From Frankia casuarinae (GTDB taxonomy: Bacteria > Actinomycetota > Actinomycetes > Frankiales > Frankiaceae): 64,000 nucleotides of DNA. The translations under genes and the position numbers were made by a program. The notes under the pieces were generated by a model. The model did no database searches. It was not told the DNA's origin and worked only from the letters and a program-made list of their open reading frames with translations. Location: the NCBI RefSeq assembly GCF_000013345.1, contig NC_007777.1, forward strand, positions 3,100,001 through 3,164,000, in the 5' to 3' direction. Of the stretch, positions 1 through 64,000 are shown piece after piece; the first letter of the stretch is position 1; the number at the start of each line of letters is the position of its first letter.

Positions 1-237
1 GCGGATGCCCGCCGTCCGCAGGTTCTCGAACTCGTTGTACTTGCCGACCGCGGCGAACGCGATGCGGTCGTAGATCTCACTGATCTTGTGCAGGGTCGCC
101 GACGGATTCTCGGCGACGAACAAGATCCCGTTCTCGTAGGTGAGGACGACGACGCTGCGACCCCGCGCGATGCCCTTGCGCGCGTACTCGGACTTGTCGC
201 GGACCTGCTGTTCGGGGCTCGCGTATCCGAACGGCAT
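1..237 (-). CDS. prcA: Proteasome subunit alpha (3' part outside window)
   Basis: The first 79 codons are visible and the gene runs off the left edge. It begins [20 protein letters not shown], the typical N-terminus of the actinobacterial 20S proteasome alpha subunit, and continues through [20 protein letters not shown], the standard alpha-subunit core. The alpha rings gate the barrel and dock the ATPase ring. The start lies 7 nt downstream of the prcB stop, so prcB and prcA are translated from one message, the usual order. The expected neighbour pafA (Pup ligase) would lie further left and is not in view. Confidence 0.95.
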
Positions 238-244
238 GGTCACG

Positions 245-1069
245 TCAGCCTCCCGAGTTCGTCGAACGGTCCGCGATGATGGCCGTCACCACCGGTTCTA
301 TCTCATCGTCGGCATAGCGACGGTAGCCGTCCGCCGTCACGACCGCGACGATCGGGTACAGCTTGCGGATTACGTCCGGCCCGCCGGTCGCCGAGTCGTC
401 GTCGGCGGCGTCGTAGAGGGCCTCGACGCTGATCCGGACGGCGTCGTCCTGGCTGAGATCGGACCGGAACCGCTTCTTCAGTGAACCCTTCGCGAACACC
501 GAGCCCGAACCGATCGACTCGTACGTGCGTTCCTCCGACTTCGCCGCCGCGATGTCGTAGGAGAAGATCCGCCCTTTGCCCGTGTCGAGGTCGTACCCGG
601 CGAACAGCGGGACGACGGCGAGGCCCTGCAGGGCCATCGGCAGGTTCCCCTTGACCATGGCCGCCAGCCGGTTGGCCTTCGCGTCCAGGCTCAGCGTCGA
701 CCCCTCGATCTTCTCGTAGTGCTCCAGCTCCACCTGGAACAGCCGGATCAGCTCGGCGCCGACCCCGGCGGTGCCGGCATACCCCACACAGGAGTAGTCG
801 TCGGCGTGATGGACCTTCTCGACGTCCCGCTGAGCGATCATGTGCCCCTGTGTCGCGCGCCGGTCACCGGCCATGATCACGCCACCGGGAAACGCCACCG
901 CCACGATCGTCGTGCCGTGCGCCACCTCGGTGACCGGCCCCGGCAGGCCACTCCGGGCCCCCGGCAGCAGGTGCGGCGCCGACCGCGACAGGAAATCGGC
1001 GAACGACGATGTTCCCGGCGTCATGAACACAGCCGGTAGGCGCCCGGCGGCCCCCAATGGATCAGCCAC
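245..1069 (-). CDS. prcB: Proteasome subunit beta (catalytic)
   Basis: This is the catalytic beta subunit of the 20S proteasome, 274 aa. A propeptide of about 52 residues precedes the processing site HG|TTIVAV, which leaves Thr53 as the N-terminal nucleophile. [19 protein letters not shown] and [20 protein letters not shown] are characteristic beta-subunit stretches. The frame stays open upstream to 1303, but the GTG at 1069 is preceded by a clear AAGGGGGA ribosome site and the upstream part has no family similarity, so I start here. It lies between pup and prcA in a minus-strand operon that degrades pupylated proteins. Confidence 0.95.
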
Positions 1070-1413
1070 GCATCCCCCTTCCGATAGTCGGTCACGTGGG
1101 CCGCGCGCCCGGGGCGTCCCCGAGGCTCCCGGCCCGACGTTACAGATGAAGCACAACATAGGGCTATCGCCCCCCGAAGCTGGCGGGCAGGCCGGTCGAA
1201 CGGGTCGGCCGGGAAGGCGGTCACGGCCGCGCGTGCGGCCCGCCGACCTGCACCGGGGCACGCGGGCGGTGCGGCGCCGGACCCCCGCGGAACGCGGCCT
1301 CACCCGGCGGCGTCGACCCCGCCAGAGCTACCACCGCCGGGCGTCATCCACGGCGCCCGATACCGCCGGCTACCAGACCGCCGGCTACCAGACCGCCGGC
1401 TACCAGACGGCCG
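1070..1413. other. pup-prcB intergenic region
   Basis: This 344-base stretch separates the pup stop from the prcB start. No convincing coding sequence was seen in any frame. It contains three perfect 15-bp tandem copies at 1362-1406, just behind the pup stop. It is long for an intra-operon gap, so prcB may have its own promoter here, but I cannot point to clear -35/-10 elements. Confidence 0.5.
1362..1406. repeat. 3 x 15-bp direct tandem repeat
   Basis: Three exact head-to-tail copies of ACCGCCGGCTACCAG lie in the gap between pup and prcB, followed by a degenerate fourth start. They begin a few bases beyond the pup stop codon. They are non-coding and match the style of short duplications seen throughout the window. 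Confidence 0.9.
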
Positions 1414-1632
1414 TTACTGGCCGCCCTTCTGGACATAGCCCTTCACGAACTCCTCGGCGTTCTCCTCCAGGACGTCGTCGATCTCATCGAGCAGGGAATC
1501 GACGTCCTCGGACAGCTTCTCGTGCCGCTCCTTGAGGTCGGAGGCACTCGTGTCCTCGGTCGCGACGTCGTCGATCTCCTCCGCCCGACGGTCCGCGCGT
1601 TGCTGCCCGCCGCCGCTGTCCCTGGTGGCCAT
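1414..1632 (-). CDS. pup: Prokaryotic ubiquitin-like protein Pup
   Basis: A 72-residue protein tag. It is highly acidic, with a predicted coiled-coil region (DLKERHEKLSEDVDSLLDEI), and ends in GYVQKGGQ. The C-terminal Gln must be deamidated to Glu by Dop before PafA can conjugate the tag to substrate lysines. The length and the GGQ ending are exactly as expected for actinobacterial Pup. It sits between dop and prcB, all on the minus strand. The start is ATG with a GAAGGAGGG-like ribosome site just upstream on the coding strand. Confidence 0.97.
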   Translation of the reverse strand: MATRDSGGGQQRADRRAEEIDDVATEDTSASDLKERHEKLSEDVDSLLDEIDDVLEENAEEFVKGYVQKGGQ

Positions 1633-1814
1633 GAAGCCCTCCTTCGATCGCCTGGCGCGACACTATCCCGCCCCACCGACACCATCCGTTCGATCGGTGA
1701 GAGGTCCACTCCATCACGAACCAGCCGCTACGTCGCGACGTCCGCCCAGGGCGCAACGTGAACCTCCTGCCAGGGATCGGCGCCGGCTCTCCCGACCGGG
1801 ATCGGCGCCGGCTT

Positions 1815-3332
1815 TCAGCGGCCGGCGAGCGCGTCCACCAGATCACTCGCCGTGGGGCAGCGGGTGAGCAGCTCGCCCACGTGCGCCTTCGTGCCGCGCA
1901 GCGGCTCCAGCGTCGGCACCCGCTGCAACGAGTCCCGACCGATGTCGAAGATGACCGAGTCCCAGGACGCGGCGGCGACCTGCTGCGGGTAGAGCGCGAG
2001 GCAGCGGCCCCGGAAGAAGGCGCGGGTGTCCTCAGGAGGCTCGGTCATCGCCCGGGTGACCTCCTCCTCGCTGACGACGAGATCGAACCGGCCCCGGGCC
2101 ACCAGGCGGTTGTAGAGGCCCTTGTCCGGACGGACGTCGTGGTACTGCAGGTCGACGAGCTCCAGCCGCGGCGAGTCCCAGGCCAGGCCGTCCCGCGACC
2201 GGTAGCCCTCCAGGATCGACAGCTTCGCGACCCAGTCAAGCTCGCGGACGCAGCTCATCGGGTCGACCTCGAGGCGGCCGAGGATCGACTCCCAGCGGGA
2301 GAGCACGTCGGCGGTCTGGCTGTCGACGTCGGCACCGAACCGGTCCTCGACGTACTTGCGGGCCTGCTCGAAGTACTCCATCTGCAGCTGCACCGCGGTC
2401 ATCCGACGACCGTCGCGCAGAGTAACCAGATGCTTGAGGGAGGGATCGTGCGAGATCGCCCGCAGCGCCGCCACGGGCCCGTCCACCGACAGGTCCGCGG
2501 TGAACCAGCCGTCCTCGATCATCGAGAGGACCAGGGAGGTCGTTCCCACCTTCAGGTAGGTGGCGACCTCGCTCATGTTCGCGTCGCCGATGATGACGTG
2601 CAGCCTGCGGTACTTCTCCGGGTCGGCGTGCGGCTCGTCCCGGGTGTTGATGATGGGCCGCTTCAGCGTGGTCTCGAGCCCCACCTCGACCTCGAAAAAG
2701 TCGGCCCGCTGGCTGATCTGGAACCCCGGCTCCCGGCCGTCGACACCGATCCCGACCCGCCCGGCCCCGCAGACGACCTGACGGGAGACGAAGAACGGGG
2801 TGAGGTTACGGACGATCTCCCCGAAGGGCGTCGACCGTGCCATCAGGTAGTTCTCATGGCATCCGTACGAGACGCCCTTGTTGTCGGTGTTGTTCTTGTA
2901 GAGGTAGACCGGCTTGGAGCCGGGCACGGACAACGCCCGGCGGGCGGCCTCGGCCATCACCCGCTCCCCGGCCTTGTCCCACAGCACGGCGTCGCGAGGG
3001 TTGGTGACCTCGGGCGAGGAGAACTCCGGGTGCGCATGATCGACGTAGAGCCGCGCCCCGCTGGTCAGGATGACGTTGGCCAAGCCGAGATCGTCCTCGT
3101 TGGCCGGGGCGCTCGGATCGACCGCCGGCTCGCGGGGCAGTTCGAAGCCCCGGGCGTCGCGCAGCGGTGACTCCTCCTCGAAGTCCCATCGGGCGCGGCT
3201 ACCCGGCGCCGACGTTCGACTGGCATACGAGTTCACCACCAACGACGAAGCCAACATCTGATTGGTGTTCGGCTGACCGGGCACCGATACGCCGTACTCG
3301 GTCTCGATCCCCATGATCCGACGCGCGCTCAC
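1815..3332 (-). CDS. dop: Pup deamidase/depupylase Dop
   Basis: A 505-aa member of the Dop/PafA family, carboxylate-amine-ligase-like enzymes. It deamidates the Pup C-terminal Gln and also removes Pup from substrates. The N-terminal [16 protein letters not shown] carries the nucleotide/metal-binding Glu motif of the family, and [18 protein letters not shown] starts the Dop-specific loop that separates it from Paf[19 protein letters not shown] is another conserved family stretch. GTG at 3332 is used as the start; an in-frame ATG at 3314 is an alternative. It lies upstream of pup in the same direction. Confidence 0.95.
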
Positions 3333-3679
3333 TCTGCAAGCGTAGGTGCTACACGGGCGGTCGGTTAGCCGGACGTCTGCCTTGTTTGCTCTGGGCCGCT
3401 CGGGATGACACGTCCGCAGCCACGCCTATCGTCAGAATTCGGTGGCGACACGGTAGTCCGACCGACCGGCGTCCACCGCGGATGCGGGCGGGAGGATACA
3501 CCCAGGGGTGCCAGTGCCGCGATGCCCAACGCAACGCCGCGATGCCACCCAGAGCACCGCCGTGACCCCGGGGCCGAGTGACCCCGGGGTCACGGCGGTG
3601 GCACGTGTCCCGCCGTTGGGCGGAACACGGGACCCGAGCCCCTTACAGATAACGGCCGTTACAGGTACTACTGCGACCG
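3333..3679. other. dop-arc intergenic region
   Basis: This 347-base gap lies behind arc and in front of dop, both on the minus strand. It contains a strong perfect hairpin (3555-3600) and a 21-bp-period duplication that spans the arc stop codon (copies of CCGTTACAGGTACT at 3656-3669 and 3677-3690). No gene was recognised. The dop promoter should lie in the part between 3333 and the hairpin. Confidence 0.5.
3555..3600 (-). terminator. Long perfect hairpin behind arc
   Basis: A perfect 19-bp inverted repeat (arms 3555-3573 and 3582-3600) with an 8-nt loop. It lies about 80 nt beyond the arc stop in the direction of arc transcription. Stem size and position fit a terminator that insulates dop from arc, although there is no clear U-tract, which is common in high-GC actinobacteria. 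A regulatory role in front of dop is also possible. Confidence 0.55.
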
Positions 3680-5488
3680 TTACAGGTACTGGCCGGTGTT
3701 CGCGATCGTGTCGATCGAACGGCCGGCCTCGGTACCCTTCGTTCCGGTGACGAGCGTGCGGATGTAGACGATCCGCTCGCCCTTCTTCCCGGAGATCCGG
3801 GCCCAGTCGTCCGGGTTGGTCGTGTTCGGGAGGTCCTCGTTCTCCTTGAACTCGTCCATGCAGGCGGCGAGCAGGTACTGCATGCGCAGCCCCTTCTGCC
3901 CGCCCTCGATGTGCTCCTTGACCGCCATCTTCTTGGCCCGGGCGACGATGTTCTCGATCATCGCGCCGGAGTTGAAGTCCTTGAAGTACAGGACCTCCTT
4001 GTCGCCGTTGGCGTAGGTCACCTCGAGGAAGCGGTTCTCCTCGCTCTCCGCGTACATCCGCTCGACCACGCGCTGGATCATGGCCTGAACGGTCGCCTCC
4101 CGGTTACCGCCGAACTCGGCCAGGTCATCCGGGTAGAGCGGCAGCTCCGGCACGACGTACTTGGCGAAGATGTCCCGAGCCGCCTCGGCATCGGGCCGCT
4201 CCACCTTGATCTTCACGTCGAGCCGACCCGGCCGCAGGATCGCCGGATCAATCATGTCCTCGCGGTTGGACGCGCCGATCACGATGACGTTCTCGAGCTG
4301 CTCGACGCCGTCGATCTCGCTGAGCAGCTGCGGGACGATCGTGTTCTCCACGTCCGAGGACACCCCCGAGCCACGGGTCCGGAAGATCGAGTCCATCTCG
4401 TCGAAGAACACGATCACCGGCATTCCCTCGGACGCCTTCTCACGCGCCCGCTGGAACACCAGCCGGATCTGCCGCTCGGTCTCGCCGACGAACTTGTTGA
4501 GCAGCTCGGGACCCTTGATATTCAGAAAGAACGCCCGACCGGTGCCCTGGCCGCCGGTCTTCGCCTCGACCTTCTTGGCCAGCGAATTGGCGACCGCCTT
4601 GGCGATCAGCGTCTTGCCGCAGCCGGGCGGGCCGTAGAGCAGCACACCCTTCGGTGGCTTGAGCTGATGCTCCCGGTAGAGCTCCTTGTACAGGAACGGC
4701 AGCTCGACCGAGTCCCGGATCGACTCGATCTGGCTCTTCAGGCCGCCGATCTGTTCGTAGCCGATGTCGGGAACCTCTTCGAGGACGAGCTCCTCGACCT
4801 CGGACTTGGGAATCCGCTCGAAGGCGTAGCCGGAACGGGACTCGATCAACAACGAGTCCCCGGACCGGATCGGTCCATCGAGAAGCGGCTGGGCCAGCAT
4901 GACCACCCGCTCCTCGTCGGTGTGACCGAGCACCAGCGCCCGGTCCCCACCCTCGAGGACCTCTTTGAGTAGGACGATCTCACCCTGCCGCTCGAACGCG
5001 CGCGTCTCGACCACGTTCAGCGCCTCGTTGAGCATGACCTCCTGGCCGGGCAAGAGATCACTGATGTTGACGCTCGGCGACACGGTCACCCGGAGCTTTC
5101 TGCCCTGAGTGAACACGTCGACGGTGCCGTCTTCGTAGGAGGAGACGAAGATCCCGTAGCCGCTGGGCGGCTGCGCGAGCCTGTCGACCTCCTCCTTCAG
5201 GGTGACGATCTGGTCTCGCGCCTCGCGGAGAGTCGCGACGAGCCTGTCGTTCTGTCCCGTGACAGCCGACAACTCCGCCTGGATCTCCGCGAGCCGTTCC
5301 TCCAGCACCCTGAGCTGCCTGGGCGATTCGGACAACTTACGCCGCAGCATGGCCACTTCCTCTTCCAGGAAGGCGACCTGCGTCGTGAGCTCGTGTGTTT
5401 CCTTCTCGTACGCCGACCGCCGTGATTCGGCATCACCTGGACGACCCGTGCTCCCATCGGAGCCAGAGCCCGAACGGGGACCGGACAC
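3680..5488 (-). CDS. arc: Proteasome-associated AAA ATPase ARC/Mpa
   Basis: A 602-aa AAA ATPase that unfolds pupylated proteins and feeds them to the 20S core. The N-terminal coiled coil (about residues 25-105) binds Pup, an OB-fold interdomain follows, and the AAA module has Walker A GPPGCGKT (286-293), Walker [11 protein letters not shown] and the second region of homology with [15 protein letters not shown]. The C-terminus GQYL is the penultimate-Tyr type that docks into the alpha ring. GTG at 5488 is preceded by a strong GGAGGTGGAGG site, so I reject the longer open frame up to 5638. A 21-bp duplication overlaps the stop codon. Confidence 0.96.
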
Positions 5489-5607
5489 TGCGCCTCCACC
5501 TCCCCCGTGCTGACCGGGACGCACCCACACTACCGTTGTGACCGCCGCTGGCAGGCCGGTCGGGCAAGGACGATCCAGCTTTGCCGTAAACAGCGGGTTA
5601 CGGTGCC

Positions 5608-5931
5608 ATGCTGACAGAAGATCGGAGCCCTGTGGCAACTCCAGCGAAGCCGGGCGTTTCGGCAGACCTGCGGGTGCGGGTCGACCAGGATGCCTGCACC
5701 GGCGACGGTCTGTGCGCGCAACTCGCTCCCGCCGTCTTCGAGTTCGACGTCGACGGTCTGGCCTACGTCAAGGACAGCGCGGGCGAGCTGCAGACGCAGC
5801 CCGGCGCCTACGTCCCGGTGCCGCTGCCGCTCGTCGACGCGGTGGTCGACGCGGCCGACGAGTGTCCGGGGACGTGCATCTACGTGGAACGCCCCGACGG
5901 CACGCTGGAGGCCGGCGGGCCCGTCGGCTGA
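5608..5931 (+). CDS. Ferredoxin, single [3Fe-4S]/[4Fe-4S] cluster type
   Basis: A small acidic ferredoxin of up to 107 aa. [20 protein letters not shown] carries the first cluster Cys residues, and [12 protein letters not shown] near residue 90 supplies the rest. This single-cluster type often serves P450 enzymes or other oxidoreductases. It is divergent from arc with a 119-bp intergenic space. ATG at 5608 has no obvious ribosome site; the GTG at 5632 has GGAG 4 nt upstream and gives a 99-aa protein starting VATPAKP, so the true start may be there. Confidence 0.85.
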
Positions 5932-5966
5932 CGATGGGCCCGGCCGGCCGGCACACTCGCGACCAC

Positions 5967-6020
5967 GGCCTGCCCCATGGGACCCCATGGGAATGGCCTG
6001 CCCCATGGGACCCCATGGGA
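5967..6020. repeat. 2 x 26-bp repeat with CCCATGGG palindromes
   Basis: Two identical 26-bp copies (5967-5992 and 5995-6020) are separated by 2 bp. Each contains two CCCATGGG palindromes, so four palindromic cores are regularly spaced. They fill the gap between the convergent ferredoxin and trmI genes, where a bidirectional terminator or protein-binding array would be expected. Confidence 0.8.
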
Positions 6021-6024
6021 TACG

Positions 6025-8273
<2,249 letters not shown>

Positions 8274-8358
8274 GGATCCGATGCTACGGACCATACCCCG
8301 ACCCGTCGTCCGGGACCGAGTGGCGAAGATGTCGGTAGGGGGATCTAGGGTCCAGGAC

Positions 8359-9270
8359 ATGACCTCGACGCAGCGCTCTCCTGCCATCCCGGGATCGGTG
8401 GCGTCGGCCGCACCCCGGCCGTTGATCGGTTCGCTGTCACCGTCGCGGGCGGCGGACTTCGTCAACTGTCCGTTGCGCTACCGGTTCCGGGTCGTCGACC
8501 GGCTCCCCGAGCCGCCGAGCGAGGCCGCGACCCGCGGGACCGTGGTGCACGCGGTCCTGGAGAAGCTGTTCGATCTCCCGGCGTCCCGGCGTACCCTGCA
8601 GGCCGCGCGGGAGCTGGTCGAGCCGGCCTGGGATACGGTGCGCGCCCGCGAGCCGGCGGTCGAGGCGCTGTTCGGTGGCCGCGACGAACTGGCGGCGTGG
8701 TTGGAGTCGGCCCGCGAACTGCTCGCCGGATACTTCGCGCTGGAGGATCCGTCACGGCTGGCGCCGGTGGCCCGCGAGCTGTACGTCGAGCACGTGCTCG
8801 ACTCCGGCCTGCGGCTGCGGGGCTACCTGGACCGGCTTGACGAGGCGACCACGGCGCAGGGACCCGCCCTGCGGGTGGTCGACTACAAGACCGGCCGCTC
8901 GCCCGGCCCGGCGTTCGAGAGCTCGGCGATGTTCCAGATGAAGTTCTACGCCCTGCTGCTCTGGCGGATCCGTGGGGTGATCCCGCGCGAGCTGCGGCTG
9001 TACTACCTCGGTGACCGCACCTGGCTGCGGGCCACCCCCGACGAGGCCGACCTGCGGGCCGCCGAGCGACGGATCGAGGCCCTGTGGGCGGCGATCGACC
9101 GCGCGCACCGCACCGGGGACTGGCGCGCCACCCCGAACAGACTGTGTTCCTGGTGCGACCATCAGGCTCGATGCCCAGCCTTCGGCGGCACCCCACCACC
9201 GCTACCGCAGCAGACATCCGCGGTGCCGCTCGACGAGACCGCCCCCACCGTCTGCGAGGCGGACGGCTGA
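8359..9270 (+). CDS. RecB family exonuclease (PD-(D/E)XK, Fe-S cluster type)
   Basis: A 303-aa Cas4/RecB-like nuclease. GTVVHAVLEKLF provides the active-site His region and LRVVDYKTGRSPGPAFESSA the catalytic D-x(n)-(D/E)XK core. The single Cys in FVNCPLRYRF and the cluster NRLCSWCDHQARCPAF match the four-Cys Fe-S arrangement of AddB/Cas4 nucleases. It stands alone, divergent from the site-2 protease, with no CRISPR genes nearby. Homologues occupy the same position near trmI in other actinobacteria (Rv2119 in M. tuberculosis, by recollection). The ATG at 8359 has AGGA 4 nt upstream. Confidence 0.9.
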   Translation: MTSTQRSPAIPGSVASAAPRPLIGSLSPSRAADFVNCPLRYRFRVVDRLPEPPSEAATRGTVVHAVLEKLFDLPASRRTLQAARELVEPAWDTVRAREPAVEALFGGRDELAAWLESARELLAGYFALEDPSRLAPVARELYVEHVLDSGLRLRGYLDRLDEATTAQGPALRVVDYKTGRSPGPAFESSAMFQMKFYALLLWRIRGVIPRELRLYYLGDRTWLRATPDEADLRAAERRIEALWAAIDRAHRTGDWRATPNRLCSWCDHQARCPAFGGTPPPLPQQTSAVPLDETAPTVCEADG

Positions 9271-9619
9271 TGGCGGTCTTCAGGCCGGACCCCGTCCGGA
9301 CCCCGTTCCCCGCGGACAGCCCGTTTACGGTGCCGGCATCCTCAGCTCGCCGGCGGCGGTGGCTCCACCGGGCGTCCTCGGAGGCATGCCATATCGCCCG
9401 ATCACCAAAAGTAATATTGGTCGGACCTTCAATACTGCCGGCGGTACAGTCAGCGACGGCGAGATGCCGATCATCGTTCGGTCGTTGGGGAGATCGACCA
9501 CGGTAGCCGAACAGCCGTCCCAGGTCAGTCGGGGCCGAGCGCAGGCAGGGCAGGCACGACGTGTCGAGAGGGACCGTGTCGAGAGGGACACGGCGCGCCG
9601 CGAGGGAGAGGACATCACG
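9271..9619. other. Upstream region of ABC exporter operon
   Basis: A 349-base stretch without a recognisable gene. It includes a locally AT-rich island at 9395-9445 with an ACCAA-N8-TTGGT inverted repeat (9404-9421), unusual for this sequence, and a 15-bp duplication near 9565-9595. Both lie upstream of the ABC exporter genes and could hold their promoter and an operator. Confidence 0.4.
9404..9421. promoter_or_regulatory. Candidate operator: AT-rich inverted repeat
   Basis: ACCAA and TTGGT flank an 8-bp AT-rich centre about 200 bp upstream of the ABC ATPase start. It stands out against a GC-rich background. A binding site for a local regulator is a guess; no regulator gene is adjacent. Confidence 0.25.
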
Positions 9620-10957
9620 ATGGCCCGACGGACCGGATCGTCCCGAGGCGGGAAGCGGGGCGCGGTCGCGGGCAGCCCGCCCGGCCGAGAGGACCGCGGG
9701 TCGCGGCCCGGCGAGTACGGTGCCGGCCGTGACGGCCGGGTTCCCGAGCACCCGGGCGGCCGGCGAGAAGACGGACCGGACGCCGCACCCGCGGCCCGCG
9801 CCGCCAGGCTGACGAAGGTCTACGGCTCCGGTGACACCACCGTCACGGCACTGCGCGAGATCGACCTGGCCTTCCCCCGCGGCCGATTCACTGCGATCAT
9901 GGGGCCGTCCGGGTCGGGGAAGTCGACGCTGATGCACTGCCTGGCCGGGTTGGACACGGTCACCCGGGGACGGGTCTTCATCGGCAACGTGGACCTGTCC
10001 CGGCTGTCCGACAAGCAACTGACCCGGTTGCGTCGCGACCGCATCGGGTTCATCTTCCAGCAGTTCAACCTGCTGCCCACGCTGACCGCGGCCGAGAACA
10101 TCACGCTGCCGTTGAGCATCGCCGGGCGTTCGCCGGATCGGGCCTGGATGCGCACCGTCATCGACGCGGTCGGTCTCGCACCGCGGTTGAAGCACCGGCC
10201 GAGCGAACTCTCGGGCGGTCAGCAGCAACGGGTCGCCTGTGCGCGGGCCCTGGTCACCCGGCCGGAGATCATCTTCGCCGACGAGCCGACCGGCAACCTT
10301 GACTCCCGGTCGGGAGCCGAGGTGCTGTCGTTCCTGCGTGACTCGGTCTCCGAACTCGGGCAGACGATCGTCATGGTCACCCACGACGCGACGGCGGCGT
10401 CCTACTCGGATGAAGTGATCTTCCTTGCCGACGGTCGACTCGTTGACGCGATCGCGAACCCGACCGCGGAGGAGGTGCTGGACCGGATGAAGCACCTCGA
10501 CGCCGCCGCGGGCGGCTTGGCGGCCGACGGCGAGATCGCCGACGACCGGGACGACCATAACGACACCGACGGTCGCTACGGGCCTGCCGGTGACTACGAC
10601 GACTACGCCTACCCGGACCAGGCCTACCCGGACCAGGCCTACCCGGACCAGGCCTACCCGGACCAGCCGACCTACGGGCGAGACGAGCACGATCCCTACC
10701 AGGGCCACTACCCGGAGCGGCGCACCGGCCAGTTCGAGGCGATCCCCGCCCCGGACCTCGGGCCCGACGCCGGTGGGCAGCCGGCGTCAAGGCGGGTCGG
10801 CGGCACGCGCCACGGCGAGGAGTACTACTCCGGCCGCTCCCACCACCGGCCGGTGCCGAGGCCTGGCGGCGGGCCTCCGCTCACCGACCCCGGCCGTGTC
10901 GACGGCGGGGGGGACAGTTACCACCCGGACGGCACGGAGCCGGCGGGCTGGGCCTGA
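9620..10957 (+). CDS. ABC transporter ATPase, MacB/LolD type, with long acidic tail
   Basis: A 445-aa protein whose core (about residues 60-290) is a standard LolD/MacB-type ATPase: Walker A GPSGSGKST (95-103), signature LSGGQQQRVACARAL, Walker B IIFADEPTGNLD and the switch His in MVTHDA. It energises the permease that follows 4 nt downstream. The unusual part is a ~150-residue acidic, Tyr/Asp/Pro-rich C-terminal tail that contains four YPDQA repeats (15-bp units at 10610-10669). Family members normally end soon after the ATPase domain. ATG at 9620 has GGGAGAGG upstream. The first ~58 residues are also low-complexity. Confidence 0.9.
   Translation: MARRTGSSRGGKRGAVAGSPPGREDRGSRPGEYGAGRDGRVPEHPGGRREDGPDAAPAARAARLTKVYGSGDTTVTALREIDLAFPRGRFTAIMGPSGSGKSTLMHCLAGLDTVTRGRVFIGNVDLSRLSDKQLTRLRRDRIGFIFQQFNLLPTLTAAENITLPLSIAGRSPDRAWMRTVIDAVGLAPRLKHRPSELSGGQQQRVACARALVTRPEIIFADEPTGNLDSRSGAEVLSFLRDSVSELGQTIVMVTHDATAASYSDEVIFLADGRLVDAIANPTAEEVLDRMKHLDAAAGGLAADGEIADDRDDHNDTDGRYGPAGDYDDYAYPDQAYPDQAYPDQAYPDQPTYGRDEHDPYQGHYPERRTGQFEAIPAPDLGPDAGGQPASRRVGGTRHGEEYYSGRSHHRPVPRPGGGPPLTDPGRVDGGGDSYHPDGTEPAGWA
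10610..10669 (+). repeat. 4 x 15-bp repeat coding YPDQ(A/P)
   Basis: Four 15-bp units (TACCCGGACCAGGCC; the last unit differs at its end) encode consecutive YPDQA pentapeptides in the tail of the ABC ATPase. The near-identical codons point to recent slippage, not old protein-level selection. Confidence 0.9.
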
Positions 10958-10961
10958 GCCG

Positions 10962-13493
10962 ATGCTGCGCGCCACCCTCAAGAGTCTGCTGGCCCGCAAG
11001 GTCCGGCTGGTGCTCTCCATGCTGGCGGTCGTCGCCGGGGTGAGCTTCGTGACCGGGACCCTGGTCCTGACCGACACCCTCAACCGGACGTTCGACACCC
11101 TCTTCGCCGACATCAACAAGAACGTCAGCGTCGCCGTGCGCTCGGTCAACGCCATCGACCCGACGAGCGACGTCGGCCGCCCTCCGCTGCCGGCCTCGCT
11201 CGTCTCCACCGCCGCCGGAGTGGACGGGGTGCGGGTGGCGGTCGGCAAGGTCAACGGCCAGGCCGTCCTCGTCAACCCGGCCACCGGCAAGCCCTCGAAC
11301 ACCAACGGTGCGCCGGGGATCGGTATCAACTGGACCGGGGGTCAGCCCACCTCGGCGGAGGAGATCGCCGAGGGTCGCCCGCCCGGCCCCGGAGAGATCG
11401 TCGTCGACCGGGCGACCGCGAAGAAGCTCCATCTGTCGCTCGGGGCAAAGATCTCGGTGCAGACCAAGGGTCCGCCCGCGCGGTACACCCTGGTCGGCAC
11501 CTTCCGGATCGGCGGTCAGGACAGTCTCGGGGGCGCCGCCGTCACCGCGTTCGACACCGCCACCGCCCAGCGGGTCCTGCTCGCGCCCGACCGGTTCAGC
11601 GCGATCCACCTGGCCGCCGGGCCCGGCCTGACCCAGGAGGAGCTGCGGGCCCGGGTCGCCGCCGCACTCCCACCGGGTGTCGAGGCGATCACCGGCAGGC
11701 AGTTGGCGGACGAGAGCGCCAGCGCTGTGCAGAACGCCGTCAGCGGCTTCTCCACCTTTCTGCTGATCTTCGCCGCCATCTCGGTCTTCGTTGGCGCCTT
11801 CATCATCTTCAACACCTTCACGATGCTCGTCGCCCAACGGGTGCGGGAGCTGGCCCTGCTGCGAGCAATCGGGGCGAGCAAACGTCAAGTCCAGGTGTCC
11901 CTGCAGGTCGAAGCGGCACTGGTCGGCTTCGCCGGGGCCACTGTCGGCCTGGTGTCCGGCGCGGGGCTCGCGCTGCTGCTGCGCGTCGCCGTCGGTGTGT
12001 TCGGCGTGGCGCTGCCCAGCGGTGCGCTGGTCTTCCGCCCCCGCACCGTCGTGATCGCCTACGCCGTCGGCGTGCTCATCACCGCCGCGGCGGCGTTCGT
12101 GCCGGCCCGCAAGGCCGCGTCGGTGCCACCGATCGCGGCGATGCGGGAGACCTACGTGCTGCCGACCCGCTCGCTGCGCTCCCGGGCGATCGCCGGGTCG
12201 GTGCTCACCGCGCTCGGCATCGTCCTGCTGATCCTCGGCACCGCCTCGGCGGGCAAGCCGGGAGCCACCGCCGTCGGGGTGGGCGCGGCGGGGATCTTCC
12301 TCGGCGTCGCCACCCTCTCACCGCTGCTGTCCGGACCGATCACCCGGGTCCTCGGCGCACCGTTGGCGAGGATGTTCGGGGCCACCGGCCGACTCGGCCG
12401 GGAGAACGCGATGCGCAACCCGCGCCGGACCGCCTCCACCGCCTCCGCGTTGATGATCGGACTCGCCCTGGTCAGCGCCTTCTCCGTGCTCGGACAGTCG
12501 ATCAAGGAGTCGGTGCGGGAGACGGTGTCGAACAGCCTCGGTGCCGACTTCTACCTGACCCCGCAGAACTTCGGGCAGGGATTCAGCGGTGAGGTGGCTC
12601 GCGAGCTGGCCGGCAAGCCCGGCATCGAGATCGCCACGGGTCTTCGGGGCGGCCTGGTGAAGATCTCCGGGCAGAGCTCCCAGGTGCTGGCCGGCGACCC
12701 AGCGGGCCTGGTCAAGATGCTGGCCATCAAGGAGGTGACCGGTGACGTCCACGCCCTCGGCGACGGCACGATCCTGGCCGAGGACTCCACCGCCGCGGAC
12801 CACCAGCTACGGGTGGGGCAGAAGGTCCCGGTCACCTTCGCCGACGGCCGCGCGGAGCTGACTCTGGTGGGCACCTACCAGAAGAGCCAGGTGGCCGGCA
12901 AGTGGATCATCTCCACGAGCGAGTTCGCCCGGCACTCCACCGATGACCTCGACCTGTTCGTCCTGGTGAAGAGGGCGAGCGGGGCGGACCCGGCGATGGT
13001 CCGGGCCGAGATCGCCACGGTGGTCAAGTCGTTCGCCACGGTGGAGGTCCGGGACCAGTCCGAGTTCGTCGCACAGCAGGAGAAGCAGGTCGACCAGCTG
13101 CTCGGGTTCATCTACGTGCTGCTGGCCCTGGCGGTCATCATCGCACTGTTCGGTATCGTCAACACCCTGGCGCTCTCGGTAATCGAACGGACCCGGGAGA
13201 TCGGTCTGCTGCGTGCGGTCGGCATGACGCGGTCGCAGATGAGGCTGATGGTCATCCTTGAATCAGTGATCATCTCGGTCTTCGGAGCCGTGCTGGGCGT
13301 CGTCGTCGGGAGCATCTTCGGCTGGGCGCTGACGAAGGCGCTGGCCTCCCTGGGAATCAGCACGTTCGCCTACCCGGTACGGACGATCCTGCTCGTGGTC
13401 CTCACCGGGGCGATCCTCGGCGTGCTCGCCGCTGTCTTCCCCGCCCGGCGCGCCGCTCGCATGGACGTCCTGCGCGCCATCTCCGCCGTCTGA
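10962..13493 (+). CDS. ABC transporter permease, FtsX/MacB family
   Basis: An 843-aa permease with the duplicated FtsX architecture: an N-terminal helix (LVLSMLAVVAGVSFVTGTLV), a large extracytoplasmic domain, three helices from FSTFLLIFAAISVFVGAFII, a linker, then a second helix/extracytoplasmic unit and the closing three helices from GFIYVLLALAVIIALFGIVN. RTREIGLLRAVGMTRSQM and RELALLRAIGASKRQVQ are the coupling motifs that touch the ATPase. It forms an exporter with the preceding ATPase (4-nt gap). Such pairs export peptides, lipids or antibiotics or take part in envelope stress; the substrate is unknown. Confidence 0.92.
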   Translation: MLRATLKSLLARKVRLVLSMLAVVAGVSFVTGTLVLTDTLNRTFDTLFADINKNVSVAVRSVNAIDPTSDVGRPPLPASLVSTAAGVDGVRVAVGKVNGQAVLVNPATGKPSNTNGAPGIGINWTGGQPTSAEEIAEGRPPGPGEIVVDRATAKKLHLSLGAKISVQTKGPPARYTLVGTFRIGGQDSLGGAAVTAFDTATAQRVLLAPDRFSAIHLAAGPGLTQEELRARVAAALPPGVEAITGRQLADESASAVQNAVSGFSTFLLIFAAISVFVGAFIIFNTFTMLVAQRVRELALLRAIGASKRQVQVSLQVEAALVGFAGATVGLVSGAGLALLLRVAVGVFGVALPSGALVFRPRTVVIAYAVGVLITAAAAFVPARKAASVPPIAAMRETYVLPTRSLRSRAIAGSVLTALGIVLLILGTASAGKPGATAVGVGAAGIFLGVATLSPLLSGPITRVLGAPLARMFGATGRLGRENAMRNPRRTASTASALMIGLALVSAFSVLGQSIKESVRETVSNSLGADFYLTPQNFGQGFSGEVARELAGKPGIEIATGLRGGLVKISGQSSQVLAGDPAGLVKMLAIKEVTGDVHALGDGTILAEDSTAADHQLRVGQKVPVTFADGRAELTLVGTYQKSQVAGKWIISTSEFARHSTDDLDLFVLVKRASGADPAMVRAEIATVVKSFATVEVRDQSEFVAQQEKQVDQLLGFIYVLLALAVIIALFGIVNTLALSVIERTREIGLLRAVGMTRSQMRLMVILESVIISVFGAVLGVVVGSIFGWALTKALASLGISTFAYPVRTILLVVLTGAILGVLAAVFPARRAARMDVLRAISAV

Positions 13494-13534
13494 CCCACCC
13501 AACCCCACACCCCCTCCGACGCCGTTCGGGGGAC

Positions 13535-14395
13535 CTACGCCCGGTCTTCGCCCCCAAAACCGTGCCTTACTCCCCCAACCTCGCATCCAGGACGGCTGGG
13601 GCGAAGGGGCGGGCTGAGGCGGGGGGTGGTGAGGGACTCCATGAGGTCCGGGGTGACGTCGTGCAGGCTCGCCAGGAGCGCCGCGAGCCCGGCGGGCACC
13701 GGCTCGCCGCGAGCCGCGACGCCCGAGGCCTCCAAGGCCTCCAAGGCCCCCGAGGCCCCCGAAGCCCCCGAAGCCCCCGAAGCCCCCGAAGCCCCCGAAG
13801 CGGCCAGGTCGAGCAGATCCGGCATGGACGGGATCATGATGGTCGCGCACCCGGCCGCCACCCCGGCGCGCGCTCCCGACGGGCTGTCCTCCAAGACGAC
13901 GCAGCGAACCGGGTCGACGCCGAGCACCCGGGCGGCGGTCAGGTAGGGCTCCGGGTCCGGCTTGCGGCGAGTGACCTCATCGCCGGCGACCGTCACGGCG
14001 AAGAACTCGTCACCGATGACGTGCAGCACCGGCTCCATCAGGTCGCGGAAGGACGAGGAAACCAGCGCGGTCGGGACACCCGCCGCTCGCAGCGCGACGA
14101 GCAGCTCCACCGCCCCGGGCTGCGGGACGATCGCACCGGGCTCGCGGAACAGCTCGGCGGAGCGGCGCAGCAGGAACTCCGCCGTCGGCGCCACGTCGGA
14201 CGCCGGCCGGCCGAGCATCGACACCATGAGCGGCACGGCGGTGTCGATGCCGTGGCCGATCATGGCTCGTTTCATCGCCGGGGTGAACTCGCCGCCCAGC
14301 CGCGCCGCCGCCTCGTGCTCGGCGATGGTCCAAATCGGCTCGGTGTCAACGAGCAGGCCATCCATGTCGAAGAAAACCGCCGCAAGGCTCCCCAC
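13535..14395 (-). CDS. HAD family phosphatase (beta-phosphoglucomutase-like)
   Basis: A HAD hydrolase of about 286 aa. AVFFDMDGLLVDTEPIW carries the DxDx nucleophile motif, TALVSSSFRD the Thr/Ser motif II, RRKPDPEPYLTAA the Lys motif III and VVLEDSPSGARAG the acidic motif IV, so the catalytic set is complete. Five to six 9-bp units at 13746-13799 encode a GAS tripeptide run right after the last conserved strand, and the ~65-residue tail beyond it is not conserved. AGGAG 5 nt before the GTG at 14395 favours this start over the GTG at 14401. It lies next to the metH remnant; both are on the minus strand. Confidence 0.9.
   Translation of the reverse strand: MGSLAAVFFDMDGLLVDTEPIWTIAEHEAAARLGGEFTPAMKRAMIGHGIDTAVPLMVSMLGRPASDVAPTAEFLLRRSAELFREPGAIVPQPGAVELLVALRAAGVPTALVSSSFRDLMEPVLHVIGDEFFAVTVAGDEVTRRKPDPEPYLTAARVLGVDPVRCVVLEDSPSGARAGVAAGCATIMIPSMPDLLDLAASGASGASGASGASGASGALEALEASGVAARGEPVPAGLAALLASLHDVTPDLMESLTTPRLSPPLRPSRPGCEVGGVRHGFGGEDRA
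13746..13799. repeat. 6 x 9-bp tandem repeat in HAD gene
   Basis: Six copies of GCCCCCGAA (the first ends in G) encode an Ala-Ser-Gly run in the minus-strand HAD phosphatase, following the conserved fold. The purity of the array suggests recent expansion. Confidence 0.85.
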
Positions 14396-14469
14396 GTCCA
14401 CTCCTAGCTCAGGTAGCTCGGTAGCTCAGGGTCGTCCGGCCGCACGGTGCCCGGTTGACCGCACGGTGC

Positions 14470-14688
14470 CTACGTGGCCGCGAAGTACTTCGCCTCCGGG
14501 TGGCACAGGATGATCGCCGAGGTGGACTGCTCCGGCACGAGCTGGAACTCCTCGGCGCGCGACGGGCCGTCGCCGTCCTCGAAATTCACCGAGTCGAGGC
14601 AGAGGCTGGCCGCCTGCAACAGGGGGCCCATGGCGCCGTCGGCCACCAGCACACGCTCGGTCAGGACGGACACCAGATCACCGCGCAC
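14470..14688 (-). pseudogene. metH: metH remnant: in-frame internal deletion of methionine synthase
   Basis: A 72-codon open frame. Residues ~9-32 (LTERVLVADGAMGPLLQAAS) match the very N-terminus of cobalamin-dependent methionine synthase, the start of the homocysteine domain with the DGAMGT motif. Residues ~45-71 (EEFQLVPEQSTSAIILCH, then PEAKYFA) match its extreme C-terminus, the end of the AdoMet activation domain. A normal MetH has about 1,150-1,230 residues, so roughly 1,100 codons are missing in frame. All catalytic, folate, cobalamin and activation cores are gone and GAMGT has become GAMGP. The location beside a PAC2 gene is where metH sits in M. tuberculosis (Rv2124c-Rv2125, by recollection). 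It could be a relic or a tiny expressed protein. Confidence 0.8.
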
Positions 14689-15355
14689 TGGCCAAGAGTA
14701 CCGGGACGGGTTTCTCCTACCACCGGTACGGTTTACCCTCCCGTCCGGACGCCTCCGAGGATGTCGGCCACGGGCACGACGGTGATCACGGTACGGTGAT
14801 CACAGCATGGTGATGATTGCGGGGTGGGAATGCCGGACGCGTCCCGGCGGGTTGCCCACGGCACGGTCGCGGGTGGCACGGTCGCGGGTGGCACGGTCGC
14901 GGATGGCACGGTCGGGGTGGCACAGCTGCGGGAACGGAGGCGTGACGTCGGACCGCGCGGGTGTGCTCGGCGCGGCGGTCCGCACAAACACGGGCTGGGG
15001 CACGCCGGTCCGGCGGCGGCCCTGGGCCGGGCCGTTCGCATTCCCGCGACGGCGGGTATCCGTTCAGAGCCGATACGGTGCAGCCACCGCATCGATCCGG
15101 AATGGATGTCCGATCCGCCCGGGTCTAGCGCCATCGAGAGACCGAGGAAAGGCGTTCCCACGAGAACATCGGCAGACTGGACCAGCGTAGGTTCCCCGTG
15201 GACGACCAGTGGTCGTCCGCGGGTCACCGGCTCACGGGCCATAAGGGAGGCTGACGTCACGCATGTCGGCTCTGGGCAGGAGTCGTCTCCGTGAGGACGT
15301 ACCGTTGCACTGTCACGGGGGCAGTGGGCCGCCGCGGGGCGGCAGGAGGTGGTAG
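14689..15355. other. Long gap between metH remnant and PAC2 gene
   Basis: A 667-base stretch. I find no frame with recognisable similarity and several overlapping open frames that look spurious. It holds a 4 x 15-bp tandem repeat at 14861-14920. It should contain the old metH promoter and the promoter of the PAC2 gene. Its size fits a decayed locus. Confidence 0.45.
14861..14920. repeat. 4 x 15-bp direct tandem repeat
   Basis: Four head-to-tail 15-bp units based on GCACGGTCGCGGGTG; the first two are identical, the third has one change and the fourth is more diverged. They are intergenic, upstream of the PAC2 gene. Confidence 0.85.
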
Positions 15356-16198
15356 GTGATCGAGTTCTCCGGCGTCGGTCAACTACGGTCGCCGGTCGTA
15401 GTAGCCGCCTTCGAAGGGTGGAACGACGCGGCCGATGCCTCGTCCGCCGCCGTCGAGCATCTGGAGACCGCCTTCAAGGCCCGTGTCATCGGTGCTATCG
15501 ACCCCGACGACTACTACGACTTCCAGGTGAACCGACCGACGGTGAGCGGGACCGACGGGGCCTCCCGGAAGATCTCGTGGCCGACCACCCGCCTGTCGGT
15601 GGCGCGGCCGCCGAAGTCCGAGACGGACCTGGTGCTGATCCGCGGGCTGGAACCGAACATGCGCTGGCGTGGGTTCACCGACGAGCTGATCGAGGCCGTC
15701 CACGCCCTCGGCAGCGACATGGTGATCTCCCTCGGGGCGCTGCTCGCTGACTCGCCGCACACCCGGCCGGTCCCGATCAGCGGAACCGCCGGGGACGCGG
15801 CGACGGCTGCCCGACTCGGGCTGGAGCCGTCCCGTTATGAGGGGCCGACCGGCATCGTCGGCGTCTTCGGGGAGGCATGCGCACGGGCCGAGCTCGCCTC
15901 GGTGTCGTTCTGGGCGGCGGTGCCGCACTACGTGGCTAACCCGCCCTGTCCCAAGGCGACCCTCGCGCTGCTGCGCCGAGTGGAGGACCTGCTGGACATC
16001 GAGATCCCGCTGGGTGACCTTCCCGAGCGGGCGAAGGCGTGGGAACGGCAGGTGGACGAGCTCGCCGCCGGGGACACCGAGGTCGCCGAGTACGTCCGTT
16101 CGCTGGAGTCACGCGAGCCCGAGACGGCGCTGCCCGAGGCCAGTGGGGACGCAATCGCCCGGGAGTTCGAACGGTACCTGCGCCGTCGCGGCCAGTAA
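15356..16198 (+). CDS. PAC2 family protein (proteasome assembly chaperone-like)
   Basis: A 280-aa PAC2-fold protein. VVVAAFEGWNDAADASSAAV at the N-terminus and VISLGALLADSPHTRPVPI in the middle are the family signatures. Archaeal and eukaryotic relatives assist 20S proteasome assembly; the actinobacterial branch is co-conserved with the proteasome region, but its function is not settled. GTG at 15356 has GGAGGT 5 nt upstream. It is transcribed alone, away from the metH remnant. Confidence 0.9.
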   Translation: MIEFSGVGQLRSPVVVAAFEGWNDAADASSAAVEHLETAFKARVIGAIDPDDYYDFQVNRPTVSGTDGASRKISWPTTRLSVARPPKSETDLVLIRGLEPNMRWRGFTDELIEAVHALGSDMVISLGALLADSPHTRPVPISGTAGDAATAARLGLEPSRYEGPTGIVGVFGEACARAELASVSFWAAVPHYVANPPCPKATLALLRRVEDLLDIEIPLGDLPERAKAWERQVDELAAGDTEVAEYVRSLESREPETALPEASGDAIAREFERYLRRRGQ

Positions 16199-16328
16199 AG
16201 GCCGGTAAGAGAGCCGGCTCGGTAGAAGAATCGGTAGAAGAAGGAAAGGGGGCGAGGGTACGCCCGGGCCGGGAGCCCAGGGCGCACTCCGCACCTCCAC
16301 CGGGCCACCCTTCTCCTCGACGATCTCG

Positions 16329-17225
16329 CTACTCCTCGACGATCTCGGCGTCGATGATGTCCTCGTCGGCGCCACGGCGGAACGGCACGTTCGCCGAGTT
16401 CGTGACCGGTTCGCGCGGAGTGGGCGGGGTGTGGGATTCCGCGTCCGCGACGTCGGCCTGACGATGCCGGCCCGGGGAACGCCGCCCCGGGCCGGCGACG
16501 CGACCGGTCGCCCACGCGGTCTCGGAAAGATCCGACGCTCCCGCACCGCCCGCGGGGACCGCACCGCCCGCGGGAAAACCGGCAGGACCGGCTCCGCCCG
16601 GCGTCCCAGACGTGCCCGACGTCGTCGGCGCGGCCGCACCCGCCCGGGCCAGGTCGGTGACCGCCCGGTCCACCTCGTCGGAGGCCAGGACCCCCCGCAG
16701 GCGCAGCATCGCGCCGATGATCTCACCCTGCTGGTGACGCAGCGCCTCGAGCGAGGCGGTGCACCGGGCGATCTCCACCTCCAGCTCGGCATGCCGCTCC
16801 CGGGCGAGCCGGCGGCTCTCCTCCACGGCGTCGAGGAGGAGCTTCTCGGCCTGTTCCCGAGCCTCCCGCACGATCGGGTGGTTCGCCCCGGCGTCCTCGA
16901 TCACCTCTTCCAGCGCCGCCTCCGCGATCTGGCGGGCGCCCGTGACGATCTCCTCGGCCTCCTGCTGGGCGATGGTCAGCATCTGGCCGATCCGACCGCC
17001 GGCCTGCGCGGCCAGGCCCTCGACGCCCATGTTCGCGCTGCGGGCCCGCTCGTGCTTCAGGGCGCTTTCGGCCGCGGCCGCGCGCGAGGTCACCTGGCTG
17101 GCGTAACGCCACAGCGTGGCCAGGTAGTCGTCGACCTGATGAGGGTCGTAGCCATGCGCGACCTCGTCGAAGGCGGGCCGTTCGGTCGCTGCCCCGGGAT
17201 CCACCCGGCGATGGTGAGCTCCCAT
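16329..17225 (-). CDS. DivIVA-domain coiled-coil protein
   Basis: A 298-aa protein. RPAFDEVAHGYDPHQVDDYL near residue 17 matches the DivIVA N-terminal motif (F-x5-GYD-x2-VD-x-YL). A long Ala/Glu-rich coiled coil follows (about residues 45-185), then a disordered Gly/Pro/Ala region and a short acidic end, DAEIVEE. DivIVA-like proteins act as polar or septal scaffolds; this one lacks the membrane-binding residues I would need to name it DivIVA/Wag31. It starts 2 nt after the mshC stop, so the two are co-transcribed. A 19-bp-period duplication of the last codons spans the stop (16313-16347). Confidence 0.82.
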   Translation of the reverse strand: MGAHHRRVDPGAATERPAFDEVAHGYDPHQVDDYLATLWRYASQVTSRAAAAESALKHERARSANMGVEGLAAQAGGRIGQMLTIAQQEAEEIVTGARQIAEAALEEVIEDAGANHPIVREAREQAEKLLLDAVEESRRLARERHAELEVEIARCTASLEALRHQQGEIIGAMLRLRGVLASDEVDRAVTDLARAGAAAPTTSGTSGTPGGAGPAGFPAGGAVPAGGAGASDLSETAWATGRVAGPGRRSPGRHRQADVADAESHTPPTPREPVTNSANVPFRRGADEDIIDAEIVEE

Positions 17226-17227
17226 CC

Positions 17228-18550
17228 TCAGCTCCCTCTGGGTCTGACGGGTTCAAGGTCTACGCCCAGCAGTGTGTCAACGAGGCGCCGCACGAGTGCG
17301 GGCGCCTCCCCCCAGGCGGGCACGTCACCGCCAGAACCGCGAACCGGACCCCCCTGATGGGTGGGATCCGGGCCCGCACCGGCGGAGCCGCCCGCATCAG
17401 CGAGCGCGGCGCCGACCCAGGCGTCCACCGCGGCGACGGCACCCGGGGCGTCGAGGTCGTCGGCGAGCCGCTCACGCACGGCGGCGAGCAGTCCCATGGC
17501 GTCAGGCCCGGTGGGCAGGGCGACGGCGGCCCGCCACCGGTTCATCCGGTCCACGGCGTCGTCGAGCAGGCCCGGCGTCCACTCCCAGTCCTCGGTGTGC
17601 CGATGATCGAGCAGGGCCAGCCGCAGGGCCGCCGGATCCACCCCGGCCCGGCGCAGCCGGGAGACGAACTCCAGGTTGCCCCGCGACTTCGACATCTTGT
17701 GGCCGTCGAGGCTCACCATCGCGGTGTGCACGTAGCTGCGGGCGAACGGCCGGATGCCGGCGGCGACCTCGGCGTGCGCCGCGCTGCACTCGTGGTGCGG
17801 AAAGCTCAGGTCGGTTCCGCCACCCTGGATGTCGATGACCCCGCCGAGATAGTGGCGGGCGATGGCGGAGCACTCGATGTGCCAGCCGGGCCGGCCGGGG
17901 CCGAACGGCGAGGGCCAGGACGGCTCGCCGGGGCGGTGGGCGCGCCACAGCAGCGGATCGAGGGGGTCCTTCTTGCCGGTCCGGCGCGGGTCACCCCCGC
18001 GCTCGGCGCAGATCGCCAGCATCTCGGCCCGGCTGAGATGCGAGATCTCCCCGAAGGCGGGTGCGGTGGCGATCGAGAAGTACAGGTCGTCGTCGACCTG
18101 GTAGGCCGCGCCCCGGTCGACGAGCTCCACCACCATGTCGACGATCATCGGGATGGCCTCGACCACCCCGACGTAGGCGTCCGGCGCCAACATCCGCAGC
18201 GCGGTCATGTCCTCGCGGAACAGGTCGATCTCCCGGTCGGCGAGGGCCCGCCAGTCCAGCCCGTCACGGGTGGCTCGCTCAAGCAACGGGTCATCGACAT
18301 CCGTTACGTTCTGTACATAGTGGACGTGATGCCCGGCGTCTCGCAGCACACGCTGCGCGAGGTCGTAGGTGAGGTAGGTGAAGGCATGCCCCAGATGCGT
18401 CGCATCATAGGGCGTGATGCCACACACATACAGCCTTGCGGTGACGGCCGGCGCCAACTCGCGTACGCTCGACGTGGCCGTGTCGAAGATCCTCAGTGGC
18501 TTCCCGTGACCGGGAAGAGAACGTATCGGAGGAGATGGCCACGCCTGCAT
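17228..18550 (-). CDS. mshC: Cysteine:GlcN-Ins ligase MshC (mycothiol biosynthesis)
   Basis: A 440-aa ATP-dependent ligase that joins cysteine to GlcN-inositol, the fourth step of mycothiol synthesis. It is a cysteinyl-tRNA synthetase paralogue: [20 protein letters not shown] holds the zinc Cys and HIGH-like motif, [20 protein letters not shown] and [12 protein letters not shown] hold further zinc and cysteine-binding residues, and KMSKSRGN is the second ATP motif. It lacks the tRNA-binding C-terminus of CysS, which fits MshC. The frame is open to 18637, but ATG at 18550 begins [19 protein letters not shown], the usual N-terminus. It is followed by the DivIVA-like gene. Confidence 0.95.
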
Positions 18551-18703
18551 GCGTGTCAGAGTAACCGCGAACCGACTCTCCGGCGGGCACAAGGAGAGTA
18601 ACCGCAGCGTAGCCGACAGCATCCCAAGCCGATCCACCTCGGGTCACCGACGGTGACATCCCATGTTCTCCCGCACCTGTATCCGCACCGGTGACCCGCC
18701 CAG

Positions 18704-18754
18704 AACCGGAACCCGCTCAGAACCGGAACCCGCTCAGAACCGGAACCCGCTCAG
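18704..18754. repeat. 3 x 17-bp repeat overlapping a stop codon
   Basis: Three exact copies of AACCGGAACCCGCTCAG. The third contains the stop codon (complement of TCA at 18751-18753) of the SCO1664-like gene. The array therefore multiplied the gene's 3' end into the downstream spacer. Confidence 0.9.
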
Positions 18755-19530
18755 AACGGCGGCCAGGGGATCGCCGGCCAGTCCCCCGAGGGCAACGGGA
18801 ACCGGCCCTCGGCCAGAAGCCCGTCGACCCGCACGGTGAGGGCGTCGACCTCGGTGACCGTGAGCAGCTCCTCGAGCCGGTCCCGGAAGGGGCCCGCGAG
18901 CGCCTCACGCAGGTCGTCGAGCAAGGCGGTCTCCTCGGCGTCGAGCCGCCTTCCCCGCCAGGTCCACAGCAGGGTGCGCAGCTTGCCGTCCGTGTGGAAG
19001 GTCACACCGTGATCGATGCCGTGAATCCGGCCGGAGGGCGCCGGCAGCAGGTGCCCACCCTTGCGGTCGGCGTTGTTGATGACGACGTCGAACAGGGCGA
19101 TCCGGCGCAGCTGGGAGTCGTCGGACCGGGTCAGCGCCACCAGGTCCACGGTGACGTCGGTGTCGATCCACAGCTGCACCATGCCCTCGCCGAACGGGCC
19201 GTCACGCAGAATGGTGGGCGGGACGATGCCAAGCCCGAGCTGCTCGGAGACCTCGTAGGCGGCCAGCTCGCGGGCGGCGAGGGTGCCGTCCGGGAAGTCC
19301 CACAGGGCGCGTTCGCCGCGGACCGGCTTGTAGACGCAGCGGCCGGTCACCCCGTCGGCGCAGATGTCGCAGCAGAGCGTCGTGTTGCTCGCGTCGACCA
19401 GCCGGGCGGTGATCTCGAGGTCACCGCGGCGAAGGAGGTCGAGGGCGGCGGGGGCGTCGAGGCCACCCCCGTCGATCGGATGCAGTGGCGGTCGCCACCC
19501 CGGAGTGGAACTCGCCGCGGAGACGCCCAT
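18751..19530 (-). CDS. SCO1664 family protein (PI3/PI4-kinase/HipA-like fold)
   Basis: A 259-aa protein of a conserved actinobacterial family. VTGRCVYKPVRGERALWDFP resembles the nucleotide-binding Lys region, and LFDVVINNADRKGGHLL followed by IHGIDHGVTFH resembles the catalytic N-x-D-R-x(n)-H-x-D-x-G arrangement of phosphatidylinositol-kinase-like and HipA-like folds. The real substrate is unknown. It forms a conserved block with the DUF3090 gene, the histidine phosphatase and mshC. ATG at 19530 has TGAGGTG just upstream. Confidence 0.85.
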   Translation of the reverse strand: MGVSAASSTPGWRPPLHPIDGGGLDAPAALDLLRRGDLEITARLVDASNTTLCCDICADGVTGRCVYKPVRGERALWDFPDGTLAARELAAYEVSEQLGLGIVPPTILRDGPFGEGMVQLWIDTDVTVDLVALTRSDDSQLRRIALFDVVINNADRKGGHLLPAPSGRIHGIDHGVTFHTDGKLRTLLWTWRGRRLDAEETALLDDLREALAGPFRDRLEELLTVTEVDALTVRVDGLLAEGRFPLPSGDWPAIPWPPF

Positions 19531-19618
19531 CACCTCAGTCTGTCCGGTCCGGCAGGGTGATGTCACCGGACCGGACGGTGAGCGACATCTCTCCCACACC
19601 GTCCGGCCTACCGGACCA

Positions 19619-19762
19619 CACCGCTATCACGAACCGCACCGCTACCACGAACCGCACCGCTACCACGAACCGCACCGCTATCACGAACCGCACCGCTACC
19701 ACGAACCGCACCGCTACCACGAACCGCACCGCTACCACGAACCGCACCGCTACCACGAACCG
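19619..19762. repeat. 8 x 18-bp direct tandem repeat
   Basis: Eight head-to-tail copies of CACCGCTACCACGAACCG with no spacers; copies 1 and 4 have TATCAC instead of TACCAC. The array fills the gap between the DUF3090 stop and the SCO1664-like start. It could be read as HRYHEP (plus) or VRFVVA (minus), but no gene uses it. It is not a CRISPR array because unique spacers are absent. Confidence 0.95.
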
Positions 19763-19804
19763 CGCACCCGCGGCGGGCGGGCCCGGCGCCCCTCGCCGGC
19801 CGCA

Positions 19805-20347
19805 TCAACGCAGATGACCGTTCTGGCGCGGGCAGACGTGACCGTCGTCCAACGGCTGCCCGCACAACGGGCAGGAGGGCCGGCCCGCGGCCAGGACCCG
19901 CGCCGCGCGCTGCACGAACGAGCGCGCCTGCTCGGACCCCAGCAGGACCCGGACGGCGTCCGGCCCGTCGGGATCGTCGGAGAATCCGACGATCGAGTCG
20001 GCCAGGCCCGTCGCCTGCGCCTCGATGACGACCCGTCCGCCACGCGGATCCCAGCCGAGCGCGATCGTCGCGGCCTGGAACTCCTCGTCGATCGGCAGAT
20101 CGAGCGGGGACAGGTCGGGGTCGGCCGGGGCGGGCTCGGGCGCCGGCGTCGCGCCGCGGCGGCCCAACTCGTCGAGCAGCTCGGTCAGCTGTTCGGCAAG
20201 CAATGCGACCTGTGCCTTCTCCACCGCGACGGTGACGACCCGCGCCCCGTCGCGGGCCTGCAGGTAGAACGATCGGGCGCCGGGAAGGCCTACGGTGCCC
20301 ACAACGAACCGCTGCGGCGGGTCGAAGACGTGTATCCGGCGCGGCAT
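19805..20347 (-). CDS. DUF3090 family protein with C-terminal zinc ribbon
   Basis: A 180-aa conserved actinobacterial protein. It opens MPRRIHVFDPPQRFVVGTVG and has ARSFYLQARDGARVVTVAVE and QARSFVQRAARVLAAGRPSC. The C-terminus SCPLCGQPLDDGHVCPR is a likely zinc-binding ribbon. Biochemical function is unknown. It starts 6 nt after the stop of the histidine phosphatase, and the two with the SCO1664-like gene form an operon found across the phylum. Confidence 0.9.
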   Translation of the reverse strand: MPRRIHVFDPPQRFVVGTVGLPGARSFYLQARDGARVVTVAVEKAQVALLAEQLTELLDELGRRGATPAPEPAPADPDLSPLDLPIDEEFQAATIALGWDPRGGRVVIEAQATGLADSIVGFSDDPDGPDAVRVLLGSEQARSFVQRAARVLAAGRPSCPLCGQPLDDGHVCPRQNGHLR

Positions 20348-20353
20348 GCCCGA

Positions 20354-21181
20354 TCAGCCCGTTCCACCACCGGCGCTGGGACGGAAACCGCCGGCACCGC
20401 CACCGATCACCTCGTCCACGTCGAGCCCGCTGGACCCCGGCGACTCCGGCGGCTCCGGCGACTTCCGGGACCCGGGAGACGACGCCGCGGCGTCGGCGGC
20501 CCCGGCGGAGCCCTCTGCCCGGGGTAGCGGCGGTGGGAGGAGCTCGACGACGTCCCCGCCGGTGTCGTTGATGCGCCGGACGAAGGGGCGGCGCTCGTTG
20601 TAGCGGATCACGGTCAGGGAACAGGGATCGACGGTGATCCGGTGGTACATGTCCAGATGCATGCCCAGGGCGTCGGCGACCACCGTGCGGATCACGTCGC
20701 CGTGCGAGCACAGCAACCAGGTGGCGTCCGGGCCCAGCCGCTCGTTCCACTCCCGCACGGCGCTCACCCCACGGGCCTGCGTGTCCCGTAGTGCCTCACC
20801 CTCGGGACCGGGGAAGACGACCGCGCTGGGATGGCTCTGCACCACCGCCCAGAGCGGATCCTTCGCCAGGGTCGCCAGTTCCTGCCCGGTCCAGTCACCG
20901 TACCGGCACTCACCGAGCCGCTCGTCGATCTCGACCTGCCGCGGACCGCCCGGGCTGGCCTCGCTGACCGGACGGCGTCCGGCGATCGCCGCGGCCGTCT
21001 GGCGGCAGCGGTCGAGCGGGCTGCTGACGATCGCCGCCAGCGGGATGTCCGCGAGGCGTCGCGCCAGGTCCGACGCCTGGCGGCGGCCACGGTCGTCCAA
21101 CCCCACGCCGGGCGTCCAACCAAGCAGGATCTTGCCGGTCACGGCGGTCAGGCCGTGGCGGACCAGCAGGACTGTGGTCAA
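20354..21181 (-). CDS. Histidine phosphatase family protein
   Basis: A 275-aa phosphoglycerate-mutase-like phosphatase. LLVRHGLT carries the RHG motif with the phosphorylated His, VSSPLDRCRQTAAA supplies the second Arg, and LLCSHGDVIRTVVADALG the second catalytic His. RLGECRYGDWTGQEL fits the small actinobacterial subgroup next to DUF3090 (MSMEG_4193-like). The last ~60 residues are Pro/Gly/Ser-rich and probably disordered. The start is TTG at 21181 with AGAAGGGACGG upstream. The substrate is unknown. Confidence 0.88.
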   Translation of the reverse strand: MTTVLLVRHGLTAVTGKILLGWTPGVGLDDRGRRQASDLARRLADIPLAAIVSSPLDRCRQTAAAIAGRRPVSEASPGGPRQVEIDERLGECRYGDWTGQELATLAKDPLWAVVQSHPSAVVFPGPEGEALRDTQARGVSAVREWNERLGPDATWLLCSHGDVIRTVVADALGMHLDMYHRITVDPCSLTVIRYNERRPFVRRINDTGGDVVELLPPPLPRAEGSAGAADAAASSPGSRKSPEPPESPGSSGLDVDEVIGGGAGGFRPSAGGGTG

Positions 21182-21227
21182 CCGGTCCGTCCCTTCTGTT
21201 GCTGACGCTCACTGTCTCCGCCGGGCC

Positions 21228-21263
21228 GGACGCACGGGTGGGCCCGGACGCACGGGTGGGCCC
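21228..21263. repeat. 2 x 18-bp repeat between divergent genes
   Basis: Two exact copies of GGACGCACGGGTGGGCCC followed by a partial third. They lie in the promoter region between the histidine phosphatase (minus) and the RecD-like helicase (plus). Confidence 0.8.
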
Positions 21264-21391
21264 GGACGCGCATCGGTCGGAACACGCGACATCGCCTTCC
21301 TACAGCCATGCCGCCACAGCGCCGTCCCGGATACCACGCTACCCAGCGGGCTACAACAGCGGCGGAACGGTTCGTCGTTACGCTTCCCGGC

Positions 21392-23758
21392 ATGCCGGAC
21401 GAGTACACGACCGCTTCCACCACGGAGCCCGACGCGGTCGGCCCGCAGGCACGAGCGGACCCGCAGCCAGCGGACCCCGAGGAGGTCTTCGCCGCGTTCT
21501 GCGGGGCGGGGCTGTGGCCGGGGCTGGGCCGCACGACGGCCGGCCGGCTGCCCGCGGCCGGGATCACCCGGCCCGACCACGTCGACGTCGGCCGGTTGGG
21601 CACCGTCGAGGGGGTCACCGGGCCGCGGGCCCGGCGGCTCGCCGACAGCTTCCGCGCCGTGGCGGGCACGTACGCGGTCGTCGAACTGCTCGTCGCCGCG
21701 GATCTTCCGGCCCGGCTCGCGCGCGGGGTGACCGACCTGCTGGGACCCGCGTCCGCCGACCTCCTGCGGGCCGATCCGTGGATGCTGCTGACCGCCGCCG
21801 ACACCGAGATCGCCCAGGCCGACCGGTTCGCCCGCCGCCGCGGTCTGCAGCGCGACGATCCGCGCCGGGGCCCGGCGGTACTCACCCATCTGCTCGGCCG
21901 GGCCGCCTCCCGGGCCGGGGACACCGCGGGCCCCGTGCAGGCGGTGCTGCGTGCCGCCGCGCGCGAGGGGGTGGCCGATCCGAGCGCGGCGCTGACCGTG
22001 GCGCTCGACGACGGGCGGATCATCACCGTCGGCGACCGGATCGCGCTGGAGCGGTACGCGATGGCCGAGCAGTCCGTCGCGGACGGCATCGAACGGCTGA
22101 CGGCGACCGCCGAGCCGCTGCGCGCGGGCGCCCCCAGAGCCCGCCGCCGACCCGATGACGGGCCTGGGTACGACGGGCCTGGGTACGACGGGTTGGGATC
22201 CGTCGACGACGACGATCCGGCGGGGCGGGCCGTGTCCGCATGGGCCGCCACCGCCCCGCCTCCTACGGCGCTGACGTTCGACGACGACAAGGATGACGAC
22301 AAGGACGGGGGGGACGAGAGCCCCCTCGGCGCCGATGGCACCGAGGGGGACACGAACCGGGACGCCGCCGCGGCGGGCCGCGGCGGACCCGCAAACGACG
22401 GCGGACCGGCAAACGACGAGGTGGTGACCGGGCTGGACGAGCTCCAGCTCGCGGCGGCGCGCGCCGCGCTGGAGTCCGGCGTCAGTGTGCTCACCGGTGG
22501 GCCGGGAACGGGCAAGAGCCGCACGGTCGCGGCCGTCGTACGACTGGCCTGGGCGGCCGAGGCGGTCGTCGCACTGGCCGCGCCGACCGGACGGGCTGCC
22601 AAACGCCTCGAGGAGCTGTGCGGGGCGCCGGCGAGCACCCTGCACCGGCTGTTGCAGGCCCAGGGGCGCGGCAGCGGGTTCGCGCGCGGCGAGCACAACC
22701 CGATCGACGCCGACCTCGTCGTCGTCGACGAGGCGTCGATGCTCGACGCGGAGCTCGCCGCCGCGCTGCTCGACGCCTGCGCGGACGGCACGCACCTGAT
22801 GTTCGTCGGGGACCCGGCCCAGCTGCCGAGCATCGGACCGGGGCAGATCCTCGCCGACCTGCTCGAGTCCGGTGAGGTCCCGGTGACCGAGCTGCGGCGG
22901 CTGTACCGACAGGCTGACGGCGGCGCCATCGCGACGATGGCCGCCGCGGTACGCGGCGGGGAGCTGCCGCCGCCGGGGCCTGGCCGGGAGGTCGTGGTGG
23001 TGCCGTCCGGCAGCTCCGGCGAGGCTGCGCATCGCACCGTCCAGCTCGTCACCAACTCCATCCCCCGCGCGCTCGGCATTCCCGTCGCGGACATCCAGGT
23101 CGTGACCCCGGTGCACGCCGGTCCGGCAGGCACCACGGCGCTCAACACCGCGTTGAAGGGCACGCTGAACCCGGGCGGCGGCGCCGTCTCCGGGTTCGAC
23201 ATCGGGGACCGTGTGGTGGCCACGGCGAACCATATCGACGTCGGGTTCGCCAACGGCGAAATCGGCACCGTCGTCGCGCTGGGCGAACGCGGTGCGCTGC
23301 GGGTCGCGTTTCCCGGCGGCGTCGTCGAGGTGCCCGCCGGTGTCCTCGGTGATCTGCGGCACGGCTGGGCGGTGACGGTGCACCGCGCGCAGGGCAGCGA
23401 GTGGCCCGCCGTCGTCGCCGTGTTCCCGCCGGAGGCCGGCCGGATGCTCACCCGTCCGCTGATCTACACGGCGCTGACCCGGGCGCAGGCCCACCTGTCG
23501 ATTGTGGCCGTGAACGGCCCGGCCATCCGCAACGCCGTGCGGAGCTCGGGCGGACGGCGCCGCACGACGCTGCTCCCGGCTCTGCTCGCCGGGCAGACCG
23601 CCGGCGGCTTCGACGATCCCGACGAAGATCCCGACGAAGATCCCGACGGGGGGCCGGACGGCAGGCCCGATGGCGGATCCGACGCGCGGCGGGCGGGCGG
23701 CGCGACCGCTGGGGAGGCAGCCCGCGTACGGGACGGCGACGAACGGATGACAGTCTGA
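21392..23758 (+). CDS. RecD-like (SF1B) DNA helicase
   Basis: A 788-aa helicase without RecB/RecC partners. The N-terminal third has helix-hairpin-helix-like segments (LGRTTAGRLPAAGI, VEGVTGPRARRLADSF), as in RecD2. After a low-complexity acidic linker (about residues 245-345, with 15-bp repeats at 22157-22186) come the motor motifs: GGPGTGKSRT (motif I), VVVDEASMLD (II), FVGDPAQLPSIGPGQ (III), VTVHRAQGSEW (V) and YTALTRAQ (VI). RecD2-type enzymes unwind 5'-3' in repair. The acidic C-terminus repeats DEDPD units. The frame is open to 21308; I start at ATG 21392. Confidence 0.87.
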   Translation: MPDEYTTASTTEPDAVGPQARADPQPADPEEVFAAFCGAGLWPGLGRTTAGRLPAAGITRPDHVDVGRLGTVEGVTGPRARRLADSFRAVAGTYAVVELLVAADLPARLARGVTDLLGPASADLLRADPWMLLTAADTEIAQADRFARRRGLQRDDPRRGPAVLTHLLGRAASRAGDTAGPVQAVLRAAAREGVADPSAALTVALDDGRIITVGDRIALERYAMAEQSVADGIERLTATAEPLRAGAPRARRRPDDGPGYDGPGYDGLGSVDDDDPAGRAVSAWAATAPPPTALTFDDDKDDDKDGGDESPLGADGTEGDTNRDAAAAGRGGPANDGGPANDEVVTGLDELQLAAARAALESGVSVLTGGPGTGKSRTVAAVVRLAWAAEAVVALAAPTGRAAKRLEELCGAPASTLHRLLQAQGRGSGFARGEHNPIDADLVVVDEASMLDAELAAALLDACADGTHLMFVGDPAQLPSIGPGQILADLLESGEVPVTELRRLYRQADGGAIATMAAAVRGGELPPPGPGREVVVVPSGSSGEAAHRTVQLVTNSIPRALGIPVADIQVVTPVHAGPAGTTALNTALKGTLNPGGGAVSGFDIGDRVVATANHIDVGFANGEIGTVVALGERGALRVAFPGGVVEVPAGVLGDLRHGWAVTVHRAQGSEWPAVVAVFPPEAGRMLTRPLIYTALTRAQAHLSIVAVNGPAIRNAVRSSGGRRRTTLLPALLAGQTAGGFDDPDEDPDEDPDGGPDGRPDGGSDARRAGGATAGEAARVRDGDERMTV

Positions 23759-23854
23759 AGTGTCGGGGCGTACATCCCCGCCAGCAGGCGACTGCGGCCA
23801 CCCGACGGAAGGCGGTTCTCTGACAGGAGGCAAGATCGTGGCAGACGAGGGGGC

Positions 23855-25708
23855 ATGGTGAACGTAGACGCATCCGGGAGTCCAACCGTCGGCCAGGACA
23901 CCGGATCCGGGCCGGCGGTGCTCTCGGGTCCCCGCCGCCCCCAGGCGCCGGTGGACGTGACCGCGACCGCGGTCGTGGCCACAGCCGCGAACAGCGCCAC
24001 AGCCGCGAACAGCGCCACAGCCGCGAACAGCGCCACAGCCGCGAACAGCGCCACAGCCGCGAACAGCGCCACAGCCGCGAACAGCGCCACAGCCGATGTC
24101 ACGACCGGGACGGTCATCACGCCCGGGACCGCGCGCACGACCACCGCCGTGGCGCGGATCGCGGCGGCCAGCCCGCAGCTGCTGGTAGTCGCTGTCATAC
24201 TCGCCGTTGCCGCCGGCGCGCTGATGCGGTTCGCCACCCCCAGCCATCTGTGGCTCGACGAGTCGTTGACGGTCGCCATCGCCTCGCGCCCCGTCCCACA
24301 GCTGCTCGACGCGCTGCGGCACGACGGCTCACCGCCGCTGTACTACCTGCTGCTGCACGCCTGGATCGCGGTGTTCGGCGACGGGGACGTCGCCGTCCGG
24401 GCGTTGTCCGGGGTGCTGTCGCTGGCGACGCTGCCGGCGGCGTGGCTGGCCGGACGGCGGGTGGGCCGGACGGCCTTCCAGGCCGGCAACGGTGGCCGCG
24501 ACGCCGACGCCTGGGTGGGCTTGGCGACCCTGCTGATGTTCGCCTGCTCTCCCTACGCGATCCGCTACGGCAGCGAGACGCGGATGTACTCGCTGGTCGT
24601 CCTGTTGGTGCTGGTGTTCGGGCTCGCGACCGTGCGGGCGCTGGAACGCTCCGAGCCGGCACGGCTGGCGATGCTGACGCTGGCGACCGCCGCCCTCGTC
24701 TACACCCACTACTGGACGTTCCTGCTGATCTTCACCGTGGCGGCGTTCATGCTGCTACAGGCCCGGCGGCGACCCCAGTACCGGCAGGTGACCCTGCGGG
24801 CCTTCGCCGCGATGGCGGCTTCCGCCGTGCTGTTCGCGCCGTGGATGCCGTCGTTCCTGTTCCAGATGCTGCACACCGGAACGCCCTGGGCGCCCAAGGT
24901 GCAGGCCCAGGTGCTGCTGGACACGGTCTTCGACTGGGCCGGCCCGACCTCCACCGGTGCGCTGCTCGGCATCGTGCTGCTCGGGGGCGCGCTCATCGGC
25001 CTGACCGCGCGTCCGGACGGGCGGGAGCTCGCGGTCAAGGTCTCCGGCCGGGTGCCGGGCCGTTACCTGGCCGCGATCTGGCTGGTCCCCCTCGTCCTGG
25101 CCTACTGCGTGAACATGTTCGGCGGCAGCGCATATGCCGAGCGCTACACCGGCATCGCCCTGCCGGCCTGCCTGCTGCTCGCCTCGCTCGGCATCGCCCA
25201 ACTGCCGGGCCGGCGGGTGCGGGCCGGGGTACTGATCGTCGCCTCGCTCAGCGGCCTGCTCGGCGGGTGGCAGCTCGCCCGGACCGAACGCACCCAGGCC
25301 GGGGAGATCGCGGGCCGGATCGTCGCGCTGGCCCGGCCGGGAGACGTGGTCGCCTACTGCCCGGACCAGCTCGGCCCGGCCGTGCACCGGGCAATCGAAC
25401 GGCACGGCGAAGTCACGGTACGGGAGATCGTGTACGCGGACAGTTCCGGCCCGGCGCTCGTCGACTGGGTCGACTACGCCGACCGGATGAAACGGGCGAA
25501 CGGCACCAGCTTCGCGGCCGAGGTCAACGAACTGGCCGGCCCCGGCCACGCCGTGCTGCTCGTCCGCGCGGACGGTTACCGGTTCCTGGAGGGCGCCTGC
25601 GCCGTGCTGTCCGACCAACTCGCCACGCTGCGCGACCGCACCGTGCAGGTCGAGCGGCGCAACCTGTACGAGGGCGCGTCGCTGGAACGGTTCTCCACGC
25701 TGCGCTGA
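23855..25708 (+). CDS. GT39/ArnT-like membrane glycosyltransferase (paralogue A)
   Basis: A 617-aa polytopic membrane protein. After a low-complexity N-terminus with six SATAAN hexapeptides (18-bp repeats 23981-24088) comes the first helix, then HLWLDESLTVAIASRP, the acidic loop motif where GT39/PMT/ArnT enzymes bind the polyprenyl-phosphate sugar donor. RHDGSPPLYYLLLHAW and YGSETRMYSLVVLL are family motifs. The C-terminal soluble part has YCPDQLGPAVHR and LVDWVDYADRM, also found in the gene at 29337, so the two are paralogues. It probably glycosylates an envelope polymer or protein outside the membrane. Its 3' end overlaps the convergent gene by up to 133 bp. Confidence 0.85.
   Translation: MVNVDASGSPTVGQDTGSGPAVLSGPRRPQAPVDVTATAVVATAANSATAANSATAANSATAANSATAANSATAANSATADVTTGTVITPGTARTTTAVARIAAASPQLLVVAVILAVAAGALMRFATPSHLWLDESLTVAIASRPVPQLLDALRHDGSPPLYYLLLHAWIAVFGDGDVAVRALSGVLSLATLPAAWLAGRRVGRTAFQAGNGGRDADAWVGLATLLMFACSPYAIRYGSETRMYSLVVLLVLVFGLATVRALERSEPARLAMLTLATAALVYTHYWTFLLIFTVAAFMLLQARRRPQYRQVTLRAFAAMAASAVLFAPWMPSFLFQMLHTGTPWAPKVQAQVLLDTVFDWAGPTSTGALLGIVLLGGALIGLTARPDGRELAVKVSGRVPGRYLAAIWLVPLVLAYCVNMFGGSAYAERYTGIALPACLLLASLGIAQLPGRRVRAGVLIVASLSGLLGGWQLARTERTQAGEIAGRIVALARPGDVVAYCPDQLGPAVHRAIERHGEVTVREIVYADSSGPALVDWVDYADRMKRANGTSFAAEVNELAGPGHAVLLVRADGYRFLEGACAVLSDQLATLRDRTVQVERRNLYEGASLERFSTLR
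23981..24088 (+). repeat. 6 x 18-bp repeat coding SATAAN
   Basis: Six perfect copies of ACAGCCGCGAACAGCGCC inside the glycosyltransferase N-terminus encode a six-fold Ala/Thr/Asn/Ser hexapeptide. It precedes the first membrane helix, in the presumed cytosolic part. Confidence 0.95.
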
Positions 25709-27210
25709 CCGCCCGCGCGGGCGGGGTCGTCAACGGCGCGGGCGGGGTCGTCGACGGCGAGGGCCGCGACGGCCAGCACGAGCAGACCCATCGGCAACGT
25801 GTAGTGGTTGAAGAAGGTCTGCTTGTTCATCAGGTTCAGGGTGAGCAGGACCAACGCCGCCCCCAGGCAGAACCCGGTGGCGTCCCCGCGAGCCCGCCAG
25901 GCCGCCGTGTAGGCACCGAGGAGGGCGACCGCGGTCGAGCCGAATCCGAGCGTGACCCCGAAATGCGACGCCAGGCCCGGCAGGGACAGCGAGTGGGCGA
26001 GCACCTCGTAGTGGAGGTTCGTCCAGACCGCGTCGTCGAGAAAGTCCCGGGGACCGGCCAGCACCCAGGGGGCAACGAGGAGCGCCGCCGCGGCCGCGGC
26101 CGAGGCCGTCCGGCGGGGCCCGAACGCGGGGTAGCCCGCCGCCAGGGGGATCAGCAGCGCGACGTGCTGTTTGGTCGCCAGGGCGAGCGCGAACGTGACG
26201 ACCGCCACCCGTCCCCGCCCGCTCGTCGACGCCCACACCGTCGCCGCCAGGCACGCCACGAGCAACGGCTCGGTCCAGGACTGCTGCAGGGCGTACATCG
26301 ACTCGGGGAACACGACGACCAGCAACGGCAGCGCGGCCACCGCCGGCGCCGCGGGTGCCCGTCCCGCGACCGCGCGGATCAGGACCGCCGCCACCGCCAG
26401 GGCCAGCAGCAGGCCGTAACGGACGTCACCGAGCAGAAGCCGGAAGGGAGCCAGGAGCACGGACGTGACCGGTAGATAGGGGTAGACGTCGAACAGGCCG
26501 TCGACCGGGTACTCGGCCCGGCTCGGCGCCCATTGCTGCCGGTACATGTCGGCCCCGTGCGGCAGGCCGGCCGCGGAGACCTGGAGCAGGTGGAAGACGT
26601 CGATGCGGGGCGTCGGCGCGGCGCGGATCGTAGCGACGCCCGCCGCACAGGCCAAGGCCAGGACCAGCCAGAACACCCACGGAGAGGCGAGCACATCGAG
26701 CCGGCCCCGGCCCCGGTGGTGCTCCCGGCCGATCCGACGCCCCCGGCCGACGTGGTGCAGCATGACCATGATCGACCCGGCGGCGAGCAGGCCCGCGAGG
26801 ATCGCGAGCACGTCCGCCGCCGTGGCGAACCGGCCGGCGGCGTAGTAGCGGGGACGGCGCACGAGCGGCGCGACGCCGATCACGACCGCCACGAGCAGCC
26901 ACGCCCCGAACCACCCGCGCGGGCGCACGGCCACGGCGGTGCCGGCGGTGCTGCTGGTGCCGGCGGTGCTGCTGGTGCCGGCGGTGCTGCTGGTGCCGGC
27001 GGTGGCCACGACCGCCAGGACCACCGCCGCGAAACCTACCAGGACACTCGACAGCGCCCAGGCGCCGTACCGACCGTCCTTGGCCGCGATGCCACCGGCC
27101 ACCGCGCACCAACCGACCAGAATCGCCGGCATCACCCGCCCCGGAGGAACCGGCCCGTCCGGGGGAGGCGAGGTCTGCGGTGCCCGTTGGCCGGGTATCG
27201 ACAATCCCAT
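25576..27210 (-). CDS. Polytopic membrane protein, GT87-like mannosyltransferase family
   Basis: A protein of about 544 aa with a dozen hydrophobic helices. APTPRIDVFHLLQVSAAGL and the following ADMYRQQW with YPYLPVTSVLLAPFRLLLGD resemble GT87/PimE-like polyprenyl-phosphomannose-dependent mannosyltransferases. An 18-bp repeat (26941-26994) adds AGTSST units in an early loop. A 21-bp repeat near the end gives VDDPARA twice. The last ~45 residues are antisense to the neighbouring gene and look like read-through beyond a lost original stop. The start could be GTG 27234 or ATG 27210. The family call is based on fold style and context. Confidence 0.72.
   Translation of the reverse strand: MGLSIPGQRAPQTSPPPDGPVPPGRVMPAILVGWCAVAGGIAAKDGRYGAWALSSVLVGFAAVVLAVVATAGTSSTAGTSSTAGTSSTAGTAVAVRPRGWFGAWLLVAVVIGVAPLVRRPRYYAAGRFATAADVLAILAGLLAAGSIMVMLHHVGRGRRIGREHHRGRGRLDVLASPWVFWLVLALACAAGVATIRAAPTPRIDVFHLLQVSAAGLPHGADMYRQQWAPSRAEYPVDGLFDVYPYLPVTSVLLAPFRLLLGDVRYGLLLALAVAAVLIRAVAGRAPAAPAVAALPLLVVVFPESMYALQQSWTEPLLVACLAATVWASTSGRGRVAVVTFALALATKQHVALLIPLAAGYPAFGPRRTASAAAAAALLVAPWVLAGPRDFLDDAVWTNLHYEVLAHSLSLPGLASHFGVTLGFGSTAVALLGAYTAAWRARGDATGFCLGAALVLLTLNLMNKQTFFNHYTLPMGLLVLAVAALAVDDPARAVDDPARAGGQRSVENRSSDAPSYRLRRSTCTVRSRSVASWSDSTAQAPSRNR
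26941..26994. repeat. 3 x 18-bp repeat coding AGTSST on minus strand
   Basis: Three exact copies of GCCGGCGGTGCTGCTGGT in the minus-strand GT87-like gene produce repeated AGTSST in a loop between two helices. Confidence 0.9.
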
Positions 27211-27472
27211 GTGCGCACGATGCCAGAGCCCCACCCGATCAGGCGGCGCGGAGGCGCGTTATGGGAATAGGGCGGACGTATAACGGATCATCGCATCGTG
27301 TCGGGGCGAGGGGGTGCGGACAGGTCGAGGGGGTGCGGACGGGTCTCCGCTCGCGCCATGCAACACTTGCGACCCAGGACCGGTCCCAGGGGCCCGGCGT
27401 CCCGGTGGCGCGATGCCCGGTGTCCGTCCACCCGAGTGACCATGAGTGTGTGTTGAGGAGAGGTCCGGCACA

Positions 27473-28969
27473 GTGACCGAAAAGCCAGAGGTAGTCGTCA
27501 TCGGAGCCGGACCGGCAGGTCTGACCGCCGGTTGGGAGCTGGTGAAACGGGACGTCCCCGTGACGATTATCGAGGGTGACTCGGTCGTCGGCGGAATCAG
27601 CCGTACGGCCCAGCGTGAAGGTTGGCGTTTCGACATCGGCGGCCACCGCTTCTTCACCAAGGTTCCCGAGGTCGAAAAGCTCTGGCACGAAATCCTGCCG
27701 GACGAGGACTTCCTGCTGCGCCCCCGATCGAGCCGCATCTACTACAACGGGAAGTTCTTCGACTACCCACTCAAGGCGGGAAACGCGCTCGGCGGGCTTG
27801 GCCTGGTCGAGGCGGCGCGCTGCATCGCCTCCTACGCCGCGGCCCGGATCCGGCCGCCGCAGGACCAGAGCAACTACGAGAACTGGCTGGTGGCCCGTTT
27901 CGGCTGGCGGCTCTACCGCACCTTCTTCAAGACCTACACCGAGAAACTGTGGGGCGTTCCGGTGAGCGAGATGCCCTCGGACTGGGCCGCGCAGCGCATC
28001 AAGAGCCTGTCCATGATGAACGCGATCGTGAACGCGGTCCTACCGAAGCGGAACCAGAAGGAGATCACCTCCCTCATCGAGGAGTTCCAGTACCCCAAGT
28101 ACGGGCCCGGAATGATGTGGGAGACCGCCACCGACAAGATCATTAAGCAGGGTGGCCGGGTGGTCTTCGAGGAGAAGGTCCGCAAGATCCACCATGCCGA
28201 CGGCCGCGCGACCGGCGTCACCACGACCGTGACCGGCGGGTACGGCCCAGGGGCCGGCGCCCCGGAGTCCTCGCGCTCCGACCTCGGCAGCGAGTACCAG
28301 TACCAGGCCGACGAGATCATCTCGTCGATGTCGTTCTCCTCCCTCGTCCGGGTGATGGACCCGCCGGCACCGGCCCACGTGCTGGCCGCGGCGAACGCGC
28401 TGAAGTACCGCGACTTCCTCACCATCGCCCTCGTGGTGCCGGCCTCGGCCGCTTTCCCGGACAACTGGATCTACATCCACTCCCCCACCGTCAAGGTCGG
28501 CCGGATCCAGAACTTCGCCTCCTGGTCGCCATTCCTGGTCAAGGACGGGCGTACCTGCCTCGGCCTGGAGTACTTCGTCTTCGAGGGTGACGAGACCTGG
28601 AACGCCTCCGATGAGGAACTGGTCGCGCTCGGGACGAAAGAACTCGTCGAGCTGGGTCTGATCAGGGCCCAGCAGGTGGAAGAGGGTTTCGTCGTACGCA
28701 TGCCGAAGGCATATCCATACTACGACCTACACTACAAGAAGAACGTCGATATCATCCGCGCCTGGCTGGCCGAGAACACGCCGAACGTCCACCCGGTCGG
28801 CCGTAACGGCATGCACCGTTACAACAATCAGGACCACTCGATGCTCACCGCGATGCTCACGGTCCAGAACATCATCGACGGCACCAAGCACGATGTGTGG
28901 GAGGTCAACGTCGAGGAGGATTACCACGAGGAGGTTTCGTCGCCGGCCCGGGGCATCGCCCGGTCCTGA
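27473..28969 (+). CDS. NAD(P)/FAD-dependent oxidoreductase (UGM/amine-oxidase-like)
   Basis: A 498-aa flavoprotein. EVVVIGAGPAGLTAGWELVK is the Rossmann dinucleotide motif, VVGGISRTAQREGWRFDIGG and HRFFTKV the following FAD segment, and PVGRNGMHRYNNQDHSMLTA the C-terminal FAD contact. The protein belongs to the PRK07208-type group, related to UDP-galactopyranose mutase and protoporphyrinogen oxidase and often found in polysaccharide clusters. The substrate is probably a nucleotide or lipid-linked sugar, by inference. The GTG at 27473 has GGAGAGG upstream. It is divergent from the GT87-like gene and followed by a strong terminator hairpin. Confidence 0.87.
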   Translation: MTEKPEVVVIGAGPAGLTAGWELVKRDVPVTIIEGDSVVGGISRTAQREGWRFDIGGHRFFTKVPEVEKLWHEILPDEDFLLRPRSSRIYYNGKFFDYPLKAGNALGGLGLVEAARCIASYAAARIRPPQDQSNYENWLVARFGWRLYRTFFKTYTEKLWGVPVSEMPSDWAAQRIKSLSMMNAIVNAVLPKRNQKEITSLIEEFQYPKYGPGMMWETATDKIIKQGGRVVFEEKVRKIHHADGRATGVTTTVTGGYGPGAGAPESSRSDLGSEYQYQADEIISSMSFSSLVRVMDPPAPAHVLAAANALKYRDFLTIALVVPASAAFPDNWIYIHSPTVKVGRIQNFASWSPFLVKDGRTCLGLEYFVFEGDETWNASDEELVALGTKELVELGLIRAQQVEEGFVVRMPKAYPYYDLHYKKNVDIIRAWLAENTPNVHPVGRNGMHRYNNQDHSMLTAMLTVQNIIDGTKHDVWEVNVEEDYHEEVSSPARGIARS

Positions 28970-29336
28970 CGGAGGATTCGTCCGGAGCACGGATTCATCC
29001 GGGACGGGTTCGTCCGGGGCACGGGTTCGACGGACGCCGCCACAATGTCAGGCGCGTTGTCGGGCAGGTTGTCGGGCAGGTTGTCGGGCGCGTTTCACCG
29101 TCGGCGCCCGCTCCACTTCCGGGGCCGGCCGGCATGGCCGGGGACGTACCCGGTATTACCGGGTACGGATCGGATGGGTGATGGGACGGGCCGCGTCCCA
29201 TCACCCATCCGGAACATCATCGAGGCGTAGGGGCGCGCCACGCGAGACTGGTACCGGATGCGGCCCTGCCCGGCCGGCCGATCGTCTACCGGCCGGCCCG
29301 TCGCAGTCCGGTCAATGTGGACGGAAGGGACTGACC
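28970..29336. other. Gap between flavoprotein and second GT39 gene
   Basis: This 367-base stretch has no recognisable gene. It contains three 12-bp GTTGTCGGGCAG-type direct repeats (29054-29090 region), a perfect 17-bp hairpin at 29172-29210, and the ribosome-binding site (GGAAGGGA) of the next gene. Confidence 0.5.
29172..29210 (+). terminator. Strong hairpin behind flavoprotein gene
   Basis: A perfect 17-bp inverted repeat (arms 29172-29188 and 29194-29210) with a 5-nt loop. It lies 203 nt downstream of the flavoprotein stop and 127 nt before the next start. It is best explained as a terminator; it lacks a U-run. Confidence 0.6.
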
Positions 29337-31118
29337 GTGACGGATGTCGCGGTCCGGCCGGCGGAGCAGATCCCCGAGCCGGTCGACCAGGTCGGGAACG
29401 CATCCGGCCGTGCGGGACGGATCTTCACCGCGGTGATGGGAGTGCTCCTCGCCGTCTCGGTGATCGTGCGGTTCACCGCCAGCCAGGCACTCTGGCTGGA
29501 CGAGGCGCAGAGCGTCGCCATCGCCCGCCTGCCCCTGCGTGGGTCGGCCTTCACGATGTGGGACGGCCTGCTACGGGACGGCTCACCGCCGTTGTACTAC
29601 CTGGTGCTCCACGGCTGGATCAAAGCGTTCGGCGAGGGCACCTTCGCGGTCCGCTCCCTGTCCGCGCTGATCAACATCGGTGCGGCGTGGCCGCTGTTCC
29701 TGCTCGCCCGCCGCGTGGTCGGCGAGCGGGCGGCGCGGGTCAGCGTCGTGCTGTACCTCACGTCGCCGTTCGCGTTGTACTTCGGGACCGAGACCCGGAT
29801 GTACAGCCTCATCGTGTTGCTCACCGCGTTGGGTGGACTGGCGTTGGAGCGCGTCCTGCGGGCACCGTCGATCAGATCGACGATCGCCCTGGCGCTCTGC
29901 GCGGGAGGCCTGGCGCTGACCCATTACTGGTGCCTCTACCTGCTGCTCACGGTCGGAACGTGGCTGGTCCTGCTGCTGGTGGCCCGTCCGTGGTGGGTCG
30001 CGCGCCAGATCCGGCGCGGGGCGGGCGCGGCGGACCCGGCGGGTGTGCCGGGCGGCATGACCGCCTCGGCGAACGATCCGGGCCCGACAGGTGTACCCGG
30101 ATACCGTTCCGCCCCGGGAAGCCCGGGAAGCCGGGGCCGGGGCGCCCCCCACAGTCACCGGACACCGACCCGTTTCCTCACCCCGCAGCGGCGGGGGCCG
30201 GTCTTCGGGCTGCTCGGCATCGTCGGTGGCGGGCTGGTCTTCGCCCCGTGGCTGCCCGACTTCTTCGACCAGCTTGCCCACACCGGCACCCCCTGGGGCG
30301 AGCCCGCCAGCTATGCCGCGATCTCCCACGCCTACGGCCAGTGGGCCGGCGGCCCGACGACCCTGGGTCGCCTGTTGCTGTTCCTGATCACCGGTCTCGC
30401 CGCCGCCGGCATCGCCGGCCGGCCCGCGGGTAGCCGGTTCATCCTTCTCGATCTGCGTGGTCTCGAACCGGGTCGGACCCTGTTCCTGCTGGCCACCGGC
30501 ACACTCGTCGTCGCGGTGACGGCGGGCAAGGTGGTCGGCAACGCCTGGGCCGACCGGTACACCGCCACCGCCTTCGTGCCGTTCCTGCTGGTCATCGGGC
30601 TCGGCGCGACGATCATCACCGATCGGCGGGTGTTCCATGGAGTGGTCGCCGTCGCCGCCCTGACCGGTCTGCTCGCCGGGACCTCCGACATCCACCGGGA
30701 GCGGAGCCAGGCCACCGAGGCCGCGCAGGTCCTCGAGCGGACCGCCCGGCCCGGTGATGTGATGCTGGTCTGCCCGGACCAGCTCGGACCGGGCCTCGCC
30801 CGTACCGTGCCGAACTGGATGAAGGTGTACGTCGTGCCGACCTACGCACCGCCGGATCGGGTCGACTGGGTCGACTACGAGCAGCGCAACGAATCGGCCA
30901 ACGGGGTCGCGATCGCCCGGCGCGCCCTCGCCGAGGCCGGTCCGGAACACACCGTCTTTCTCGCCGGTTCCGGGTCATACCGCACCTACGAGGAGCTGTG
31001 CACGGTGGTGCGCACCACCCTGCAGGAGGCCCGGCCACTCGCGGACGAGGTCATGAAGCAGGGTCTGCCGGCCAAGGTCTACGAGAACTACGCGCTGCTG
31101 CGGTTCCGGGCCTCTTGA
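29337..31118 (+). CDS. GT39/ArnT-like membrane glycosyltransferase (paralogue B)
   Basis: A 593-aa polytopic membrane protein, clearly a paralogue of the gene at 23855. It has the acidic loop ALWLDEAQSVAIARLPLRGS, DGSPPLYYLVLHGWIKAFG, FGTETRMYSLIVLLTALGG and, in the soluble C-terminal part, CPDQLGPGLARTVPNW and DRVDWVDYEQRN, each with a near-identical counterpart in paralogue A. It probably transfers a polyprenyl-phosphate sugar on the outer face of the membrane. A Gly/Pro-rich insert (about residues 225-285) splits two helices. The GTG at 29337 has GGAAGGGA upstream. The PIG-V-like gene follows directly. Confidence 0.86.
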   Translation: MTDVAVRPAEQIPEPVDQVGNASGRAGRIFTAVMGVLLAVSVIVRFTASQALWLDEAQSVAIARLPLRGSAFTMWDGLLRDGSPPLYYLVLHGWIKAFGEGTFAVRSLSALINIGAAWPLFLLARRVVGERAARVSVVLYLTSPFALYFGTETRMYSLIVLLTALGGLALERVLRAPSIRSTIALALCAGGLALTHYWCLYLLLTVGTWLVLLLVARPWWVARQIRRGAGAADPAGVPGGMTASANDPGPTGVPGYRSAPGSPGSRGRGAPHSHRTPTRFLTPQRRGPVFGLLGIVGGGLVFAPWLPDFFDQLAHTGTPWGEPASYAAISHAYGQWAGGPTTLGRLLLFLITGLAAAGIAGRPAGSRFILLDLRGLEPGRTLFLLATGTLVVAVTAGKVVGNAWADRYTATAFVPFLLVIGLGATIITDRRVFHGVVAVAALTGLLAGTSDIHRERSQATEAAQVLERTARPGDVMLVCPDQLGPGLARTVPNWMKVYVVPTYAPPDRVDWVDYEQRNESANGVAIARRALAEAGPEHTVFLAGSGSYRTYEELCTVVRTTLQEARPLADEVMKQGLPAKVYENYALLRFRAS

Positions 31119-31162
31119 CCGCGACCGAGGCCCTGCCGGATGATCATCGGGTAGGTGGCGGC

Positions 31163-32365
31163 ATGGGCGGCCGGCATGCGGCCACCCGCTGGGAGGACCG
31201 CTGGCAACTGCGCGAGGTCGTGCTCGCCTGGCTCGCGGCCCGGCTGGCGGTCGGTGCGGCCCTGGCGCTGACCAGGTACATCGCCGACAACGCCCGCGGG
31301 CAGCAGGGCGCGCAGCTGAGCACCACCGACCTGCTCGGTTGGGACGCCGGGTGGTACAAGACGATTGCCGAGGTCGGGTACAGCGGCGCTGGGGCCGAGA
31401 GCCGCCGGTTCTTTCCCCTGCTGCCGCTGCTCGTGCGGGGGTTGTCGAAGCTGCCGGGAGCCGACGCCCACGTCGGCGTCGTGCTCCTGGTCGTGGTCAA
31501 CGTGTGCGCGTTGGTCTTCGCGCTGCTGCTGGTGGGGCTCGCCCGGTTCGAGGGGTTCGCCCCGGAGGCGACCACCCGGCTCATCTGGCTCGCCGCGCTG
31601 GCTCCACCCGCCTTCGTCCTGGTCATGGGGTACGCCGAGGCACTCGCCGGGCTGCTGGCCGTGGCGGTGTTCCTCGGTGCCCGCAGCGGGCGCTGGGAAC
31701 TGGCGGCCGTGGCCGGCCTGCTCGGCGGCCTGTGTCGCCCCCTCGGTCTGATCCTCGCGGTGCCGGTGCTTCTCGAGGCGGCCCGGGGGCTGCCTTGGCC
31801 GCTCGTCCGCCGGCTCGGCCCCGGCCCCGGCCCTGGCACGCCGGCCACCACGCCTACGGCTGGAACGCTCACCGCCCGCGACGGGCTGCGTCGACTACTC
31901 GCCGTGCTCGCCCCGGTGGCCGGCGCCGGCATCTACCTGCTGTGGTCGGCGCACTCCTACGGTGACGGGCTGGCGCCGTTCACGCTGCAGCGCGACGCGG
32001 CACGTCACGGCAGCAGCTCGAACCCGCTGGCGGTGCTGTGGGACGCGGCGCGGGGCGCCTTCTCCGGCGAGCTGGGCACGGCGCTGCACGTGCCGTGGCT
32101 GCTCCTGGCGCTCGTGGGGCTGGTGGTCATGGCGCGCCGGCTGCCAGTGTCGTACCCGGTGTGGAGCGCCCTGGTCCTGGCTGCCGTGCTGACCGGCAGC
32201 AACCTGGACTCCGCCGAGCGGTACGTCTACGGGGCGTTCCCGTTCCTGCTGGTCGCCGCGCTCGTCACCGCCCGGCGGGAGATCTTCACCTTCACGCTCG
32301 CCGCCACCACGGCCGCGATGACCCTCTACGCGACGCTGGCCTTCACCCTCTCCTACGTGCCCTGA
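31163..32365 (+). CDS. PIG-V-like mannosyltransferase family membrane protein
   Basis: A 400-aa membrane protein with about ten helices. LGWDAGWYKTIAEVGYSGAG is the WD-x3-Y loop motif of PIG-V type polyprenyl/dolichyl-phosphomannose mannosyltransferases, and SRRFFPLLPLLVRGLSKLPG and VLVMGYAEALAGLLAVAVF follow as in that family. ATG at 31163 has TAGGTGG upstream; a TTG at 31115 that overlaps the previous stop is also possible. It is co-transcribed with paralogue B and probably adds mannose to the same envelope glycan or protein. Confidence 0.82.
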   Translation: MGGRHAATRWEDRWQLREVVLAWLAARLAVGAALALTRYIADNARGQQGAQLSTTDLLGWDAGWYKTIAEVGYSGAGAESRRFFPLLPLLVRGLSKLPGADAHVGVVLLVVVNVCALVFALLLVGLARFEGFAPEATTRLIWLAALAPPAFVLVMGYAEALAGLLAVAVFLGARSGRWELAAVAGLLGGLCRPLGLILAVPVLLEAARGLPWPLVRRLGPGPGPGTPATTPTAGTLTARDGLRRLLAVLAPVAGAGIYLLWSAHSYGDGLAPFTLQRDAARHGSSSNPLAVLWDAARGAFSGELGTALHVPWLLLALVGLVVMARRLPVSYPVWSALVLAAVLTGSNLDSAERYVYGAFPFLLVAALVTARREIFTFTLAATTAAMTLYATLAFTLSYVP

Positions 32366-32574
32366 CCACCGGCCGTGCCCTGACCACCGGCCGCGCGTCG
32401 GTGGATGGCGCGCTGGGCCCGCATCATCTCGCGAGCGCTTCCAGAAGCCCTTCCAGAAGATGGCGATACGGTTAACGTAGAGGGGGACCGCACGATGATC
32501 GGTCGCCATCCCACGCCACACCACACCACACGCAGCCGGTCATCCTCCGCTCGCAACCACGAGGTCAGGCCGCA

Positions 32575-32778
32575 TTGGATGGAGTAGAGCTGGAGTACCA
32601 GCGGCTGTACCTGCCGCCGGGTACGGACCGCCGGGCAGCCGTCCAGATCCTCACGATGCACGCCGAGTTCGGCCACTGGGAGCTCGAACGCCTACGGCTG
32701 TTCCCGGATGGCTCCCGGCGGGTAGTGCTGCGCCGCCGTCGGCGCCCCGGCGGCCTGCCCGGCTATCTGCCCACCTGA
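32575..32778 (+). CDS. DUF5703 family small protein
   Basis: A 67-aa protein that reads LEYQRLYLPPGTDRRAAVQI, AEFGHWELERLRLFPDGSRR. This is the whole of the DUF5703 family, small actinobacterial proteins of unknown function usually found beside an M20 peptidase, as here. The start is an apparent TTG at 32575 with GAGG 13 nt upstream; the first true family residue is around the Glu-Tyr at codon 7. It overlaps the end of the convergent hypothetical gene by 16 bp. Confidence 0.85.
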   Translation: MDGVELEYQRLYLPPGTDRRAAVQILTMHAEFGHWELERLRLFPDGSRRVVLRRRRRPGGLPGYLPT

Positions 32779-33236
32779 CAGCCGCCCACCTGGCAGCGGA
32801 CCTGGGAGGGCGTGCGCACCTCGACCACGTCCGGAGCGATCCCCCGGGTCTGCAGATGCCGTCCCGACAACGCCCATCCGGCCGGCACCTCGGCTCCAGT
32901 TGCGCCGGCTCCAGTTGCGCCGGCTCCGGCGTCGCCGGTATCCGCCTTCCGGGACCGCTCCACCGTCCAGACGTCGACCCGGAACCAGTGATCGCTCCAA
33001 TGGGCGCTGTCATCGGCCCGCAGCTGCACAAACCGGCGACGCAGAACCTGCCGGGCGACCTCCAGCGCGGACAACACGCTGACCTCGATGCCCCCGGACG
33101 GCTCGGCCCGATCGGCGATCCATACGCTGCCGTCCCGGCTGACCTGCACGAGATAGGCGTAGGTGGCCCGGGGATGGTCCGCGTCCGCGTCCAGCGGAGC
33201 TCCGAGGCCGATGCTGGACAGCGGATCGCCAGCCAT
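32763..33236 (-). CDS. Hypothetical protein
   Basis: A 157-aa protein that I do not recognise. The N-terminal ~110 residues look like a real folded domain (YAYLVQVSRDGSVWIADRAE, VLSALEVARQVLRRRFVQL, HWFRVDVWTVERS). The rest is a low-complexity GATGA run from 15-bp repeats near 32895-32935, then a tail RCQVGGCQVGR. ATG at 33236 has GGGGG just upstream, which supports translation. No membrane segment or signal peptide is visible. It lies between DUF5703 and the M20 peptidase. Confidence 0.6.
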   Translation of the reverse strand: MAGDPLSSIGLGAPLDADADHPRATYAYLVQVSRDGSVWIADRAEPSGGIEVSVLSALEVARQVLRRRFVQLRADDSAHWSDHWFRVDVWTVERSRKADTGDAGAGATGAGATGAEVPAGWALSGRHLQTRGIAPDVVEVRTPSQVRCQVGGCQVGR

Positions 33237-33373
33237 ACCCCCATCATGTCATGCATCGACGATGGCTCCTACGCGGATGGTGCCCCGCGCGCGGACAGCG
33301 GCATCTCGTCAAGCCGTACCGGCAGGTTCAGGTCAGCAGATCCGTACCGGCAGGTCCGTACCGGCAGGTCCGG

Positions 33374-34732
33374 TCAGCAGGCGTGCAGGAAGCGGTCGAG
33401 GACGCGGACGCCGAAGCGCAGCGAGTCGAGCGGCACCCGTTCGTCCACCCCGTGGAACATGCCGGAGAAGTCCAGGTCGGGCGGCAGCAGCAACGGGGAG
33501 AACCCGAAGCAGCGGATGCCGAGCCGGGAGAAGGACTTCGCGTCCGTGCCGCCGGAGAGCATGTAGGGCACGGCCCGGGCAATCGGGTCCTCGGCGCGCA
33601 GCGACGCGGCCATCGCCTCCACCAGCGCGCCGTCGAAGCTGGTCTCCAACGCCTGGTCGTGGACGACCCATTCGCGACGGATGTCCGGCCCGAGGATCTC
33701 GTCGAGCTGGCGGATGAACTCCTCCTCCTGACCGGGCAGATAGCGACCATCGACGTAGGCGGTGGCCTCGCCCGGGATCACGTTGACCTTGTGACCGGCC
33801 TCGAGCTGGGTCGGGTTGGCGGTGTTACGCAACGTGGCACCGATCATCCGGGCGATCGGGCCGAGCTTCGCGACGGTCGCCTCCAGGTCGTCCAGGTCGA
33901 ACTCGATGCCGAGCGCCTCCCCGAGGGAGTTCAGGAACACCCGGACCGTCGGGGTCATGACCAGCGGGAAGGTGTGCCGGCCGAGCCTCGCCACCGCCTC
34001 GCACAGCGCCGTCACCGCGTTGTCATCGCTGATCATCGAACCGTGGCCGGCCCGGCCGGCAGCGGTCAGCTTCATCCAGGCGATGCCCTTCTCCGCCGTC
34101 TCGATGAGGTAAAGGCGCAGGTCGTCGGAGACGGTGTAGGAGAACCCACCGACTTCGCTGATCGCCTCGGAGCAGTCGGCAAACAGGTCGGGATGGTTCT
34201 CGACGAGCCAGCGCGCCCCGAGGACGCCGCCGGCCTCCTCGTCCGCGACGAAGGCGACGACGAGGTCCCGGGGTGGCCTGCGGCCGGTGCGGACGATGTC
34301 GCGGATGACCGCGAGGGTCATCGCGTCCATGTCCTTCATGTCCACCGCGCCCCGACCCCACAGGCAGCCGTCGGCCTCCTCGCCAGCGAACGGCGGCAGG
34401 CGCCACTCGCTGGCATCCGCCGGCACCACGTCGAGATGACCGTGGACGAGCAGCGGCGCACGCGAGGGATCCGCCCCCTCCACCCGGGTCACCACGCTGG
34501 TGCGGCCCGGGGCCGACTCCAGCAGGGTCGGCTCAAGGCCCACCTCCGCGAGCTTCGCCGCGACGTACTCCGCGATCGGGCGCTCGTTGCCGTCGCCGTT
34601 GCCGCGGTTGACCGACTCGAAGCGGAGCATCTCCCGACAGAGCTCGACCACCTCGCCCTCCGCGGAGGGGGCGGTCACCGGCAGGCGCAGGCCACCGGTG
34701 CGGTCGGGGGGGGTCGTGGACGCACTCGCCAT
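33374..34732 (-). CDS. M20 family metallopeptidase (dipeptidase/deacylase)
   Basis: A 452-aa M20/M25/M40 zinc amidohydrolase. LLVHGHLDVVPA gives the first metal His and Asp, GRGAVDMKDMDAM the bridging Asp, VVAFVADEEAGG the catalytic and metal Glu residues, and MLSGGTDAKSFSR with FSGMFHGVDERVPLDSLRF the final metal His. All ligands are present, so it should be active on a dipeptide or N-acyl amino acid. It is monocistronic on the minus strand and the ribosome site is TAGGCGG. Short repeats (CCGGCAGGTCC type) follow the stop. Confidence 0.9.
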   Translation of the reverse strand: MASASTTPPDRTGGLRLPVTAPSAEGEVVELCREMLRFESVNRGNGDGNERPIAEYVAAKLAEVGLEPTLLESAPGRTSVVTRVEGADPSRAPLLVHGHLDVVPADASEWRLPPFAGEEADGCLWGRGAVDMKDMDAMTLAVIRDIVRTGRRPPRDLVVAFVADEEAGGVLGARWLVENHPDLFADCSEAISEVGGFSYTVSDDLRLYLIETAEKGIAWMKLTAAGRAGHGSMISDDNAVTALCEAVARLGRHTFPLVMTPTVRVFLNSLGEALGIEFDLDDLEATVAKLGPIARMIGATLRNTANPTQLEAGHKVNVIPGEATAYVDGRYLPGQEEEFIRQLDEILGPDIRREWVVHDQALETSFDGALVEAMAASLRAEDPIARAVPYMLSGGTDAKSFSRLGIRCFGFSPLLLPPDLDFSGMFHGVDERVPLDSLRFGVRVLDRFLHAC

Positions 34733-34963
34733 GCCGCCTAGTCTGCCCCGTCGGGGGTGCAGCCGCCGGGGCGACCGTCTCCTGGGGCATCGACAGCTGC
34801 GCGGAACTTGAGGCGATCGACCCCCGGCTGCGGTGCGTGACCGCCATAAGCGCTTTCGACCTTGACAGGTCCGGGACGCCCCCGGCGGGCTATCGTGTGA
34901 TGGCCGCGGTGGCGACGCTGGTCCCCGTCCTGCGACGGATGGCAGCCTTCCACCGGAAGGATG

Positions 34964-35842
34964 TCAAAGGATGTCAGCGGCGCCGTAGCCGGCGTAGTCG
35001 AGCAGGTCGTAGAGCTCCGCGCGGGTCTGCATCGCCGGGACCAGGTCGGCCTGGGTGCCCTCGGCGGCGAGCGTCGCGAGCCCCCGGATGATCGCGCCCA
35101 TCGCCACGCGCAGCGTCGTCACCGGATAGATGACGGCATTGACCCCGAGGTCCGTCAGCTGCGCCGCGGTGAGCAGCGGCGACTTCCCGAACTCGGTCAT
35201 GTTCGCGAGGATCGGCACGTCGACGGCGGCCCGGAACGCCGCGAACGACCGCTCGTCGGCGAGCGCCTCCGGGAAGATCATGTCAGCGCCGGCGTCAACG
35301 TAGGCACGGGCCCGGTCAATCGCCGCGGTCAGCCCCTCCACGGCGACGGCGTCGGTGCGGGCGCAGAGCACGAAGGCGTCGTCGCGGCGGGCCGCCACCG
35401 CGGCGCGCAGGCGGCGCACCATCTCGTCGCGCCCGACGACCGCCTTGTCGTCCAGGTGGCCGCAGCGCTTCGGGTTGACCTGGTCCTCCAGGTGACAGCC
35501 GGCGAGCCCGGCGTCCTCGAGCAGCCCGATCGTGCGGTGCACGTTCAGCGGCTCACCGAATCCCGTGTCGGCGTCGACGAGGGTCGGCAGGTCGGTGACC
35601 CGGGCGATCTGCCCGGCACTCGCGGCGACCTCGGTCAGCGTCGTCAGCCCGATGTCGGGCAGTCCCAGCGCCGCGGACAGCGCCGCCCCCGAGACGTAGA
35701 CGCCGTCGAAACCGGTCCGTTCGATGCTCATCGCGACCAGCGGGACGAACGCGCCCGGCCAGCGTTGCAGGCGGCCGGAGGCGAGACCCGCCCGCAGCAT
35801 CCGCCGCTTGTCCGCGACGGGCCGGCCGGCCGGCACCATCAT
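34964..35842 (-). CDS. prpB: Methylisocitrate lyase (ICL/PEPM family)
   Basis: A 292-aa enzyme of the isocitrate lyase/PEP mutase superfamily. [39 protein letters not shown] and [20 protein letters not shown] include the metal Asp residues and the catalytic KRCGH loop. The enzyme splits 2-methylisocitrate to pyruvate and succinate in propionate breakdown. Its ATG overlaps the prpD stop (ATGA), so they are translationally coupled. No prpC is present in the window. Confidence 0.9.
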
Positions 35843-37425
35843 GCGAAGACCCCCCTCGTCCCGCCCGTTTCCAGGGCGAGCGCGTCGGCGACGAGGGTCA
35901 GCCCGGCGAGCTCGGCCGGGGTCAGGGTGTCGAGCCGGCCGACCAGGTCGAGGAACCGGTCCTGTTCGGCGGCCGACACGACCCCCTCGGCGAGCATACG
36001 CAGCTTGGCGACGTAGTCCGCACGCCGGAACGGCCGGGCCCCGGCCGGATGCGCGTCGGCGACGGCGATCTCGTCCACGATCGACGTCCCGTCAACGAGC
36101 GTGACCTCCACCCGCCCGCCGAAGGCCCGCTCGGCCGGGTCGGTCGCGTGGTAACGGCGGGTCCACTGCGGATCCTCCACCGTGCGGATCCGGTGCCACA
36201 GCGCGACGGTGTCGGGCCGGGCGGCCCGTTCGGGGGCGTAGGAACGTTCGTGGTGCCACGTCCCGTCCTGCAGCGCCACCGCGAAGATATACATGATCGA
36301 ATGGTCGAGCGTCTCCCGGCTCGCGGTCGGATCGGCCTTCTGCGGATCCCCGGCGCCGGTGCCGATCACGTGATGCGTGTGATGGCTGGTGTGGATGACG
36401 ATCTGGCGGATCGCCGCGACGTCGACCTCGAAGGAGGCTTCGGAGGAGGCCGTGGACGAGCCGGCCCCGAGAGACGAGCCGGCCCCGAGAGACGAGCCGG
36501 TCCCGGGCAGCCGGGTACGCAGCCGGCGGGCCAGGTCGATCAGCGCCTGGCTCTGGTACTCGGCGGAGTGCTCCTTGGGATAGGTGGCGAGGATGCCCCG
36601 ACGGGGCTCGCCGGGTTCCGGCAGCGCCACCCGGTACACCGCGTCCGGGCCGCCGAGCAGCCAGGCGACGACCCCGTCCTCCCCCTCGTAGATCGGCGCC
36701 GGCGAGGTCTGGCCGCGCATCGCCCGGTCGACCGCCTCCACCGCCGTCTTGCCGGCGAAGGCCGGGGCGTACGCCTTCCAGGTGGAGATCTCGCCCTTGC
36801 GGGCCTGACGGGTGGTCGTCGTCGTGTGCAACGCCTGGCCGACGGCCTGGTAGATCGGCTCGGGGGGCAGGCCGAGCAGGGCACCGATCCCGGCGACGGC
36901 GGAGGGGCCCAGGTGGGCGATGTGGTCGATGCGGTGTTCGTGCAGGCAGATGCCGGTCACCAGGTCGACCTGGATCCCGTACGCGGTGGCGATCCCGTGG
37001 ACCAGCTCGGCGCCGCCGCGGCCGGTGTGCTGCGCGACGGCGAGCACCGGGGGGATGTTGTCGCCCGGATGGGAGTAGTCCGCGGCCAGGTAGGTGTCGT
37101 GGAAGTCCAGTTCCCGCACGGCGACGCCGTTCGCCCAGGCCGTCCACTCCGGCGACACCCGTACTGCCCGCTCGACGCCGACGACCGTCGCTCCCGGGGT
37201 GTACGGATGGGCGAGCGCCTGGTCGCGGGCCGCGACGACCGGGCCGCGGGTCAGCGCCGCCGCGGCGACCGCCGCGTTGTCGATGATTCGGTTGCCGATC
37301 ATCTCGACGACCTCCGGCGGCACCGGCACCCGCTCGGCGGCGACCTCGGCGATCTTCCAGGCAAGCTGGTCACGCCGGGGCGGCGCCTCGACGGACCGGC
37401 GGGCGCGCACCTCGTGCAGCTTCAT
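35839..37425 (-). CDS. prpD: 2-methylcitrate dehydratase, MmgE/PrpD family
   Basis: A 528-aa PrpD that dehydrates 2-methylcitrate. [59 protein letters not shown] and [19 protein letters not shown] are canonical. It is about 45 residues longer than the enterobacterial enzyme; part is an insert of three 18-bp units (36455-36508) that encode GSSLGA-type repeats. GGGGGA precedes the ATG. It lies between cobF (30 nt upstream) and prpB in one minus-strand run. Confidence 0.9.
36455..36508. repeat. 3 x 18-bp repeat within prpD
   Basis: Units based on GACGAGCCGGCCCCGAGA, two exact and the third with changes. On the minus strand they insert Ser/Leu/Gly/Ala hexapeptides into PrpD between two conserved parts of the enzyme. 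Confidence 0.88.
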
Positions 37426-37455
37426 CGGACATTCCCCCTGCCGTCTCCACGGTTC

Positions 37456-38226
37456 TCACCGGCCACTTTCCTCACGGCGGCGGAGCAGGTAGGTATCCAT
37501 GATCCAGCCTTTACGCTCGCGGGCCTCGGCGCGGGTCCGCTCGATCAGCCCGCCGACCTCGGCGACCGGACCGTGCAGCAGGACCTCGTCCGGGGTGCCG
37601 AGGTAGGCGCCCCAGTAGATGTCGACGTCGTCGGCCGGCAGGGTCAGGAAGGTGTTCTCGGCATCGAGCATGACGACGACGTCGTCGACCCCCGGCGGGA
37701 ATCCGGCGGCGAGCCGGCGACCGGTCGTGATCTCGACCGGGCCGCCGATCCGGTTCAGGATCAGCCGGTGGCGGGCGGCGAGCGCCTGCACGCTGGTGAT
37801 CCCCGGGATCACCTCGTAGTCGAACCGCACCACGCCCCGCGCCACGATCCGGTCGATGATGCGCAGCGTGCTGTCGTACAGCGACGGATCACCCCAGACC
37901 AGGAACGCCCCGCAGCCATCCTCGCCCAGCTCGTCGAGCATCATCCGCTCGTACAGTGCGGCCCGGCGGGAATGCCAGTCCTCGACGGCGGCGGTGTAGT
38001 CCGTCGAGGACCGGTCGCGGCTCGGGTCACGGGCCTCGACGATCCGGTAGCCGTTCCCCTCGACGTGCCGGTCGAGGATCTCCCGCCGCAGCCGGACCAG
38101 GTCCTCCTTCGCCGCCCCCTTGTCCAGGACGAAGAAGACGTCGGCCCGATTCAGCGCCTTGACGGCCTGGATCGTCAGCTGGTCGGGGTCGCCGGCACCG
38201 ATGCCAATGACGAGGATCGTGCGCAT
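37456..38226 (-). CDS. cobF: Precorrin-6A synthase (deacetylating)
   Basis: A 256-aa SAM-dependent methyltransferase of the tetrapyrrole methylase fold, the aerobic cobalamin pathway enzyme that methylates C-1 and removes acetate. MRTILVIGIGAGDPDQLTIQ is the N-terminal glycine-rich SAM site, FLVWGDPSLYDSTLRIID the second conserved segment and DYEVIPGITSVQALAARHRL the third. It is not near other cob genes here and lies 1 nt after the AGPS-like oxidase, as part of a mixed metabolic run. Confidence 0.92.
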   Translation of the reverse strand: MRTILVIGIGAGDPDQLTIQAVKALNRADVFFVLDKGAAKEDLVRLRREILDRHVEGNGYRIVEARDPSRDRSSTDYTAAVEDWHSRRAALYERMMLDELGEDGCGAFLVWGDPSLYDSTLRIIDRIVARGVVRFDYEVIPGITSVQALAARHRLILNRIGGPVEITTGRRLAAGFPPGVDDVVVMLDAENTFLTLPADDVDIYWGAYLGTPDEVLLHGPVAEVGGLIERTRAEARERKGWIMDTYLLRRREESGR

Positions 38227-38227
38227 C

Positions 38228-39970
38228 TCAGCGCGGATCGGACCCGGCCGGGCTCACCGAATCCGGGCCCGCCGAATCCGGGCCCGCCGAATCCGCCAGG
38301 CCCGGGGCGACGTCCACCCCTGGGACGATCTTGCCGGGGTTGAGGTTGCGGCCCGGGTCGATGCCGTCGAACAGCGCCGTGAGCAGGCGCACGCCGGCTG
38401 GTGAGATGTCGTCGGCGAGCCAGCGCGCGTGCTCGACGCCGACCGCGTGGTGGTGGGACAGGGTGCCGGCATGCTCGATGAAGCCCTGCTGGATCGCGGA
38501 CTTCACCGTGTCGTACCCGTCGATCGCCTCCAGCGTCACCGGGGAGGCATAGGCGAACGTGAAGTACAGGCAGGCCCCGGAGTGGTACGAGTGCGACAGG
38601 TGGCACATGATCCAACCGGTCACACCGATCTCGGCGAACGCCTTGTTCGCCCGCGCGACCACCCCCCGGTACAGCGGGCCGAGCTGCGACCAGGACGTCG
38701 ACGTCTCCGACACGTCGGCCATCGCGCCCTGACCGAGCAGGAAGTCCCGGATGTACGGGGTGTCGAACTTCTTCTGGTCGTAGAGCTGCCCCGGGCCGGT
38801 GCCGACACAGATCCCGCCCCGGCGCGCGACGATCGCCCCGACCAGCTTGCGCTGGGCCTTGACGTGCGCGGGTGAACCCTCGAAGCCGATGAACGACAGG
38901 CACATCTGGTCGAGGTCGTACCTGCGGACCCGGCGCAGGTACTGCTTCATACCGGCCGAGACGAGACTTGAGGCCAGGGAGCCGCGCTTGCGGGTAGCGA
39001 AGGAGAACCGCGTCTCGTTGGCGTCGGAGACCCGGGTGACCGTCGGCGCGGCCTCGCTCGCGGCGATCTCCCGCATGGCCAGCAGTGCCGCGTCCCAGGT
39101 CGGGAAGAAGTAGCCGAGGATCACGCGCTGCTCGGGCACTCGATGCACCTGCACCGTGGCCTCGGTGATGATCCCGAGCCGCCCCTCGCTGCCGAGGATC
39201 ATCTCCCGCACGCTGGGGCCGGTCGACTGGCTGGGCACGGGCCGGGTGACGAGTACCCCGGCGGGGGTCACGACCCGCACCGCCCTGGTAATCTCCGCGA
39301 TGTCGCCGTACTTGTCGGACTGCATGCCCGACGAGCGGGTGGCGATCCAGCCGCCGAGGGTGGAGTGGGCGAAGCTGTCCGGGAAGTGGCCGAGCGTCCA
39401 GCCCTGCGCGGCCAGCTGCTCCTCCAGACCCGGGCCGAGGGCACCGGCCTGTACGCGGGCGAGGCGGGCGTCGGCGTCGATCTCCAGCACCCGGTCGAGC
39501 CGGCCGAGGTCGACGGAGATCACCGGGCGGGTCTCGGTGCGCGGCGCCTCGAGACTGCCGGAGATGTTGGTGCCGCCGCCGAACGGGATGACGACCGCGT
39601 CCGCGGCCAGCGCCGCGGCCAGCACCGCCCGGACCGCCTCCTCGTCTCCCGGGTAGACGACGACGTCGGGCAGTCGGCCGAGGTCGTGGTTACGAACCCG
39701 GACGAGGTCACGCAGGCTCTTGCCGTAGGCGTGCACGACCCGCGCCTGTGCGTCGGTGGTGACGTGCTCCGCGCCGGCGGCGTCGACAAGCGCGGCGCGC
39801 AGCGGCTCCGGCAGCACGGGGTCCGCGATCGTCAGGTCCGCGAAGGCCGGTGGCTGGGCCGGCAGGCGGGTGATGTCGAGCCCGATGTGCGTACGGATGA
39901 ACGGCGCGAGGTCGGGCTTGTCACTGGGGCTGAAGGAGACACTCTCCTTGCCCCAGCCCCACCACTTCAT
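38228..39970 (-). CDS. FAD-binding oxidase, alkyldihydroxyacetonephosphate synthase-like
   Basis: A 580-aa VAO/PCMH-type flavoprotein. It opens MKWWGWGKESVSF, and the PCMH FAD domain has VVIPFGGGTNISGSLEAP and HFPDSFAHSTLGGWIATRSS. The C-terminal HLSHSYHSGACLYFTFAY and LSHHHAVGVEHARWL match the His-rich active site of AGPS, which exchanges the acyl group of acyl-DHAP for a fatty alcohol in ether-lipid synthesis. D-lactate or other 2-hydroxyacid oxidation is the alternative. The last ~20 residues are 15-bp repeats (AGPDS). It is the first gene of the cobF-prpD-prpB run. Confidence 0.85.
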   Translation of the reverse strand: MKWWGWGKESVSFSPSDKPDLAPFIRTHIGLDITRLPAQPPAFADLTIADPVLPEPLRAALVDAAGAEHVTTDAQARVVHAYGKSLRDLVRVRNHDLGRLPDVVVYPGDEEAVRAVLAAALAADAVVIPFGGGTNISGSLEAPRTETRPVISVDLGRLDRVLEIDADARLARVQAGALGPGLEEQLAAQGWTLGHFPDSFAHSTLGGWIATRSSGMQSDKYGDIAEITRAVRVVTPAGVLVTRPVPSQSTGPSVREMILGSEGRLGIITEATVQVHRVPEQRVILGYFFPTWDAALLAMREIAASEAAPTVTRVSDANETRFSFATRKRGSLASSLVSAGMKQYLRRVRRYDLDQMCLSFIGFEGSPAHVKAQRKLVGAIVARRGGICVGTGPGQLYDQKKFDTPYIRDFLLGQGAMADVSETSTSWSQLGPLYRGVVARANKAFAEIGVTGWIMCHLSHSYHSGACLYFTFAYASPVTLEAIDGYDTVKSAIQQGFIEHAGTLSHHHAVGVEHARWLADDISPAGVRLLTALFDGIDPGRNLNPGKIVPGVDVAPGLADSAGPDSAGPDSVSPAGSDPR

Positions 39971-40059
39971 GTGCGTGACCAACGATGGCTCCTCGACGGG
40001 GACGGACAGCGGACGACGGCTCGGGGGGACGACGGCTCGGGGGGAAGGCGGCGGACCGC

Positions 40060-41022
40060 TCAGGTGCCGGCGAGACGTTCGACGACCGGCGCCATGGCGG
40101 TCAACGCGTCCAGGGAGACCCCGATCGTGCTGAGGCCGAAGCGCTCGCGGCGCTCGACGAGGTCGTCGACGATCTCGTCGACCGACCCGCACAGCGCGTG
40201 CGGGGTCGCGAGCGCCTGTTCGGAGGTGAGCCCGAACCCGGCGGCCAACTGCTCGGCGACCTGGGTGCGGTTGTCGGTGACGACGACGAGGTGGACGCGG
40301 ACCTGAAGGGTGAGATCGTCCCAACGGGCGCCGGCGGCCTCCCGGATCCAGCGGACCTTCTCCTCGGTCGCCGCCGTCGTCGCGTTGGCGCCGAGCGAGG
40401 CGTCGATCACCCCGCCGGCCATGTTCATGTTCAGCCCGATGATGTCGGCCTCACGGGCGGCGAGGGTCAGCAGCCGGCGCCCGCCACCACCGATCACGAT
40501 CGGCGGGTGGGGCCGCTGCACCGGCTTCGGCGTCCCGTTCAGGCCGGCGACCTGGTAGTGGGTGCCGCTGTAGGTGAACGGTCCGTCGGCGAACATCCCC
40601 TTGATGACGGCGAGGGACTCGGCGAGCCGGCCGATGCGCACCCCCGGCGGATCGAGCGGCAGACCGGCTCGGGAGTAGTCGGAGGTCATCCAGCCGGCGC
40701 CGAGGCCGAGTTCGAACCGTCCGCCGGACAGCGCGTCGAGGGTCGCCGCCTCCTTGGCCAGCACCACCGGATGGCGGTAGTCGTTACTGAACACCATCGC
40801 GCCGATCCGCAGCGTCGTCGTCGCGTCGGCCGCGGCCATCAGCGCCGCGATCGGCGCGACCTGCTCGTCGAGATGGTCGGAGACGGTCAACGTCGCGTAG
40901 CCGAGATCCTCGACCCGGTGGGCGAGGTCGGCCCATGACCGGGCGCTCACCTCGGCGGGGGAGGAACACTGGATGTTGAACCGGAACGGCCGTTTGTACG
41001 GCCCGCCGGAGACCTCGGTCAC
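40060..41022 (-). CDS. LLM class F420-dependent oxidoreductase
   Basis: A 320-aa luciferase-like monooxygenase-fold protein, closest to the TIGR03621 actinobacterial group. PFRFNIQCSSPAEV, GYATLTVSDHLDEQVAPIAA, RIGAMVFSNDYRHPVVLAKE and GGRFELGLGAGWMTSDYSRA are typical of F420-binding members. The substrate is unknown. GTG at 41022 has GGAGGA 9 nt upstream, which decides the start over the GTG six bases earlier. An 89-nt gap separates it from the AGPS-like gene. Confidence 0.88.
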   Translation of the reverse strand: MTEVSGGPYKRPFRFNIQCSSPAEVSARSWADLAHRVEDLGYATLTVSDHLDEQVAPIAALMAAADATTTLRIGAMVFSNDYRHPVVLAKEAATLDALSGGRFELGLGAGWMTSDYSRAGLPLDPPGVRIGRLAESLAVIKGMFADGPFTYSGTHYQVAGLNGTPKPVQRPHPPIVIGGGGRRLLTLAAREADIIGLNMNMAGGVIDASLGANATTAATEEKVRWIREAAGARWDDLTLQVRVHLVVVTDNRTQVAEQLAAGFGLTSEQALATPHALCGSVDEIVDDLVERRERFGLSTIGVSLDALTAMAPVVERLAGT

Positions 41023-41253
41023 CGCAGCCACTCCTCCACTCACCGGGGCATCTCCAGGATGGGACACATCGAGGACGGGGCGCCTCGAAGACGGGACACC
41101 TCGAAGACGGGCACTCGCCGGTGGCATCCTCGAGGACGAGGCGGATACCAAGATAGCCCGTCGGGCGACCGGCGGCCGTCCCCGGCGCGACCCGACCGGC
41201 GCGACCCGACCGTCGTCAGACCGTCACCGGACCGACCCGATCGGCCCTAACCG

Positions 41254-41946
41254 TCACCGGACCGACCCGGCTGACCGGCGCAGCGACCGCAGGTACTCGC
41301 CGGCCGCCCGTGCCTGCTCCGGGGTCGGCGGCGGCTCGCGCAGTGCCTGGACGGCGGCACGGCGCGCCTCCCCGGTCAGCCGGTCGACGTAGAGGATCCC
41401 GTCGAGATGGTCGACCTCGTGCTGGAAGCAGCGCGCAAGCAGGCCCTCGCCGGCGTACTCGACCGGCTGCCCCGTAACGTCCACCCCGCGGACCCGCGCG
41501 GCCAGCGCCCGCGTGGTCGGGAAGTGCAGCCCCGGGACGGACAGGCATCCCTCCGGGCCGTGCTGCTGGGTCTCCCCGGACCGCTGGGTCTCCCCGGACC
41601 GCTGGGTCTCCCCGGACCGCTGGGTCTCCCCGGACCGCTGGATCCCGCCAGGCCGCTGGGTCTCCCCGGGCCGCCCCGGGTCCGGGCCGAGTTCCAGCAC
41701 CGGGTTCACCACCACCCGCGGCACCCGTGGTACCGACTCGTCACGCGGGTCGTAGTCGACGTCGAAGACGAACAGGCGCAGCCCGACCCCGATCTGCGGG
41801 GCGGCAAGCCCCACCCCGGGCGCGTCGTACATGGTGTCGATCATGTCGGTGACCAGCCGACCGAGCGCAGTGTCGAACTCCGTGACCAGCGTGGTCGGAG
41901 TGCGCAGAACGGGATCACCAACGGTGCGGATCGGGAGCACGGTCAT
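41254..41946 (-). CDS. def: Peptide deformylase with internal hexapeptide repeat insert
   Basis: A 230-aa enzyme that removes the formyl group from new proteins. All three catalytic motifs are intact: GVGLAAPQIG (motif I), EGCLSVPGLH (II, metal Cys) and CFQHEVDHLDGIL (III, HExxH). Between motifs I and II sits an insert of about 36 residues made of GETQRS-type hexapeptides (18-bp units 41567-41674), where ordinary deformylases have only a short surface loop. It is divergent from the Fur-family gene with 24 bp between starts. Confidence 0.93.
   Translation of the reverse strand: MTVLPIRTVGDPVLRTPTTLVTEFDTALGRLVTDMIDTMYDAPGVGLAAPQIGVGLRLFVFDVDYDPRDESVPRVPRVVVNPVLELGPDPGRPGETQRPGGIQRSGETQRSGETQRSGETQRSGETQQHGPEGCLSVPGLHFPTTRALAARVRGVDVTGQPVEYAGEGLLARCFQHEVDHLDGILYVDRLTGEARRAAVQALREPPPTPEQARAAGEYLRSLRRSAGSVR
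41567..41674. repeat. 6 x 18-bp repeat inside def
   Basis: Four exact copies of TGGGTCTCCCCGGACCGC (41567-41638), one diverged (41639-41656) and one near copy (41657-41674). They encode the GETQRS-type insert of peptide deformylase on the minus strand. Confidence 0.95.
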
Positions 41947-41970
41947 GCGGGATACTGTGCCACGTGAATC

Positions 41971-42492
41971 GTGAAGGACACCTGGATCGTGAAGGACAGT
42001 CAGACGGATCGTGACGGCCGGCGTGGCGATCCGTCCGCCGCCGGGATCGCCGCGTTGCGCGCCCGCGGGGAGCGGGTTACCCCGGCCCGCCGGGCGGTGC
42101 TCCAGGTACTCGCCGGCACGAGCGAGCACCTGTCCGTTGACGACGTCTTCGCCCGGGCGGAGACGATCGTCCCGGGCATGCACCGCACCACCGTCTATCG
42201 CGCGGTGGAGACCCTCGGCGACCTCGGCCTGGTCACCCACGTCCACCCCGACCACGGGCCGGCCGTCTACCACCTGGCGGCGGCCCTCACCGGCGGCGCC
42301 CACCTGCACGTCCGGTGCCGCTCCTGCGGCACGATCCTCGACGTGCCCGCGGACCTGCTCGACGACGTCGCGCGTCGGCTCGCCACCACCGTCGGGTTCA
42401 CCCTGCAGCCCGACCACGCCGCCCTTGCCGGTCGGTGCCGCGCCTGTTCGGTGACGTCCCCGTCCGTGGACGGGGACCTCGCACCCGCATGA
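41971..42492 (+). CDS. Fur family transcriptional regulator (Zur-like)
   Basis: A protein of up to 173 aa. [18 protein letters not shown] starts the winged helix, [20 protein letters not shown] is the recognition region, and [16 protein letters not shown] with [10 protein letters not shown] carry the two structural CxxC zinc motifs plus the His metal site. The metal could be zinc, iron or manganese; the His-rich HLHVRC segment fits Zur or FurB. The 5' end is an 18-bp duplication, so GTG 41971 and GTG 41989 are both possible starts; GAAGGA supports 41989. It is divergent from def and may control it. Confidence 0.88.
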
Positions 42493-42593
42493 CGAGGGTC
42501 CGCACCCGCATGACGAGGGTCCGCGGCGGCGCGGCGAGGACCGCGCGCCGGCGTAATCTCGCAGGTACCGACTATCGCGAGGAGGCTGCGGGG

Positions 42594-43664
42594 ATGCCGC
42601 CGGAGCAGGGCCCGGTCGTGCTGGGCATCGAGACGTCCTGCGACGAGACCGGGGTGGGGCTCGTCCGGAACGGCACGCTGCTGGGCGAGGCCCTGTCGAC
42701 GAGCATGGACCAGCACGCCCGCTACGGCGGGGTGGTCCCCGAGATCGCCGCCCGGGCCCACGTGCAGGCGCTGGTGCCCTGCGTGCGCGCGGCGCTGTCC
42801 TCGGCGGGGCTGTTCGTGGCGGACATCGGCGCCGTCGCGGTCACCGCCGGCCCCGGCCTCGCCACCGCCCTGCACGTCGGGGTGGCCGCGGCGAAGGCGT
42901 ACGCCACGGCGCTCGATGTTCCCCTCTACGGCGTGCACCATCTCGCCGGTCACCTCGCCGCGGACCTCGTCGACGGCGAACCGCTACCCGATCCCCTCAT
43001 CGCCCTGATCGTCTCCGGCGGGCACACGTCGCTGCTGCGGGTGGGGGACCTCGCTCGCGACCCGATCACCCACCTCGGCGACACGCTTGACGACGCGGCC
43101 GGGGAGTGCTTCGACAAGGTCGCCCGGGTGCTCGGCCTGCCCTATCCGGGCGGTCCCGCGGTCGACCGAGCCGCGGTCGGCCACGATGCGACGGCGCTGG
43201 CCTTCCCCCGGCCGCTGACCGGCCGGGCGGACGCGCCCTACACCTTCTCGTTCTCGGGGCTGAAGACCGCCGTCGCCCGATGGGTCGAGTCGCATCCCGA
43301 CTCCCCCGTACCGGCCGGCGATGTGATCGCATCCTTCCAGGAGGCAGTCGTCGACGTGCTCACCGCCAAGGCGGTCCGTGCCTGCCTCGACCACGGGATC
43401 GGTGACCTGCTCATCGTCGGCGGGGTCGCGGCGAACAGCCGGCTGCGGGCGCTGGCGGCCAGCCGCTGCGAGCAGACCGGCATCCGGCTGCGGATACCGG
43501 CCCGCCGGCGGTGCACGGACAACGGCGTGATGATCGCGGCGTTGGGTGACCTGCTCGTCCGCGCCGGCGCCGAGCCCTCCCCCGCCGAGCTCACCGCCAT
43601 GCCGGGCGCGTTCCTCGAACGGGCCCAGCTCGGCACCGCGCTGCCGGCCCTGCACGCCGCGTGA
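42594..43664 (+). CDS. tsaD: tRNA threonylcarbamoyladenosine transferase TsaD
   Basis: A 356-aa ASKHA-fold enzyme needed for t6A37 in ANN-decoding tRNAs. [20 protein letters not shown] is the N-terminal ATP site, [13 protein letters not shown] has the metal His region, [10 protein letters not shown] the His pair, [16 protein letters not shown] the phosphate loop and [20 protein letters not shown] the C-terminal motif. GAGGAGG precedes ATG 42594. The usual partners tsaB and tsaE are not adjacent. A 21-bp duplication lies in the upstream gap. Confidence 0.95.
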
Positions 43665-43700
43665 GCACCGGCGGGCCCCTCGAACGGGAGAAGCGCGACG

Positions 43701-44450
43701 ATGCACCTCGGACATGAGGAGTTCCAGAGAACTGACGGGCGGGCCAGCACGGGGCCAGCTGACGCGGGGCCAGCCGGCGCCGGGCGGGCGCCGCGGATCG
43801 GGGTCGGCGGCCCGGTGGGCAGCGGTAAGACGGCCCTGGTCGCCGCGCTGTGCCGGGCCCTGTCGTCGAGCCTGCGCATCGGGGTGGTGACGAACGACAT
43901 CTACACCACCGAGGACGCCGACTTCCTGCGCCGGGCCGGCGTGCTCGATCCCGAGCGGATCCGCGCGGTCGAGACCGGCTGCTGCCCGCACACCGCGATT
44001 CGCGACGACATCACCGCGAACCTTGACATGGTCGAGGACCTGGAGGCCGACACCGGCCCCCTGGACCTGGTCCTCGTCGAGTCCGGTGGCGACAATCTCA
44101 CCGCGACGTTCAGCTACGGGCTAATCGACCGGCAGATCTTCGTCGTCGACGTCGCCGGGGGCGACAAGGTGCCCCGCAAGGGCGGACCGGGGGTGACCGG
44201 CAGCGACCTGCTGGTCATCAACAAGACCGATCTGGCCCCCCTGGTGGGCGCCGACCTCGACGTCATGGCCCGGGACGCGACCGCGGCCCGCGGTGCCCGT
44301 CCGGTGGTGTTCACCTCGCTCACCGCCGACCCCACGGCCGCGGACGTGACCGCCTGGGTACGGGCCCAGCTCGCCGAACTGTCCCCGCGCGGCGGTTCCT
44401 ACGATGCGTCCGATGCGTCTAATGCGTCGCAACCTTTAAATAGGATGTGA
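43701..44450 (+). CDS. ureG: Urease accessory GTPase UreG
   Basis: A 249-aa SIMIBI GTPase for nickel delivery to urease. [19 protein letters not shown] is the P-loop, [20 protein letters not shown] the next signature, [19 protein letters not shown] carries the nickel-binding CxH motif, [17 protein letters not shown] and [17 protein letters not shown] follow, and [15 protein letters not shown] is the G4 motif. No other urease gene is in the window. The C-terminus carries 9-bp repeats coding DAS/NAS. The P450 starts 7 nt downstream. Confidence 0.95.
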
Positions 44451-44457
44451 GAGCGTC

Positions 44458-45801
44458 ATGGCGGTGAGGGGTTTCATGGCGGTGAGGGGTTCCAGGGGAC
44501 CGGTGCCGGGCGACGGAGGTCCGCCCCTGGTGGGATACACCCTGCGCTACCTGCATGACCCTGCCCAGCACTGGCGGCAGCGCTACGACCGGTATGGCCC
44601 GGTGTCATGGGAGCGGACCTTCGGGCTGCGGGTGGTGAGCCTGCTCGGCCCGGACGCCACCGGCTTGGCGCTGCGCAACCATGAGCAGGCATTCGCGAAC
44701 GGCCCGGGGCAGCAACGGATAGCCGGACCGTTCTTTCGGCGCGGATTGAGCATGCTCGACTTCGACGAGCACCGCCACCACCGTCGGATCCTCGCCGGCG
44801 CGTTCGCCCCGGACAGACTGCGCGGCTATCTCGCCGGGATGAACCCGTCCATCGAACGGGGCGTCGCGGGGTGGCGGCCGGGCGCGAGGTTCCAGGTTTA
44901 TCCCGCGGTCAAACAGCTCACCCTCGAACTGGCGACCCGGATCTTCATGGGTGAACGGCTGGGACCGGAAGCCGACCGGTTCAACGCCGCGCTGTTCGCC
45001 TGCATCCGCGCGCCGGGCGCGGTGGTCCGCGTGCCGGCACCCGGGCTACGTTGGTCGCGTGGCTTGGCCGGGCGCCGGTACCTGGAGGAGTTCCTGCGGC
45101 TGCGGGTGCCCGCGAAACGAGCCGGGAGCGGCACCGACATGTTCAGCCGGCTCTGCCACGCCGAGGCCGAGGACGGCAGCAGGCTGAGCGACGACGACGT
45201 CGTCAACCACATGATCCTGATGATGGTGGCCGCGCACGACACGTCCACGATCACGATGACCAGCATGAGCTACTATTTGGCACGGCATCCGGAGTGGCAG
45301 CAGCGGTGCCGCGAGGAGTCGCTCGCCCTCGGCACGCCAGCGGTGGACCATGCCGACCTCGATCGGCTGCCGTCACTCGCTCTGGTCATGAAGGAGGCGC
45401 TGCGCCTGGTCACGCCGGTGCCGATCCTCCTGCGCGCCACAGTGAAAGACATCGACGTGCTCGGCGTCACGGTGCCCGCCGGTACCGTGGCCGCCCTCGC
45501 GCTCGCCTTCACCCACCAGATGCCGGAGTACTGGCCGAGCCCGGAACGGTTCGACCCGGAGCGGTTCGCGGACCACCGTCGCGAGGACAAGGTACATCCC
45601 TACGCCTGGCAACCGTTCGGTGGCGGGCCACATACCTGCATCGGTCTGCACTTCGCCGGTCAGCAGGTGAAGGCGATCCTGCACCAGATGCTGCTGCGGT
45701 ACCGGTGGAGCCTGGCACCGGGCTACCGGATCTCATTAGACCGTTTCCCGCTGCCTGTTCCACGGGACGGGCTACCGGTCCAGCTGGAAAAGATCACCTG
45801 A
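44458..45801 (+). CDS. Cytochrome P450
   Basis: A 447-aa P450. [15 protein letters not shown] is the haem-binding Cys loop, [15 protein letters not shown] the ExxR K-helix and [15 protein letters not shown] the oxygen-activating I-helix. [14 protein letters not shown] is the C-helix region. The [10 protein letters not shown] type resembles membrane-type or sterol-like groups more than the usual soluble actinobacterial ones. The substrate is unknown. The N-terminus is an 18-bp duplication ([12 protein letters not shown]), giving two possible ATG starts (44458 and 44476). A second P450 fragment follows directly. Confidence 0.92.
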
Positions 45802-45847
45802 CCACCTGACCGACCGGCAGACCTACCGGTGCGGCCGCGGCTCGATA

Positions 45848-46066
45848 GAGGAGTTCGACATCCACCGCGAGATCGGCCGCCACCTGAGCTTCGGCTACGG
45901 CATCCACCACTGCCTCGGCGCCGCACTGGCCCGCATCGAGGGCAAGGTGGCCCTGGACGAGGTCCTCACCCGCTTCCTCGACTGGGAAATCGCCTGGGAC
46001 AACGCCGTCCAAGCCCGTACCTCCACGGTCCGCGGCTGGGCATCGATGCCCGTGCGTGTCTCGTAG
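45848..46066 (+). pseudogene. C-terminal fragment of a second cytochrome P450
   Basis: An open stretch without a start codon reads [20 protein letters not shown], then [20 protein letters not shown] and, before the TAG at 46064-46066, [15 protein letters not shown]. This is the haem loop ([18 protein letters not shown]), L-helix and C-terminal end of a typical soluble actinobacterial P450, belonging to a different subfamily from the intact gene 5'. The N-terminal ~330 residues, including the I-helix and ExxR, are missing. It is a relic from recombination or deletion between neighbouring P450 genes. Confidence 0.85.
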
Positions 46067-46253
46067 CGTCCCGTAAGGCCCGTAAGGCCCGGCGGCCAGC
46101 CCCGCTGCCCGCGTGGTGTCCCCGGCCCCGCCTCACCGGCATCGAAAGTCCGTTCCCGTGCGGCTGGGTCCGGCACCCTCCGTCGAGGACAGGGGGCCGA
46201 CAGCGTGCGTTGGCTTCGGTCCTGGCGCGGAGGCCGGGCCGGGCGAGTGCGTG

Positions 46254-48590
46254 TCAGGAGAGCTTCGAGGGCCACCAGATCTTCGGACCGAGGTCATGGC
46301 TCAGCGCCGGCACGAGGACCGAGCGGACCAGAACCGTGTCCAGCAGCACCCCGAAGGCCACCGAGAAACCCACCTGGGCCAGGAAGACCAGCGGGAGGAC
46401 GCCGAGCACGGCGAACGTCCCGGCGAGGACGATCCCGGCCGAGGTGATGACCCCGCCCGTGACCGCGAGGCCGCGCACGATGCCGCTACGGGTGCCGTGG
46501 ATGAGGGTCTCCTCCCGGACCCTGGTCATCAGGAAGATGTTGTAGTCGATCCCCAGGGCGACGAGGAAGATGAACGCAAACAGCGGGAAGCCGGGATCCG
46601 CGTTGGCGAACCCGAAGACGTGGTTGAACACCACCGCGCTCACGCCCAGCGTCGCGGCAAACGAGAGCACCACCGTCGCGATCAGGAGGACCGGGGCGAG
46701 CAGCGCCCGCAACAGGACGCCGAGCACGAGGAGGATGACGACCAGCACGATCGGGATGATCAGGTTGCGATCGTGGCGCGAGGCGTTCTGGGTGTCGAGA
46801 TTGATCGCCGACTGGCCACCGACCAGGGCGTTCGCCCCGGGCACCTCCCGGACGACCCGTCGGATCGCAGTGATCGTGTTGTAAGCCTCGGCGGTGTCAT
46901 AACGGTGGACGATGGCGGCGTCGATGGCGATTCGACCGTCAACCGGGGCGACCTGGACCGACTTCGGGGCGCATCCGTCGGAACCCCTCGCCGCCGGACG
47001 CCCACCGGACGCCAACCGGGCGGCGAGTTTGGCGTAGTCGACCTCCACGCAGACCGAGCCGGGAGCGGTGGCGACGCCGTCGACCTTCCGGACGGCGGCG
47101 ATGACGTCCGCGGCGGCAACGGTGTTGGTGATGATGACGGCCGGGGCGCCCTGCCCCTGGCTGAAGTTGGCGTCGAAGATCTCCTGGCCGACGATCGCCT
47201 CCGGCCGCCCCGTCAGGCTGTCCGTCGTCGACAGGCCGTCGACCTTCAGGGTGACGATCAGGGACGAGCAGGCCAGCAACACGACCGTCGTGACGATCCA
47301 GGCCCACCGGGCCCGGCGGACGAGGCCTCCGGCGAAGCGTGCCCAGAGACCGTGACCGGCGAGGTCGGCCTGGTGATCGACGCGGGGAATGCGAGGCCAG
47401 AAGATCCAGCGCCCGGCGATCACCAGGAACACCGGCAGGAAGATCAGCATGATCAGGGCTGTGCAGGCGATGCCGATCGCCGCCACCGGCCCGAGGCTGC
47501 GGGTGGAGTTCAGTTCCCCGAGGCTCAGGCAGAGCAGGCCGAGGATCACCGTTACCGCCGAGGCGGTAATCGCCGGAGCGGCGCCCCGCCAGGCCACGAT
47601 CATCGCCTGGATCCGGCTGGGGTAGGCGTGCAGCTCCTCCCGATAGCGGCTCACCAGCAGCAGCGCGTAGTCGGTGCCGGCGCCGATGACCAGCACCGAC
47701 AGGATGCCCTGGCCCTGTCCGTTGAGGGTGAGGACGTTGTTCTTGGCCAACGGATAGATGATCAGCGCCGAGACGCCGAGCGCGAGCACCGCGCTGAACA
47801 GCGGGAAGAACCACAACACCGGGCTGCGATAGACGAGCAGCAGGATGCCCACGACGACGAGGCCCGCGGCGAGCAGCAACAGCCCGTCGAGGCCGGAGAA
47901 TGCCTCGATGAAGGCGACGAGCAGACCCCCCGGCCCGGCCGGGTGCACGGCGAGACCGGCCGGTGCCCCGTCGCGGGCGGCCGCGACGACGGCCTTCTCG
48001 ACGTCGACGAGCTCATCACCCTTGACCTCGCGGCCGCCGTCCTGGGCGACGAGCGGCACGGCCACGGCGGCCACAGCGCCGTTGCGGGCGAACTGGGGCG
48101 GCCCGAGCTGGCCGGCGTCCACCCCGTGAATCCCGGCGAAGGACCTCACGTCGGCGGTGATCTTGGCTTTGTCCTGCGCGGTCAGCCCGCCCTGGCGGTC
48201 GTAGACGACGAAGCCGGGAATCGTCCGCACGGAGCGAAACTGCCGCGACGCGGTGTCGACCTTGGTCGACTCGGCCGAGTTCGGGAGGTAGGCGGCATTG
48301 TCGTTCTTCTGGACCTCACCGAGCTTGCCCTGGTAGGACCCGCCGACGCCGCCGAGCAGGAGCCAGCCGACGGCCAAGACCGCGAAGACGTAGACGATGC
48401 GTGGCCGGCGGGCGCGCGCCGGACGGCCACCGGAACCGGCGGGGCCGGAAGCGGAATCCGCCAGGGTGCCGTTGCCGTCCCCGGCGACAGCCGGCCCCGG
48501 CGGGGGCGGTGCTGCTGGCGCTGGCGGGGTCTGCGCCCGTGCCACCGACCCGCCGCTGTCCCTGACCTCGGACTCGTCCCCGCTGGTCAT
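46254..48590 (-). CDS. MMPL/RND family transporter
   Basis: A 778-aa membrane protein with 12 predicted helices in two six-helix halves, each with a large external loop after its first helix. VLVIGAGTDYALLLVSRYRE and FLVALGIDYNIFLMTRVREE are the paired proton-relay motifs (GxxxDY) of MmpL proteins, so the proton path looks intact. Family members export lipids, glycolipids or drugs. A proline-rich cytosolic N-terminus of ~55 residues precedes the first helix. ATG at 48590 has GGGGAGACGG upstream. It is monocistronic. Confidence 0.9.
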   Translation of the reverse strand: MTSGDESEVRDSGGSVARAQTPPAPAAPPPPGPAVAGDGNGTLADSASGPAGSGGRPARARRPRIVYVFAVLAVGWLLLGGVGGSYQGKLGEVQKNDNAAYLPNSAESTKVDTASRQFRSVRTIPGFVVYDRQGGLTAQDKAKITADVRSFAGIHGVDAGQLGPPQFARNGAVAAVAVPLVAQDGGREVKGDELVDVEKAVVAAARDGAPAGLAVHPAGPGGLLVAFIEAFSGLDGLLLLAAGLVVVGILLLVYRSPVLWFFPLFSAVLALGVSALIIYPLAKNNVLTLNGQGQGILSVLVIGAGTDYALLLVSRYREELHAYPSRIQAMIVAWRGAAPAITASAVTVILGLLCLSLGELNSTRSLGPVAAIGIACTALIMLIFLPVFLVIAGRWIFWPRIPRVDHQADLAGHGLWARFAGGLVRRARWAWIVTTVVLLACSSLIVTLKVDGLSTTDSLTGRPEAIVGQEIFDANFSQGQGAPAVIITNTVAAADVIAAVRKVDGVATAPGSVCVEVDYAKLAARLASGGRPAARGSDGCAPKSVQVAPVDGRIAIDAAIVHRYDTAEAYNTITAIRRVVREVPGANALVGGQSAINLDTQNASRHDRNLIIPIVLVVILLVLGVLLRALLAPVLLIATVVLSFAATLGVSAVVFNHVFGFANADPGFPLFAFIFLVALGIDYNIFLMTRVREETLIHGTRSGIVRGLAVTGGVITSAGIVLAGTFAVLGVLPLVFLAQVGFSVAFGVLLDTVLVRSVLVPALSHDLGPKIWWPSKLS

Positions 48591-48764
48591 GCCCGTCTCC
48601 CCACGCCGAACGCACATCCTGCCCAACGATGGCGATTCTGGCGCATGCCACCGACAGAACTCGTAGGCCCCACCGGCCGGCTGGCGAAGAACCGATGAAA
48701 ACCTTCACGTCAGGGATGTGACCCGCAAGCCCGGGGTGACTCGGTGCGGTAAGCGGCTCGCGAT

Positions 48765-48803
48765 GACCGTCAGCCCGGACCGTCAGCCCGGACCGTCAGC
48801 CCG
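48765..48803. repeat. 3 x 13-bp repeat across the folD stop
   Basis: Three exact copies of GACCGTCAGCCCG. The folD stop codon (complement of TCA at 48796-48798) lies in the third copy. A 13-bp unit is not a multiple of three, so only copies beyond the stop are tolerated. Confidence 0.9.
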
Positions 48804-49662
48804 GACCGTCCGTCCCGGTGGCGGCCTGCGCAGCGAGCAGGGTGTTGCGCAGCAGCATCGCGATCGTCATCGGCCCCACCCCGCCCGGCACCGGGGTCAA
48901 TTTCCCGGCCACCTCGCGCACCGCCTCGAAATCCACGTCGCCACGCAGGCCCTGCGGGGTCCGGTGCATGCCGACGTCGATGACGGTGGCGCCCGGCTTC
49001 ACCGCGTCGGCGCCGATGATCGCCTGCTTTCCCGCTGCGACGACGAGCACGTCGGCGCCGCGGCAGACCGCCGCCAGGTCCCGTGTACGGGAGTGACAGA
49101 TCGTTAGGGTCGCGTTACGTCCCACCAGCAGCGCTGCCACCGGACGACCGACCAGCTCCGAACGACCGACGACGACCGTGGGCGTACCGGACAACTCGAC
49201 GTCGTAGGAGTCCAGCAACTCGATGATCCCGGACGGTGTGCAGGGCCGCAGACCCGGCAGACCCCGGGCGAGCAGACCGACGCTGGCGGTGGTGAGCCCG
49301 TCAACGTCCTTCCCGGGTGGGATCCGGCCGACGAGCGCGGCCCCGTCCAAGCCTTCGGGCACCGGAAGCTGCAGCAGAATACCCGACACGGCCGGATCGG
49401 CGGCAAGATCATCCAAGAGCGCCGCGACCTTCTCCTGGGAGGTGTCGGCCGGCAGGTGTTGATGCAGGTCGGCCATGCCGGCCTCGACACAGGCCCGACG
49501 CTTGCCACCGACGTACACGGCGGACGCGGGGTCGTCACCCACGAGCACGGTCGCGAGGCCGGGCTGGATGCCGGTCCGGTCGCGGAACTCAGCGACCTCC
49601 CTGGCCACGTTCTCACGCACTCTGCGGGCGACGGCCTTGCCGTCGATTATCACTGCGCTCAC
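48796..49662 (-). CDS. folD: Methylenetetrahydrofolate dehydrogenase/cyclohydrolase
   Basis: A 288-aa bifunctional folate enzyme that interconverts 5,10-methylene-, methenyl- and 10-formyl-THF. GLATVLVGDDPASAVYVGGK with RRA supplies the Tyr and Lys active-site motif, GILLQLPVPEGLD and PPGKDVDGLT the folate site, PCTPSGIIELL and VVVGRSELVGRPVAALLVGR the NADP loop, and VPGGVGPMTIAMLLRNT the C-terminal signature. GTG at 49662 has GAAGGG upstream. Confidence 0.95.
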   Translation of the reverse strand: MSAVIIDGKAVARRVRENVAREVAEFRDRTGIQPGLATVLVGDDPASAVYVGGKRRACVEAGMADLHQHLPADTSQEKVAALLDDLAADPAVSGILLQLPVPEGLDGAALVGRIPPGKDVDGLTTASVGLLARGLPGLRPCTPSGIIELLDSYDVELSGTPTVVVGRSELVGRPVAALLVGRNATLTICHSRTRDLAAVCRGADVLVVAAGKQAIIGADAVKPGATVIDVGMHRTPQGLRGDVDFEAVREVAGKLTPVPGGVGPMTIAMLLRNTLLAAQAATGTDGPG

Positions 49663-50030
49663 TATCGGCCCTTCGCGTCACGGTCGTCAGATCATGTCCG
49701 GGTTCTATTCGGGTCTCCGATCCGGTCTCCAAGCCGGGTCATGCCCGGGTCAGCCAGGCGTCCGGCGTGGTCCCCCGACATCCGGCGGAGCCCGAGCGAG
49801 CACGCTACGCCAACATGGCACACAGGTGCCCGGTACCGTCATACCCACCACCGAGGGGAACCCTCGGCGCGGGAAGCACCGACGCCGGCCACATTGTCCG
49901 GCCACATTGTGGGGAGCAAGGCACGGTCCAGGGACCGCAGACCGTGCTCAGGTCCCCCCACATTCACCGGCGACGGCCGGGTGACGGCCAGCCGACGGAC
50001 GGGTAACGGCCCGGTGACGGCCGGTGGCCG
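49663..50030. other. Gap upstream of folD
   Basis: This 368-base stretch has no recognisable gene. It has a small perfect hairpin (49851-49867, 7-bp stem, GAA loop) and two 13-bp copies of CCGGCCACATTGT near 49885-49912. It should hold the folD promoter. Confidence 0.4.
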
Positions 50031-50672
50031 TCACGGGCGGGCCGCTGGAACTCCCGAATAGGCCACGGCGGCCAGCCAGAGACGAACCTCACGCGGGGTA
50101 CACAGACGAACGACCCGGTGTCCGGCGTGGTGTTCGGCGATGCTGTCGGCGAGACGGTTGCGGCTGGTACTCGGATATCTCCACAGCCAGGTGAGAAAAG
50201 CGAGGTCGAGCCGTTCCGGGCAGTTCGCGGCGAGGTCGGGACGGTTCCGCCCGTGCCACCGCGCCCAGCGTCGCAGTACTCGTGGGATGGTGATCCGCCG
50301 CGGCAGGTCCAGGAACACGATGAGGTCGGCGGCGGGAATGCGCAGGTCCAGCGTGCCGCCGTAGTTCCCGTCCATCACCCATGCGGGCTCGGCGACGAGG
50401 TCGGCGACGACGGACCGCCATTGCGCCGTGGGTGTCCCGACCCATCCCGGTTGCCAGAAGTACCGGTCGAGATGCACGAGCGGCAGTCCGGTCTGGCGCG
50501 CGAGCTCACGCGCCAGGGTGCTCTTGCCCGCCCCGCCGCTGCCGACGACGAGGATCCGCCGGGCGTCAGAGGGCATCGCTGCCGGCGCGGAGTCACGGCT
50601 CGTCCCGAGCGCATTCACCCGGTCAGTGTCCCACTGGTGCGCCCGACCTGGTGGCGAAACATCGTGCTTCAT
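50031..50672 (-). CDS. P-loop kinase, FlaR/topology modulation-like (AAA)
   Basis: A nucleotide kinase-like protein of up to 213 aa. RILVVGSGGAGKSTLARELA is the P-loop, LPLVHLDRYFWQPGW and WVMDGNYGGTLDLRI are signatures of the group related to FlaR/adenylate kinase and called DNA topology modulation protein in annotation. The substrate is unknown. The first ~32 residues are not conserved; ATG 50672, GTG 50618 and ATG 50576 are all possible starts. Confidence 0.82.
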   Translation of the reverse strand: MKHDVSPPGRAHQWDTDRVNALGTSRDSAPAAMPSDARRILVVGSGGAGKSTLARELARQTGLPLVHLDRYFWQPGWVGTPTAQWRSVVADLVAEPAWVMDGNYGGTLDLRIPAADLIVFLDLPRRITIPRVLRRWARWHGRNRPDLAANCPERLDLAFLTWLWRYPSTSRNRLADSIAEHHAGHRVVRLCTPREVRLWLAAVAYSGVPAARP

Positions 50673-50886
50673 CCTGACCCGACCGTCACCGCCAAGCCGA
50701 TGGGGTGAGCCGCCGACGGTGCCAGCGTGTCGTTGATTGACGACGGTAGATCATGTTGCAATCCTCCGGCCTCGGAGAGTTGGCATTGCGTGATGGCTCC
50801 ACGAACTCCTCCAGCCGGTCGACCGACGTCGGCCGATCACCGTCGACGGCTGACCGTGGCAGCCGGCCAGAGGAGATCATTTCGCG

Positions 50887-52065
50887 ATGAACGATCGAAG
50901 GACATTCATCCGTGCCGCCACGGTGGCCACGACCCTCGCGCCCTGGTCGCTCGGCTACCTCGGCGCGGCCACCGCGGCGGGCGCGGCCACCGCGGCGCCG
51001 TCCTCCCCACCCGCGCCCACCCGACCCGCCGTCGTGGACATTCCATCCCCGACCGGGGCCTCCGGTCTCCTCACCGGCGGCAACACCGCAGGCCTTTTCG
51101 CGGGCTACTGGCAGACCTCATCCTCCGAGCTCAGTGGGTTCGTCTACCACGGCGGTACGGTGCGCGGCCTGCCGGGGAACAGCCGGCCGGCCGCGGTGAG
51201 CGAGGCCGGCGTGGTCGTCGGCGAGAACACCACGCGTTACAGCCGGGAGGCGTTCCGCTGGAACCGTGGCGTCTATCAGTCGCTGGGATTCCTCGGCGGC
51301 ACCCCCAGTCAGGGCGGACAGTCCAGTACCGCGGTCGACGTCAGCGACACCGGATTCATCGTGGGGACCAGCACCACCAATACGGGCGAGCAGCACGCCT
51401 ACCGGTGGTCGAACGGCACGATGACGGATCTGGGCACGCTTGGCGGACCGTTGAGTTCCGCCGTGGCCGTCACGGTGCAGGGAAGGGTGGTGGGTAACAG
51501 CCTCACCCGGGAGGGCGCCAGCCACGGGTTTCTCTGGTCGGCCGGCACAATATCGGATCTCGGGACCCTCGGCGGTTCCTCGACCGTCGTCGCCGACGTG
51601 AACAACGCCAGGCAGATCGTGGGGACCAGTGAGACCTCGGACGGCCATTCCCGCGCGTTCCTGTGGGACGGCGGCCGCATGACCGATCTCGGGACCCTCG
51701 GCAGTGACCTGCACAGCGAGGCGGTCGCCGTGAACAGGCTCGGTCAGGTGTTGGTGCGCAGCCTCGGATCGTCGGGTGGCGGGTTCCTGTGGATCGCGGG
51801 TCGCCGCATCCCGATCACCTCACCGCTCGGCCCGCTGGAGCTTCTCGGCCTCAATGATCACGGTGTGGTGTGCGGGACGGTGCCCTCGGGTCAGGGCAGC
51901 CACGCGTTCCGCTGGTACCGCGGCCGGCTGACCGATCTGGGCACCCTCGGAGGACCGGTGAGCACGGGCAACGCCGCCACCCCGAACAACGTCGTGCTCG
52001 GTTCCGCGACCACCACGGACTCCCCGTTTCCCCATGCGGCGTTCTGGCCGAACACCGGCGCCTGA
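50887..52065 (+). CDS. Tat-exported HAF-repeat protein
   Basis: A 392-aa secreted protein. The N-terminus NDRRTFIRAATVATTLAPWS is a twin-arginine signal, with a likely cleavage after the Ala-rich stretch near residue 37. The mature part has about seven repeats built on HAxRW-x4-DLGTLGG (for example YRWSNGTMTDLGTLGG), the HAF extracellular repeat, which suggests a beta-propeller. The role is unknown; a surface or binding protein is likely. AGAGGAG precedes the ATG. It is flanked by short intergenic regions. Confidence 0.88.
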   Translation: MNDRRTFIRAATVATTLAPWSLGYLGAATAAGAATAAPSSPPAPTRPAVVDIPSPTGASGLLTGGNTAGLFAGYWQTSSSELSGFVYHGGTVRGLPGNSRPAAVSEAGVVVGENTTRYSREAFRWNRGVYQSLGFLGGTPSQGGQSSTAVDVSDTGFIVGTSTTNTGEQHAYRWSNGTMTDLGTLGGPLSSAVAVTVQGRVVGNSLTREGASHGFLWSAGTISDLGTLGGSSTVVADVNNARQIVGTSETSDGHSRAFLWDGGRMTDLGTLGSDLHSEAVAVNRLGQVLVRSLGSSGGGFLWIAGRRIPITSPLGPLELLGLNDHGVVCGTVPSGQGSHAFRWYRGRLTDLGTLGGPVSTGNAATPNNVVLGSATTTDSPFPHAAFWPNTGA

Positions 52066-52081
52066 CGTTCTCGGCGAGCCG

Positions 52082-53797
52082 TCACAATGGTTTCTCGGTG
52101 ACGAGGGGCTTCTCGGTGACGAGGCCGCCGTTGACGTGCAGCCGGCGGGTCACGGCGACCGTGTCGAGCATGCGCCGATCATGGGTGACGAGTAGCAGGG
52201 TGCCCGCATAGCCGGCCAGCGCCTGTTCGAGCTGATCGATCGCCGGAAGGTCGAGGTGGTTGGTGGGTTCGTCGAGCACCAGGCAGTTCACGCCGACCGC
52301 CTGCAGCAGCGCGAGCCCCGCCCGGGTGCGTTCTCCCGGCGACAGGGACGCCGCCGGCCGGGTGACCTGATCCGGGCCGAGACCGAACTTCGCGAACAGG
52401 GTGCGCACCTCACCCGCCGGCCAACTGGTCGCCCGCTCGGCGACGGCCAGCGCCGTGGCCTCACCCCGGAACAGGCCGCGGGCCTGGTCGATCTCGCCGA
52501 GCCGCACGCCGGACCCGAGTGCCTGGTGCCCCCGGGCCAGGGGGATACGGCCGAGCAGCGCACCCAGCATGGTCGTCTTGCCCCCGCCGTTCGGCCCGGT
52601 GATCACCACCCGGTCCGCCCACGCGATCGTCAGATCGACCGGCCCCAGGGTGAAGCCCGACCGGGCCACCACCGCGCCGGTCAATGTCGCGACGACATCG
52701 CCCGACCGGGGCGCGGCGGCGATCGACATGCGCAGCTGCCATTCCTTGCGGGGCTCCTCGACCTCCGCCAACCGGTCGATGCGGGACTCGATGGACCGGA
52801 CCCTGGCCGCGCTCTTCGTCGCCGCCTCGATCCGGGCTCCCTTGGCAGCCCGGTCACCGTCGGGCATCCGCCGCTTCGCCCGCACCGAACCCCGCACCGC
52901 CTGCTCCCGCTGGCGTTGCGCCTGGGCGACGAGATCGGCTCGCTGGCCGGCGTACTCCTCGTACCGCTCCCGGGCTTGACGCCGCGCGACCTCGCGGGCC
53001 TGCAGGTATGCCGTCCATCCGCCAGCGAAGAGGGTGAGGCCGTGCCGGTGCGGATCGAGTTCGGCGACGGTGTCGATGGTGCGGTCGAGGAACTCGCGGT
53101 CGTGGCTGACGACGACCAGCGCCCCGGGCACGCCTTGGACGAACCGCTCGAGCCGTTCCAGCCCGTCGAAGTCGAGGTCGTTGGTGGGCTCGTCGAGCAG
53201 GGTGATGTCGAACCGGGACAGCAGGACGCCGGCCAGCGATCCCCGGGCGGCCTGCCCGCCGGACAACGCCGTCGTCGGGCTGTCGAGCGCGCCCGCGGGC
53301 AGACCGAGATCGGCGCACACCTCTTCGGCGCGGGCGTCGAGGTCGGCCGCGCCGATCGCCAGCCACCGCTCCAGGGCGACGCTGTAGCGGTCGTCGACTC
53401 CGGACATGCCAGGAGCCCCGGACGTGCCAGAAGCCCCGGACGTGCCAGAGACCCCGGACATGCCCAGGGCCAACGCCTCGGTCGCGGCGTCGAGCTCGGC
53501 CTGCGCCGCGGCGACGCCGGTGCGACGGGCGAGGAAGGCCCGCAGGGTCTCCCCGGGGTTGCGGTCGGGTTCCTGGGGGAGCAGGCCGACGTTGGCGGTC
53601 GGCGGCGCGAGATCCACCCGGCCCGCGTCGGGCGTCACCTGCCCGGCGAGGGCACGCAACAGCGTCGACTTACCGACGCCGTTGGGCCCCACCACGCCGA
53701 GACGGTCGCCGGGCGCGACGGTGAGGGAGACGCCGTCGAGGACGGTCGCCCCACCGCGGGTGACGGTGAGGCCGGACGCGACGAGGGTGGCGGACAT
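52082..53797 (-). CDS. ABC-F family ATPase
   Basis: A 571-aa protein with two ABC domains and no membrane part. The first has VVGPNGVGKSTLLRALAG, ALSGGQAARGSLAG and LLDEPTNDLDF; the second has ITGPNGGGKTTMLGALLG, SLSPGERTRAGLALL and VLDEPTNHLDL. Between them is the charged P-site linker (about residues 265-335). ABC-F proteins act at the ribosome, several giving protection from ribosome-targeting antibiotics. The 18-bp repeats at 53403-53456 insert MSG(V/T)SG-like units, and an 18-bp duplication gives the tail LVTEKPLVTEKPL. I start at ATG 53797. Confidence 0.92.
   Translation of the reverse strand: MSATLVASGLTVTRGGATVLDGVSLTVAPGDRLGVVGPNGVGKSTLLRALAGQVTPDAGRVDLAPPTANVGLLPQEPDRNPGETLRAFLARRTGVAAAQAELDAATEALALGMSGVSGTSGASGTSGAPGMSGVDDRYSVALERWLAIGAADLDARAEEVCADLGLPAGALDSPTTALSGGQAARGSLAGVLLSRFDITLLDEPTNDLDFDGLERLERFVQGVPGALVVVSHDREFLDRTIDTVAELDPHRHGLTLFAGGWTAYLQAREVARRQARERYEEYAGQRADLVAQAQRQREQAVRGSVRAKRRMPDGDRAAKGARIEAATKSAARVRSIESRIDRLAEVEEPRKEWQLRMSIAAAPRSGDVVATLTGAVVARSGFTLGPVDLTIAWADRVVITGPNGGGKTTMLGALLGRIPLARGHQALGSGVRLGEIDQARGLFRGEATALAVAERATSWPAGEVRTLFAKFGLGPDQVTRPAASLSPGERTRAGLALLQAVGVNCLVLDEPTNHLDLPAIDQLEQALAGYAGTLLLVTHDRRMLDTVAVTRRLHVNGGLVTEKPLVTEKPL
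53403..53456. repeat. 3 x 18-bp repeat in ABC-F gene
   Basis: Three units (GACATGCCAGGAGCCCCG and two variants) produce a Ser/Gly-rich insert in the first ABC domain of the minus-strand ABC-F gene, between the Q-loop region and the signature motif. Confidence 0.85.
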
Positions 53798-53879
53798 CTG
53801 ACCAGTCTGGCGCATGGACGACGCATCGCGTCCCGCCCCCTGTGGTCGCCTCCATCCGGTGGGATCCTACGGTGGGACC

Positions 53880-54326
53880 GTGCGGCTGACCGACGTCGAG
53901 GCCCGCACCCGGTTCACCGCGGCGCGGGTCGCCCGGCTCGCCACCGCCGGTGGCGACGGACGTCCACACATCGTGCCCGTCACCTTCGCCGTGAACGCGG
54001 GCGCCGTGAACGCGGGCGCCGCCAGCGTCGTCACCGCAGTCGATCACAAACCGAAGAGCACGCTCGGGGGTCTGCGGCGCCTGCGCAACATCACCGAGAA
54101 TCCTCAGGTCAGCCTGCTCGTCGACGCCTACGACGACGACTGGTCGCGGCTGTGGTGGGCGCGCGCCGACGGCGAGGCCCGCATCGTCCGGGCGGGAGAA
54201 CCCGGACACGCCCCCGCCGTCGAACTGCTCATCGCCCGATATGACCAGTACCAGGCTGCCCCGCCCGCCGGGCCGGCAATCATCGTGACGGTGGCCCGCT
54301 GGTCAGGGTGGGCCTTCTCGGCGTAG
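53880..54326 (+). CDS. PPOX-class (F420-type) oxidoreductase, TIGR03668-like
   Basis: A 148-aa split-barrel flavin/F420-binding protein. RLTDVEARTRFTAARVARLA, DGRPHIVPVTFAV and ENPQVSLLVDAYDDDWSRLW match the TIGR03668 actinobacterial group. The substrate is unknown. The GTG at 53880 has GGTGGGA upstream. A 15-bp duplication (53991-54020) doubles VNAGA in a strand of the barrel. It is divergent from the ABC-F gene. Confidence 0.85.
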   Translation: MRLTDVEARTRFTAARVARLATAGGDGRPHIVPVTFAVNAGAVNAGAASVVTAVDHKPKSTLGGLRRLRNITENPQVSLLVDAYDDDWSRLWWARADGEARIVRAGEPGHAPAVELLIARYDQYQAAPPAGPAIIVTVARWSGWAFSA

Positions 54327-54345
54327 CCGGCTGTTGACATCGCCC

Positions 54346-55137
54346 TCAGCGCGGGCCGGTTTCGGTCGTACCCGGCGCCCGCGGGCGGTCCCAGCCGGGA
54401 GGCAGGGTATCCGGTGTGCGCCAGGACGGGTCCGGCTGGAAATCGCACCAGGTGCCGTCGAACGGGAACGCCCTCGCCTCGACGAGCCGCAGCAGCCGCT
54501 CGCCCTCGGCCCGCACCGCCGCCGCGTCGGTGACCCAGTAGTGCTCGGGAAACGCGAGCCGTTCCGCGAGCTCGTGCTCGTCCTTCCACTGCCAGGTCCG
54601 GTCCGGGCAGACCCACAGGTCGAGGTCGTGGTCGGTCGTATCCACCCCGACGAGTCCGTCGTAGCGCCAGGCCACGGCGGGTGCCTCGAGATTGATGTAC
54701 CAACGGGCGAACCGCCCCTGCCGGTCCCAGAACCACCACACCGAGTGTGCGCCCGCCGGCGGGATCAGCATGAGGATGTTCGGCCCAGGCCAGGGCCTCG
54801 TCACCAGCACCGTAGATTGGCGGATCCATTCGGCGAACGGCATGTCGCGCAGGCCGCGACCGTCCGTGCTCAGCTCGACGGCCATCGGGCAGCCGTGCGG
54901 GATCCACAGCCGCAGGCCGCGCTCATCGTGGCCGACCACGTGACCCGCGCGGACGAAGACGAGCCGCTTGGTGGTGAACGACCGGTGCACGACCACTTCG
55001 CCCGGGACAAATCCGCCCGGGACGAACGGACCCGCCGGTGCGGCGCCCGAAGCGGGCGGTGGCGATGCCTGGGGACCGGGATGGGGACCAGCCTGGGAAC
55101 CGGGATCGTACGCCACGGGGCTTTCCGGCTTCGTCAC
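54346..55137 (-). CDS. DUF402 domain protein
   Basis: A 263-aa protein. After a Pro/Gly-rich, poorly conserved N-terminus, FARWYINLEAPAVAWRYDGL and VGVDTTDHDLDLWVCPDRT followed by WKDEHELAERL are the DUF402 core. DUF402 proteins bind divalent metals and include nucleoside diphosphatases and FomD. The acidic residues D-x-x-D-x-D are present. GTG at 55137 is used; the frame is open to 55239. It lies 98 nt from the end of the kinase gene, on the same strand. Confidence 0.82.
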   Translation of the reverse strand: MTKPESPVAYDPGSQAGPHPGPQASPPPASGAAPAGPFVPGGFVPGEVVVHRSFTTKRLVFVRAGHVVGHDERGLRLWIPHGCPMAVELSTDGRGLRDMPFAEWIRQSTVLVTRPWPGPNILMLIPPAGAHSVWWFWDRQGRFARWYINLEAPAVAWRYDGLVGVDTTDHDLDLWVCPDRTWQWKDEHELAERLAFPEHYWVTDAAAVRAEGERLLRLVEARAFPFDGTWCDFQPDPSWRTPDTLPPGWDRPRAPGTTETGPR

Positions 55138-55235
55138 CGTCCGACTGTACGGTGCCGCCCCGCCCCGGCGTGTCCCCCGCCACAACCTCACAACAGACGG
55201 GATGGGACGCTCGTGACGGTCGATTCCGCCGTCGA

Positions 55236-56786
55236 TCAACCGACGGCACCGGCCAGCAGCTCCCGGACGACGGGCACCATCGGATGCTCCATCCCCCAGA
55301 CCCTGAGCAGATCGGCGAGCAGCGCCGATAGGGTCTCGGTGGCCGACGCCCGATGGCCGGCGCCGAGCTGCAACAGCCCGATCTGCCGTCGCAGCTCGAA
55401 GACCTGGGCGTCGTCCGCACCGAACACCCTGATCTCGTCCTCCAGCAGCCCACGAAGCTGTTCGAGCGCCTGGCCGGTCTCACCGATCAGGGTCCGGCAG
55501 GTCGCCTCCCGCAGACGGCAGCGCAGAACCCGCTCGCTGTCCGGAGCGTCCCGGTGGACGAGATCGACGAGAAGCGTGCGGTAGCCGTCCACGGCGCGGC
55601 GGAAGTCACCGCCCTCGAACAGGTGGTCCGCCAGATCGAGACGGAGCGCGAGCACGTCCGCGCTGTCGTGGCCGAGGGCACGACCGGCCCGGTCCACCGC
55701 CGCCGCCAGCACACCGGCGGCCTGGCTGTAGCGGGAAGCCCGGGCCAACGTCCGAGCCTCGTCCCGGGCACGACGAAGCTCGGACCGCCCGACCCCGCCA
55801 CCGGATTCCCCGGGCGGTCCAGCGGCGGATCCCCGTGTGGAGGCGGCGGTGTTCCGGGCCGCCCCGCGCGGTACCACCCGGCCCGCGACCGCCGCGTACA
55901 TCCGTACCGGGTTGTCCACGGCGTCGTCGACGGCCCCGGGAAGCGGGCCGAGGTCCACCACGGATCCGATCAACGCCGCGTACACCTTCTCCACGCCGCA
56001 CGGGCGATCCTCCGGTGCCTTGCTCAGCATCGCGGCGACCAGCTCGTCGAGGCCGCGCGGCACGTCGGCGCGCAGCGACCGCACCCGCGCCGGGACCTCC
56101 TCGACCTGCTTGTTCATCACCGTGTAGGACGACGCACCGGCGAACAGCCGCTGACCGGTCAACATCTCGAACAGCGTGGCACCCAGCGCGTAGATGTCGG
56201 TGGCGGGCGTGCTCAGGCCGGCAAGCACCTGCTCGGGCGCCATGTAGGCAGGGCTGCCGAGGTGCTGGCCGGTCACCGTGATCTTCGACAGGTTGGTCCG
56301 GTCGAGCGCAACGGCAAGCCCGAAGTCCAGCACCTTCACGGTACCGTCCGGCTCCAGCATCAGATTCGCCGGTTTGAGGTCGCGGTGCACGAGCGACGCC
56401 CGATGCGCCACCGCGAGCACCGAGGCCACCTGGGCGGCAATCGCGGCGGCCCAGCCGACGGGCAGCGCGCCTTGCTCGGCGACGAGATCCGCCACGCTGA
56501 GGCCGTGCACCCGCTGCATGACCAGGTAGGGACGCTCCTCGTGGGTACCCGCGTCGTACACCGCCGGCACCCCCGGATGCAGCAGGCGGGCGGTGATGCG
56601 GGACTCCCGGATGAACCGGCGGATCAGCTCCTGGTCGGGCTGGCCGTCGGGAAAACGGACGAACTTGACCGCGATCTCCCGGTCGAGTTTCACATCCCGG
56701 CCGACCCAGACCTCACCCATTCCGCCCTTGGCCAATGGAACAGCCTCGAGCTCATACCGCCTGTCGATCATCCACCGCGCGGCCAC
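55236..56786 (-). CDS. Cytosolic serine/threonine protein kinase with TPR-like tail
   Basis: A 516-aa Hanks-type kinase. LAKGGMGEVWVGRDVKLDRE is the Gly loop (first Gly replaced by Ala) followed by IAVKFV with the ATP Lys, VHRDLKPANLMLE the catalytic loop, KVLDFGLAV the DFG and GSPAYMAPEQ the activation segment, so it should be active. After ~100 disordered residues come about four TPR-like helix pairs (AAGVLAAAVDRAGRALGHDS and on). There is no membrane segment or PASTA domain. GTG 56786 has a good purine site. It follows the DISARM-like operon by 182 bp on the same strand, and could be part of it. Confidence 0.88.
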   Translation of the reverse strand: MAARWMIDRRYELEAVPLAKGGMGEVWVGRDVKLDREIAVKFVRFPDGQPDQELIRRFIRESRITARLLHPGVPAVYDAGTHEERPYLVMQRVHGLSVADLVAEQGALPVGWAAAIAAQVASVLAVAHRASLVHRDLKPANLMLEPDGTVKVLDFGLAVALDRTNLSKITVTGQHLGSPAYMAPEQVLAGLSTPATDIYALGATLFEMLTGQRLFAGASSYTVMNKQVEEVPARVRSLRADVPRGLDELVAAMLSKAPEDRPCGVEKVYAALIGSVVDLGPLPGAVDDAVDNPVRMYAAVAGRVVPRGAARNTAASTRGSAAGPPGESGGGVGRSELRRARDEARTLARASRYSQAAGVLAAAVDRAGRALGHDSADVLALRLDLADHLFEGGDFRRAVDGYRTLLVDLVHRDAPDSERVLRCRLREATCRTLIGETGQALEQLRGLLEDEIRVFGADDAQVFELRRQIGLLQLGAGHRASATETLSALLADLLRVWGMEHPMVPVVRELLAGAVG

Positions 56787-56968
56787 CGTGCCCCCGTCCC
56801 TTCCCGCCCGATCCCCGGGAACACTACCCCCACCCGGAAACGGCATCGGCCACGGCATTGTCGGCCGGCCACGGCATTGTCGAGTTGCTGATCCGGGCTG
56901 CACCGCGCCGCCTTCAGCGTCACCAGGAGAAGGCTTCGGCCGGACCTGTGTACCGGGCAGGGGTGTCA

Positions 56969-59209
56969 TTACCCGGGACCTGTCTCCCCGCCCCGCAGGC
57001 TTCCGTCGGCGATTCCGAGATGACCGAGCCGGACGATGGTCTCGGCCAGTTCCACCGCGTTGCGCAGCGACTTCTCGACCATCGTGAGGCGCTGGAAGTC
57101 GAGCCCCCGGGAACGCTGTTCGGCCAGCGGGAGAACCGGTATCCGGACCCGCCGCGGGTCGGCGCGCGGCGACGATCCACCCGAGCGACCGGCGGCCTGG
57201 GCATCCGCGCCACCACCGGATCGCCCGTGCGCCCGATGGCCTGCCGCCCGCAGGATCCCGGCCAGGAAGTACGGATCGAGCCGGTCGGGATCGCCCCGCA
57301 GGAGCACCACCCGCGGCCCGAGAACGGCGCCCGCGTCCTCGACGACTCGGGCCATGCTCTCCCCCGACGCCGTCACACAGACGACGTCGCCGGGCCGGAG
57401 AACGAGCATTCCGGCCAGTTCCTCCGTCCGGCTCGACGGGCCCCGCCCATGCCGGACATCGCCCGCGGTGAGCAACGGCAGGTCACCGACCCCGGCCCTG
57501 GTCTGCAACGGGGCCATCAGGATCGTCAACGATCCGGCTTTTGCCAACTCACCGATCGTGACGCTCGACGTGACGCTCAACGAAGCCGGCCGGTCCGCCG
57601 GTCCGGATCCCCTCGGTGGGGTCAGGAGGGGAACCGCCGAGGACAACGAGGCCACCGTCGCCAGGAAATCCTCCCGGACAGCGGGGAATTCACCGACCGC
57701 GGGAAATTCACCGACAGCGGTTCTTTCCGGAGGATGGTCGATGTAGCGTCGCGGGCTCACGTCGACCTCGTCGTCGAGGAGGTCCGCAACGCATATCCGC
57801 CGGAATCCCGCCGGCAGATCGGCGTCGTCGGCCACCTGGTCCGCCTGGGCGGCGGTGTCGCCGCCGAACCCGCCAGCGGCGACGAACAACGCCCAGGCCG
57901 CTTCGACGACGGCGATCTCATCGCGCGCCAGGCCCAGCAGCACCTGAGCGGGCGTCGCCCCGGCCCCGCCGGCACCGGCATCGGAACCGGCACCGGCATC
58001 GGGGCCGGCCCCGCGGCGGAGCACCCACAGATCCGGGGCCGATCCCGCCGGGAACAGACCGGGCGGCAGCCCCAGCACGGCGCGCAACTCCCCGGCGCGC
58101 AGCAGGTTCGCCCTGATGCGGCGCCCGGCACGGCGCGACGCGGCGGCCGCCGGCATGATGACCAGCACCTGCGCGCCGTCCCGGGCGTGCGCCAGGCAGT
58201 ACTGCACCCAGGCCAGCTCGGGTTCCCCCCGCGGTGGAACACCGTGGCGCCACCACGGCGCGCCGAGCAGCTCGTCGTAGCCCCAGGAACGCTGCCCGAA
58301 CGGCGGGGCGCACAGGACCGCGTCGGCCCGTTCCCCGGCGAAGGTGCCGGCGAGCAGCGAATCGCCCGCGACGATCCGCGCGTCACCACCCCGCAGCAGC
58401 AGTCCGACGGCGCTCACCCGCGCCATCGTCGGGTTGACATCCTGGCCGAGCAGGCGGCCCGCCCCCGCGGCCCGGGCGGCCTCCAACAGCCCGCCGATCC
58501 CGCAGGCCGGGTCGAGCACCGTGGCGGCCCCCGACCGGCCGCGCAGGCCGGCGAGGGTCACCATCAGCTCCCCGACCGCCCGCGGAGGCTCCGCCACCTG
58601 CCGGGAGCAGACCTCGCGGTAGCGGGCGCGCAGCGCGTCGAAGAGCTCCGCGTGGCCGTGCCGGTCCGCCGCCTCGGCGGCGACCCGGGCGATCGCCACC
58701 CACCCGGTCTCCCAGGTATCGGGGAAACCACCGGGAAGCTCCGGCACGGCGCGGGCGATCGCCGGTTCCAGGGATACGGCCGCCACCGCGTCGCTCTCCC
58801 CGAGCAGTGCCGTGGCGCCCGCGGGATCCCGCTGACGATAAATGAGGAAACCCCCGAGATGGCCGGTCACCTCACCGAGGCGTGGATCATCGACGGCCCC
58901 CCGGATCCGCTGCCACACCTGGTCGGCCGCCTCGACCTGGAACGGTCGGTCATGCCGGGCGAGCCAGTCCGCCACGGAGGCCAGCGCGAACAGCGGGCTG
59001 GTCGACGTCCCCCCGACGGGTGCGGGAAAGTCGGCGAACCGGCGCCGCCAGTTACTGACCGCGGCCCGCCCGACTCCGGCCAGCCGGGCGATGTCGGTGG
59101 CGGTGACCGTGGCCGTGTCTGCGGCCGTGGCCGTGGCCGTGGCCGTGGCCGTGACAGCCGCGGAGCTCGCCGTGTCCCGGCCGCTGGTCTTCACCGGCAG
59201 CCCGTTCAC
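56969..59209 (-). CDS. HsdM-like N6 DNA methylase fused to HsdS-like specificity region
   Basis: A 746-aa protein. An Ala/Thr repeat region precedes a helix-turn-helix (DIARLAGVGRAAVSNWRRRF, ~residues 36-57). The methylase core has motif I ATVLDPACGIGGLLEAARAA (~229) and a motif IV that reads CAPPFGQ (~299-304), where active N6 enzymes have N/D/S before PP. The last ~250 residues look like a type I HsdS half: LLTAGDVRHG, LVLRPGDVVCV, DRLDPYFLAGILRA and a final IPVLPLAEQRSRGLDFQRL. GTG at 59209 overlaps the drmB stop (GTGA). In context it is the methylase of a DISARM-like system. Start, frame and order are secure; activity is not. Confidence 0.85.
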   Translation of the reverse strand: MNGLPVKTSGRDTASSAAVTATATATATAADTATVTATDIARLAGVGRAAVSNWRRRFADFPAPVGGTSTSPLFALASVADWLARHDRPFQVEAADQVWQRIRGAVDDPRLGEVTGHLGGFLIYRQRDPAGATALLGESDAVAAVSLEPAIARAVPELPGGFPDTWETGWVAIARVAAEAADRHGHAELFDALRARYREVCSRQVAEPPRAVGELMVTLAGLRGRSGAATVLDPACGIGGLLEAARAAGAGRLLGQDVNPTMARVSAVGLLLRGGDARIVAGDSLLAGTFAGERADAVLCAPPFGQRSWGYDELLGAPWWRHGVPPRGEPELAWVQYCLAHARDGAQVLVIMPAAAASRRAGRRIRANLLRAGELRAVLGLPPGLFPAGSAPDLWVLRRGAGPDAGAGSDAGAGGAGATPAQVLLGLARDEIAVVEAAWALFVAAGGFGGDTAAQADQVADDADLPAGFRRICVADLLDDEVDVSPRRYIDHPPERTAVGEFPAVGEFPAVREDFLATVASLSSAVPLLTPPRGSGPADRPASLSVTSSVTIGELAKAGSLTILMAPLQTRAGVGDLPLLTAGDVRHGRGPSSRTEELAGMLVLRPGDVVCVTASGESMARVVEDAGAVLGPRVVLLRGDPDRLDPYFLAGILRAAGHRAHGRSGGGADAQAAGRSGGSSPRADPRRVRIPVLPLAEQRSRGLDFQRLTMVEKSLRNAVELAETIVRLGHLGIADGSLRGGETGPG
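59124..59153. repeat. 5 x 6-bp repeat in methylase gene
   Basis: Five copies of GCCGTG encode a Thr-Ala run (ATATATATA) in the N-terminus of the methylase, before the HTH. Hexamer slippage here would keep the frame. Confidence 0.85.
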
Positions 59210-61134
59210 GGCAGCCCGCCGAACAGGGCGAGGGCGCGGTCCTGCGGCTCGTCTCCGAGGGGCACGACGAACCGGCGGTCGAGGAAGCGGTTGCCACGCT
59301 CGCAGGTCGTCTCGGACACGAACAGGCAGACGTGGCAGGCGGCTCCGTGCAGGAAGTCGGCGGGCGCCGACGGCAGCCGCTCGGCGCACAGCGGATCGGA
59401 CGAGCAGTGCCGGGCGTCGGCGAGGGCCCGGCGGGTCAGCCGGAGCAGCTGGTCGGGCTCGGCCAGCGACACCAGCCCGCCCAGGGTGCCCTCCGCGTCC
59501 GGGACGGCCGTGTAGATGAGGATGCCGCCGCGCGGGTCGCCGTCGTCCCCGGCGTAGATGCGTTCGCTCAGGCTGGCCGAGCTGTAGCCGCACTCCAGCG
59601 CGATAGTCCGGATAAGCAGGTGGGACAGGGTGTGCAGGGCGAGGAAGCGCTCCCCGGGCCAGCCCTGCATGGGGTCGAAGTCCCCGGCGATCCGGTCGGA
59701 GTAGCGGTTCACCCGGAATCGGCTGTAGGCGTCGCGGTGCTCGCGCATCGCGACACTGTCCGCGACGCGGCGCGCCCACGGGCCGAGGATCTCCTCGGGC
59801 ACCCGCAGGAACATGCCCTCGCCGCGGACCTCGCTCGCCGGTACCCAGGAAGCCGGCCCACGGGCCAGCGGCGCCCGGATGACGAGGTCGGGGTCGTCCG
59901 GGTCGGGCGCGTCCAGCCGGGTGAACCCGGTCAGCGCCCGTACCTCCCGCAGGCGTTCGGCCTGCACGACGTCGGCGTAGCAGCCGGCAAGCGGTGCCGG
60001 CACACCGCCGGGCTCGCGGCGCAGGGCGAAATCGTCGGTGGGTTCCGGGAGGACGGCGGAGGAGAAGATCTCCCATTCCGGGGTGCGCAGATCCGGGTAG
60101 GCCCGCTCGCCGTCGGCGTCGGAACCCGGGGCCGGGCCGGTTTCGATCGCGGCGCGATGCCGCTCGACCGCGGCCCAGATCTCGGCGTTCGACCACTTCT
60201 CCAGCTGACGGAACACCGGGATCGGCGCTGAGCGGGCAAAGTCCAGAATCGCCATATTGTTGATCTTTTCGAAGACCTCCCAGTGCTGTTCGACCTTGAC
60301 CGCCAGCTCGCTGGCGCCAGTCCGCGGCACCGACAGCACCGACAGCGTCTGGGCGAACCACTGGTTGGAGGCGCCGACGACGAGCAGGCGGGACTCCTGC
60401 GGGCACCCGCCATCGGCGAAGGTCCCCAGGTGGGGATGGCGGCCCCGGCAGCGTGGCAGGTGCCCCGCACCGCGACGACCCATGGCCTCCCGGATGTTGC
60501 GCCGGGCGTCGCAGTTCACGCACCGGATCTCGACGTTGGCGCCGAGGTTGCCGCCACGGTCCTCCATCCGCAGCCGGGGATGACTCGCCCTGGCGCACTG
60601 CGCGCCCCGGTGCACGAACATCGGGTAGGGGAAGTCGTCGAGATGACCCGCGGTGCAGGCGAGCACGAAACGGGCCGCCACCGCGAGCGGCCGGCGGCCG
60701 GTCTTCTTCCGCCCGCAGGTGCCGTGGAAGAAGCGGGCGTCCTGGGGCCGGGTCAGCCACGGGTTCTCGAACCCGAACGCGCGGGAGGCGATCACGTCCA
60801 GCTCGTTGCAGGCGGTGCAGCGCAGCCAGTTCGGGAACGGCACGGTGGGCACGCCGATGCGGGCGCCCTGCCCGCTGCGGTCGCCCGCATCGGTCTCCGC
60901 CCATGGGGCCGGGCGCAGCTCGGTGACGCCCCGGTCGTACAGCCGCCGCACGGCGGCGAGCAACCGCGGCTCGACGATCGGCTGGTACTCGGGGACGTTG
61001 CGGTAGTCCCAGTCGTCAACGCCGCGGACGATCGCGGAGAAGTTCGGCAGGTCGACGAGCGCGCCGACACCGCTGGTGAACATCAGGTGGCTGGGCCGGA
61101 CCGCGCCGACCCGCCGGTGGAACGCCGTGACCAT
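59206..61134 (-). CDS. drmB: DISARM component DrmB (DUF1998 protein)
   Basis: A 642-aa protein. The N-terminus VGAVRPSHLMFTSGVGALVD then LPNFSAIVRGVDDWDY matches the DrmB opening. Zinc-binding Cys pairs are seen in LRCTACNELD, GTCGRKK, IRCVNCDARR and, near the C-terminus, HCSSDPLCAE and ACHVCLFVSETTCERGNRFL. The last ~200 residues (FLALHTLSHLLIRTIALECG and GGILIYTAVPDAEGTLGGLV) are the DUF1998 domain. DrmB binds DrmA and DNA in DISARM phage defence. ATG overlaps the drmA stop (ATGA) and its own stop overlaps the methylase start. Confidence 0.88.
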   Translation of the reverse strand: MVTAFHRRVGAVRPSHLMFTSGVGALVDLPNFSAIVRGVDDWDYRNVPEYQPIVEPRLLAAVRRLYDRGVTELRPAPWAETDAGDRSGQGARIGVPTVPFPNWLRCTACNELDVIASRAFGFENPWLTRPQDARFFHGTCGRKKTGRRPLAVAARFVLACTAGHLDDFPYPMFVHRGAQCARASHPRLRMEDRGGNLGANVEIRCVNCDARRNIREAMGRRGAGHLPRCRGRHPHLGTFADGGCPQESRLLVVGASNQWFAQTLSVLSVPRTGASELAVKVEQHWEVFEKINNMAILDFARSAPIPVFRQLEKWSNAEIWAAVERHRAAIETGPAPGSDADGERAYPDLRTPEWEIFSSAVLPEPTDDFALRREPGGVPAPLAGCYADVVQAERLREVRALTGFTRLDAPDPDDPDLVIRAPLARGPASWVPASEVRGEGMFLRVPEEILGPWARRVADSVAMREHRDAYSRFRVNRYSDRIAGDFDPMQGWPGERFLALHTLSHLLIRTIALECGYSSASLSERIYAGDDGDPRGGILIYTAVPDAEGTLGGLVSLAEPDQLLRLTRRALADARHCSSDPLCAERLPSAPADFLHGAACHVCLFVSETTCERGNRFLDRRFVVPLGDEPQDRALALFGGLP

Positions 61135-64000
61135 CAGATACCCCTCCCCGGGAGCGCTGCGCGGGCCGACCGCGCCGGACGGCCCGCCCGTGCCGCCGCG
61201 AAGGCCGTCTCCCCCAGCTCGTCCCCGACCGGGGCGGCCTCGTCGTCCACCTCGTCCCTGTCGTCCACCTCGCTGCTGCCGATCTCACCGCTGCTGCCGA
61301 TCTCACCGGTACCGTCGGCGTCCGGCGGCGCGCCGAACGCCCAGCCCGGCTCGCCGTAGGCGGGGGTGAAGATCTCGGCGGGGCCGGGCACCAGCAGGTT
61401 GATCTCGCGCTCGGTCTCCCGCATCGACTGGGCGACGGTGAGAACGTCCCAGCGGACGTGCCCGGCGGGCTCCAGCAGGCCGGTGACCCGCTGCTGTCCC
61501 CCGGCCGTGCGATAACCGATGCGGGACGGGCCCGTCCTCGTCAGCTCCCACCTCTCGATCAGCTGCCGGATCCGTTCTTCGAGGTACTCCCGGCCGCGCG
61601 GCCCGGCGACGGCCTCGGCGCGGGCCAGCAGCCGGTCGATCACTCCACTGACCGTCGGGCCGGCGAGGTCCACGTCGTGGGCGTTGACGTTGCGAGTGTT
61701 CGCCTCGTCGGCGTGCCGGACGGCGGCGACGAACGTGCCGGTGGCGGTCCGGTCGAGGGAGCGGCGGGTGAACGGGGTCACGGACAGCGCCTCCACCTGC
61801 CGGTAGAAGGTCGCATGGTAGTACTCGAAGTCCTCGTAGTGAGCGAGATCCCGCGGCCGGGCCCAGTTGTACAGGGTGACGACAAGACCCGGGCGGCCGG
61901 CGTCCCGGCCGACCCGGGAGGACGCCTGGATGTACTCGGCGGTGTTCTTCGGCTGGCCGATCACGGCCATCAGCCCGAACCGGGAGACGTCCACCCCGAC
62001 CTGGAGCATCGAAGTCGCGAGCACCACGTCGACCGGGATCCGGTCCTGGTTGCTCCGGGCGCGGGTGCGCTCGGCGAGGGGGTGCGGTGCCCGCCGGTCC
62101 CGCTCCCTGCTCCGGAACGATGCGCGGACGTTCTCGGCGACGGCCTCCCGCCGCGCGGAGGTGTCGAGCTCGGGGTCGAAGGGGATCTCCAGGCGGCCCA
62201 GCACCTCGCTGATGTCCGCCGACGAGACCCGGGAGGTCAGCTCCGAGATCGCGAGCATGCCGGTACCGGTGACGATGCGGTTGGCGAGCCCCTTGCGCCG
62301 GCCGTGGGTACGCACCCGGGTGGTGACGTCGTCGTCGAGGTAGCGGCGCATGCCGGCGAGCTCGCGAGTGGCGTTGAAGTAGCCGACGAGGGTCAGATAG
62401 GGCTCGGCGGGGGTGCCGTGCCGGTCGAACAGGGTCTGGCCGGCGAGGAGCAGGATCTCGGCGAGGCGGATCTCGGCGGACTTCATCCTCGTCCCGTGCG
62501 CGCAGACGCCGAGGTAGCGCCGGCCCGGGGTGGCGGGGGTGACCGGGACCCGCCGGGAGAAGAACGTATCGGTCACGTCGATCACCTGGGGCGGGAAGAC
62601 GGCGAGGCCGCGGCCGAAGACGCCGAGCACCTGGTCGCGAGCCCGCCTGGTGGTCGCCGTCGAGGCCACGATCTTCGGGCCGGTGAGCGCGCCGGCCGGG
62701 ACCGGCCAGGTGCACAGCTCGTCGACCGCGCTCTCGAACAGGCCGACGGTGGTGCCGAGCGCACCGGAGATCAGATGCAGCTCGTCCTGAATGATCAGAT
62801 CGGGCGGGCGCAGCCGGACGACCGGCTCGCTGGTCACGGCGGGCCGCCTGCCGCGGCTGTGGTGACGCTCGCCGCAGCCGGTGCGGGCGTCGAGGTCGTC
62901 GTGGCGGTACCCGTGTCGGGGACAGCGTCGGCTCACCCGGCCGAACAGGATCCCCGCCTCGCCGCGCCAGGGCAGCTGGGCGAGTTTGTCGACGGTGGCG
63001 ATGACCAGGCTCGGGGCGTAGCGGTAGATCTCCTCGTCGACGGTGAGCACCGGCAGGCCCTCGTCGGGCGCCGCCCGCCGGGAGAACGGGCAGGCGTCGG
63101 CCCCCTCGCCGTTCGGGCAGTACAGCAGCACCCGGCGGAGGTCCTCGTCGACGTGGGCGTCGGTATGGGCCCCGAGCGCGCTGCCGCACCACGGGCAGCC
63201 CAGGGTCTGCAGGACGTTGGCCCGCTTGCCGTCGCCGGCCTCGCGCGCCTCGCCGACCTGGTCGCGGGCGTCCTCGAACCGGTTCGGGGACACCCCGCCG
63301 CCGACCCACAGACCGATGCGGAACGGCGTGGCACCCCAGGTCGCCGGGTTCGCACGGCGCTGCACCTCGGCGGCGCAGACCAGGGTGGCGGCCCGCTGGA
63401 ACTGCTGGGCGGTGAGCAGCCGCAGCGTGTACCGCATGAGGACGGCGACCCCGGCCTCGCCGGAGCGGGCCGCGGCGCCGGTGCCGACGGTCCCCTGTAG
63501 GCGGCGGATCGCGAAGGTGTAGGCGGTCAGGCCGAGGTAGGCCTCGGTCTTGCCGCCGCCGGTGGGGAAGAACAGCAGGTCGACGACGGCGGTGGCGTCC
63601 GCGGCCCGCTCCGGGTGCGCCGGGTCGGTCAGGGAGGGCAGGTTGAGCAGCACGAAGCCGAGCTGGAACGGCCGCCAGGAGGCCTCCCCCGCGCCCCGGG
63701 CCCGCACAGCAGCGGCGGCCGCAGCGTAGTCCAGCCCCTGCTCGTCGCGCAGCCGGGCGATCGCCGTGTGCCGGCGCTGGGCGGCCATCGCCTCGTTGGC
63801 GAACTGGAACGCGGCCAGCGCCTCGCGGTGGCGCGGCTGGTCCTGGTCGGTGAGCAGGGCGATACCGGCCCGGATACGGTCCGCCGCTCGGCGGGCGTCG
63901 CCGATTGCCGTGCGAGCGGCCGGGCGCAGCCGCGCCGGCAGGCCCGCGACCTCGGCCTCGCGCTCGTCGAGCCAGGATGCGTAACCGTCGGCGAGGGGCG
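61134..64000 (-). CDS. drmA: DISARM-type helicase DrmA (5' part outside window)
   Basis: At least 954 codons, open to the right edge. LLFFPTGGGKTEAYLGLTAY is Walker A, PDLIIQDELHLISGALG the DELH motif II, KIVASTATTRR motif III, and VVLATSMLQVGVDVSRFGLM with PKNTAEYIQASSRVGRDAG motifs V and VI of an SF2 helicase. The order and the insert with CPWCG-type Cys pairs fit DrmA, the motor that loads on single-stranded 5' ends in DISARM. An 18-bp duplication (61273-61308) doubles EIGSSG in the tail. It is coupled to drmB. Any drmC, drmD or second methylase would lie further right. Confidence 0.88.
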   Translation of the reverse strand, partial: PLADGYASWLDEREAEVAGLPARLRPAARTAIGDARRAADRIRAGIALLTDQDQPRHREALAAFQFANEAMAAQRRHTAIARLRDEQGLDYAAAAAAVRARGAGEASWRPFQLGFVLLNLPSLTDPAHPERAADATAVVDLLFFPTGGGKTEAYLGLTAYTFAIRRLQGTVGTGAAARSGEAGVAVLMRYTLRLLTAQQFQRAATLVCAAEVQRRANPATWGATPFRIGLWVGGGVSPNRFEDARDQVGEAREAGDGKRANVLQTLGCPWCGSALGAHTDAHVDEDLRRVLLYCPNGEGADACPFSRRAAPDEGLPVLTVDEEIYRYAPSLVIATVDKLAQLPWRGEAGILFGRVSRRCPRHGYRHDDLDARTGCGERHHSRGRRPAVTSEPVVRLRPPDLIIQDELHLISGALGTTVGLFESAVDELCTWPVPAGALTGPKIVASTATTRRARDQVLGVFGRGLAVFPPQVIDVTDTFFSRRVPVTPATPGRRYLGVCAHGTRMKSAEIRLAEILLLAGQTLFDRHGTPAEPYLTLVGYFNATRELAGMRRYLDDDVTTRVRTHGRRKGLANRIVTGTGMLAISELTSRVSSADISEVLGRLEIPFDPELDTSARREAVAENVRASFRSRERDRRAPHPLAERTRARSNQDRIPVDVVLATSMLQVGVDVSRFGLMAVIGQPKNTAEYIQASSRVGRDAGRPGLVVTLYNWARPRDLAHYEDFEYYHATFYRQVEALSVTPFTRRSLDRTATGTFVAAVRHADEANTRNVNAHDVDLAGPTVSGVIDRLLARAEAVAGPRGREYLEERIRQLIERWELTRTGPSRIGYRTAGGQQRVTGLLEPAGHVRWDVLTVAQSMRETEREINLLVPGPAEIFTPAYGEPGWAFGAPPDADGTGEIGSSGEIGSSEVDDRDEVDDEAAPVGDELGETAFAAARAGRPARSARAALPGRGI

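Follow-up and report, generated by a model that had tools for sequence, protein, structure and literature searches.

A tandem hexapeptide insert in a Frankia peptide deformylase, and an 18-bp limit in the duplication spectrum

The peptide deformylase gene (def) of Frankia casuarinae carries an array of 18-bp units at the tip of a hairpin close to the second catalytic motif of the enzyme. This insert probably arose not long ago, when slippage extended the native hairpin turn in frame, and is probably tolerated and close to neutral; it would be one result of the repeat-forming tendency seen in the Frankia genomes sampled. In all likelihood, a repeat-rich genome has here produced something ordinary that the enzyme tolerates, and not a special device. 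The more interesting lead is the spectrum of short tandem duplications to which it belongs, which is capped at 18 bp.

The gene and its array

The window (the whole stretch of DNA analysed, 64,000 nucleotides) comes from positions 3100001-3164000 of a genome assembled as one contig of 5,433,628 bases, with a G+C content of 0.702 in the sampled stretches. The features at issue are as follows.

41254..41946 including the stop codon, minus strand: def, peptide deformylase gene, 230 amino acids (open reading frame, PF01327 match, and a corresponding start methionine in orthologs)
41794..41817, minus strand: motif I, GVGLAAPQ, intact
41539..41553, minus strand: motif II, EGCLS, intact
41398..41424, minus strand: motif III, QHEVDHLDG, intact
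41554..41700, minus strand: whole expanded hairpin loop, VNP to EGCLS, 49 residues (14 in short-loop relatives)
41560..41667, minus strand: six 18-bp units in codon register, between motifs I and II (TRF and translation)
41667-41650, minus strand: unit 1, GETQRP
41649-41632, minus strand: unit 2, GGIQRS
41631-41578, minus strand: units 3-5, three identical GETQRS
41577-41560, minus strand: unit 6, GETQQH
40060..41151, minus strand: luciferase-like monooxygenase (PF00296), downstream neighbour of def (open reading frame and Pfam)
41971..42492, plus strand: Fur-family regulator (PF01475), upstream neighbour, divergent from def (open reading frame and Pfam)

The def product belongs to the PF01327 family, scoring 150.8 bits against the profile (cut-off 22.8) and covering positions 2-153 of 156. 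It has all three deformylase motifs in the form set out in the available text of PMC12690207: GVGLAAPQ, EGCLS, and QHEVDHLDG. Presumably, it is an active enzyme. The monooxygenase gene adjoins def in all 11 other genus members in which def was seen, and fur does so in 10, the eleventh (G009) ending at a contig edge. Over 25 loci (several per genome), the monooxygenase was found in 22 and fur in 19; neither lies beside def in a metagenome-assembled genome, MAG L041 (3564 bases covered), or in two Pseudonocardia loci. The window also contains putative gcp/tsaD and ureG genes, labelled by reading their translations, and a synteny-figure legend in PMC2464607 names def, gcp, and ureG among the genes around fur.

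TRF calls the array at 41565-41674, with a period of 18, 6.1 copies, 90% matches, and a score of 178, which ranks third among the 49 non-overlapping arrays of the window. One run of order-3 Markov resampling (20 stretches, 400 kb, same genome) yielded no array of at least three copies, and a top score of 83. The array is an intragenic tandem repeat (VNTR-like): beyond chance, in frame, and arranged head to tail. Its last unit finishes two residues ahead of motif II. Four exact copies in the register GGTCTCCCCGGACCGCTG occupy 41569-41640, and these are the only exact ones in the 5.43-Mb genome; outside the array, no genome site has fewer than 2 mismatches to the unit. A dispersed repeat or mobile element is ruled out as the source, since the exact unit is confined to the array and even the next nearest sites differ at 2 positions.

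The original prediction had described six 18-bp units at 41567-41674, four of them identical, inserted recently between motifs I and II of an otherwise intact deformylase. All of this is confirmed apart from the register: by codons the array runs from 41560 to 41667, and there the identical copies number three, the count of four holding in the GGTCTCCCCGGACCGCTG register. Recency is borne out by the three to four identical units, and by the lack of GETQRS-type units in the 11 other genus orthologs seen. Units 1 and 2 have diverged, however, so a single recent burst did not make the whole array.

(On the opposite strand an open frame, at best a putative gene, crosses def at 41407-41967 of the window, plus strand, and reads the array as collagen-like GLPGPL.)

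The loop, its relatives, and its origin

In an AlphaFold model of the def product (mean pLDDT 85.5), most core blocks exceed 90, and residues 91-120, between hairpin strands 77-86 and 127-134, stand at 45-48. The repeat is therefore predicted to be a disordered hairpin tip on a confident deformylase core; the earlier description of a polar loop agrees with this modelled disorder. By the order of strands in the model, residues 62-76 would correspond to the CD-loop. The insert sits in the next hairpin, which on this predicted order argues against its being the CD-loop itself. The alignment behind the model contained 53 of 81 sequences (the window and 80 loci); L089, which has a stop codon, and eight others were omitted by choice from 62.

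A deformylase fold is likewise predicted from fold matches to the enzymes of L. pneumophila (6ck7: Z 25.7, 167 residues, 2.1 A, 44% identity) and M. tuberculosis (3e3u: Z 23.7, 169 residues, 2.3 A, 52% identity), the low-confidence stretch lying outside both alignments. By sequence, 3e3u is the nearest solved PF01327 deformylase. It shares the fold, the three motifs, and the overall plan of def, except for the loop: phmmer returns two pieces, 1-90 and 130-203, and skips the repeat.

Insertions in deformylases have precedents. Type 2 enzymes have the CD-loop and type 1A enzymes a long insertion, according to the portions available of PMC5071857 and PMC5591237, and these enzymes resemble def in carrying loop insertions in a conserved core. 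Those insertions, however, are presented as characteristic of a type, whereas the def insert is a tandem repeat seen in one of the 12 genus genomes compared. The original prediction had raised a possible effect of copy number on stability or ribosome contact; the accessible part of PMC5591237 places the ribosome contact of E. coli deformylase in the C-terminal helix, a site different from the position of the def insert. E. coli tolA (as described in extracts of PMC3477136) and def both have an in-frame repeat tract within a conserved gene but, unlike that of tolA, the def repeat occupies a hairpin of a compact enzyme. Literature joining deformylase, CD loop, and insertion was searched for, and nothing was found.

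Comparison within the genus covered 13 genomes including this one, one genome per species. Eight of the 12 others have a 14-residue loop. The def loop here is 35 residues longer, the extra residues lying in the hairpin that joins the VVVNP strand to the strand of motif II. Three others have long loops of unrelated, acidic, low-complexity sequence: G007, 55 residues; G012, 58; and G008, 64. In a family-wide Pfam search of 84 rows, the four longest deformylase spans (570-612 bp) are the four long-loop genes, and the next is 510 bp. MAG L041 (Frankia alni NGEE_A_bin25), which is placed in another genus of the family and was counted apart, has a loop of 12 residues. In the twelfth genome, G005, def was unseen: fur reaches the end of contig C398, the monooxygenase opens C793, and def is expected between them. 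Loss of def from G005 was set aside, as the contig break falls at the expected position. (A long repeat at def may underlie this break in the G005 assembly.)

The eight short loops suggest where the unit came from. Their turns read GERQHG, GEHQHG, GEQQEG, GESQHG, or GARQDG; here, the loop closes with GETQQHG, one residue before EGCLS, as the short loops do. The unit is thus most simply a multiplied native turn and not foreign sequence. This suggests a course of events that starts from a GERQ- or GETQ-like stretch of the hairpin: duplication would have doubled it as an 18-bp unit, which slippage may then have multiplied; divergent units 1 and 2, followed by three identical ones, form a pattern that slippage could leave. 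As 18 is divisible by three and a disordered stretch can be accommodated at the tip of the hairpin, the enzyme would still fold and the expansion would be tolerated, two further deformylase genes presumably helping. Frankia genomes tend to form short tandem arrays, the units reaching up to 18 bp, and the def array would be one example. A tree of 156 core codons sets G007, G012, and G008 apart (support 97/99) and puts this genome among the short-loop genomes with weak support (52/86). With the placement so weak, the present loop might instead descend from a long one of greater age that some lineages have replaced or lost.

Long loops are present in four of the 12 genomes with the gene seen, and could be favoured in some lineages. 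The long polar loop might be selected, altering access to the active site for substrate or for natural inhibitors such as actinonin. Motif II residues take part in inhibitor binding, and the last unit, two residues away, ends beside them; one extra motif II residue is considered a potential reason why actinonin binds an integron deformylase less strongly (in the text available from PMC12690207); and loops of different sequence have lengthened the same site in three further genomes. Nevertheless, selection is improbable. The inserts share no common sequence, and the net charge of the loop is -1 here versus -11 to -13 in the three long-loop relatives. Moreover, eight relatives manage without a long loop, and species-specific repeats also occupy linkers of unrelated genes. 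The evidence points to tolerance rather than benefit.

Redundancy offers a different explanation. The genome has three deformylase genes, def and two more; the original prediction had advised looking for a second. One, at 17 kb, has GVGLAANQ, EGCLS, and QHETDH. The other, at 5.07 Mb, has GLGIAAPQ, EGCLS, and AHEIDH at the end of a 571-residue frame (L003:307-2019). Three or four deformylase-family matches occur in each of the 13 genus genomes. More than one deformylase was reported for 48% of the bacterial species surveyed in PMC12690207, and Def is essential in M. smegmatis with fmt present (PMC6815462), as far as the available text of each goes. A species with three def copies, presumably, need not depend on each.

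(Near the start of the 571-residue frame there is an HTH_31 match of 24.5 bits, below the cut-off of 27. In all 13 genus genomes, an open frame of at least 571 residues includes a similar, weaker deformylase match, the helix-turn-helix having been checked in this genome. A deformylase domain joined to a regulator would be an unusual arrangement.)

Could def be a redundant paralog heading to decay, the repeat being a first sign of lost constraint? The three genes, and the failure to find the ortholog in G005, might suggest so. This is improbable, since the motifs are intact, the G005 absence coincides with the break between C398 and C793, and core dN/dS (Nei-Gojobori, 156 codons) against the eight short-loop genomes is 0.127-0.199. 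(Values against the three long-loop genomes and MAG L041 are 0.172-0.205 and 0.258.) Low core dN/dS indicates that the enzyme is constrained, although the loop varies freely between species. An origin of the array in faulty assembly or sequencing is very unlikely indeed: there is a single assembly, and tandem repeats are error-prone, but the array spans about 108 bp, units 1 and 2 differ from the rest, the assembly is in one contig, and the reading frame is kept.

The original reading of the insert as functionally telling is only partly supported. The insert had been called striking for an essential, compact enzyme, a judgement weakened by the two other def genes, by the unrelated inserts in relatives, and by the abundance of such arrays in the genus. 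Relatives with unrelated loops of similar length, according to that same prediction, would mean that the site simply tolerates inserts; the three relatives with 55-64 residues at the same hairpin indicate just that. Taken alone, the def insert shows a redundant enzyme tolerating a longer loop. Seen alongside its relatives, it indicates that the deformylase hairpin by motif II can take 35 to 50 extra residues.

Short tandem arrays and the 18-bp limit

Of wider interest is what the def insert brings to light: short tandem duplications are in excess in Frankia and cut off sharply at 18 bp, whether the sequence is coding or not. Abundance was measured by TRF in twenty 20-kb stretches (400 kb) from each of six genomes: this genome and two congeners (L151-L210), and three controls of similar G+C (L211-L270), one from another genus of the family (G028) and two from other families of the class. 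Counting arrays with a period of 9-60, at least 3 copies, and at least 85% matches, there are 72, 55, and 58 per 400 kb in Frankia, versus 7, 11, and 9 in the controls. This is equivalent to 14-18 per 100 kb in the three Frankia and 1.7-2.8 in the three other high-GC actinobacteria. Once two-copy arrays are counted as well, little of the genus excess is left, the densities per 100 kb being 63.0, 67.8, and 55.0 in Frankia versus 39.5, 41.0, and 24.8 in the controls. In total arrays (at least 2 copies) per 20-kb stretch, this genome showed no difference from its two congeners (p 0.27, 0.20).

The loci around def genes were counted separately, leaving out own-genome loci, same-place duplicates, and L274-L297. 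There are 14 arrays in 58,951 bp (18 loci) of the genus; 2 in 66,533 bp (20 loci) of other genera of the family; and 3 in 245,165 bp (72 loci) of other taxa, which include 27 high-GC actinomycete loci with 2 in 94,199 bp. Among arrays of at least 3 copies in the three Frankia, periods divisible by three make up 83-98% in coding and 47-65% in noncoding sequence, by a crude coding mask.

A count of exact copies, independent of TRF and with arrays 20-80% inside the coding mask dropped, reveals the limit. In the Frankia trio (1,263,300 bp, counting the window with the first), arrays of period 14-18 number 247 (159 in coding and 88 in noncoding sequence), and those of period 19-24 number 13 (5 coding, 8 noncoding). 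The three controls (1,199,900 bp) have 28 and 6, respectively: 19 and 2 in G028, and 9 and 3, and 0 and 1, in the others. Thus, G028, of the same family, has a similar limit at about a quarter of the Frankia number. Coding exact arrays in Frankia number 79 for period 18 versus 3 for period 21. Noncoding arrays number 15, 9, and 16 for periods 14, 16, and 17, versus 3, 0, 0, and 0 for periods 19, 20, 22, and 23; this drop past 18 argues that the limit is not merely a reading-frame effect. The 18-bp def unit lies at the mode of the Frankia duplication spectrum.

Several candidate causes of the pattern were tried and rejected. Hairpin-forming units do not account for expansion: 141 units (period 12-24, at least 3 copies, three genomes) fold no better than their own shuffles (mean z 0.18; def unit 0.76). 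The 256 exact arrays of period 14-18 show sequence enrichment (CCGG, 115 versus 74 expected; CGAACC, 18 versus 4, with the highest z, 7.1) and no common site that would serve as a recognition motif. NucS was found in 12 of the 13 Frankia sensu stricto genomes and in 20 of the 22 other members of the family, which contradicts missing NucS mismatch repair as a cause. Likewise, missing end joining is contradicted by Ku in all 13 and in 21 of 22.

One tentative proposal, to which we give somewhat less than an even chance, is that a mutational process of its own operates in Frankia sensu stricto. It would make exact duplications of 18 bp or less, at about eight times the level of the three other high-GC actinobacteria sampled (four times that of the own-family one), and would thereby remodel loops and linkers of conserved proteins, among them the deformylase hairpin; the limit would point to a physical ruler in an unnamed repair or replication step. 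The genus excess and the 18-bp limit both rest on partial sampling of six genomes, three of Frankia and three controls. If the pattern holds in more genomes, it offers a route to the size-setting step, as well as markers to tell Frankia isolates apart.

Searches on Frankia tandem repeats, Frankia deformylase, and short tandem duplications returned no such description in the titles and abstract starts of the matches listed. The excess may already be in print, since PMC4447401, from the part available, has a supplementary table of tandem repeats in four Frankia strains. Short tandem arrays are not treated in the available portions of PMC2770080 and PMC3188489.

Elsewhere in the window, two protein linkers contain repeats: TAANSA at 23978-24095 (frame 23759-25708) and TAGTSS at 26938-27004 (frame 25576-27258). 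Among the aligned species (11 and 8 relatives covering the linker; for the second gene, 3 of 11 relatives do not cover it), most have differing repeats or filler in these linkers. Both genes have glycosyltransferase-like Pfam matches that are weak and below the cut-off. The top-scoring array of the window, at 19615-19763, has 8.3 copies of an 18-bp unit; it would read HRYHEP in one frame, or RFVVAV on the opposite strand.
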